From assembly GCA_018433885.1 (NCBI GenBank), contig JAHDQK010000082.1, forward strand, positions 1-36,549: DNA of 36,549 nt, given 5' to 3'. Origin of the DNA: Candidatus Cloacimonadota bacterium (lineage in GTDB: Bacteria; Cloacimonadota; Cloacimonadia; Cloacimonadales; Cloacimonadaceae). Positions 1 to 36,549 of this stretch are shown here, one piece after another. The notes beneath the pieces were generated by a model. It was not told where the DNA came from. It searched no databases and worked only from the letters and a program-made list of their open reading frames with translations. Position 1 is the first letter of the stretch; each line of letters begins with the position of its first letter. Position numbers and translations under genes: made by a program.

Positions 1-87
1 AACCGCCCTGTATCCTCCGGTGTATATTTCTACAAGATGAACGCCGGCAAATACAGCGCCACCAAGAAAATGATCATGATGAAGTAA
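1..87 (+). CDS. C-terminal end of a secreted protein with a T9SS/FlgD-like sorting tail (partial)
   Basis: The reading frame is open from base 1 to a TAA at 85-87 and gives the last 28 residues of a protein whose start lies outside the window. The end reads SGVYFYKMNAGKYSATKKM followed by IMMK. This 'GVYFYK...G...TKKM' pattern is the final strand pair of the Por-secretion/FlgD Ig-like C-terminal domain, and it matches in style the tails of the cyclophilin at 10479-11579 and the peptidase at 33840-36122. Such tails direct proteins across the outer membrane through a type IX secretion system. The function of the body of the protein cannot be told from here. Confidence 0.75.
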   Translation, partial: NRPVSSGVYFYKMNAGKYSATKKMIMMK

Positions 88-111
88 ACTAAGCTTCACC
101 AATAAAAGCTA

Positions 112-141
112 CGGGCATGCCAATCTGGTATGCCCGTTTTT
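112..141 (+). terminator. Rho-independent terminator after the partial secreted-protein gene
   Basis: CGGGCATGCC (112-121) and GGTATGCCCG (127-136) form a 10-bp stem with one G-T wobble and a 5-nt loop, followed directly by TTTTT (137-141). It sits 25 nt after the stop codon at 85-87, as expected for the terminator of that gene. Confidence 0.85.
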
Positions 142-234
142 GTGTCGCCCATGAAGGGCTTTGGGGGTGGTTGGTGCACGTAACGAGGGGCTCCGCTACG
201 CTACGCACCCTCAAAGCCCCCTGCGGGCGACACA
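141..234. repeat. 94-nt nested inverted repeat (long imperfect hairpin)
   Basis: TGTGTCGCCC (141-150) pairs perfectly with GGGCGACACA (225-234). Inside it, GGGCTTTG (156-163) pairs with CAAAGCCC (212-219), and GGGGTG (164-169) pairs with 206-211 through one G-T pair. The remaining apex (about 170-205) is GC-rich. The structure starts where the preceding terminator ends, so it is separate from that terminator. It could be a palindromic repeat unit of the REP/MITE kind or a structured RNA; nothing in the window decides between them. Confidence 0.65.
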
Positions 235-385
235 AGGCATTGGGATGGTATCATGAGATCAGGTAAAAACAAGAAGTCCAAAGAGCCGCGAAACAAGAGG
301 GAAATCTTAGACTGGGAAAGGCTCTTTCAACTCCATGCTCTTGCTTGTTGAAATCACCAGAAATGCAATTGATCCCCATTCCCCG

Positions 386-432
386 CAGCAGTCGTCCAGC
401 CGAGCCGATGCAGTCACCACTGTTGCAAGAGG
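386..432 (-). repeat. Degenerate dispersed element, copy A
   Basis: Read on the minus strand, this copy has GCCCT, then CAGT-4 nt-ACTGCAT, then CGGCT, and later a short GC-rich part. Copy B at about 30071-30140 has the same blocks in the same order and orientation. The core forms a small hairpin (ATGCAGT cacc ACTG). The similarity is visible by eye but broken by small gaps. It may be the remains of a repeat or of a decayed coding sequence. Confidence 0.35.
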
Positions 433-494
433 GCATCGCAACTTCTTTGAGGATTGGGCTGGAGATGGCAGGAGGGTCTCTATGGATTTTTTAC

Positions 495-522
495 TTGCCA
501 TCTTTAGCCCTTGAAAGATTAT
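495..522 (+). promoter_or_regulatory. Candidate promoter for htpX
   Basis: TTGCCA (495-500) matches the sigma-70 -35 box at five of six positions. After a 16-nt spacer, GATTAT (517-522) matches the -10 box at four of six. It lies 27 nt before the htpX start. Prediction from consensus only. Confidence 0.3.
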
Positions 523-549
523 GCCTCAAAGTAGTGTAAAGGAGTAAAA

Positions 550-1419
550 ATGAAAGGCTTAAAGCGTATTGGCTTCTACCTGATGCTGAATCTCTTGGTA
601 GTATCCATGCTCTCGATCGTGTTGGCGTTTGTGCCGATGCCCCAAAACCAAGTTGTATCGCTACTCATTTTTTGCGCGATGTTTGGTTTTGCCGGTTCAC
701 TGATCTCCCTTGCCATCAGCAAGTTCAGCGCAAAAAAAGCATATAAAATTCAGATCATCGATGCTTCCGTTCGGGATCCCAGAGCAAGATTTCTATACGA
801 AACCGTTTCTGCTCTTGCCGAAGAATCCGGCATCAGAACCCCAGAGGTAGGGATATACCCATCTCAGGATGTGAACGCATTTGCTACCGGAGCTACGCGA
901 AACAGCTCACTAATCGCATTTTCATCTGGGATGCTGAACATTCTGAGCGAGGAAGAGCTAGCGGCAGTAGCAGGGCATGAAATGACCCATATCACAGAGG
1001 GAGACATGGTTTCCATGACTTTGGTTATGGGTTTGATAAACACCTTTGTGATGTTTGGAGCGCGAATCGTAGCGACCCTTTTGAACAGTGCTCTGCGGGA
1101 CAACCGGGGGCGGGGCGGCTTGGGCTATTTTGGTTACTACATGATGGTGATCTTGCTGCAGAATGTCCTGATGTTTCTGGCGATGATTCCCGCGTCTGCC
1201 TACTCCCGTTACCGGGAATATCGTGCCGACCGCGGTGCCGCAAAGTTAACGGACTCTACAAACATGATCGCAGCTTTGGAGAAGATCGAACGCTATTACA
1301 CCCAGGATAAACGAGAAGATAGCTTTGCCATGGCAAAGATAAACAACAAGAAGAGCAACTCTCTTTTTGCCACACACCCTTCAATCAGCGCGCGCATAGA
1401 GCGGCTGAGGAATTTGTAA
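550..1419 (+). CDS. htpX: Membrane zinc metalloprotease HtpX (M48 family)
   Basis: HtpX is an inner-membrane zinc endopeptidase that degrades misfolded membrane proteins, often under envelope stress. The 289-residue length is normal for the family. Two hydrophobic segments open the protein (about residues 8-28 and 36-57). The zinc motif HEMTH lies at 143-147, with H143, H147 and catalytic E144. Two further hydrophobic segments follow at about 155-175 and 190-215, and the third zinc ligand is expected in the segment YREYRADRGA near 222. An AAGGAG-like site (539-544) precedes the ATG at 550. The next gene overlaps the stop by one base (TAATG), so the two are probably co-transcribed. The assignment as M48B/HtpX is secure; the substrates are not known from sequence. 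Confidence 0.95.
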   Translation: MKGLKRIGFYLMLNLLVVSMLSIVLAFVPMPQNQVVSLLIFCAMFGFAGSLISLAISKFSAKKAYKIQIIDASVRDPRARFLYETVSALAEESGIRTPEVGIYPSQDVNAFATGATRNSSLIAFSSGMLNILSEEELAAVAGHEMTHITEGDMVSMTLVMGLINTFVMFGARIVATLLNSALRDNRGRGGLGYFGYYMMVILLQNVLMFLAMIPASAYSRYREYRADRGAAKLTDSTNMIAALEKIERYYTQDKREDSFAMAKINNKKSNSLFATHPSISARIERLRNL

Positions 1420-2741
1420 TGAACATAGAAAATCTAAAAATTGAGAAAATCGCCATGGGTGGTATGGGCATCGGTTTCCATGGTGACAAAGCGATATTTG
1501 TGGCAAACACCATCATCGGAGACGTGGTGGACGCCACGATCTATCTATCCAAGAAAGATCACGCTTTTGCGAAGGTCCACACTTTCCACTCTCGTGGAGC
1601 GGGACACACCGAGCCACCCTGCGAGGCATTTACTAAAGAAGAGCCCTGCGGTGGATGCGATTGGCTAATGCTGGAATACCAGAAGCAAATGGAATACAAG
1701 GAAAACTTGTTGAAAGATCTGTTCCGGGAGCATCTGAATATATATTCCGGGATGGAAGCAGCGGAATCCTCCACCGGATACAGGAACAAAGTCTTCATGC
1801 CCGTGGGCTCTGCAGGTTATGGTATCTACGCGCGCTATTCCCACGAGATAGTACCTCACACCAACTGCCAAAACCATCCCCCAATTTTTGACGATATAGC
1901 CAAAGCGGCGATGGACCTCTGTGTAAAAGCCGGAGTAGAGCCCTATGACGAAGTAGCGAACAAAGGCACCCTGCGGCACATCGGACTACGCTGTAACCGG
2001 GATCTGAGTGAGATCCTCGTCGTGCTTGTCTGCCGCAGTTCCCGCTTGCCTTTTTCCAAGACGATAGTACACGGACTTACGGACAAATTCCCGATGATAA
2101 CCGGCATCATCCAGAATATTAACCGGGATAAAACCAATGTGATCCTCGGAAAAGAAGAGAAGCTGCTTTTCGGTAAAGCCTCGCTTTCAGACCGTCTTGC
2201 GGACCTGAGATATGAGATCAATTATCGTAGTTTTTGGCAGATAAACAACTCCACTATGGAAAAGATCCTCTGTGCCATGCGGAGCAGAATGAAACCGCAC
2301 TTCAAAGTAATCGACGCCTATTGTGGGATCGGCAGCATCGGCCTCAGCCTTGCCGGAGAAATCTCGGAACTGGTGGGCATCGAAGAAGTTCCGGAAGCCA
2401 TCAACGATGCCAAGCTCAACGCCAAAAACAATGGGTTTGAGAATACCCGCTTCATCTGTGGTAAATTTGAAGAGAAGTATGAAGATCTGATAAAGGATTT
2501 TACTGCGGATTGCATCATCCTGGATCCCCCCCGCGCGGGAGTTCAGGAGGGAGTATTGTGGTCGATCCGCAAATCCGGAATTCCGCTGATCATCTATCTT
2601 AGCTGTTCTCCAATGAGTCTGAAGCGGGATATCAAGATTCTCATGCACGAAGACAAATACCGGCTCACCAGCTTGAGTGGCTTCGATATGTTTCCCAATA
2701 CCTGGCACATCGAAAGCCTCGCCATTCTGGAAAGGACATGA
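1419..2741 (+). CDS. rlmD: 23S rRNA (uracil-5)-methyltransferase, RlmD/RumA type
   Basis: This 440-residue protein has the full layout of a SAM-dependent RNA m5U methyltransferase. A TRAM-like beta domain lies at the N-terminus (about 1-60). Cysteines C68, C77, C80 and C150 are spaced as in the 4Fe-4S cluster of RumA. The SAM-binding loop is YCGIGSIGL at 301-309, and DPPRAG is at 369-374. The likely catalytic nucleophile is C396 in YLSCSP, where RumA has SCNP, and the C-terminal FPNTWHIES carries the catalytic glutamate E432. It could act on 23S U1939, U747 or another site; the family name does not fix the base. The start overlaps the htpX stop by one base and the stop overlaps the next gene by four, so translation is probably coupled. 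The separate trmFO gene at 9045 would make tRNA m5U54. Confidence 0.88.
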   Translation: MNIENLKIEKIAMGGMGIGFHGDKAIFVANTIIGDVVDATIYLSKKDHAFAKVHTFHSRGAGHTEPPCEAFTKEEPCGGCDWLMLEYQKQMEYKENLLKDLFREHLNIYSGMEAAESSTGYRNKVFMPVGSAGYGIYARYSHEIVPHTNCQNHPPIFDDIAKAAMDLCVKAGVEPYDEVANKGTLRHIGLRCNRDLSEILVVLVCRSSRLPFSKTIVHGLTDKFPMITGIIQNINRDKTNVILGKEEKLLFGKASLSDRLADLRYEINYRSFWQINNSTMEKILCAMRSRMKPHFKVIDAYCGIGSIGLSLAGEISELVGIEEVPEAINDAKLNAKNNGFENTRFICGKFEEKYEDLIKDFTADCIILDPPRAGVQEGVLWSIRKSGIPLIIYLSCSPMSLKRDIKILMHEDKYRLTSLSGFDMFPNTWHIESLAILERT

Positions 2742-3226
2742 CAAAACTCCCCCTGCTGCTACTGATAATCCTTATCGCGCTAAGCCTATCAAGCTGCGAT
2801 ACGGATGACGATCACACTCTTTCTCAGAAGGAGATCCGCGATATTCTCTATGATATCTCGCTGGATTTTCAACTGGGAAATGTGCCCGGAATAATGGATC
2901 ATGTACATCAAGACTACCTTCATAAAGGACAGTTTAGCTGGCATTTGAACCAAGAGATTTTGGATCGCATTGGCAGATTTCAAATCTTGGATATCGAAGT
3001 GGTCTACATCGAGATTGATGGCGATTATGCCATCGCCCATACCCTGGATCATTATAGTAGCAGCACCGAACAATATACATATCAGGAACCGGAGGACACC
3101 GGTTATTTCTCCTATTTTTACCGTTCAAAAGGCAGTTGGTTGATCTATGGAAATCAGCGGTGGTTCAAAGCAAAGAACAACCCGATGCCCATGGAATTAG
3201 CTACTGAAACGGGCGTTGCTTTTTGA
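2738..3226 (+). CDS. Lipoprotein with NTF2-like fold (hypothetical)
   Basis: The 162-residue product starts with a hydrophobic signal and a lipobox LSSC (Cys20), so it is most likely a lipoprotein anchored in the envelope. After the cysteine, the spacing of helices and strands (EIRDILYDISLDF, then DYAIAHTLDHY and GSWLIYGNQRW) resembles small NTF2-like/SnoaL-like domains that evolve from nuclease or steroid-isomerase folds and often only bind ligands. I recognise no catalytic motif. It overlaps the methyltransferase gene by four bases (ATGA). A weak inverted repeat follows the coding end (GTTGCTTT 3215-3222 with AAAGCAAC 3232-3239, then CGTTTTA), which may partly separate it from the adaptor gene. 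NTF2-like is a fold-level guess. Confidence 0.7.
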   Translation: MTKLPLLLLIILIALSLSSCDTDDDHTLSQKEIRDILYDISLDFQLGNVPGIMDHVHQDYLHKGQFSWHLNQEILDRIGRFQILDIEVVYIEIDGDYAIAHTLDHYSSSTEQYTYQEPEDTGYFSYFYRSKGSWLIYGNQRWFKAKNNPMPMELATETGVAF

Positions 3227-3293
3227 TTGACAAAGCAACCGTTTTACGAAGCTTTGCAATCAACATTGTCGGAATCATTTGAAGCGAGGAAAT

Positions 3294-4439
3294 ATGCGCA
3301 AAAAGTGGATTATCATCATAGTCATCCTGCTGTTAGCGGGACTTTTGATCGGATTGAGAGCTTGCTTTCAGAAAAAAGCCCAAACACCTGGTAATGCCCA
3401 AGATACAAACATACATACTGTCGCGGTTGGGGATATCGATAGCCGCATCGAGATTACGGGGGAAATCCAGCCCCAAACGGTTGTCTCTCAGAAATCCCGT
3501 GTGTCCGGAAAGGTGGTGAAATTCTATGCCGATGAGAACGACTATGTAAAAAAGGGCGACATCATCGCTGATATCGAGCCCGATTACAATCAAGCCAATA
3601 CATTGTTCAATACCAAAGCCACTCTCCAACGTGCGGAATTGAACCTCAACCAGGCACGTAAAGACTTCTCGGATAAAACTCTGCTTTTGGAGAGGAACTA
3701 CATATCTCAGGCGGATTTTGATGCCGCTCGCGATGCCCTGTTGGAAGCTGAGATCCAGTTTGCTCAGGCGAGCAGCCAGTATGAGATGATCCGGGATCTG
3801 GATGTACCAGGGACGGTTATCCACATGTATGCCACGGCATCCGGTACTGTGATCGAACGCAAAGTAAATGAAGGCGAGATGGTTACTTCCAGCATCAATG
3901 CCTTCGGTGAGGGCACAGTGGTGATGCAAATCGCTGACCTCAGCAAGATGGTGGTTACGTCAAACATCAACGAAGTGGATATTATCAAGTTCAAAGTAGG
4001 CCAGGAAGCGATCATCAAACTTGATGCGCTACCTTATGAAGAATTTTCTGGAAAAATCATCAGCATCTCTCCCAAAGCAGTGGTGATAAACAGTGCCAAG
4101 GTCTTCCCCGTGGAGATCAGCATCAACGCCACCGGAGACAGAGTGAAACCCGGCATGACAGCCGCGATCAGCATATTGGGCGATTCGCGCAAGGATGTAC
4201 TTATTATCCCGATTGGAGCGGTTTTTGCTGATGATAAAAACCAGGACATCGTTTACCTGATCCCAAAAGCGGAAAAACAAGAAGATTCTCCGGCTACGGT
4301 ATCAGAACCAGTGCCCACGGTTATCAAGCTGGGAGCAAACGACTTCCAAATGGTGGAAGTAATATCCGGGCTCTCCGAAGGAGACAAGATATCGCTAACC
4401 GAGCCGGGGAGCGATAATGCGATGTTCTTCATGAACTAA
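3294..4439 (+). CDS. HlyD/MacA-type periplasmic adaptor subunit of an efflux system
   Basis: The 381-residue protein has an N-terminal membrane anchor (about 4-22), a first lipoyl half with the motif KVVKFYADENDYVKKGDIIA (near 73-92), a helical hairpin with NQARKDFSDKTLL (about 113-150), a second lipoyl half (SGTVIERKVNEGEMV near 180), and a beta-barrel domain with EVDIIKFKVGQEAIIKLDA and VKPGMTAAI. This is the order of membrane-fusion proteins such as MacA and HlyD, which bridge inner-membrane pumps to outer-membrane channels. I chose ATG 3294, preceded by GAGGA at 3286-3290, over an in-frame TTG at 3279. Twenty bases separate it from the ABC ATPase gene, so its partner is probably the Gld-type exporter downstream. 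No TolC-like channel gene is nearby. Confidence 0.88.
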   Translation: MRKKWIIIIVILLLAGLLIGLRACFQKKAQTPGNAQDTNIHTVAVGDIDSRIEITGEIQPQTVVSQKSRVSGKVVKFYADENDYVKKGDIIADIEPDYNQANTLFNTKATLQRAELNLNQARKDFSDKTLLLERNYISQADFDAARDALLEAEIQFAQASSQYEMIRDLDVPGTVIHMYATASGTVIERKVNEGEMVTSSINAFGEGTVVMQIADLSKMVVTSNINEVDIIKFKVGQEAIIKLDALPYEEFSGKIISISPKAVVINSAKVFPVEISINATGDRVKPGMTAAISILGDSRKDVLIIPIGAVFADDKNQDIVYLIPKAEKQEDSPATVSEPVPTVIKLGANDFQMVEVISGLSEGDKISLTEPGSDNAMFFMN

Positions 4440-4459
4440 ACTGGAGAAAACGAAACTAT

Positions 4460-5434
4460 ATGATCCAAATCAAGAACCTAAGCCGCTCTTTTGGTACCTT
4501 GCGTGCTGTGGACGACATCAGCTTCTGTGTGCAAAATGGTAGCATTACAGGTTTTTTAGGACCCAATGGAGCCGGAAAAACAACGACATTGCGCATGATG
4601 GTGGGATACCTTCGCCCCAGTGGCGGGAGCATCACCATCGACGATAAATCCATCCACGACGACCCAATCGCCGCTAGCGCTAGAATTGGCTATCTGCCAG
4701 AACACAACCCCCTGTATGAAGAAATGTACACTTACGAGATTCTGAAGTATGTGGCGGAGCTCAGACGAATGCCCCAGGACAAATTTCTGCAACGCCGCGA
4801 ATATGTAATCGCAAATTGTGGCATTCGCCAAGTGCTTACTCAAAGAATCGGAACCCTATCCAAGGGCTTTCGGCAGAGAGTAGGTTTGGCAATGGCGATC
4901 TTGCATGATCCCGAAATATTAATTCTGGATGAACCAACCAGCGGCTTGGACCCCAATCAGATCCTGGAGATCAGAGAACTCATCCGCAAGCTTGGGGAAG
5001 AAAAGACGGTGATCCTCTCCTCCCACATCATGCAAGAAGTTCAAGCCCTCTGCGATAGGGTGATAATTATAAATCAAGGACGAATCATCGTTGACGACGA
5101 GATCGGTAAACTGGACGAATATCTCCAGGATTTCCGCGTGATGGATCTGGAATTGGAAGGCGAGAACATAGATTTTTCGGAATTTCTGAGCCTGCATCCT
5201 GAAGTGGAGACGATCTGTATGGAACAGAATGATACGCTCTATAAAATCCGGCTGAAGATCCCCCCTCAGATCGATATCAGAGGCGATATCTCACGCTTTG
5301 TGGCAGACAATGGGTGGCTGATCACCAGCTTGTTTACTCGTCAAAAAAGCCTCGAGGAGATATTCCATAACCTCACCACTCAGGCTTCCGCCCCCGACTC
5401 AAAACCTGAGCCACCCACGGAGGAAATGCAATGA
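4460..5434 (+). CDS. ABC transporter ATP-binding protein, GldA-like
   Basis: This 324-residue ATPase has Walker A GPNGAGKT at 34-41, the signature LSKGF at 133-137, Walker B ILILDEP at 153-159 with the catalytic glutamate, and the switch histidine H189. The C-terminal part (about 215-310) is the long accessory region seen in ABC-2-type exporters such as the gliding-motility protein GldA. The permease gene (5431) overlaps its stop by four bases and a GldG-like gene follows, which is the GldA-F-G set of Bacteroidota, so GldA-like is the best description. It would power export of an unknown substrate from the cytoplasm. A GGAGAA site at 4442-4447 lies before the ATG. Confidence 0.9.
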   Translation: MIQIKNLSRSFGTLRAVDDISFCVQNGSITGFLGPNGAGKTTTLRMMVGYLRPSGGSITIDDKSIHDDPIAASARIGYLPEHNPLYEEMYTYEILKYVAELRRMPQDKFLQRREYVIANCGIRQVLTQRIGTLSKGFRQRVGLAMAILHDPEILILDEPTSGLDPNQILEIRELIRKLGEEKTVILSSHIMQEVQALCDRVIIINQGRIIVDDEIGKLDEYLQDFRVMDLELEGENIDFSEFLSLHPEVETICMEQNDTLYKIRLKIPPQIDIRGDISRFVADNGWLITSLFTRQKSLEEIFHNLTTQASAPDSKPEPPTEEMQ

Positions 5435-6153
5435 AGACGATCTGGACAATTGCCAAGAAAGAATATCAACTCGCCATGCGTTCCATTACCTCTAACATCG
5501 TTTTTGTGCTGTTTCTGATCATCAGCGGTTCCGGTTTTGGATCATCGGTTTTCAAGATAGGGCTAGCAGAACTGCGCGGACTTTATGGTTTCCAACACAT
5601 GCTTTTCGTCTTCTTCATTCCGGCGATCACTATGGGCAGCGTCGCTCGGGAACGCCAAGGAGGGACGATCGAGCTTTTGAGCACACTGCCCATCAGGCTG
5701 AGTCATATAATCTGGGGCAAGGTTCTGGCTTCCGCATTGCAACTTCTGACTCTGCTGGTATTCAACATTATCCCGCTAGCGATCATCCTCGTCTTTGGTC
5801 AGGGTGTCGATATCGGCGCAGTGATTCTCGGTTTTATCGGTCTGTTTCTCGCCGGGTGTTCCTATATCGCCATTGGGATCTTTGCCAGTAGCTTGCCATC
5901 AAACCAGGTTCTGGCGTTCATTATTGCCTTTTTGATCTCGGGATTCTTCTACATCACCCGCTATCTTCTGATCCTGATGCCACTTTCGATCGTGAGTTAT
6001 GCCCAGTATTTCAGCTTCGAATACCACCTTTCGGGATTCATGAAGGGAGTGCTCGACATCCGTGATCTGCTTTTTTTCGTTGGCATTACGATGATATTCT
6101 CCCTGCTGGCAGAATTTAACCTTCAATCTCGCAATCTGATGCAGGAGCGCTAA
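5431..6153 (+). CDS. ABC-2 type permease, GldF-like
   Basis: The 240-residue protein has six hydrophobic stretches, beginning at about residues 22, 60, 100, 130, 160 and 210. The motif VARERQGGTIELLSTLPI near 70-87 is typical of ABC-2 permeases (RExxxGTxExLxxxP). It overlaps the ATPase stop by four bases and is followed without a gap by the GldG-like gene. In Bacteroidota, GldF and GldG together form the membrane part of the GldAFG transporter required for gliding. Whether this organism glides cannot be judged from here, and these proteins also occur in non-gliding bacteria. Confidence 0.88.
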   Translation: MKTIWTIAKKEYQLAMRSITSNIVFVLFLIISGSGFGSSVFKIGLAELRGLYGFQHMLFVFFIPAITMGSVARERQGGTIELLSTLPIRLSHIIWGKVLASALQLLTLLVFNIIPLAIILVFGQGVDIGAVILGFIGLFLAGCSYIAIGIFASSLPSNQVLAFIIAFLISGFFYITRYLLILMPLSIVSYAQYFSFEYHLSGFMKGVLDIRDLLFFVGITMIFSLLAEFNLQSRNLMQER

Positions 6154-7722
6154 ATGAAACGCCCCTTCAGCATCATCGGATCCCACATCACTAAGATCGG
6201 CATCATCGTCACAATCCTTTTGATCAGCACTCTGCTGAATCTCCGGGTAGATACATCCAGGGACAAAGCATTCAGCATCAGCAAGATCAGTAAAAATCTG
6301 GTAAGAGACCTAGATGAAGCCATGGTGGTGAAGATTATCTCCACCCGGGAACTCCCCGCGGAACTCACATCTCTATCGCGCTATACAAGCGATCTTCTGG
6401 CAGAGTTTCAAAGCGCATCACGAGGTAAATTCCGCTACGAATATATCCGCCCTGCCAGCTTTGAAGAACTAAGCCAACTGGCAGCCGCAAATAATCTGCG
6501 TCCCATGCGATTCCAGAACTTTGAGAACGACAGGATGACCAGTAAGGAAGTTATCTTCGGGATGGTCATCGAGTATCAAGGCAGAGTGGAAAGCATGAAT
6601 CTGATGCCGAGTCTGGAACCCAAACTGGAATATGAAATGACCATGCGGATTCAGAGCCTGGTTTCGGATACTCTACCCAAAGTAGCAGTTTTTCGAGATT
6701 CCACATACTATCACTTTAACACCCGCTTTTTTGAACGGGGGATCAAATCGAACTTCAATGTAATCGATGCGGATCTTTCCAAACCTTTGGACGATGTTGA
6801 CGCTTTGCTCTTCACAGGAGCAAGCCGTAATCTTCCGGAAGAATATCTGTATCACATCGATCAATATCTGATGAGCGGTGGGAAAGTGGTGTTTCTGCAG
6901 GATAAAGTAGATACAGACGGTCAAAACCTCTACTCTCTGAACACAAACGTGATCCGTATGCTGGATCACTACGGTTTTCAACTCTCTACGGATGTGCTTC
7001 TAGATATGAATTGCGATCAACGCCAGATGGGAATCGGAAACATAGCTAACTTCCCAATGTATCCCATCATGCGCGGCAGCAACCACATAATCTCCAGAGG
7101 GATGGATTACATTGTGCTGTATCTTGCCAGCGGAATTACCGTGAAACCAGGCAATGGCGTAGATTTCGAGACTATCCTGCAGAGTTCTCAATACTCCGGT
7201 TGGATGCTGGCTCCGGAATTTAAAATCAACGAAAACCTCTTTTTCAATCCGGAATTGGAAGATTTCAGCGCTGGACCAGTAACCACCGCCACGATGGGCA
7301 AAGGTAGATTCTCCAGTTTCTTCGAAGATAATCCCCTAGCAGAAGCGGATCAGGACTTCCAAAAAGAAACTAATGCGGGCTCAGTAGTTCTCTTCGCAGA
7401 TAAAGAACTTGTAATTGATCCCGACAACCCAATCTACAACGACCGCTCCAACGTGATTCTGAACGCCTTGGATCATCTGTTTGACCGTGATGCCATGATC
7501 AGCATCCGCAACCGTCACCTCAGAAAATCTCCACTTATGGTAAGAGCCTTTATGGAGAAAAACGGCATCATCTGGGGTGATATGGAGAAGATAGAAAACA
7601 ATCTCAAACTGATTGCAAAAATAGTTGCTATTGCTCTGCCCCCTCTGATCCTGATCCTTGTGGGGCTTTGGCTGGCTTTCAAACGCAGATTGAAGTTGAG
7701 GACATTAAATGAAGAAAAGTAA
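6154..7722 (+). CDS. GldG-like ABC transporter auxiliary protein
   Basis: The 522-residue protein has one N-terminal membrane segment (about 12-28), then a long extracytoplasmic region, and one C-terminal membrane segment (about 487-510) followed by a basic tail. The N-terminal part after the first segment (DTSRDKAFSISKISKNLVRD) matches the style of GldG, in which newly exported 'R-D-x-T-x-x-K-x-x-LS' sequences precede a DUF4350/ABC-auxiliary domain. The middle contains GGKVVFLQDKVDTDGQ (near 244), typical of the auxiliary domain that adopts a glutamine-amidotransferase-like fold without catalytic residues. An AGGAG-like site lies in the end of the permease gene. It is expected to act with the ATPase and permease as one exporter complex. 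Confidence 0.85.
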   Translation: MKRPFSIIGSHITKIGIIVTILLISTLLNLRVDTSRDKAFSISKISKNLVRDLDEAMVVKIISTRELPAELTSLSRYTSDLLAEFQSASRGKFRYEYIRPASFEELSQLAAANNLRPMRFQNFENDRMTSKEVIFGMVIEYQGRVESMNLMPSLEPKLEYEMTMRIQSLVSDTLPKVAVFRDSTYYHFNTRFFERGIKSNFNVIDADLSKPLDDVDALLFTGASRNLPEEYLYHIDQYLMSGGKVVFLQDKVDTDGQNLYSLNTNVIRMLDHYGFQLSTDVLLDMNCDQRQMGIGNIANFPMYPIMRGSNHIISRGMDYIVLYLASGITVKPGNGVDFETILQSSQYSGWMLAPEFKINENLFFNPELEDFSAGPVTTATMGKGRFSSFFEDNPLAEADQDFQKETNAGSVVLFADKELVIDPDNPIYNDRSNVILNALDHLFDRDAMISIRNRHLRKSPLMVRAFMEKNGIIWGDMEKIENNLKLIAKIVAIALPPLILILVGLWLAFKRRLKLRTLNEEK

Positions 7723-8632
7723 CTTAATCACTCTCATCGTTTTAGTGGTTCTGATCGCGACCTACTTTCTGCTTAAAACCAAGGATAGCAAGGAACGTAC
7801 GCGCGATCTGATCTCTCTGGATATCAATAAACTGGACAGCATTGAGATCTGGGATTCTGAGAACCGCATCCACCTGATTCCAGATGAAGGTGTATGGAAG
7901 CTAAAGGATCCTGTTTTGTGGCCTGCAGATACACTGATGGTGAATAGCTTCTTCCAGGAAATAGTAAAAGCCGAGTTTCCCTCTACGCCAATGAGTGAAG
8001 GTAAACATGCCGTTTCCAGATACGATCTCGAAGAGGACAAAGCGATGCACATCCGGCTGAAAGCAGGCTTGAAAAGCGAACACCTGCTCTTTGGGAACAT
8101 CGGCAATGCCTGGGACTATTTTCGCCGTGAGGGAGAGGACACTGTGTATCAGACCCGCACACGCATCATTCAACAATTCTCTCCCATTATCATGAATTGG
8201 CGCAATCCCTTGGTGATCCACTATTGGGAGGATGACCTCGCTACGATCAGGGTGGAACATCCAAATAACAAATACACTCTCACCCGCAACGGACTGCAAT
8301 GGACATTCAAAGACGCCAAACACGATTTTGAGGTGGTAAACCATAATTTTGCGCTTACCAAGATCGTGGGTATACTTCAAAATTTCCGCAGCTATTCTTT
8401 CGTAAGCGGGGAAGATGATGAAAGCAGAGCCCTATTCGAAAAACCCGTGGCAACCGTGTGGATTACCGACACCAAGGGCAAGACAAATAAGCTGTGCTTT
8501 GCCGAATATTCGGATAAACGCTATGTGATGCTTCTGAATGACGACTATTCCGTGTTGTACCATGTGGAATTCGACACCGTGTTTCGCTTCACCAGAAACC
8601 CGGAAATCTTTATGAGGAAATCGATTATATGA
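7709..8632 (+). CDS. DUF4340 domain protein, membrane-anchored
   Basis: The 307-residue product has one N-terminal membrane segment (about 5-22), and the rest lies outside the cytoplasm. The region EGVWKLKDPVLWPADTLMVN (near 60-79), followed by a helix and SEHLLFGNIG, is the pattern of DUF4340, where repeated small alpha/beta units include W-x-[IL]-x-x-P and 'G-x-x-x' turns. DUF4340 genes often follow GldF/GldG-type exporter genes, and here the start overlaps the GldG-like gene by 14 bases. The context suggests a periplasmic part of the same complex. No enzyme motif is visible. Confidence 0.82.
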   Translation: MKKSNLITLIVLVVLIATYFLLKTKDSKERTRDLISLDINKLDSIEIWDSENRIHLIPDEGVWKLKDPVLWPADTLMVNSFFQEIVKAEFPSTPMSEGKHAVSRYDLEEDKAMHIRLKAGLKSEHLLFGNIGNAWDYFRREGEDTVYQTRTRIIQQFSPIIMNWRNPLVIHYWEDDLATIRVEHPNNKYTLTRNGLQWTFKDAKHDFEVVNHNFALTKIVGILQNFRSYSFVSGEDDESRALFEKPVATVWITDTKGKTNKLCFAEYSDKRYVMLLNDDYSVLYHVEFDTVFRFTRNPEIFMRKSII

Positions 8633-9048
8633 CCATCCATCATTATAAGCAACTGAGTGACGACCTCTACCAAAAAGTGATCGAGCTTTGGACCATCACC
8701 GGCATCACCAATCCTGCTCGTGCAGATAGTTTTGAAGCAATACAGCACTCCCTGGAAAATACCGGAACCCTGATCACAGCGCAAGATGACGGGCAGGTTT
8801 TAGGTGCCATGTGGGTGAACCATGATTACCGCAGACTTTACATCCACCACATGGCAGTATTGCCAGAAATGCAAAACAATGGCATTGGTAAAGCCCTGCT
8901 GAAGGAAGCACTTGGCATCGCTAAAGAAACGGGATATCAGGCAAAACTGGAAGTACACCGGGATAACCCCGCTGCGCGTCATCTCTATCAGAAAATGGGA
9001 TTCAAAGATCTGGAAGGTTATATCACAATGATCAAGCGGGAGTTATGA
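8629..9048 (+). CDS. GNAT family N-acetyltransferase
   Basis: The 139-residue protein is a single GNAT domain that transfers an acetyl group from acetyl-CoA to an amine. The acetyl-CoA pyrophosphate loop QNNGIGKAL lies near 82-90 after the strand HHMAVLP, and the late motif NPAARHLYQKMGF near 113-125 is the usual C-terminal signature. The length is normal. It overlaps the DUF4340 gene and trmFO by four bases each (ATGA), so it is translated as part of this run. The substrate is unknown. A RimI-like role in modifying a protein N-terminus is possible but not supported more than other GNAT roles. Confidence 0.88.
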   Translation: MTIHHYKQLSDDLYQKVIELWTITGITNPARADSFEAIQHSLENTGTLITAQDDGQVLGAMWVNHDYRRLYIHHMAVLPEMQNNGIGKALLKEALGIAKETGYQAKLEVHRDNPAARHLYQKMGFKDLEGYITMIKREL

Positions 9049-10367
9049 GCCAACAAATCACCATAATTGGGGGTGGTCTTGCGGGGTCTGAAGCCGCTCT
9101 GCAACTCGCACAAAGAGGATACGAGGTGGAGCTTTGGGAAATGCGCCCCGGGGTACGTACCGAAGCGCATCAATCTGATGATTTTGCCGAACTTGTTTGC
9201 AGCAACAGTCTGAAATCGATCCGCCTGGATACTGGAGCCGGTCTCTTGAAAGCAGAAATGCGCATACTGGGATCCATTCTCTTGGATATTGCCGAGAAGT
9301 GTAAAGTTCCAGCCGGACACGCTTTGGCTGTGGATCGCGAACTCTTCGCCAAAGCGGTAACCGCCAGCCTGGAAACGCACCCAAACATCCGCATCATCCG
9401 TAAAGAAGCCTGTGAACTGCCCCCCGGTAAAGTGATTCTCGCCACGGGTCCCCTTACTTCAGACCCAATGATGCGACATCTGCGAGAAATTCTGGGCGAA
9501 GATCAGCTCTTCTTCTTCGACGCTATCGCCCCTATTATCGACGCCGATTCCATTGATAGCGAAATCGTCTATGCTAAAGCGCGTTACGATAAAGGTGAAG
9601 CGGATTATCTAAATTGTGCTTTCGACAGGGATCAGTATTACACTTTTGTGGATGCCCTGATGACCGCGGAAAAGCATGAAGCCAGAGAGTTCGAGAACGA
9701 ATTCTTCAGGTCTGACAAGTTTAGTTTCTACGAGAACTGCATGCCCATAGAAGAACTCGCCCGCAGAGGCAGAGACACCCTGCGCCACGGGGTGATGCGC
9801 CCCATGGGACTGGAACTTCCCTCAACCGGGAAAAAGGCTTTTGCTGTTTTGCAATTGCGCGCCGAAAACAACGACTTCAGTGCCTACAACCTTGTGGGAT
9901 GCCAAACTATGCTGCGCTATCCGGAACAAAAACGGGTTTTTCGCTTGATTCCGGGGCTTGCCAATGCCTCTTTCTTGCGTTTTGGCTCCATCCACCGTAA
10001 TTCATATCTCAATTCCCCCAAAGTGCTTAACCCCGATCTAAGCCTTAAAAACAGGCATGATGTGTGGGTTGCAGGACAACTTAGCGGAGTGGAGGGCTAT
10101 GCAGAGTGTATCGCTCATGGTATGCTCATCGCTCGCATTATCGCCGGCGAAATCGAATCGCTACCTCCAGAGACCATTTTGGGACAAATCTGGCGCAGGC
10201 TGCTCACCGATCCCCCCAAAAGCACCTTTTCCCCCGTAAACGCTAACTTTGGTATCCTGCCAGGTCTGGATGAAAACGTAAGGGATAAGAAACTTAAGCG
10301 GGAGATGCTTAGTAAGCGCGCTCTGGATAAGCTTTTGGAATGTCATCAGGATCCTTTGGAACAATAG
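9045..10367 (+). CDS. trmFO: Folate/FAD-dependent tRNA (m5U54) methyltransferase TrmFO
   Basis: TrmFO methylates U54 of tRNA with methylenetetrahydrofolate as carbon donor and FADH2 as reductant. The 440-residue length is normal. The N-terminal FAD site is IIGGGLAG at 7-14, with E29 at the end of the second strand. C52 in the segment AELVCSNSLKS and C232 in YENCMPIEELARRG match the two cysteines that are catalytically important in Bacillus subtilis TrmFO. The late GVEGYAECIAHG (about 348-359) is the GidA/TrmFO-type FAD signature. It overlaps the GNAT gene by four bases. It closes a run of seven genes from 3294, although its role in tRNA modification is unrelated to transport. Confidence 0.95.
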   Translation: MSQQITIIGGGLAGSEAALQLAQRGYEVELWEMRPGVRTEAHQSDDFAELVCSNSLKSIRLDTGAGLLKAEMRILGSILLDIAEKCKVPAGHALAVDRELFAKAVTASLETHPNIRIIRKEACELPPGKVILATGPLTSDPMMRHLREILGEDQLFFFDAIAPIIDADSIDSEIVYAKARYDKGEADYLNCAFDRDQYYTFVDALMTAEKHEAREFENEFFRSDKFSFYENCMPIEELARRGRDTLRHGVMRPMGLELPSTGKKAFAVLQLRAENNDFSAYNLVGCQTMLRYPEQKRVFRLIPGLANASFLRFGSIHRNSYLNSPKVLNPDLSLKNRHDVWVAGQLSGVEGYAECIAHGMLIARIIAGEIESLPPETILGQIWRRLLTDPPKSTFSPVNANFGILPGLDENVRDKKLKREMLSKRALDKLLECHQDPLEQ

Positions 10368-10426
10368 CCTGTACAGACTATGCACTCCCTTCTAACGCAT
10401 AGACAGCCAAGCATCTTGGAATCACT

Positions 10427-10455
10427 TTGAGCATCAATAACACTAAACATACTAT
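10427..10455 (+). promoter_or_regulatory. Candidate promoter for the secreted cyclophilin gene
   Basis: TTGAGC (10427-10432) and TACTAT (10450-10455) are separated by 17 nt and each match the sigma-70 consensus at four of six positions. They lie 23 nt before the start codon, in a 111-base gap after trmFO, and support separate transcription of this gene. Consensus-based prediction. Confidence 0.35.
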
Positions 10456-10478
10456 ATATCTTTAACAGGAGAACACAG

Positions 10479-11579
10479 ATGGAAAGACACATAAAAGCAT
10501 TGCTAGCAGCATTTCTTATCCTCAGCCCAGTGCTGATCCATGGTCGCATTTTTGCCCGTTGGCACACTTCCATGGGCAGCTTCACGGCAGAACTCTACGA
10601 CGAGCTAGTGCCAATCACCGCGAATAACTTTCGGGATTTAGCCAACGATGGATTCTATAACAACTTGATCTTTCATAGAGTTATCGAAACCTTTATGATC
10701 CAAGACGGATGCCCCCAAGGTACAGGCTTCGGCGGTCCCGGATACACTATACAAGATGAGTTTCGTCCAGACCTTCTGCACGATAGCGCGGGAATGCTGG
10801 CGATGGCGAGAACCTCTGCACCAAATAGCGCCGGCAGCCAATATTACATCACCCTCGCCCCCGCTCCCCATCTTGATGGCGGGTACGCTGTGTTTGGGAG
10901 AATTACCGAGGGCTTGGACAACGTGATGGCCATCGGGAGTGTTGCCACAAACGCCAATGATCGCCCATTGATACCGGTAAACATCCATCAATTGAGGATG
11001 CTTGATCTCACAATCGGCTCTTTGTATCCTGATCCCTCAGAGCCAGTGGCAATGCTACCTGGGAACTCTCAAATGTTCATCACCGAGGCTACTACTTTAG
11101 TAGCAGATCTATCCTATGAATGGTACTTGAACGATGAGCTTCTGCCAGAAAATACTTTCATGACAGAGCTTAGCTTTCCCCCTAACCATCCTGACGAACT
11201 GAACATCCTACGCTGCAACATCGTATCTTCGGATAGCATCTCATATGAGGTTACTTGGAACATAATGGTAAGCACTTCCCAGGATGATGCCCATAGCCCA
11301 GAGTTGAATCCGATTAGCATCACCACAGGTCCCAATCCCTTTTCAGATGTCCTGACCCTCTATCTGGAGAGTAATGCCAAGCAAACCACATCTGTGGATA
11401 TCTTTAATGTGAAGGGGCAAAAAGTGCGCGAGCTTCAGACTCCCGCAATGAACCAAGGAAGCTGGACTCTGTTCTGGGATGGGAAAGATGCCTCCGGCAA
11501 GGAACTATCCGCCGGCATGTATCTTGCACGCTTGAAATCTGCACAAAAATCAGTATATCGGAAGATTATCAAGAAATAG
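10479..11579 (+). CDS. Secreted cyclophilin-type peptidyl-prolyl isomerase with T9SS sorting tail
   Basis: The 366-residue protein starts with a signal peptide (about 1-22). A cyclophilin domain follows (about 24-172), with the catalytic FHRVIETFMIQDG near 63-75, GTGFGGPGY, and AGSQYYITLAPAPHLDGGYA. The usual active-site tryptophan position reads H in 'PHLDGGYAVFG', as in many bacterial cyclophilins. A middle domain (about 180-270) is Ig-like and unassigned. The last 85 residues carry PNPFSDVLTLYLE, FNVKGQKVRELQ, SGKELSAGMYLARLKS and a basic end, which is the FlgD-like Por/T9SS sorting domain. It should therefore assist folding of proteins at the cell surface or outside. An ACAGGAGA site precedes the ATG. 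It converges on the patatin gene with a 16-base gap. Confidence 0.9.
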   Translation: MERHIKALLAAFLILSPVLIHGRIFARWHTSMGSFTAELYDELVPITANNFRDLANDGFYNNLIFHRVIETFMIQDGCPQGTGFGGPGYTIQDEFRPDLLHDSAGMLAMARTSAPNSAGSQYYITLAPAPHLDGGYAVFGRITEGLDNVMAIGSVATNANDRPLIPVNIHQLRMLDLTIGSLYPDPSEPVAMLPGNSQMFITEATTLVADLSYEWYLNDELLPENTFMTELSFPPNHPDELNILRCNIVSSDSISYEVTWNIMVSTSQDDAHSPELNPISITTGPNPFSDVLTLYLESNAKQTTSVDIFNVKGQKVRELQTPAMNQGSWTLFWDGKDASGKELSAGMYLARLKSAQKSVYRKIIKK

Positions 11580-11595
11580 CAACACCTGAGTCCCC

Positions 11596-12471
11596 TTACC
11601 CTTTGCGGATGTTGGTCGCGATCCGAGCCAAAAGCTGTTCGTAACCTTCTCTGAGTTTTATCGCGAAATCGGGCTCCTTGTGCCTTTCTAGTGCTTTCTG
11701 AGCTTTTTTGTATCCGTATTCAAAAAACTCGTCTGCTTTTCGCAGATCCGTGAAACCCAGTGCACCATGATGCGCATCTATCACGATCTCAGGCTTGTCT
11801 CTCAGGATCGCTTGAATCGCCATAAATCCCTGGTTTTGCATTAGTGATTGCATAAAGATGTCGTAGCGAACCATCCTACTCTTTGGTCTGTTCTTGTTTC
11901 GCTGATAGAATTCAGCTTTATTTGAAACATGAGGCAAGACGTTCACCGCGATGGTGATCTCTCCCGGCACTTCGTTCTTGAACGCGGTAGGCAAAGGATG
12001 CGAGACTCCCCCATCCACAAAGAGATAATCCCCCATCTCATGTGGCGCAAAGATGAAAGGCAGCGAACTGGATGCCCGCATTGCGTCCGCCATGGTTCCG
12101 CTATTGATCAGCACCGTAGTTTGTCTGTTAAGATCGTATGCCACAGCTACAAATGGGATGTTGGCTTCCTCAACATTCCGGGAAAGTGTCCAATCCTCGA
12201 ACTTCTTTAGAATTGCCCTACCGTCAAAGATACCACTGCGGGAAAAGTCTAGGTTGAGCGGATTGAAGAGCTCAACAGTGGATACATCCTTGGCAAAGCC
12301 CAACATCTCATCGGGATCGGTTCCACACGCCAGGCACCCACCGATGATCGCTCCCATAGATGTTCCTACCACTCCGCTGATCGCATAGCGTTGCATCACT
12401 GCCTTGATCACCCCGATATGCGCCAAACCATAGGCTGAACCCCCACCCAGGATCAGTCTTGCCTTTTTCAT
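11596..12471 (-). CDS. Patatin-like phospholipase (RssA/YchK type)
   Basis: The 291-residue protein has all catalytic parts of patatin-like lipid acyl hydrolases: the glycine-rich oxyanion loop GGGSAYGLAH at 9-18, the nucleophile S38 in GTSMG at 36-40, and the second dyad residue D153 in DGG at 153-155. The length fits the bacterial RssA group. It carries no signal peptide, so it is probably cytoplasmic or at the inner face of the membrane. The upstream small membrane protein gene overlaps its start by four bases, which suggests joint translation. The lipid substrate is not deducible. Confidence 0.92.
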   Translation of the reverse strand: MKKARLILGGGSAYGLAHIGVIKAVMQRYAISGVVGTSMGAIIGGCLACGTDPDEMLGFAKDVSTVELFNPLNLDFSRSGIFDGRAILKKFEDWTLSRNVEEANIPFVAVAYDLNRQTTVLINSGTMADAMRASSSLPFIFAPHEMGDYLFVDGGVSHPLPTAFKNEVPGEITIAVNVLPHVSNKAEFYQRNKNRPKSRMVRYDIFMQSLMQNQGFMAIQAILRDKPEIVIDAHHGALGFTDLRKADEFFEYGYKKAQKALERHKEPDFAIKLREGYEQLLARIATNIRKG

Positions 12472-12818
12472 CGCAGTCTCTCCTCTTTTATCCGATTATA
12501 TACACGATAGTTATGAAGCACCACCAGCGTGAACACAACCCCGCTTACCACCAGTACAATATTGATAGTGAAAGGATCATGTGCGGCATAATAGCTCATC
12601 GCCGGGATCAACATCCCCAAGATAATGGCTTTGAAGACCACAATCCCTTGGGGCAGTCCCATTCTGCGAAACACCCATCGGGCTACTGGATTACGCTCCC
12701 TGTGATAGTAGTATGGTTTCAAAACCTGGTAGGTGGAGTGTCCATCCAACAAGTTTAGAGTGCAGAAAACTCCCAGAAGTACCCAATAGAGCAATCTGGA
12801 ATTCATGAGTTGCAACAT
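12468..12818 (-). CDS. Small membrane protein (DUF5658-like)
   Basis: The 116-residue product has three clear hydrophobic segments (about 9-27, 57-78 and 84-105) and a basic C-terminus. The first segment ends in LNLLDGHSTYQVL and is followed by RERNPVARW. An aspartate at the end of the first helix and an 'NP' after it are typical of DUF5658-type membrane proteins of unknown function. I start it at ATG 12818; an in-frame TTG lies immediately upstream and another ATG at 12806, and a GAGAG-like site fits 12818 best. The four-base overlap with the patatin gene suggests a linked role, perhaps in lipid turnover, but that is inference. Confidence 0.75.
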   Translation of the reverse strand: MLQLMNSRLLYWVLLGVFCTLNLLDGHSTYQVLKPYYYHRERNPVARWVFRRMGLPQGIVVFKAIILGMLIPAMSYYAAHDPFTINIVLVVSGVVFTLVVLHNYRVYNRIKEERLR

Positions 12819-13112
12819 CAATGTCTCTCTTCGTTCATTATTTTTGGCATTCTCCGAGCTCTTGATTTTTTGGCAAGCAGAAAATCTCTAGAGTACCATT
12901 ACTTCAGCTTCCGTCCCTAGTATCCACGCGCACAGATGGCTGTTCGGATTATCTTAAAAACTTCTTTACAAGATTTGAGTAACTCAATTAATGGCTTTAT
13001 AGAGGTGTAAAAGCAGATTCGAGTATTGAACACGGTACCCATTGATCATAAACCGCTCCCGGATATGCCTCTTAACATATTGATATTAAATAAATTGAAT
13101 AAAGGATATAGC
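12819..13112. other. Intergenic region between divergent membrane protein and recJ genes
   Basis: This 294-base region must hold promoters for both directions. I see a short palindrome TTGAGT-A-ACTCAA at 12975-12987 that could be an operator, but no convincing promoter pair. The recJ frame stays open back to a TTG at 13026, but that extension has no ribosome binding site and does not look like RecJ protein. Confidence 0.5.
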
Positions 13113-14834
13113 ATGGACAAGAAGTGGCTGATTCCACCGGGTCTGAATGCTGAGGAAGTGAGGGCTATACAAAGCTTGAGTGCGGAACTCAAGGTTCCGG
13201 AACTGGTCGCGGAGCTGATCTATCGGCGCGGTCTGCACAATATGCAGGACATCCGCGAGTTCTTCAATCCCGATCTGACACATCTTACCGATCCATTCCT
13301 CTTCGAGGACATGGAAGTAGCCGTCAAACGCATCCTGAAGGCGGTTGAAAATGAAGAACTAATCACCATTTATGGAGATTACGACGTTGATGGAACCACC
13401 GCAACCGCTCTTCTGTATCTGGGGCTCAAACGCATCGGTGCCTACATCGATTTCTACATCCCTCACAGGATGATCGATGGCTACGGACTTTCTCTGGGAA
13501 GCTTGGATCAGCTTGCAGAAAATGGCAGTAAACTGATCATCAGCGTGGATTGCGGCGTGAACGCCTTGGAAGAGATCAATGCTATCACAAACATGGGCAT
13601 GGAGATCATCATCACCGATCATCATAACCCGAAAGCCGAGTTACCCACCGCGCTAGCCATCATTAATCCCAAGATCCCCGGATGCAAGTTCCCCTTCCCC
13701 CATTTGGCGGGAGTAGGAGTTGCCTACAAGTTGTTGATGGCAGTGTACCACACATTGGGTATCGACAATGCCGAAAACGTACTGAAATATATGGATTTAG
13801 TAGCGGTAGGAACCATCGCAGACATTGTCCCACTCATCGGAGAAAACCGAATATTCGCTTCGATTGGTCTGCAACATCTCATCGAAATGAAGAATCTGGG
13901 TTTAAACGCTCTGATCCAGCTTTGCGGCTTGAACCAACGCACTCTGGATACCACTGACATTGTGTTTGGCATCGCCCCCCGCATCAATGCTGCAGGTAGA
14001 ATGGGCAGCGCGGCTCTGGCAGTGGAACTCTTGATCTCGACCGACGAAACCCACAGTATGGAGCTAGCGGAAATGATCGAGCGCGATAACTCATTGCGCC
14101 AGCAGGAAGACCAAAAGACATTCCACGAAGCCTGCGAGATCATCGAGAAAAAATACAAAAACATGGCGCAAACTCCTTGTATGATAGTATCTTCGGACGA
14201 TTGGCATCAGGGCGTGATCGGTATCGTTGCCTCTAAATTGGTAGAGAAATATTACCGCCCGGTGATCATGATCTCCTTCAAGGATGGCTTTGGCAGCGGT
14301 TCCGGACGCTCAGTCGCGGATTTTGATCTATTCTCGGCTCTTCAGCACACTGAACATAATCTGCACAGTTTTGGCGGTCATAAATACGCCGTGGGTCTCA
14401 CAATTTACCAGGAATATCTGGATCGTTTCGAAAACGAACTCTCCCGCTTTGTGGCAGACCATTTGCAGCTGGAACAGATCCAGCCACCGATGGTTATCGA
14501 CCACGAGATCGAGCTTTACGACATCAACGAATTCCTACTGGATAGCATTGAGCGGTTCGCGCCCTTTGGACCAGAGAACCTGCGCCCAACTTTCATGACC
14601 AGAAACGTCTCCGTGTCAAACTATCCTTACAATGTAGGCAGAAACCACCTTAAACTTAAGGTTGTAAAGGATGGCATCCCGCTGGATTTGATCGGTTACA
14701 ACCTGGGAGATTACCTCACTCTGCTCAAAAAAAACAGCATCATAAATATCGCTTATACCTTGGAATACAATCGCTTTGGCAACAAACCCTCAATCCAAGG
14801 AAAACTGAAAGACCTGCAAATCTTAGGAGCGTGA
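13113..14834 (+). CDS. recJ: Single-stranded-DNA-specific 5'-3' exonuclease RecJ
   Basis: RecJ degrades single-stranded DNA from the 5' end in recombination and repair. From ATG 13113 the protein has 573 residues, normal for the family. The DHH-domain motifs are all present: GDYDVDG at 88-94, SVDCG at 144-148 and DHHNP at 169-173. The DHHA1 half has GSGSGRS and SFGGHKYAVGL, and a C-terminal OB-fold-like part follows. AAAGGA at 13101-13105 supports this start over an in-frame TTG at 13026. It is followed after 3 bases by a lipoprotein gene, starting a run that reaches 19836. Confidence 0.95.
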   Translation: MDKKWLIPPGLNAEEVRAIQSLSAELKVPELVAELIYRRGLHNMQDIREFFNPDLTHLTDPFLFEDMEVAVKRILKAVENEELITIYGDYDVDGTTATALLYLGLKRIGAYIDFYIPHRMIDGYGLSLGSLDQLAENGSKLIISVDCGVNALEEINAITNMGMEIIITDHHNPKAELPTALAIINPKIPGCKFPFPHLAGVGVAYKLLMAVYHTLGIDNAENVLKYMDLVAVGTIADIVPLIGENRIFASIGLQHLIEMKNLGLNALIQLCGLNQRTLDTTDIVFGIAPRINAAGRMGSAALAVELLISTDETHSMELAEMIERDNSLRQQEDQKTFHEACEIIEKKYKNMAQTPCMIVSSDDWHQGVIGIVASKLVEKYYRPVIMISFKDGFGSGSGRSVADFDLFSALQHTEHNLHSFGGHKYAVGLTIYQEYLDRFENELSRFVADHLQLEQIQPPMVIDHEIELYDINEFLLDSIERFAPFGPENLRPTFMTRNVSVSNYPYNVGRNHLKLKVVKDGIPLDLIGYNLGDYLTLLKKNSIINIAYTLEYNRFGNKPSIQGKLKDLQILGA

Positions 14835-14837
14835 ACG

Positions 14838-15656
14838 ATGAAAAACATTATTCTTATCACTTTTGCAGTACTGATCCTTGTGGGTTGTGCTGGCACCCGT
14901 AAACCAGCACCCATGGAGATTTCCACTTTCACCCTATTCGACACCGTCAGTTTCGACAAAGATATATTCAAAGCCACCTACCATCCGGGCACCAAGACAA
15001 TCTTTGCCATGTACCACAACTCCCAAGAAATCCTGTTCTGGCGAAATGGCAGGCAGATCAACGCTATTGGCGGGATGGGGAACCAACCCACAAATTTCCT
15101 GAACCTCTCGGATTTCGCCATGGCAAACGACTCCCACATCTATGCCTTGGATTCTGCAGCAAAGGTGATCAAGAAGTTCAATGCCGACGGCAAACTCTTG
15201 GGAACTATGGAACTGGGTTATGTACAGCAGCCTACTAAGATAGCCCTCGGCAACCAACAGAATATCTTTGTTTACGACTCTGCCTCTGGCGAGATCATCG
15301 CTTTTGACCTGCTGGACAAACAAGAGCTATATCGCTTTGGAAAATTTGATCTTAACAAAGTTGATATTCTGTATGCCAACCGAGATTATGTAGTTGCATT
15401 TGACAGTGTAAAAGGTCAAAGCTCTCTATTTTCTGCGCTCGGACAGTTCGTTTCCCACGATTCCGGGCAACTCGTGTATGATGCTTATAACAACGCAATC
15501 AGCCTCAGCAGTGATGCTTTGGTAAGCAAAATGAGCGCTGCTTGGCTGCCCATGACCCCCGGAGTGGGCTTGATGACCATCTCAGGTGATGTAGTATCCA
15601 TAGTGGTGGGAAATCAAGTACGCCTGCTCAAGTTGGATTATGCTCCGGTTCTTTAA
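14838..15656 (+). CDS. Lipoprotein with beta-propeller-like repeats (hypothetical)
   Basis: The 272-residue product has a signal peptide with lipobox LVGC (Cys17), so it should be a lipoprotein. The rest consists of repeated strand units, for example SHIYALDSAAKVIKKFNADG followed by a similar unit NIFVYDSASGEIIAFDLLDK. This is the pattern of 6-bladed beta-propeller (NHL/SMP-30-like) proteins. I see no enzyme motif. Its last 17 bases overlap the start of lnt, the enzyme that adds the third acyl chain to lipoproteins, which is a fitting neighbour but not evidence of a joint role. Confidence 0.75.
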   Translation: MKNIILITFAVLILVGCAGTRKPAPMEISTFTLFDTVSFDKDIFKATYHPGTKTIFAMYHNSQEILFWRNGRQINAIGGMGNQPTNFLNLSDFAMANDSHIYALDSAAKVIKKFNADGKLLGTMELGYVQQPTKIALGNQQNIFVYDSASGEIIAFDLLDKQELYRFGKFDLNKVDILYANRDYVVAFDSVKGQSSLFSALGQFVSHDSGQLVYDAYNNAISLSSDALVSKMSAAWLPMTPGVGLMTISGDVVSIVVGNQVRLLKLDYAPVL

Positions 15657-17148
15657 AACCTTCCACCTCCCACTGATTTCCGCGATTCTGCTCAGTCTTT
15701 CGCGTCTGCCTATATACTTGGGCTGGATGGTGTTTTTTGCCTTCATCCCACTGCTATATTATTTCCGCAGAGGCAACCACAGCTTAAGGGACCACGCTGT
15801 ATCTGCGGTAATTTTTAGCCTTGTTCAGATCGCTCTCGTTTTCTACTGGATAGGATCCGTAACCCCGGGTGGTTTGGTAGGCATCTGGTTGCTCTATTCT
15901 TTATACTACCTGATCTGTTTTATTGTCGTAGCGCGGATCTGGAGGAGATTCCCCTCCCTGCGTTATCTGATCTTCATCGCCGTCTTCATCAGCTTCGAGT
16001 TCTTGCAAAACTTTGGCGAGATGCGCTTTCCTTGGTGGAACATCGGCTACTCTCTGGCAGATTACCACGTCCTGCTCCAGGCTTTGGAGATAGGTGGGCT
16101 GTCTCTTCTGGCGTTTCTGATCCTCAGCATAAACTACCTTACTTATAAGGTTTCTGAGCGCAATTTGTGGCATCTCTTTCCCCTTAGTGGGATAATGTTG
16201 CTTTGGTTTGGGTATGGTCAGTTCCGGCTGTTAACTCTGCCGGTTATTATGCATCCGGATCGCATCGCTGTGATGCAGCCCAGTATCCACCAGGACGAAA
16301 AATGGGACGACGCCAAGTATCGAGAGATCATGAAGATATACGATTCTCTCACCCGAGATGCTGCCCACAAAGGTTACGATCTGCTGATCTATCCCGAGGC
16401 TGCCATTCCGGATTATCTGATGTTGAACCCCCAGATTATGCAGGATTTTAGATCCATCCAGAATGAACACAAAGTAAACATCTTCACAGGATTCCCTCAT
16501 GCCGCAAGAGCTCCGGAAGACTATCCCATGCCCTATTACTCTTACAATGCCGCAGCTCTATTTGATGTCCGGGGAACCACTCCCACGTTGTTTTACAAAA
16601 ACATCCTTGTCCCTGTGGGTGAACGTATGCTCTGGCTGGATCAATTTCCCGTGCTTTGGAAGTTGCAATTCGGTCAGGCAAACTGGGAATTTGGTACAAA
16701 GATTCCTCGGTATTATAACCGTGGAAGCGAGTTTTCACCCTCCATTTGCTACGAATTAGCCTTTCCCCACTTCATGCAAAAGGCAAACTTCTATACTGAA
16801 GACGGAGAATTTCGTAAAGCGGATTACCACGTCAACATCACAAACGACGCTTGGTTTGGCACATCCTACGGACCTTGGCTGCATGCCATGATGGCAAAAT
16901 TCCGTGCCATTGAAAGCCGCATCCAAATCTATCGTAGCGCCAATACCGGAATATCGATGATTATCAATCCCAAGGGCGAAATCTTGGTTCGAGCGGGACT
17001 TTTCCGAAGAACAAACATCTCCGCTCCCCTATACGTATGCCCCACTGTGCCACTATATCAGAGAATCCACGATTACCCCTGGATTTTCGTGTTTCTTGGC
17101 ATGGCCATCTGTATCTTAAGTGTTATCTTTCCGAGGAGAACCTCATGA
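15640..17148 (+). CDS. lnt: Apolipoprotein N-acyltransferase
   Basis: Lnt transfers an acyl chain from phospholipid to the N-terminal cysteine of lipoproteins in the inner membrane, the last step of lipoprotein maturation. The 502-residue length is normal. Membrane segments fill about residues 8-200, and the periplasmic nitrilase-like domain runs from about 205 to 470, followed by a last membrane segment (about 478-496). The catalytic triad is visible: E253 in IYPEAAIPDY, K320 in FYKNILVPVGE and C370 in SICYELAFP. It overlaps the upstream lipoprotein gene by 17 bases and the MerR gene by four. Genes for lipoproteins and a Lol-type permease elsewhere in the window fit a full lipoprotein pathway. 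Confidence 0.95.
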   Translation: MLRFFKTFHLPLISAILLSLSRLPIYLGWMVFFAFIPLLYYFRRGNHSLRDHAVSAVIFSLVQIALVFYWIGSVTPGGLVGIWLLYSLYYLICFIVVARIWRRFPSLRYLIFIAVFISFEFLQNFGEMRFPWWNIGYSLADYHVLLQALEIGGLSLLAFLILSINYLTYKVSERNLWHLFPLSGIMLLWFGYGQFRLLTLPVIMHPDRIAVMQPSIHQDEKWDDAKYREIMKIYDSLTRDAAHKGYDLLIYPEAAIPDYLMLNPQIMQDFRSIQNEHKVNIFTGFPHAARAPEDYPMPYYSYNAAALFDVRGTTPTLFYKNILVPVGERMLWLDQFPVLWKLQFGQANWEFGTKIPRYYNRGSEFSPSICYELAFPHFMQKANFYTEDGEFRKADYHVNITNDAWFGTSYGPWLHAMMAKFRAIESRIQIYRSANTGISMIINPKGEILVRAGLFRRTNISAPLYVCPTVPLYQRIHDYPWIFVFLGMAICILSVIFPRRTS

Positions 17149-17522
17149 CAAAGCTGTATTATAGTATTGGCGAAGTTAGCAATCTCCTGGACGTTAAACC
17201 GCATGTTTTACGTTATTGGGAGACGGAAATCCCCGCCATCAGGCCCAAGAAGAGCGGACATAAGAGACGTTACAACCTGCAACAGATTGAGACTCTCAAG
17301 AAGATCAAGGACATGCTCTACAACCAGCGTTACACCATTGAGGGTGCCCGACAGAAGCTGAAGCAGGATAAGGACATCCGTCAGGACGCCAAGTTGGAGG
17401 CAATCGCCAAGGAAAAACTGCAAGTAAGCGTAGCCCTCCCTGCCATCGCCACAGAACTTTTAGAACTCCGCAAGGGGCTTCTTGATCTGAAACAGAAGTG
17501 TAGAAAAATCACAGGAAAATAG
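17145..17522 (+). CDS. MerR family transcriptional regulator
   Basis: The 125-residue protein has a MerR-type winged helix-turn-helix at 4-73: [20 protein letters not shown], then the wing with [20 protein letters not shown]. The C-terminal part (about 85-120) is a predicted coiled coil rich in K, E and L, without the cysteines of metal sensors, so the signal is unknown. The true start is ATG 17145, preceded by GAGGAGA and overlapping the lnt stop by four bases; the frame is open further upstream, but only inside lnt. Placement between lnt and glyQ suggests a housekeeping regulator of the kind often seen in FCB-group bacteria. Confidence 0.9.
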
Positions 17523-17524
17523 AA

Positions 17525-18379
17525 ATGGAATTTCAAAAAATCATCCTTAGCCTTCAGAATTATTGGGCAGAAAAAGGCTGCAATCTGATCCAGCCCTACG
17601 ATATCGAAATGGGTGCCGGAACCTTTCATCCAGCCACATTCTTCGGTGCCTTAGGCTCTGCCCCCTGCTCCATCGCCTATCCCCAAGCCTGCCGGCGTCC
17701 CAAAGATGGTCGCTATGGAGAAAACCCAAACCGCTTTCAGCATTATTACCAGTTTCAGGTGATTATAAAACCTTGCCCAGACGACATCCAGAACCTATAT
17801 CTTAAAAGCCTCGAAGCGATCGGAATCGAAATTCGCAAACACGATATCCGCTTTGTGGAAGACGATTGGGAATCCCCCACATTGGGTGCATGGGGTCTGG
17901 GCTGGGAAGTTTGGTTGGATGGTATGGAGATATCTCAGTTCACATATTTCCAGCAGGTTGGCAGTGTGGATATCTTCCCCGTCTCCGTAGAACTCACCTA
18001 TGGCTTGGAACGCCTGGCAATGTATATTCAGGATGTTCCCGATTATCGCCAGTTAAAGTTCAGCCCTAGCACCAAATATGCTGATCTGTATTATAATAAA
18101 GAGGTAGAGTACTCGGCTTACAATTTTGAGTATGCGGATACCTCTCTGCTCTTTGAATTGTTCACCAAATATGAGGCAGAAAGCCAGAAGTTGATCGCGG
18201 CAAATCTGGTGTATCCTGCCTACGATATGCTACTTAAAAGTTCCCACACTTTCAATCTTTTGGATGCCAGAGGCGTGATTAGCGTTACCGAACGTGCTGC
18301 TTACATTGGAAGAATACGCAATCTGGCAAAAAACTGCGCAAATGCCTATATGGCGAAATACTGTGAGGAGGGATCATGA
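17525..18379 (+). CDS. glyQ: Glycyl-tRNA synthetase alpha subunit
   Basis: GlyQ is the catalytic subunit of the alpha2-beta2 bacterial glycyl-tRNA synthetase. It activates glycine and charges tRNA-Gly. The 284-residue sequence is a full-length, highly conserved match, with [20 protein letters not shown] at 14-33, [18 protein letters not shown] near 64-81 and [17 protein letters not shown] near 157-173. It starts two bases after the MerR stop. The beta subunit gene glyS, which usually follows glyQ, is not here; the next gene (four-base overlap) is an unrecognised 222-residue protein. glyS must lie elsewhere in the genome for this enzyme to work. Confidence 0.97.
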
Positions 18380-19044
18380 ACCACCCTTACGATGGCATTA
18401 TGAATGCTCTCGGCAACGTTGCCGACAGACTGATCCAAGTGTATGTATATCAAGACATACTGGGTTACTACAATGCGGTTATCATCCTCGATGAAGATCC
18501 CGATGGATGGCTGGACAAGCTGGCTCCGCTTGCCAAATATGTTCATAAACACAACCTCGCTCTTCCGCTAATCATTAACCGCCGATTCATCCACTATTCC
18601 CTGGATTCGTATCCCCTTGAGTTCATCAACATCATCAGTAGCCAGAGCGTGAACCTGCTGGTAAAAGAAGACCTTCTAGCAAGTCTCAAAATTCAACCCG
18701 CAGACGTACGCCTGCAAATGGAGCGGGAGTTCAAAAGCAAATGGTTGCTTACCCGCCAGATAGTATTGGAAGGAAAGCTGAACAACCGCAACCTGCGGGA
18801 AACCATGAGACGCTCCATAACTGCTCTCATTCCAGCTCTAAAAGGCTTCTTTTTCCTCGCCAATCAACCATATCCTCAAACCAGTAAAGACCTCTTTGCC
18901 CAAGCTGCTCTTATCAGCAAAGCGGATCTGAACGCATTGGGAATCTGGATGGATAAAAGTAGTATCGAGACCGCTGACGTAGAGCGTTACCTCTCTATCC
19001 TGCAAAAACTTATGGAACTGATGGAAACTTACCAGGTGGACTAA
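18376..19044 (+). CDS. Hypothetical protein, possibly a degenerate nucleotidyltransferase-like protein
   Basis: I do not recognise this 222-residue protein with confidence. It has no signal peptide or membrane segment. The segments [20 protein letters not shown] (19-38), [20 protein letters not shown] (62-81) and EFINI (82-86), then a helix with [16 protein letters not shown] (113-128), resemble a group of bacterial proteins with a nucleotidyltransferase-like fold. In those, an 'F/YP-x-EF-x-(D/N)I' motif follows the core and a long helical bundle closes the protein. The catalytic GS...DxD motif of true nucleotidyltransferases is not visible, so it is probably not an active enzyme of that type. 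It overlaps glyQ by four bases and directly abuts the next gene, so all three are probably translated together. Confidence 0.6.
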
Positions 19045-19836
19045 ATGATCCAGACAAAATTCAATCTCGGAGATAGCAAGATACCCGTCTTGGCTCTGGC
19101 AATTCATCATGGCCACCAAGTCCCCCCTGCCCTCGCGCGGTTCACCAGCATTTCAGATATCGACCGCTATCGCGAGGAAGACCCCTACACCGGGCAGTTT
19201 GCACAGTACTTTTCCAACCACATCATTGTGGAAACCAGCCGTTTCGCAGTGGATCTCAACCGCCGTCGCGAACAATGCGTGTATCTGGAACCGGAAGACG
19301 CATGGGGCTTGAAAACCAGAAACTCTGAACTCCCGGAAGCCCTGTACGATGACCTCCTAGCGAGTTACGACGATTGGTACAATACTCTCGTTTATCAAAT
19401 TGAGCGGCTCTTGAATCTCCATCCCTTCCTGATAGTTTTGGATCTTCACAGCTTCAATCATCGCCGGGGTGGGCCCGATGCTGAACCAGACCCCCAAAGC
19501 GAAAACCCGGATATCATCTTGGGGAGAAGCAATATGCCGCAGAACCTGTATCCTCTGGTGGAAGACCTCCGCAAAAACCTGGATGGCAAGAAGTTTGGGA
19601 ACTACTCTCTGGATGTGCGGACAGACGTAAAATTCCCAGGGGGCAGGCTTCCCCGCTTTCTGCACGAAAGATTTCCCGATCGCCTTATCTGCCCGGCAAT
19701 TGAGTTCAAAAAGATATTCATGAACGAATGGAGCGGAAAACTGAACCCTGTAGCCTTATGTGAGATTCGCAGGGTCTTCATGCAAGAGGTTAGACCCTGG
19801 ATCCAGCGTAGCCTGGCAGCTATTCCCAGTTTATAA
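19045..19836 (+). CDS. N-formylglutamate amidohydrolase family protein
   Basis: The 263-residue protein matches the FGase family (PF05013) in several places: IHHGHQVPPAL near the N-terminus (20-30), RFAVDLNRRRE at 66-76, VLDLHSFNHRRGG at 131-143 and PGGRLPRFLHERFP near 199-212. Family members are zinc-dependent and remove formate from N-formylglutamate, as in histidine breakdown, but no hut genes are nearby and substrate assignment within the family is uncertain. Its ATG follows directly after the stop of the 222-residue gene. It ends the run that began at recJ. Confidence 0.82.
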   Translation: MIQTKFNLGDSKIPVLALAIHHGHQVPPALARFTSISDIDRYREEDPYTGQFAQYFSNHIIVETSRFAVDLNRRREQCVYLEPEDAWGLKTRNSELPEALYDDLLASYDDWYNTLVYQIERLLNLHPFLIVLDLHSFNHRRGGPDAEPDPQSENPDIILGRSNMPQNLYPLVEDLRKNLDGKKFGNYSLDVRTDVKFPGGRLPRFLHERFPDRLICPAIEFKKIFMNEWSGKLNPVALCEIRRVFMQEVRPWIQRSLAAIPSL

Positions 19837-19886
19837 ACCCGGTTCTGGTACTCGCTGAAGCCCTAACCTCTTTCCGGAAGATTGAC

Positions 19887-19990
19887 AGATAGCAAGCCCA
19901 TTTGTCAAAGCAATTGCCATGCTACGTTCATGCAGTGCAGATTGCTTCAATCCGGCTTGGAAACTGCTTCTGGTAATGGGGTTGCAATAC
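19887..19990 (-). repeat. Degenerate dispersed element, copy C
   Basis: On the minus strand this region has CAGT, a spacer longer than in the other copies, ACTGCAT, and then GCTTTGACA. Copy B at 30071-30140 shares ACTGCAT, GCTTTGACA and short flanking blocks in the same order. This is the most diverged of the three copies. Short translations of B and C also look alike ('C-M-E-T-A-L-T' against 'S-M-A-I-A-L-T'), so they could derive from an old coding sequence. Confidence 0.3.
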
Positions 19991-20227
19991 CTTGCACAAA
20001 TCTCGCTGGTACAAATCCACTGTAATGCTGGTAAATCTAATGCATTACAGAAAAGAGATTGTTTGCGTACCACGTGATCCGTAAACTCCATCTTGAACTT
20101 TTTCCTATTACTCATATATCCAACGTGGTTTTACCAACAGCGCATGGCTGGGGCGTATCTTCACGATCGATTACCATAGTGTAAAAACCTTGTCATCTCC
20201 CTCGAGTCATATTCTCCAATTTTCCTG

Positions 20228-20256
20228 TTGACAAAAGATACTGCCAATCCTATCCT
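20228..20256 (+). promoter_or_regulatory. Promoter of the desulfoferrodoxin-rubrerythrin-rubredoxin cluster
   Basis: TTGACA at 20228-20233 is a perfect -35 box. After exactly 17 nt, TATCCT at 20251-20256 is a four-of-six -10 box. It sits 32 nt before the desulfoferrodoxin start and after a long gene-free stretch, so it is the best promoter candidate in the window. I see no clear operator such as a PerR box. Confidence 0.6.
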
Positions 20257-20288
20257 TGGCACAGATAGCTAAATATATGGAGGTAAGG

Positions 20289-20666
20289 ATGATAACTCTA
20301 CGACAAGTATGGCACTGCCCGATATGTGGAAACGTGGTTGAGGCAGTTTATGCCGGCCAGGGTGAATTGGTTTGCTGCGGCGAACCCATGAAGCTTCTCA
20401 AAGAAAACACCGTAGATGCTGCAAAAGAAAAGCACGTCCCGGTAGTTACTGACCTAGGCAATTCCATCAAAGTGGAAGTCGGTTCCGTGCCGCATCCGAT
20501 GGAAGAAAAGCACTACATCGCGTTTGTAGAAGTATTAACTGCCAAAAAAGTGTATCGCCATGAATTCAAACCCGGTGAAGCACCTGTGGCGGAATTCCCT
20601 GTTAAACACGCTGAAGTGGAGTCGGTGCGGGAGTATTGCAACCTGCACGGCCTGTGGAAAGCTTAG
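20289..20666 (+). CDS. dfx: Desulfoferrodoxin (2Fe superoxide reductase)
   Basis: This enzyme reduces superoxide to hydrogen peroxide in anaerobes without making oxygen. The 125-residue length is typical. The N-terminal desulforedoxin-like iron site has C10, C13, C29 and C30. The catalytic site has H49, H69, H75, C117 and H120, with K48 just before the first histidine as in characterised enzymes. I use ATG 20289, with GGAGGT at 20279-20284. In-frame ATG 20274 overlaps that site, and TTG 20256 falls on the last base of the -10 box, so both are less likely. It leads a cluster with rubrerythrin and rubredoxin, which supply peroxide reduction and electrons. Confidence 0.96.
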   Translation: MITLRQVWHCPICGNVVEAVYAGQGELVCCGEPMKLLKENTVDAAKEKHVPVVTDLGNSIKVEVGSVPHPMEEKHYIAFVEVLTAKKVYRHEFKPGEAPVAEFPVKHAEVESVREYCNLHGLWKA

Positions 20667-20686
20667 ATAACCCTGGAGGTAAATGA

Positions 20687-21283
20687 ATGTCCTTTAAAGA
20701 TACCAGAACTGCAGAGAATCTGATGAAATCCTTTGCCGGCGAAAGCCAGGCAAGAATGCGCTACGAATATTCCGCAAAAACTGCAAAAAAAGAAGGTTAT
20801 GAGCAAATCGCCAACATCTTCATGGAAACTGCTTTAAACGAAAAAGAACATGCCAAGGTCTTCTTCCGGCACCTTCTGAAAAACGGAATTGAAGGCGAGG
20901 TGATCAACATCACTGCTTCCTACCCCGTTGGCTGGAGTGAAACCGAAAACGCAACGATCAAGAACCTGGAATTTGCCGCTAATGGCGAAAACGAGGAATG
21001 GACAGAGCTCTATCCCATGTTTGCCGATATCGCCGAGGAAGAGGGATTCAAAGAGATCGCTCTATCCTGGAGACTGGTGGCAAAAGTGGAAAAAGAGCAC
21101 GAGAAGCGTTTCCGCAAGCTCTACGAAAATGTGAAGAACCTCAAAGTATTCAAAAAAGAAGAAAAAGTCTTTTGGAAATGCCTGAATTGCGGTTATATTC
21201 ATGAAGGGGACAATGCTCCCAAGGTATGCCCTGTTTGCAATCATCCTCAGGGCTATTTCGAAGTACACATTGAGACATATTAA
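20687..21283 (+). CDS. rbr: Rubrerythrin
   Basis: Rubrerythrin reduces hydrogen peroxide to water with electrons from rubredoxin. The 198-residue protein has an N-terminal diiron four-helix domain, with ligand candidates E19, E52 and H55 (ExxH), E96, and E135 with H138 (ExxH). It ends in a rubredoxin-like FeS4 domain with C165, C168, C181 and C184. GGAGGT at 20675-20680 precedes the ATG at 20687; the ATG four bases upstream is out of frame and stops at once. It follows dfx after 20 bases and precedes rubredoxin after 17, so the three form an operon for removing superoxide and then peroxide. Confidence 0.97.
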
Positions 21284-21300
21284 AATCCTGGAGGATTCCC

Positions 21301-21441
21301 ATGCAGAAGTATCAATGCATCGCATGTGGCTGGATCTACGATCCCGCTGAGAACGACAACGTACCGTTTGAACAACTCCCCGAAGATTTTGTTTGCCCGG
21401 AATGCGGTGTCGGCAAAGACATGTTTGAACCCGTCGATTAA
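21301..21441 (+). CDS. Rubredoxin, short form (46 aa)
   Basis: This small electron carrier would feed the superoxide reductase and rubrerythrin upstream. The 46-residue protein has the two iron-binding pairs C6-x2-C9 and C32-x2-C35, with the usual W/Y residues (WIYDP) and [11 protein letters not shown]. The usual rubredoxin has about 52-54 residues and about 29 residues between the inner cysteines; here there are only 22. The missing part is the loop that normally reads 'GD-x-x-x-G-I-x-P-G-T'. A similar 7-residue deletion is known in Desulfovibrio desulfuricans ATCC 27774 rubredoxin. CTGGAGG lies before the ATG, and a terminator follows at 21454. Confidence 0.93.
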
Positions 21442-21453
21442 CAAACCTATAGC

Positions 21454-21488
21454 ACCGGGGAGCATCGCTTGCTTCCCGGTATTTATTT
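21454..21488 (+). terminator. Terminator after the rubredoxin gene
   Basis: ACCGGGGAGC (21454-21463) pairs with GCTTCCCGGT (21471-21480) over 10 bp with one wobble and a 7-nt loop, followed by the T-rich ATTTATTTT. It should end most transcription of the superoxide/peroxide cluster, so the ferritin-like gene at 21517 may be read through only in part. Confidence 0.7.
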
Positions 21489-21516
21489 TCCAGCTTATTA
21501 GTTCAACTGAGGAAGC

Positions 21517-21969
21517 ATGACAATTACAGAATTCAACGAAATCTTGGATTTTGCCGTAGAACGTGAACATGAGGCTGCGGCGTTTTATCGCAGTTTGCAA
21601 GAACAGAGCAAATTCAACGCTCACAATGCAATGCTTAAAGAACTGGAACAAATGGAGATGGGGCATATCGTAGTAATCGAATCCATCCGCAAGAAAGGTA
21701 TTGTCACCCAAGATATTGATAAGGTGGTAAACCTGAAAATCAGCGAATATCTCACCAAAGAACCAGATCAAGAAGAGCTCAACTATCAAAATATCCTGAT
21801 CAGAGCCATGAAGCGGGAAGAGAACTCCCAGAAACTCTATACCGAGATGAGCCTTAAGTTTCCAGATCCAGAGCTATCCAAGCTCTTCCGCCAATTAGCT
21901 GCCGACGAGGCTAAACATAAGCTCCATTTTGAGCAACTCTACGACGAGTTTTTGAAGAGCGGCAATTGA
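21517..21969 (+). CDS. Ferritin-like diiron protein (rubrerythrin family, no rubredoxin domain)
   Basis: The 150-residue protein is a four-helix bundle with the diiron ligand pattern E, ExxH, E, ExxH: helix 1 EREHEAAAFYRSL, helix 2 EMEMGHIVVIE (EMGH), helix 3 KREENSQKLYTEM and helix 4 DEAKHKLHFEQLYDEF (EAKH). It lacks the C-terminal rubredoxin domain of the full rubrerythrin at 20687. Such proteins act in iron storage or peroxide reduction, and the reaction cannot be told from sequence. GAGGA precedes the ATG. A related protein of similar length is encoded at 31868-32335. The tsaB start overlaps its stop by four bases. Confidence 0.88.
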   Translation: MTITEFNEILDFAVEREHEAAAFYRSLQEQSKFNAHNAMLKELEQMEMGHIVVIESIRKKGIVTQDIDKVVNLKISEYLTKEPDQEELNYQNILIRAMKREENSQKLYTEMSLKFPDPELSKLFRQLAADEAKHKLHFEQLYDEFLKSGN

Positions 21970-22634
21970 AGCTCGCCATCGACAGCTCCCAAACCTCCGG
22001 ATCAATAGCGATCCACGACGGTGTGCGCTTGGTGTATAGCGCATTTTTCGATATCCGCATCACCCATAGCGAGACCTTGATGCCGGTTTTGGATGCTGCC
22101 ATGAAACTCTGTGGTTATCGACCTCAGGACATAAATGAGCTCTACATATGCTTGGGGCCTGGATCCTTTACCGGTCTCAGAATCGGGCTTGCCACTGCCA
22201 AAGGGATCGCTTATGCGCAAGACATCCCGGTGCTGGGCTTTAGTTCTTTTGAGCTTGCAGCTCTACCTTGCATGATAAGCGGGAAGAAGATCATCAGCGT
22301 GATCGACGCAAAAATGCAGGAAGTGTATGCGGCAGGCTTCGATGTGGATTTGAGCTCCACAATTCCACCCTGTGTAACCACTCCAAAAGAGATTCTTAAT
22401 TGGGATCTAAACGGATATGTGTTCTGTGGTAGCGGAGTTCCCCGGATCTCTGAGATAGCATCCAGTTCAGATATAACTCTCGATTACGCTCCCCCATATT
22501 ATCATCAGTTGAAAGCGGAATACTTGTTTGAACTCAGCCGATATATCGCCCCCAGAGTGCATCAAGGCGATGCTTTGGCGGATCTGGAACCGTTTTATAT
22601 AAGGGAGAGCACGGCGCAAATGCGCAAACGTTAG
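21966..22634 (+). CDS. tsaB: tRNA threonylcarbamoyladenosine (t6A37) biosynthesis protein TsaB
   Basis: TsaB works with TsaD and TsaE to place the threonylcarbamoyl group on A37 of tRNAs that read ANN codons. It has an ASKHA fold without its own catalytic activity. The 222-residue protein has AIDSSQTSGSIAI at 4-16, THSETLMP at 33-40 and the strong family motif GPGSFTGLRIGLATAKG at 64-80. The start is a TTG at 21966 that overlaps the upstream stop (TTGA); TsaB proteins usually begin right before 'LAIDTS', so this start is right despite the rare codon. tsaC, tsaD and tsaE are not in the window. Confidence 0.93.
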   Translation: MKLAIDSSQTSGSIAIHDGVRLVYSAFFDIRITHSETLMPVLDAAMKLCGYRPQDINELYICLGPGSFTGLRIGLATAKGIAYAQDIPVLGFSSFELAALPCMISGKKIISVIDAKMQEVYAAGFDVDLSSTIPPCVTTPKEILNWDLNGYVFCGSGVPRISEIASSSDITLDYAPPYYHQLKAEYLFELSRYIAPRVHQGDALADLEPFYIRESTAQMRKR

Positions 22635-22670
22635 GCGTCAATCCGGGCTGAATGCCCCTTGCAAAGGTCT

Positions 22671-23576
22671 CTAAACCTTGAATAGATAGATTAAAAGCGG
22701 TAGATATATCAAGGCGATGATGATCGAGAAGCTTACCATCGTCGCGGCAAACTCCCTGTCCATGTTTTCCAGATTCGCAAATATGAGGGTATTAAAGCCT
22801 ATTGGCAATGCGGAACAAACAATCACCGTAGTGGCAGTAAGCCCCTGCAAATTGAATATCATAGCCAGCAAATATCCTATCCCCAAACCCAAACCCATGC
22901 GGATGAATATCGCCAAAAATGCCTTGCTTATGTTCTTGCGCTTGGGCTCGAAATACAATCCTAAAGCAATCATCACCAGTGGCGTGGTGGGCTGCCCTAT
23001 CAGAGAAAAGAAGTTCACCGAAACCTGGGGCAGGTTCAGTCCGCCAAGCTTGATCAGAAACGCAATCAACATCGCGTATAATGGCGGTAGTTTCAGAAAT
23101 TTGCTCCACACGATCCTGTCGGTGTGGGCATTTTCTCCATATTTGATCGCATTATAATAGGTGAAAGTGAAGATCATGAAGGTATTGCCGATATCAAAAA
23201 GAGATGCCCTTGCCAGCCCTTCATCTCCAAATGCCGCTTGAAAGAAGGGTAACGCATAAGCTGTATTCATGATCATCGTCCCTACCAGAAAACTCCCGAA
23301 CATAGGCTTGGGCAGCTTCAGCCTGCGGTTCACCAAGTTGGAGATCAGGAACATACAGACCACCACCGCCATGGCAAAGACGGGTATTAGTAGCATATCA
23401 GCACTCACCCGGACATTGTTAATAGCTATGATGGTAAGAGCTGGAAGCGATATATTCAATACAAATTTAAGCAGAATCGGGGCATCTTCTTTGCCCATCA
23501 TTTTCAGCCGTTTGGCAAGAACTCCGGCAAAGAAAGCCACGATCAGCGGCAGGATCTTTTCTACAAATGGATTCAT
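22671..23576 (-). CDS. AEC family transporter (auxin efflux carrier-like permease)
   Basis: The 301-residue membrane protein has about ten hydrophobic segments in two blocks of five with a polar middle, as in the AEC family (PF03547), which includes bacterial MdcF and malate permeases. The opening MNPFVEKILPLIVAFFAGVL followed by AKRLKMMGKED is the family N-terminus, and ALPIGFNTLIFA near 265 is the typical conserved segment of the second half. Substrates include small organic acids and auxins; here it is unknown. The gene follows the phosphate transporter gene by three bases on the same strand, which suggests joint transcription without a functional link. Confidence 0.88.
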   Translation of the reverse strand: MNPFVEKILPLIVAFFAGVLAKRLKMMGKEDAPILLKFVLNISLPALTIIAINNVRVSADMLLIPVFAMAVVVCMFLISNLVNRRLKLPKPMFGSFLVGTMIMNTAYALPFFQAAFGDEGLARASLFDIGNTFMIFTFTYYNAIKYGENAHTDRIVWSKFLKLPPLYAMLIAFLIKLGGLNLPQVSVNFFSLIGQPTTPLVMIALGLYFEPKRKNISKAFLAIFIRMGLGLGIGYLLAMIFNLQGLTATTVIVCSALPIGFNTLIFANLENMDREFAATMVSFSIIIALIYLPLLIYLFKV

Positions 23577-23579
23577 TAT

Positions 23580-25070
23580 CTATTCTTTTTTATCATCGAC
23601 GACAAATGCGCGAAAGAGGAGATCCAGCTTACCCTCCAACACGCGGTTGTAGTTCTTCTGTACTTCGCTTCGGGGAGGATTAAACAGAGCAAACTCTTCC
23701 TCTTTTGCCAAGTCCGCCATCAGTTGCCATTTGTGGCGATAGCTTCTTCCATTCAACTCGTCAATACGCTGCAGTTGCCTCTCGCTGAACCTCGCAACCA
23801 TCCCGCTGGCTTGCAATTTAGCAGGATCCACTTTAAGATGATGCACTTCTGCCAGCTTGATGATCCTAAGCATCTGTTCACGATCCAGTTTATCCTGATC
23901 TGCCAGCTCTCGATAGATATCCCGTTCAGCCCGGAATGAACGTCCATTCACGGTGGATAGCGCAGTTGTGTCGTACCCCTCCTCCGCAATTTTGGTGATG
24001 GATTTCCGGTCGAAGATATAGTGGGCTTCCTGCTGTACCTTCTGCTCAAATACATTCTGGATGATGAATAGCAAGGTAAAACTTATCAAAGCTGCCAGGA
24101 CTGGTGCCGCTACCCACGCGAATGAAATGCGGGCGAGGATGTTATAACGAATGTTCTTTCCGCCTTTGGAAAGCCCGATGCCAACTACCGCGCCTACTAT
24201 CACTTGCGTGGATGAAACCGGCACCAAGGGAATTGTCGGAAGCCCCAGACTTAGTAACACATTATAAAGCCCCCGCGATGCAAACAGAAACAGAACTATC
24301 GCCTCCGCACTAAGAGCGATCAAGGCAGTAATGGGAGATAGATGAAAGAGATCCTTGCCCACCGTACGCATCACTTTGTGGGAGTAGGTATAGATGCCCA
24401 CCACGATGGATAATGCTCCCAAAAGATACAACTGTTGTACACCCGTGATGCTGATCAGTCCACCCAGATTGAGATCCTTGAAGGGGGAGACCGGCACAAA
24501 GACACCCACCACGTTCGCAATGTTGTTTGCTCCCAAAGAATAAGCTCCAAAAGCCCCCACCACCACCAAAGCATACCTTACGAAAACGTCCTGCTCCAAA
24601 AGATGCGACTTGGAACGGTTCACGATCGGCTTGGCGATGTGAAAGAGCAGAGCGGCTATGCTCCCGGAGAGAACAAATGCCATCACCCAAGATGATGCGA
24701 TGGTGATCAAAGAACGGTAATCCGTGAGCCTGCCGGAAAACATGTTCCAGCCGATTATCGCACCCACAATGGTCTGTGAGGTGGAAACCGGGATCCCAAC
24801 TCTCACGATCAAAGTAATGGTAATCGCCGCCGCTAGAGACACCGTAAAGGCTCCCCCTAAAGCGTCCACCGAGCCTAATCTGCCTAAGGTGCCGGAAGGA
24901 CCGCTACCTTCAAACACGGCTCCCAAGGTGATAAATATCGCAGCGATCAAGGCGGCTTTCTTGAACTTCAGCATATGGGTTTCCACCGCCGCGCCAAAGA
25001 TGTTCCCGGTATCGTTCGCTCCCAGCGACCAACCCAGGAACAAACCGCTTAACAGGTAAAAGAAAAACAT
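23580..25070 (-). CDS. pit: PiT-type inorganic phosphate transporter with C-terminal extension
   Basis: PiT proteins import phosphate together with metal ions or protons. The membrane part (1 to about 340) has the two family repeats: GANDTGNIFG at 17-26 and GANNIANVVGVF at 180-191, each followed by a conserved PVSTSQ- or PVSSTQ-type motif (94-100, 284-290). The protein has 496 residues, and the last 155 are a soluble, highly charged extension not found in simple PiT proteins. Within it, NGRSFRAERDIYRELADQ (375-392) and NGRSYRHKWQLMADLAKE (440-457) look like two copies of one motif. The DUF47 gene lies six bases upstream and is the usual PiT partner. Confidence 0.93.
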   Translation of the reverse strand: MFFFYLLSGLFLGWSLGANDTGNIFGAAVETHMLKFKKAALIAAIFITLGAVFEGSGPSGTLGRLGSVDALGGAFTVSLAAAITITLIVRVGIPVSTSQTIVGAIIGWNMFSGRLTDYRSLITIASSWVMAFVLSGSIAALLFHIAKPIVNRSKSHLLEQDVFVRYALVVVGAFGAYSLGANNIANVVGVFVPVSPFKDLNLGGLISITGVQQLYLLGALSIVVGIYTYSHKVMRTVGKDLFHLSPITALIALSAEAIVLFLFASRGLYNVLLSLGLPTIPLVPVSSTQVIVGAVVGIGLSKGGKNIRYNILARISFAWVAAPVLAALISFTLLFIIQNVFEQKVQQEAHYIFDRKSITKIAEEGYDTTALSTVNGRSFRAERDIYRELADQDKLDREQMLRIIKLAEVHHLKVDPAKLQASGMVARFSERQLQRIDELNGRSYRHKWQLMADLAKEEEFALFNPPRSEVQKNYNRVLEGKLDLLFRAFVVDDKKE

Positions 25071-25076
25071 GCTTGG

Positions 25077-25721
25077 TTAAAGCTGCCTTTTGATAGTATA
25101 GATCGACAATCGGTCGCAGACATTCTGCGCAGCATCGGAGATCTTTTCGATGTGGATGGCAAAAAAGCGCAACTGGCTCTTGCGGGAGAGCTCGATATCA
25201 ATGCCAAATATCTGACGCCGTAGGCGCTCTCCGATATGATCCGCTTCACGTTCAAAGAAATACACTTTGTGGATGTAGTTATTCACCGCGGCGAGATCCC
25301 GAAAGAAAGAGCGTACGGCAAAGACGAGCTGCTCTACAGCCGCTACGGAAGCGCGCGTAGTCTGCATCCATAGATCATTCAATTCTACTGGGATCTGGGG
25401 TAACTCAATGGAAAACTGTAGCAAGGAATCCTTGATATTATCGATCACTTCGTCCGTATTCTCCAAGATAGCTAGCACATCCCCCCTGTTCTCCGGGATC
25501 AGTGTTCTCTCGTAAAGAAACCGCTCTATACTCACCCGCAGGTCGTCCGCACGGTGCTCATACTCGCGAAGCTGGGTAAGACGCTCCTCAAACTGCGGAA
25601 GCCTACCCTCAAGATAATCTTCCACCGCCAATTGAAATGTGGTGGCAGCATCACTCACAATATCTAAGAATGTGTCTATTTGGGATTCAACAAATCTGGT
25701 AGTCTTGAGTAGTAGCGCCAT
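25077..25721 (-). CDS. DUF47/PhoU-like phosphate transport accessory protein
   Basis: The 214-residue all-helical protein matches the DUF47 (TIGR00153) family, which is PhoU-like and usually encoded beside PiT transporters as a probable regulator or chaperone of phosphate uptake. The motifs EYEHRADDLRVSIERFLYE (near 53-71) and READHIGERLRRQIF (near 157-171), spaced about 100 residues apart, are the two half-repeats with metal-ligand-type residues. A good promoter lies at 25755-25782 and an AAAGGTG site before the ATG. The PiT gene follows after 6 bases, so the pair is one operon. Confidence 0.93.
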   Translation of the reverse strand: MALLLKTTRFVESQIDTFLDIVSDAATTFQLAVEDYLEGRLPQFEERLTQLREYEHRADDLRVSIERFLYERTLIPENRGDVLAILENTDEVIDNIKDSLLQFSIELPQIPVELNDLWMQTTRASVAAVEQLVFAVRSFFRDLAAVNNYIHKVYFFEREADHIGERLRRQIFGIDIELSRKSQLRFFAIHIEKISDAAQNVCDRLSIYTIKRQL

Positions 25722-25754
25722 GTATCACCTTTCCTGCTTTTTGTTCTTAGCTTC

Positions 25755-25782
25755 AAGATAACCGAAAGCCCTTTTTTGTCAA
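25755..25782 (-). promoter_or_regulatory. Promoter of the DUF47-PiT phosphate operon
   Basis: On the minus strand TTGACA (25777-25782) is followed after 16 nt by TATCTT (25755-25760), a four-of-six -10 box. It is 33 nt before the DUF47 start. No PhoB-type box of two 7-nt repeats was seen. Confidence 0.45.
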
Positions 25783-25976
25783 GCACTTCGCAGTCAGATC
25801 ATTTTCTGAACGATAATCTTTGCTTGGTATGTAGCGATGATGTTCAACACAGAAACCCTGATCATCAGCAAGAAGTATTCACATCCGAACTAAAATGGCC
25901 ATCCCGACAGTGAGATAAAAATCATTGACACCATTGGCAAGCTCTAAAAGCTGAAACTAAGGATGATCTACATAAG

Positions 25977-27539
25977 ATGAACAAACAGCGAAACCGGCTT
26001 TTGGGGCTGGACAAGATTTTCGATTTGATCGAGGTTCCGGGTAGCTTTTTGGAAGCAGTGAAGCGTCACAAGCTTACTACGGAAAGGCATTCTCAGCAAG
26101 AGATTGTGGATAGCTACAGCCGATGCGCGCGGTTTATGGATGATCTCTTTATATCCCCCACAGCGAAGTGGCAGAACCTCTTTGCCCATATTGTGGACTT
26201 GGAGCCGAGCATCTATCACCGAGACTGTCTGGCGATCCACGAACTCTTTGAACTCAAGACTTATGTATATCACTATCAGCTCCTTAGAAGTCATGCGATA
26301 GAACGGGGATTGAATCATTATGACCTCCCAGATTTATCCAAACTGTTCCAGCTTCTAGACCCGGAACAGGGCAAAATCCCCTCTTTCCGTCTTTCCCCTC
26401 TCTATAGCAGCATATTGCGTGATCTTGATAAAGAACGCGGAGCTCTTAGCCAGTTATTGAAGCATAAACGGCAAGAGTATCTGGCTCTTGCCCGTCGAAG
26501 CCTGGATCTACCCAACCTGAAAGATGAATTCATTCTTTCCCGCTCTCAGACCGATTTGATCTCAAAAATCACGGATAGTGGGTTCTTCATCCTTTCTCGA
26601 GAAAGCATCGCAAACTTGATCTATGTTCTGGCTGATAATCCAGAAACTCATGCGATAAAAGCAGATCTGGCAGAACTAAAGCGAAAGATAGAGACCGAGG
26701 AAAATGCCGTCCTTTATGAGCTTTCGAAGAAGGTCCAAGCTTTCGTAGCCGATATCTCAATCGCGGTGAAATCCGTTAAAGAAATGGGCTGGGATTTCTC
26801 GCTGGCAGCTTTCGCAAGGAAATACGACTGCTGCATCCCCTTGATAGCAGATGAAATAGAACTGATTCAAGCTCGCAACTTACCGCTTCAACTTGCCCTG
26901 GAAGCATCCAATCGGAATTACCAGAAGCAAAACTTGACATTTAGCACTCGGGCAAATCTGATCACCGGACCCAATATGGGGGGAAAAACCAGCATCCTCA
27001 AGTGCTTGGCTCAGTTTTCCGAACTCATCAAACGGGCTATTCCCCTTCCCGCTGAAAAGGTAAGCATGCCGCTTTACGACTTTGTGTACTACAACCATAG
27101 CGATGAAGGGGAAAACCTATCCTCCTTCGGTAGCGAGGTGGTTGCATTTTGCGATGCTCTCAAACGTCCCGGTCGCGGCTTGTTTTTACTGGATGAATTT
27201 GGCAAAGGCACCAATCCTCGAGAAGGTGAAGCCTTGGCTACAGCTGTGATCAGGTATTTGGCGAACAGCATACACACAACCGTAGCCGCTACCCATTTCA
27301 CTGCCCCAGCCATGTTAAAAGAAATCTGCCAGTTCCAGATCAAAGGCATCCAAAGTGCACTTGACGCAACCACATACGAAGACATCCATCAACGGCTCAG
27401 GTATCTGGCAAATGCCATGGATTATGAATTGATTAGCCTGAACACACAGAAAACCCCACCCATGGACGCGCTGAAAATCGCCAAGATATTGGGGCTGCCC
27501 CAAGATATTCTCACGCTGATTAATCTGGAGGATGAATGA
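25977..27539 (+). CDS. MutS-family ATPase lacking the mismatch-recognition domain
   Basis: The 520-residue protein has a C-terminal MutS ATPase domain: Walker A GPNMGGKT at 331-338, Walker B GLFLLDEFGKGTN at 401-413 and AATHFTAP near 437-444. The first 320 residues are helical, like the MutS core and lever domains (III-IV). There is no N-terminal mismatch-binding domain, so it is not a canonical MutS (about 850 residues). It belongs among the short MutS-like proteins of unknown role in DNA structure binding or recombination. No SMR nuclease domain is attached. The upstream 255-base gap has a TTGACA at 25925-25930 without a clear -10. The next gene overlaps by four bases. Confidence 0.85.
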   Translation: MNKQRNRLLGLDKIFDLIEVPGSFLEAVKRHKLTTERHSQQEIVDSYSRCARFMDDLFISPTAKWQNLFAHIVDLEPSIYHRDCLAIHELFELKTYVYHYQLLRSHAIERGLNHYDLPDLSKLFQLLDPEQGKIPSFRLSPLYSSILRDLDKERGALSQLLKHKRQEYLALARRSLDLPNLKDEFILSRSQTDLISKITDSGFFILSRESIANLIYVLADNPETHAIKADLAELKRKIETEENAVLYELSKKVQAFVADISIAVKSVKEMGWDFSLAAFARKYDCCIPLIADEIELIQARNLPLQLALEASNRNYQKQNLTFSTRANLITGPNMGGKTSILKCLAQFSELIKRAIPLPAEKVSMPLYDFVYYNHSDEGENLSSFGSEVVAFCDALKRPGRGLFLLDEFGKGTNPREGEALATAVIRYLANSIHTTVAATHFTAPAMLKEICQFQIKGIQSALDATTYEDIHQRLRYLANAMDYELISLNTQKTPPMDALKIAKILGLPQDILTLINLEDE

Positions 27540-28321
27540 ACAAACTCAGCATTCAACATTGTAGCAAACTAGCCTTGAAAACCGGGAGGATCATCCTGGA
27601 AAGTGGCGGTGCTACAAACCGGGTGGAGCTGATGATGAAGAAGATCTGCATCAGCCTGGGCTATCCGGATTGTGAATCCTTTGTTACTCCCACCGGGATC
27701 TTCCTCTCTCTCAGTGATGGCGAAAGTGAGCTGAGCACCAGCATCAAACGCATTGGTCAGCGCCGCATAGACTTGGGAAAAATCACCGAAATCAGTCGAG
27801 TGGTAAACTGCTTGGAAACTGACTCGAGTCCAAAGAATTCCCACAACAAAAGTGAATATCTGGAAAGCGAACTAAATCGCATCGATACTCAAAAACCCTA
27901 CCCAATGTGGGTGAATAACGTCTGTGGCGCAGCTACCAGTGGATTCTTCTGCCTCCTCTTCGGCGGCTCCTGGAGCGAATTCGGAGTAGCCCTCATAGTC
28001 GGTTTCCTGGTTGCCACCAGCCTCAAATACATTTCCAAGCTTCCTATAAACGGATTCCTCTTGAACGCTTTGGCTGCCATGTTGATCGTATTGATCGCCA
28101 AAACCATCGACATTTGGGTGCCTTTTATCCGCTTGGATGTGATTATAATAGGGGGAATCATGATCCTGGTTCCGGGTTTGCAGATCGTAAACGCCATCCG
28201 CGATACCATGAGTGGCGACCTCGTGGCAGGAACAGCCAGAGGAGTGGAAGCCATCATCATGACGGTAGGAATCGTAGCAGGAAGTGGCGCAATGCTTAAG
28301 ATCTGGGAGTTGTGGTCATAA
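27536..28321 (+). CDS. Threonine/serine exporter, ThrE N-terminal half (DUF1212)
   Basis: The 261-residue protein opens with a soluble part holding ESGGATNRVELMMKKICISLG (about 21-40), which is the ThrE N-terminal family signature, and continues with five membrane segments (about 131-250). With the small membrane protein encoded next, it forms the split version of the ThrE amino acid exporter, which in Corynebacterium is one long protein. Export of threonine or serine is the family role. GGAGG precedes the ATG, which overlaps the MutS-like stop by four bases. Confidence 0.88.
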   Translation: MNKLSIQHCSKLALKTGRIILESGGATNRVELMMKKICISLGYPDCESFVTPTGIFLSLSDGESELSTSIKRIGQRRIDLGKITEISRVVNCLETDSSPKNSHNKSEYLESELNRIDTQKPYPMWVNNVCGAATSGFFCLLFGGSWSEFGVALIVGFLVATSLKYISKLPINGFLLNALAAMLIVLIAKTIDIWVPFIRLDVIIIGGIMILVPGLQIVNAIRDTMSGDLVAGTARGVEAIIMTVGIVAGSGAMLKIWELWS

Positions 28322-28776
28322 TGCGGCCCTTCGACTTTCTTACTCTGATGCAGTTTTGCTGGGCGTTTTTGGCGATTCTGGGATTTTCTCTCAGAAGTAA
28401 TCTGCGGGGAATTCGCGTGTTATTCACTGCTTTGGGTGGTGGTTTGTGTTGGGCAAGCTATTTGGTTATATTGTATTACACAGAATCAATGTTGCTTTCG
28501 GTCTTTCTGGCGATTAGCATCGCTTGCATATATTCGGAGATTGTGGCACGTCTTATGCATACGCCGGTTTCAGTGTTTGTGATCTGCGTGATCATTCCCT
28601 TGGTTCCGGGCAGATCTTTGTATTATGCCATGCAAGCATATATTGGCGGACAAAGCTCTTTGGCATCGAAGCTGATCTTTGATGTATTGATGATTTCCGG
28701 CACCATATCCATCGCGATCGCCGTCGTGGCATCGGCTGTTCAGCTCTGGATAAGGCTGAAAGCGGACATTTCTTAA
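28321..28776 (+). CDS. Threonine/serine exporter, ThrE C-terminal half (ThrE_2/DUF3815)
   Basis: The 151-residue membrane protein has about five hydrophobic segments, with IPLVPGRSLYYAMQAYIGG near 94-112, the conserved part of the ThrE_2 family. It is the partner of the 261-residue protein upstream; together they make the two halves of a ThrE-type exporter. I start at ATG 28321, overlapping the previous stop as TAATG; an in-frame GTG lies nine bases earlier. Confidence 0.88.
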   Translation: MRPFDFLTLMQFCWAFLAILGFSLRSNLRGIRVLFTALGGGLCWASYLVILYYTESMLLSVFLAISIACIYSEIVARLMHTPVSVFVICVIIPLVPGRSLYYAMQAYIGGQSSLASKLIFDVLMISGTISIAIAVVASAVQLWIRLKADIS

Positions 28777-28789
28777 AGGAGATAATTAA

Positions 28790-29596
28790 ATGAATAAATC
28801 CATAAAACAACAACAATTGGAAGAGCGAATTCTCAAGCTTCTTTCTGGAAAAGCACTAAAAGCTACGGAGCTACTCTTTGCCGATCCCGAAATACAAGCC
28901 CTGCAAGAATATGCTAATATAGTTTCAATTAAAAGACTGGGATACAACGACCATGGCCCTGTCCACATGCGCAAAGCTACTCTCAATACGATCAAAATGT
29001 TCAAGTTACTGAATGAAGCGGGCATCCAGATGAATCTTGAGAAAGAAAGAGTAGGCACCGCGGATGACTCTCTGGTGGGAGTGATCATGGCGTCGCTTTT
29101 ACACGACCTGGGGATGAGTATCGCCCGGGACAGCCATGAATTCCTCAGCATCCAGATCGCTACCCCTTTTATCGACAGGGTGCTGGATGCTATTCATCAA
29201 CCTGATGAATTCAACTTGAAAGCGGCTATCCGCTCGATAGCTATAGAAGGAATTTTTGGCCATATGGCTACTCACAAGATCCACTCTCTGGAGGCAGGTT
29301 TGGTGCTGATCGGCGATGGTAGCGACATGGAAAAGGGACGCGCCAGAATCCCAGCTATGCTCTCCACAAAAGTTCGCCCGGGGGATATTCACCGCACCTC
29401 CGCTTCGGCGATTCAAAAAGTTCGCATCCTGAAAGGTGAAGAAAAACCCATCCGCATCGAGGTAGAAATGAATGCCTCTGTGGGGTTTTTCCAGATCGAA
29501 GAAGTGTTCTTTCCCAAGATCAACATTAGCCCCGTGAAGCCCTTCATCGAGCTTTTCGCAGGCGTTACCGACAGAGATCAACTACGTTATCTGTGA
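28790..29596 (+). CDS. HD domain-containing phosphohydrolase-like protein
   Basis: The 268-residue soluble protein has an HD-domain metal site: H59 in DHGPVHMRKAT, then H105-D106 in ASLLHDLGMS, and H116 in RDSHEF. HD proteins hydrolyse nucleotides or phosphodiesters with divalent metals. The C-terminal third (about 195-268) is mixed alpha/beta and unassigned. AAGGAG precedes the ATG, 13 bases after the ThrE half, so it may be in the same transcript. The substrate cannot be named. The gene ends just before the RNase P RNA gene. Confidence 0.85.
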   Translation: MNKSIKQQQLEERILKLLSGKALKATELLFADPEIQALQEYANIVSIKRLGYNDHGPVHMRKATLNTIKMFKLLNEAGIQMNLEKERVGTADDSLVGVIMASLLHDLGMSIARDSHEFLSIQIATPFIDRVLDAIHQPDEFNLKAAIRSIAIEGIFGHMATHKIHSLEAGLVLIGDGSDMEKGRARIPAMLSTKVRPGDIHRTSASAIQKVRILKGEEKPIRIEVEMNASVGFFQIEEVFFPKINISPVKPFIELFAGVTDRDQLRYL

Positions 29597-29617
29597 TAAA
29601 ATCCGGAGGGATTGGTT

Positions 29618-29647
29618 TTGAGGGAAAATTTGCAGGCTACATATAGA
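29618..29647 (+). promoter_or_regulatory. Candidate promoter for rnpB
   Basis: TTGAGG (29618-29623) and TATAGA (29642-29647) are separated by 18 nt, each matching the consensus at four of six positions. The start point expected from the -10 box (about 29654) fits the RNA 5' end predicted from the terminal helix at 29660. Confidence 0.4.
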
Positions 29648-29657
29648 GTGATGTTTT

Positions 29658-30055
29658 AGCGCGGGAGTGAAAGATGTCTGCTGCGCCTTTTGGGTGCAGA
29701 GGAAAGTCCGGACACCATGGGCAGGATACTTCCTAACGGGAAGCTGCAGCAATGCAGAGCCAGCTCCACAGAAACAAACCGCGCAACGCCAAAACCTTGC
29801 TTGGAGAGATACTTTCCGGAGCATGGCTTTGGCGTTGCGCAAGGGTGAAATGGCGGTGTAAGAGACCACCGGTGCCATTGGTGACAGTGGCAGCCAGGAA
29901 TGCCTTATCCGGTGCAATGCCAAATAGGGAAGCATTGGTGTGCCCACACCGCTTCCGGGTAGGCAGCTTGAGCCAGAGCGTGAGTTCTGGCCCAGAGGGA
30001 TAGACATCAATCCCCAGTGGGGATCACAGAATCCGGCTTATTGAGCTCCCGCGTG
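29658..30055 (+). ncRNA. rnpB: RNase P RNA (rnpB, bacterial type A)
   Basis: The RNA is the catalytic part of RNase P, which removes the 5' leader from pre-tRNAs. The terminal helix is CGCGGGAG (29660-29667) with CTCCCGCG (30046-30053). GAGGAAAGTCCGGACACCA starts at 29699, ACAGAAACA lies at 29768-29776, and ACAGAATCCGGCTTA lies at 30026-30040; these are the universally conserved P4 and P15-P3 core sequences. The variable P12 region is a long stem with a 13-bp perfect base, GCGCAACGCCAAA (29781-29793) with TTTGGCGTTGCGC (29828-29840). The 5' and 3' ends are set to within a few bases. A T-rich run (30055-30062) follows. Confidence 0.96.
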
Positions 30056-30210
30056 TTTTCTCTTCTTGCCCATCGTTCACAGCCATCGACAAGCTGTGTC
30101 AAAGCCGTCTCCATGCAGTGTGAACTGCATCGATACAGGGCAGACACCTCTCCGCCACTGTTCAGAACATAGAGGATGGGAAGGCTTTGCTAATACAACA
30201 GAGGGGAAAA
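30056..30210. other. Spacer between rnpB and the YbjQ-family gene
   Basis: The 155 bases hold copy B of the degenerate dispersed element at about 30071-30140. Just after rnpB a T-rich run may serve for termination. No gene is seen. Confidence 0.5.
30071..30140 (-). repeat. Degenerate dispersed element, copy B
   Basis: On the minus strand it has GCCCT-GTATCG-(A)TGCAGT-4 nt-ACTGCAT, then CGGCTTTGACA and a GATGGCTGTGAACGATGGG tail. ATGCAGT (30113-30119) and ACTGCAT (30124-30130) form a perfect 7-bp hairpin. It shares block order with copy A (386-432) and copy C (19887-19990). This is the best-preserved copy in the window. Confidence 0.4.
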
Positions 30211-30534
30211 TTAGTTCAGGGCTTCGATGGTGACAGCAGTTCCCGAAGCGGAAACCATCAACATGCTTTGCCCCACCACCTCATAATCGATATCCACGCC
30301 GATTACAGCGTTTGCACCCATCCGTGCGGCGAGTTGTTTCATCTCATTGATCGCTTCCAAGCGGCCATCGCGCAACTTGCTCTCATAGGCTCCACTGCGT
30401 CCACCCACGATATCCGTGATCGATGCCATCAGATCACGCACGATGTTTGCTCCCATGATCGCCTCACCGGTTACAATGTCGTGATAGCGGATGATGCGAA
30501 ATCCCTCCAAACTTGGTGTGGTAGAGATAATCAT
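30211..30534 (-). CDS. YbjQ/UPF0145 family protein
   Basis: The 107-residue protein fits the YbjQ family (DUF74): opening [11 protein letters not shown], then [15 protein letters not shown] (near 23-37), [11 protein letters not shown] (near 44-54) and the late [15 protein letters not shown]. Family members form pentamers; the role is unknown, and they are often annotated as putative heavy-metal-binding proteins without direct support. The gene lies 14 bases after rarA on the same strand and probably ends its transcript. Confidence 0.93.
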
Positions 30535-30548
30535 CGTAACTCCTTGCC

Positions 30549-31859
30549 TTAAGAATATTCGTTTCTAAGCTTGTTCCACCAAGCGATGCGCTTGGCGATT
30601 TCCTTTTCAAATCCGAATTCCCCGGGCTCGTAATAGACGGTTTCGTTCATCTGATCCGGGAAGTATTTTTGGTAGCTATATTTGTTCTCGAAGTCGTGGT
30701 CGTAGCGGTAATCCTTGCCATAGTTTAGGTCTTTCATGAGCTTGGTGGGAGCATTGCGAATATGCAAAGGAACGCCATAGTGGCTGGATTTTCTGGCGTC
30801 TGTTGCAGCTTTCTGATAGGCGCTATCCAGAGCATTGCTTTTGGGCGCAGTAGCCAAGTAAACTACTGCTTGGGCTAGGGCAACGCTCGCCTCCGGCATC
30901 CCGATAAAAAGCAGTGCGTCTTTTGCCGCCACTGCCTGTACCAGAGCTTGAGGATCTGCCAAGCCTACGTCTTCGCTGGCAAAGCGGATGATTCTGCGGA
31001 TCACATAGCGTGGATCCTCTCCCGCTTCCAACATCCGTGCTAACCAATATAAAGAAGCCTGTGGATCGCTGCCCCGCATGGATTTATGCAATGCCGAGAT
31101 AAGGTTGTAGTGCTCTTCCCGGTTTTTGTCGTAGAACATGGTTTTTTTGGCAAGAGTCTTCGCCAGAACTTCAATATTGGGATGCGGATTCTTCTGTAAG
31201 AAGTCCTTGATCAGTTCCAATTCGTTCAGGCTGCGGCGTGCGTCTCCCCCACAGTTGCGGGCGAGCCAACCGATTACGTTCGCATCTTCCTCGATCCCTA
31301 GTTCGAGACAGCCTCTCTGCAGAATCTCTCTCAGATCTTCTTCTGCAAGAGATTCCAACACAAACACATGACACCTGGAAAGCAACGCGGGAATCACTTC
31401 AAACGAAGGGTTCTCGGTAGTTGCGCCGATCAGGATTATCGCTCCGCTCTCCACAAATGGCAGGAAGGCATCCTGCTGGCTCTTGTTGAAACGGTGAATC
31501 TCATCGATGAAGAGGATGGTCTGTTCACCCTTACTCCTGTGTTGATAATCCGCATCCTTCATCACATGCTTAACGTCGTTGATGCTAGAAAGCACAGCGC
31601 TGAAATGCACGAAGCGGTGTGGTGCGCTGGTTTCAATGATCCGGGCAATAGTGGTTTTTCCGCTTCCCGGAGGACCCCACAGAATGAAGCTGTGATAATC
31701 GTTGCGGATCATCATCTGTGAGAGCAACGAGTCCGCTGAGATCAGTTTGTCCTGTCCCTTCAGTTCACCGAGGGTTTTGGGCCTCAGTCTTTCTGCCAAA
31801 GGAGCTTTGCGTTCCTTTATCTCCTGCATTTCAAACAGGTCGCTCTGATCTCGTGGCAT
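30549..31859 (-). CDS. rarA: Replication-associated recombination ATPase RarA (MgsA)
   Basis: RarA is a AAA+ ATPase related to clamp loaders that acts at stalled replication forks and binds SSB. The 436-residue length is normal. Walker A GPPGSGKT is at 62-69, Walker [10 protein letters not shown] at 114-122, and sensor 1 with [11 protein letters not shown] and ALLSRC follows; ARRSLNELE is the sensor-2 region, and the C-terminal part with the late [13 protein letters not shown] matches the MgsA_C domain. AAGGGA precedes the ATG, eight bases after the ferritin-like gene. Confidence 0.95.
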
Positions 31860-31867
31860 AAATTCCC

Positions 31868-32335
31868 TTAATGCTCCATTAAACCAGTAAGTTCCGAGGG
31901 ATCAAACCATTGCAAGATGCCATGAAGCTTTTCCAGCTCGGCAAAGAGCAGTTCTTTGTGCATGACTTCTTCTTTGGCAAACTGCAGGAGAAGGTCTTTG
32001 GTGGAGGCATCCGGGGATTGTTCAGCCAGCTTTTGATAGATGTTCTGCGCTAATTCTTCGCGCGAGATGGCAAACTCCAGCACCTGTTTGGGATCGTTTA
32101 GTTCTACCCCCTCCATTTGCATATCAAGATAGTCTATCAGCACCAAACTATCGTTGGGAAACTCATGCTTAAAAAGTTGCCGCATCTTGGTTTCGTGGTT
32201 CTTCTCATACTCTACCAATTGATTAAAAAACTGCTCTGTTTCAGCTGTTTTAAAGCTCTTTGCCAAAGCCTTGTAAAGGTTCTGAGAGCGGATTTCCGCT
32301 TCGATGGCAATCCGAAATGCTTGTTTGCGTTCCAT
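31868..32335 (-). CDS. Ferritin-like diiron protein, second copy
   Basis: The 155-residue protein has four helices with diiron-type residues: E12 and E14 in AIEAEIRSQNLYKAL, ExxH in YEKNHETKMRQL, E94-E95 in REELAQNIYQKL, and ExxH in EEVMHKELLFAEL. It has no rubredoxin domain. It resembles the protein at 21517 in size and layout but differs in sequence. It may protect against peroxide or bind iron. It lies 19 bases after the LolC/E-like gene and eight before rarA, with a GGAGGA site before its ATG. Confidence 0.85.
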   Translation of the reverse strand: MERKQAFRIAIEAEIRSQNLYKALAKSFKTAETEQFFNQLVEYEKNHETKMRQLFKHEFPNDSLVLIDYLDMQMEGVELNDPKQVLEFAISREELAQNIYQKLAEQSPDASTKDLLLQFAKEEVMHKELLFAELEKLHGILQWFDPSELTGLMEH

Positions 32336-32354
32336 TTGTGTTTCCTCCAGAATA

Positions 32355-33602
32355 TTATGTTGCGCGGCGAATCAATTCTACCGCGTTTATTTTATTCAAC
32401 CGTTTGAGAGGTAATAGGATGCTGATCCAAGTCAAGAGATAGGACACCGCTATCACCAGAATATAATCACTTAATTGAATCTGTACCGGTAATACGATCG
32501 TCTCATCCAACTTCACGATCTGGTTACGATCCTGAATATAGAGCAGCACTCCGCTTAGTATCAGACCGATAATTATTCCCAAAGTGCAAAGCATCATCGC
32601 TTGAACCAGGAACAGTCTTCGTAGATCCTTATCCTTGTAACCCAATGCCTTAAGCAAGCCAAGCTCGTTTTTCTTGAAGCTGATCAACTTCAATAGAGAA
32701 CCCGTAAGGTTGAAGCTGGCGATGATAAACATGAACATCAGAATGATGAACATGAGGAATTTCTCAAAACGTATCGCGCCATATAATGAGGCGTCGTAAC
32801 TACTCCAATCCTCGATCTTGTATCCACTAAACATGCCTTGCAGGCTTTTCACGTGCTGCTTGCTTTTCTCAGGATTCTGACTGCGGATTTCTATGAGATC
32901 TACAGCGTCCTGATATCCCGCAAAACTTTGAGCAATCTTAAGTGGGACAAACGCATAACTTTGGTCGTATTCCGGCATTCCGGCAGCAAAGATCGCCATC
33001 ACTTCCACAACCTGTATCTTGGGTAACAAACCAAATGGACTGGGAATGTTGAACACCGGCGAGATCAGTTGTACCTGATCCCCGATATAGAGCCCCAATT
33101 CTGCCGCCAAACCAGAGCCCAGGGCAATTCCTCTTTCGGCAAAATCCGGATTCTCTATGCTCCCCGCAATGATCCCGTGAACGGCGTCATTATCCGTCCT
33201 TTTGTTCAGAACAGGACTGATCTGCACATGGGTGGTGGGATCAATTCCAAATACTAGCGCTGGGGTACTCTGGTTACTGCCTCTCAATAGCAGCTCGCTT
33301 CTCACCACCGGGGATGCCTGATAGCCTAGAGAATTGATCTTGGAGACGATCTCCCGGTAGTTGGAAATGGACTCCGCATCAATGGCGCTGAGTCTCATCT
33401 CAGAAAGAGTGCTGATTATTCGTTCCCGAATGTCTGAACGAAATCCGTTCATCACAGAACTTACCGTGATTAAAGCCATCACCCCCAATGCGATACCGCA
33501 AAGGGTAAGAATGTGACTTTTGCTTACGCCAATGCGGCTACGCCCGCTCAGATACTTGCGGGCTAAAAAGAGGATACTGGAGTTTCCCGGAACTTTCTTC
33601 AT
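32355..33602 (-). CDS. Lipoprotein-releasing ABC permease, LolC/LolE type
   Basis: The 415-residue protein has the FtsX/LolC layout: one N-terminal membrane segment (about 30-50) after the motif ARKYLSGRSRIGVSKSH, a large periplasmic domain to about 285, and three membrane segments at about 290-310, 335-360 and 385-405. LKKNELGLLKALGY-like residues (FKKNELGLLKALGYKDKDL) form the coupling helix to the ATPase. LolC/E with LolD extracts lipoproteins from the inner membrane for transfer to LolA. No LolD gene is next to it. It could be part of a homodimeric LolF-type system. Only a weak ribosome binding site is seen. Confidence 0.85.
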   Translation of the reverse strand: MKKVPGNSSILFLARKYLSGRSRIGVSKSHILTLCGIALGVMALITVSSVMNGFRSDIRERIISTLSEMRLSAIDAESISNYREIVSKINSLGYQASPVVRSELLLRGSNQSTPALVFGIDPTTHVQISPVLNKRTDNDAVHGIIAGSIENPDFAERGIALGSGLAAELGLYIGDQVQLISPVFNIPSPFGLLPKIQVVEVMAIFAAGMPEYDQSYAFVPLKIAQSFAGYQDAVDLIEIRSQNPEKSKQHVKSLQGMFSGYKIEDWSSYDASLYGAIRFEKFLMFIILMFMFIIASFNLTGSLLKLISFKKNELGLLKALGYKDKDLRRLFLVQAMMLCTLGIIIGLILSGVLLYIQDRNQIVKLDETIVLPVQIQLSDYILVIAVSYLLTWISILLPLKRLNKINAVELIRRAT

Positions 33603-33839
33603 TCATGCATGCTCTGCACAAGCGCAAAAAAAGTCAAGTTAGATTTTCCTGAAAGTAAGATACATTGGGAGTTTTCATTTGAAGCGGAGGAACATGGATA
33701 CCTTCAGATATCCATGTATTCAAGAGATGTATAGTCCTCCGTATGTCCATAAAAGCCGGTCTCATCATTGATATTCCTGTTTTTGGATCATTTCTTGTAT
33801 GTAAGATTGGTTAAATAATAGTATCTTTCAGGAGGTAAT
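33603..33839. other. Intergenic region upstream of the C10 peptidase gene
   Basis: The 237 bases lie between the divergent LolC/E-like and peptidase genes. It contains a strong hairpin (33685-33741) and a strong AGGAGGT ribosome binding site just before the peptidase start. I found no promoter pair with consensus spacing. Confidence 0.5.
33685..33741. repeat. 57-nt two-part inverted repeat upstream of the peptidase gene
   Basis: CGGAGGA (33685-33691) pairs with TCCTCCG (33735-33741), and directly inside it ACATGGATA (33692-33700) pairs with TATCCATGT (33709-33717). Both arms are perfect, with an 8-nt apical loop and an asymmetric 17-nt bulge on the 3' side. No T tract follows, so it is not a simple terminator. 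It could be a regulatory site for the peptidase, a leader structure or a mobile palindromic unit. Confidence 0.6.
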
Positions 33840-36122
33840 ATGAATCACTTGAATCGCATTAAATGCGGGTTGCTGGCAGGGCTTTTGCTCTTACTCTGTA
33901 CGGGAATGACTGCCGAGTTTGTATCTCCGGCACAGGCTTTGGGTGTGGCTCAGAATTGGCTTACTTGGCGTCAGGATGGAGAAGCGCTCACCTTAAAGAG
34001 CTTGAAGTCCTATCGGAACAACGAGTTGCGGGCAATGAGTCTGAAAGCCGAAATCCCCAACCATCAACTCCCAGAGCTGTATGTTTTTTACTTCACCAAC
34101 GGCAGTTTCGCGGTTGTTCCGGCAGATAACAATCTACGCCCGGTTCTTGCCTACTCTTCGCTGGCTTTAAAGGATCCTGAAGACATGCCTCCTGCTTTCC
34201 AGATGTGGCTGGAATTCTATGCATCAGACGTAGTCGGAGTACGTGAAACTTCATTTGAACACTCTGAAAATCAAAGACTTTGGCAGGAAATCAGTGCGAA
34301 TGACTTTGGTTCAATGCCCCGGAACCGTGATGTAAGCCCACTTCTAAAAACAAACTGGAATCAGGATTGGCCATATAACGAACTATGCCCCTTGGATCCG
34401 GCAGGACCCGGTGGCAGAGTCTATGTAGGTTGCGTGGCTACTGCCATGGCGCAGGTAATGAAATATTGGAACAAACCTATTACCGGTCAAGGCTCCTCCA
34501 GCTATTATGCTTATGGATATGGTTATCAATCAGTTAATTATGGTAACACTACTTATCTTTGGGACGAAATGCCAAACTCCGTGAGCGGCTCAAACATCCC
34601 AGTGGCTACTCTGATGTATCATGCGGCAGTTTCTGTGGAAATGGGCTTCGCTCCAGACGGCTCCGGCTCAAACGGTATGAAAGCCAGAAACGCTTTCGAA
34701 AGCTATTGGGGTTATCCCGGCGCTACCTATAACCAAAAACAAAGCTACTCCTCCACTCAGTGGGAGTCCCTTCTGCGCACTCAGCTGGATAATGGAATCC
34801 CGATGTATTACAGCGGATCAAATACAGATTCCGGCCACGCCTGGAACTGCGATGGCTATCAGGGAACAGATTACTTTCACTTCAATTTCGGATGGAGTGG
34901 TTCTTACAACGGCTATTACTACCTGAACTCAATCACTCCCGGAAGTAACTCCTTCAATCTGTATCAGGCGGCGATCACAAACACTACCCCGGCAAACTAC
35001 ACCATGACCCAACCCCGGATTCAGCTTTTTGCAAATTCACCCAGCGCGGGAGATCCTTTCACCCTGCGCATGAGTACCTATCCGGTTTTAGCAGATTGGG
35101 AAGTTGACGATATCAGCCTGAGCCTGTTCTACGATCACACGGCGATGCAATATACAGGATACGACCTCAACGGCACCCTCGCCGCCAATGGTAATTTACA
35201 GGTGGTCGACGATGGAAATGGCTACTTGAATATTACCTGGAACCGAAGTACCCCCATCGTGGGAGGCGGGGATCTCTTCAAGTTCAATTTCCGCGCAATA
35301 GAACCCGGGAACTTCTATTTTGGCCCCGTGGATATGAAGTATAATGGACAAATCTTACAAAACGTGGAACCCCTCCTCCTAGACGTAACCGCACCAGTTG
35401 CCACCCTTGCACAATCCCGAATCACACTTACAAATGCCATGCATGTGGGCATGAACCAGTTGGGCACCATGGCGATGAACAGCACCTATCTACCCCCATC
35501 ATGGAACGTCACCCATGTAGATTTTAAGGTCAATTTCAATGCGGAGTTAATCGGTTTTGAGGACATCCAGACCGAGGGCACACTTACAGAAACCCATCTG
35601 GTTCTGCAAAGCACGATCATCGGCCCCGGCGTGGTTCATGTTACTATCCAGACGGATCAACCGCTCAGCGGACTTGGAATGCCCTTGTTGAAGCTAAGAT
35701 TCCGCGCGATTGGCAACGGCCATACTGCCGTACCCGTTTCTGTTTCACTCACTGATTTTATGTACAACACCACTCCAATTACCAACACTGGAACCGGTAT
35801 CTTCGTGTTATCCGCTGTTTCTTCTGTTGATGAAGATACTCCCATGCCTGTGTTCAATGCTTCAGTTTACCCAAATCCCTTCAATCCCAGCACCACCATT
35901 CTGCTTTCGCTTCCCAAGGCTCAGATGACGGATGTATCTATCTATAACCTGAAAGGACAAAAAGTGATAACCCTACATAAAGATTCACTCGCCTCCGGTG
36001 AACATCGCTTCATCTGGCATGGCATGGATGAGCTCAGAAACAACGTAGGCAATGGTATCTACTTGCTGAAGATTCAAACTGAGAACGGGACGATCACCCG
36101 CAAACTGAGCTTGATGAAATAA
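33840..36122 (+). CDS. Secreted C10-family cysteine peptidase with cohesin-like domains and T9SS sorting tail
   Basis: The 760-residue protein has a signal peptide (about 1-25), then a streptopain-type inhibitory prodomain (about 27-165). The C10 catalytic domain (about 166-384) has Cys198 in VGCVATAMAQVMKYW, His333 in GHAWNCDGY and Trp352 in NFGWSGS, as in SpeB. Two cohesin-like beta domains follow (about 392-515 and 525-655), each with a late FRAI motif after LFKFN or LLKLR. The last 90 residues are a T9SS sorting domain with YPNPFNPSTT, YNLKGQKV and NGIYLLKI. It should be exported as a zymogen and work at the surface or outside, feeding on or processing proteins. AGGAGGT precedes the ATG. 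Confidence 0.93.
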   Translation: MNHLNRIKCGLLAGLLLLLCTGMTAEFVSPAQALGVAQNWLTWRQDGEALTLKSLKSYRNNELRAMSLKAEIPNHQLPELYVFYFTNGSFAVVPADNNLRPVLAYSSLALKDPEDMPPAFQMWLEFYASDVVGVRETSFEHSENQRLWQEISANDFGSMPRNRDVSPLLKTNWNQDWPYNELCPLDPAGPGGRVYVGCVATAMAQVMKYWNKPITGQGSSSYYAYGYGYQSVNYGNTTYLWDEMPNSVSGSNIPVATLMYHAAVSVEMGFAPDGSGSNGMKARNAFESYWGYPGATYNQKQSYSSTQWESLLRTQLDNGIPMYYSGSNTDSGHAWNCDGYQGTDYFHFNFGWSGSYNGYYYLNSITPGSNSFNLYQAAITNTTPANYTMTQPRIQLFANSPSAGDPFTLRMSTYPVLADWEVDDISLSLFYDHTAMQYTGYDLNGTLAANGNLQVVDDGNGYLNITWNRSTPIVGGGDLFKFNFRAIEPGNFYFGPVDMKYNGQILQNVEPLLLDVTAPVATLAQSRITLTNAMHVGMNQLGTMAMNSTYLPPSWNVTHVDFKVNFNAELIGFEDIQTEGTLTETHLVLQSTIIGPGVVHVTIQTDQPLSGLGMPLLKLRFRAIGNGHTAVPVSVSLTDFMYNTTPITNTGTGIFVLSAVSSVDEDTPMPVFNASVYPNPFNPSTTILLSLPKAQMTDVSIYNLKGQKVITLHKDSLASGEHRFIWHGMDELRNNVGNGIYLLKIQTENGTITRKLSLMK

Positions 36123-36140
36123 GCAGATATTCAGTAATGG

Positions 36141-36166
36141 AAGCCTCACTGATGTGGGGCTTTTTT
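36141..36166 (+). terminator. Terminator after the C10 peptidase gene
   Basis: AAGCCTCAC (36141-36149) and GTGGGGCTT (36154-36162) form a 9-bp stem with one wobble pair and a TGAT loop; the 3' arm runs into TTTTTT (36161-36166). It begins 18 nt after the stop codon. Confidence 0.85.
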
Positions 36167-36416
36167 CTTGCATGTATGCCGAAAGATTCTCGTCTCGGCT
36201 GTGGAATCTTTTCCTCTCATTTTTGTACTTGTTTTCATTAACATCTTCGTTACTCATAACATTTGCTGGAAAGTTTGATTCGGTTTTTTGGCGATAATGG
36301 CAGCCATCGCAGTAAGATACTGAATCTCCCTTAAACCCTCAATTAGTAAAACAGTGCGAGATTAGCCCACGGAAGCTATTCCACAAGCAAATGTAAATTC
36401 ATCAACACTATTATGG

Positions 36417-36539
36417 GACAGGGTGTTTGGAAAAGATGGTGGTGGATGTAAGGTGGTGATAAATGGGGAGATAGGGAGAATATGGAGGTTTGGAAATATT
36501 TGGGGATTTTGGGTGAATGTTCGACAGGGTGTTTGGAAA
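36417..36539 (+). repeat. 17-nt direct repeat pair flanking a C-free tract
   Basis: GACAGGGTGTTTGGAAA occurs at 36417-36433 and again at 36523-36539 without mismatch. Its core TTTGGAAA also occurs at 36489-36496. The intervals between the three cores (63 and 43 nt) are unequal, which argues against a CRISPR or a simple tandem array, though the window may cut off further copies. Confidence 0.75.
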
Positions 36540-36549
36540 TTACGACAAG

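Follow-up and report, generated by a model that had tools for sequence, protein, structure and literature searches.

Why would 102 consecutive nucleotides at the end of a bacterial contig contain no C? The window analysed here is a stretch of 36,549 nucleotides and represents one whole contig (C77) of a 91-contig Candidatus Cloacimonadota genome (G000), with the tract at its end. The original prediction had drawn attention to this strand bias and to the 17-nt repeats around it, and had suggested a replication-related element, a G-quadruplex or transfer site, a long untranslated RNA, or the edge of a repeat array continuing past the window.

A C-free tract and its repeats

A recount of the tract (36420-36521; all window coordinates refer to the plus strand) gave 0 C, 43 G, 28 A and 31 T, and the 17-mer GACAGGGTGTTTGGAAA was indeed found as two perfect copies, at 36417-36433 (A1) and 36523-36539 (A3). 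The partial core said to lie between them is also present, reading ATATGGAGGTTTGGAAA at 36480-36496 (A2), and a fourth copy begins at 36544 (GACAAG...; A4, 36544-36549) and is cut by the contig end. The bias is as unusual as had been claimed: the second-longest C-free run within the window is 35 nt, and among 300 sequences of the window's size and composition, simulated with a first-order Markov model, the longest run lacking C or G had a median of 37 and a maximum of 62, compared to 102 in the tract.

Two genome searches followed from the original prediction. Beyond the window, the 17-mer occurs only in a duplicate end on contig C57. The search for C-free windows of at least 80 nt listed at least 100 overlapping matches, and those listed are confined to the element described below (C77 and C57), a CRISPR-adjacent 81-nt stretch (C82) and two short tandem-repeat arrays (C84). 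The CRISPR array on C82 (1-1121, L120), with the repeat GTCTTTACCCATCCATCCATTAAAACAAGGATTGAAAC seen 14 times, adjoins a G-rich 81-nt stretch that is C-free on the minus strand, and a comparison of its spacers with the phage contigs gave no convincing match (longest 14-16 nt). The C-free tandem arrays on C84 (12482-12592 and 15425-15523, L121) have units of the TTAGGTGT/TTAGGGG type. Low-complexity stretches were also seen in G010, a relative (L015, 9986-10128 and ~6590-6776), one of them G-free over 143 nt; with dozens of similar short matches in G010, these are likely dispersed AACTCTC-type repeats, which seem to occur also within the transposase gene on contig C73 of the window's own genome (as LNSQLST repeats, alongside a CEP repeat).

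The tract lies at one end of an element inserted twice

The final 141 bp of C77 recur in reverse at the start of C57, and the final 141 bp of a further contig, C67, recur in the same way at the start of C53. Within each pair, the two contigs run into a shared sequence with the same orientation, as they would where an assembler of word length 141 reached the ends of a two-copy element. At the tract, assembly broke off because the repeat is present in two copies: C77 and C57 hold one end (A) of a single element inserted at two places, and C67 and C53 hold the other (B). The first bases of end A are TATTATGG-GACAGGGTGTTTGG; those of end B are TATCCCGC-GACAGGGTGTTTGG.

Were A and B the opposite ends of a single element, direct repeats should be found in their flanks, and this is what we observed. 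At the first insertion, C77 reads AACAC up to end A, and AACAC follows end B on C53; at the second, C67 reads ATATT up to end B, and ATATT follows end A on C57. Both are exact 5-bp target duplications, and the chance of two 5-bp matches at fixed register is ~1e-6. In the window, the left copy of AACAC lies at 36404-36408, and its right copy stands on C53 directly after end B. The element starts at 36409 with an 8-bp tip, TATTATGG (36409-36416); the 141-bp identity with C57 begins exactly at this base, the register of the target duplication agrees, and the same tip register is found on two contigs of G010 (C18 and C137). The host gene beside the insertion, the last one in the window (33840-36122, plus strand), encodes a Peptidase_C10 protein with a Spi inhibitor and a secretion tail.

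The empty first site is preserved in two relatives, G003 and G006, where the C10 peptidase homologue is followed directly by the homologue of the first gene of C53 and the junction reads TCAACACC once, with a single AACAC. For the second insertion, the C57 flank (a GNAT gene) was not found in relatives and the neighbours of C67 do not adjoin C57 homologues there; this neighbourhood is not conserved. The ends of related elements occupy unrelated host sites, and the 5-bp duplications at varying host sites (AACAC, ATATT) are of the kind that transposable phages leave. An assembly artefact, which the original prediction had allowed for, does not account for the tract: related ends were found independently in other genomes, and the contig stop was itself caused by the repeat.

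The ends carry arrays of putative transposase-binding sites

We read the 17-nt repeat as the element's putative transposase-binding site (GACA-N5-TTTGGAA), which begins after the 8 bp of the tip. A1 is conserved in relatives and A3 is its exact copy, whereas A2 is a half site, 72 nt from the tip and at the same position in G010 and G034. These two genomes also hold a complete counterpart of A4, 21 bp after A3. Measured from the tip, end A has GACA-N5-TTTGG sites at 9 and 115 nt, relatives have a further one at 135-136 nt, and the half site falls at 72; end B has its sites at 9, 31, 59 and 116 nt. The C-free, G-rich tract covers most of A1 and, beyond it, the spacer that separates the outer site of end A from the inner ones. 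End A is C-poor (4-6 % C) in G000, G010, G034 and G041, whereas end B is not. On C78 (L010), a near-match to the pattern stands alone in otherwise different sequence, and we took it as chance.

The repeat array that was suspected to continue past the window is therefore, in all probability, an array of terminal transposase sites, here putative, belonging to a mobile element that has its body past the end of C77, and the suggested transfer site came close in the sense of a mobile-element end.

Related elements carry phage genes between their ends

DNA searches found end A in G010, G034 and G006 (148 relatives) and end B in G006 and G001 (60 relatives); the exact end-A pattern had no match in IMG/VR. 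Past end A, contig C18 of G010 encodes, in order and all on one strand, a neck-like protein, an unknown protein, a Mu F-like head protein, an endolysin-like protein, Gam, a GemA-like protein, a MuB/TniB-like ATPase and a 751-aa Mu transposase. Past end B, G001 encodes a tape-measure protein, terminase, portal, capsid-like protein, protease and repressor. Both halves stand together, in the same divergent layout, in a 26.3-kb IMG/VR record. Head, packaging and tail genes are thus present between the ends in relatives; they were not seen in the copies of the window's own genome.

A candidate interior piece from the window's genome is C73, a 4.3-kb contig encoding the ATPase and a transposase 71 % identical to that of G010; interior phage genes besides C73 were not found in the bin. 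The transposase has rve and Mu-transpos_C domains in both C73 and G010, matches the phrog_310 transposase (4.6e-73) and conserves D335, D402 and E461 at spacings of 67 and 59, and its close homologues are recorded as Candidatus Cloacimonadota. The ATPase matches the AAA_22/TniB domain and the phrog_296 DNA transposition protein. G000 also encodes three more distant Mu-type transposases (~30 % identical; C3:1471-2988, C21:17443-18873 and C78:430-1797), indicating that several transposable elements coexist in this genome.

We conclude with high confidence that the tract belongs to end A of an element present twice in this genome, namely a Mu-like transposable prophage or a shortened derivative keeping both ends. 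The two copies could be short, non-autonomous mini-prophages with both ends but a gutted interior, mobilised in trans by a complete relative (that of C73, for example), which we consider rather unlikely. A 1.6-kb derivative with both ends does exist in G006 (C20, L017 11778-13405), its ends are the closest in sequence to those of this genome, and apart from C73 the bin lacks interior phage genes. However, C73 shows that the bin contains an autonomous transposase from this clade, and repeat contigs often drop out of bins regardless of their length. Mini-prophages of this kind would in any case be a variant of the prophage explanation, with its mechanism unchanged. The G006 derivative retains tape-measure and Mu F-like gene fragments and has no target duplication; its flanks differ (ATAAA vs GCATG), and it is thus a remnant or rearranged. 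Similarly, the second end-A copy of G010, on C137 (L064 from 5074), is a rearranged prophage remnant, broken off after ~60 nt and followed by F and tape-measure fragments.

TA tips and a second prophage lineage

The first bases of the element are TAT and the last ATA, as fixed by the two target duplications here and the two end-A copies in G010. TAT...ATA tips were found at every end defined by a target duplication or by two copies, instead of the TG...CA tips by which transposable phages are recognised. Known transposable phages end in TG-CA, but TA-TA ends with 6-bp duplications have been reported in Leptospira (PMC8705779), and because of this precedent TG...CA tips are not an absolute criterion. 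As far as we found, a TA-ended transposable lineage had been described only in Leptospira.

A second prophage lineage, with a transposase ~32 % identical to that of the window lineage, is present in a single-contig Cloacimonadota genome, G020. This genome holds two 34.2-kb transposable prophages in opposite orientation and 91-94 % identical (C1, ~231704-265873 and 531989-565715; L102-L105, L118, L119). Their tips read TATGCG.../...TTTATA, and they are flanked by the target duplications TTCAC and TCTCT. TA-TA tips with a 5-bp duplication are thus seen at four insertions.

Comparison with known transposition systems

Like the Mu, B3, D3112 and BcepMu groups, the Cloacimonadota element combines a DDE transposase bearing rve and Mu-transpos_C domains with a MuB-like ATPase, Gam, a GemA-like protein, a Mu F-like head protein and 5-bp target duplications. 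It differs from Mu-like phages in its TA-TA rather than TG-CA tips, and in late genes that are transcribed divergently from the early genes. Against every phage of the collection searched, its transposase reaches only ~25 % identity, and its IMG/VR relative has ~26 kb of genes compared to 36-39 kb in Mu-like phages. We also take its site motif to be unlike that of Mu. The TA-TA prophages of Leptospira (WETA1 type, PMC8705779), compared here by description, share the TA...TA ends, direct target duplication and Mu-type transposase, but they have 6-bp duplications where we found 5 bp, are 38-40 kb long and belong to another phylum.

The anatomy of end A is close to that of Tn7. In the annotated copy of E. 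coli FDAARGOS_536 (L101), beside pstS and a class 2 integron, an 8-bp tip is followed by GACA-type sites (GACAAAATAGTTTGGAAC), the first at position 9 and others at 73 and 129, with a 48-nt C-free, G-rich spacer between the first and second. Judging by this layout, the C-free tract would work in the manner of a Tn7-type end array and may be related to it, in spite of the phage genes in the element. The likeness raises the alternative that the window holds the end of a Tn7-like (TnsABC) transposon and no phage at all, for which GACA-N5-TTTGGAA sites starting after 8 bp, the C-free, G-rich spacer and the 5-bp duplications could all be cited, as could the best PDB matches of the transposase, which are TnsB proteins (E 1.3e-8). 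We consider this very improbable. Related elements hold head, tail, packaging, repressor, Gam and GemA-like genes between their ends; the interior genes scanned in them matched no TnsA (or TnsA-type endonuclease), no TniQ and no CRISPR component; and the tips are TA, not the TGT of Tn7, a TnsABCDE transposon.

The strand bias itself is what would suggest a host G-quadruplex or a replication or transfer regulatory element unconnected to transposition, but this is least credible of all, being refuted by the target duplications and the empty site for the first copy: the tract lies inside an element with exact ends, related ends sit at unrelated host sites, and the window copy lacks the strict G4 pattern (four runs of at least three G at loops up to 12). 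That pattern does occur in G010 and G034; absent from the window copy and not common to all relatives, it was rejected as a conserved function. Neither an origin or dif site nor a long untranslated RNA found support.

Discussion

Given the prophage explanation, homology and end anatomy together suggest how the element might move. Its MuA-type DDE transposase would bind the GACA-N5-TTTGG sites at both ends, pair ends A and B and cleave beside the TA tips, and the cut ends would be joined to staggered target cuts 5 bp apart at a target probably chosen by the MuB-like ATPase. The strand bias of the C-free spacer could perhaps reflect weak, overlapping transposase contacts.

Our literature search on Cloacimonadota phages found no paper on transposable phages, and the ends of such phages have now been fixed exactly in this uncultured phylum, together with their site arrays and a map of their genes. 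The Leptospira study had left the occurrence of TA-TA ends in other bacteria for investigation (PMC8705779); TA-TA transposable prophages are now known from a further phylum, where they form two lineages and leave 5-bp duplications. The conserved strand-biased end is a feature open to transposase binding assays. Tentatively, and with somewhat less than even confidence, we propose that Cloacimonadota carry TA-TA transposable phages in at least two lineages, the window lineage having Tn7-type end arrays and a C-poor, G-rich end A, and that the TA tip with a 5-bp duplication may form its own branch of end chemistry and might link TnsB- and MuA-type transposition at the sequence level.
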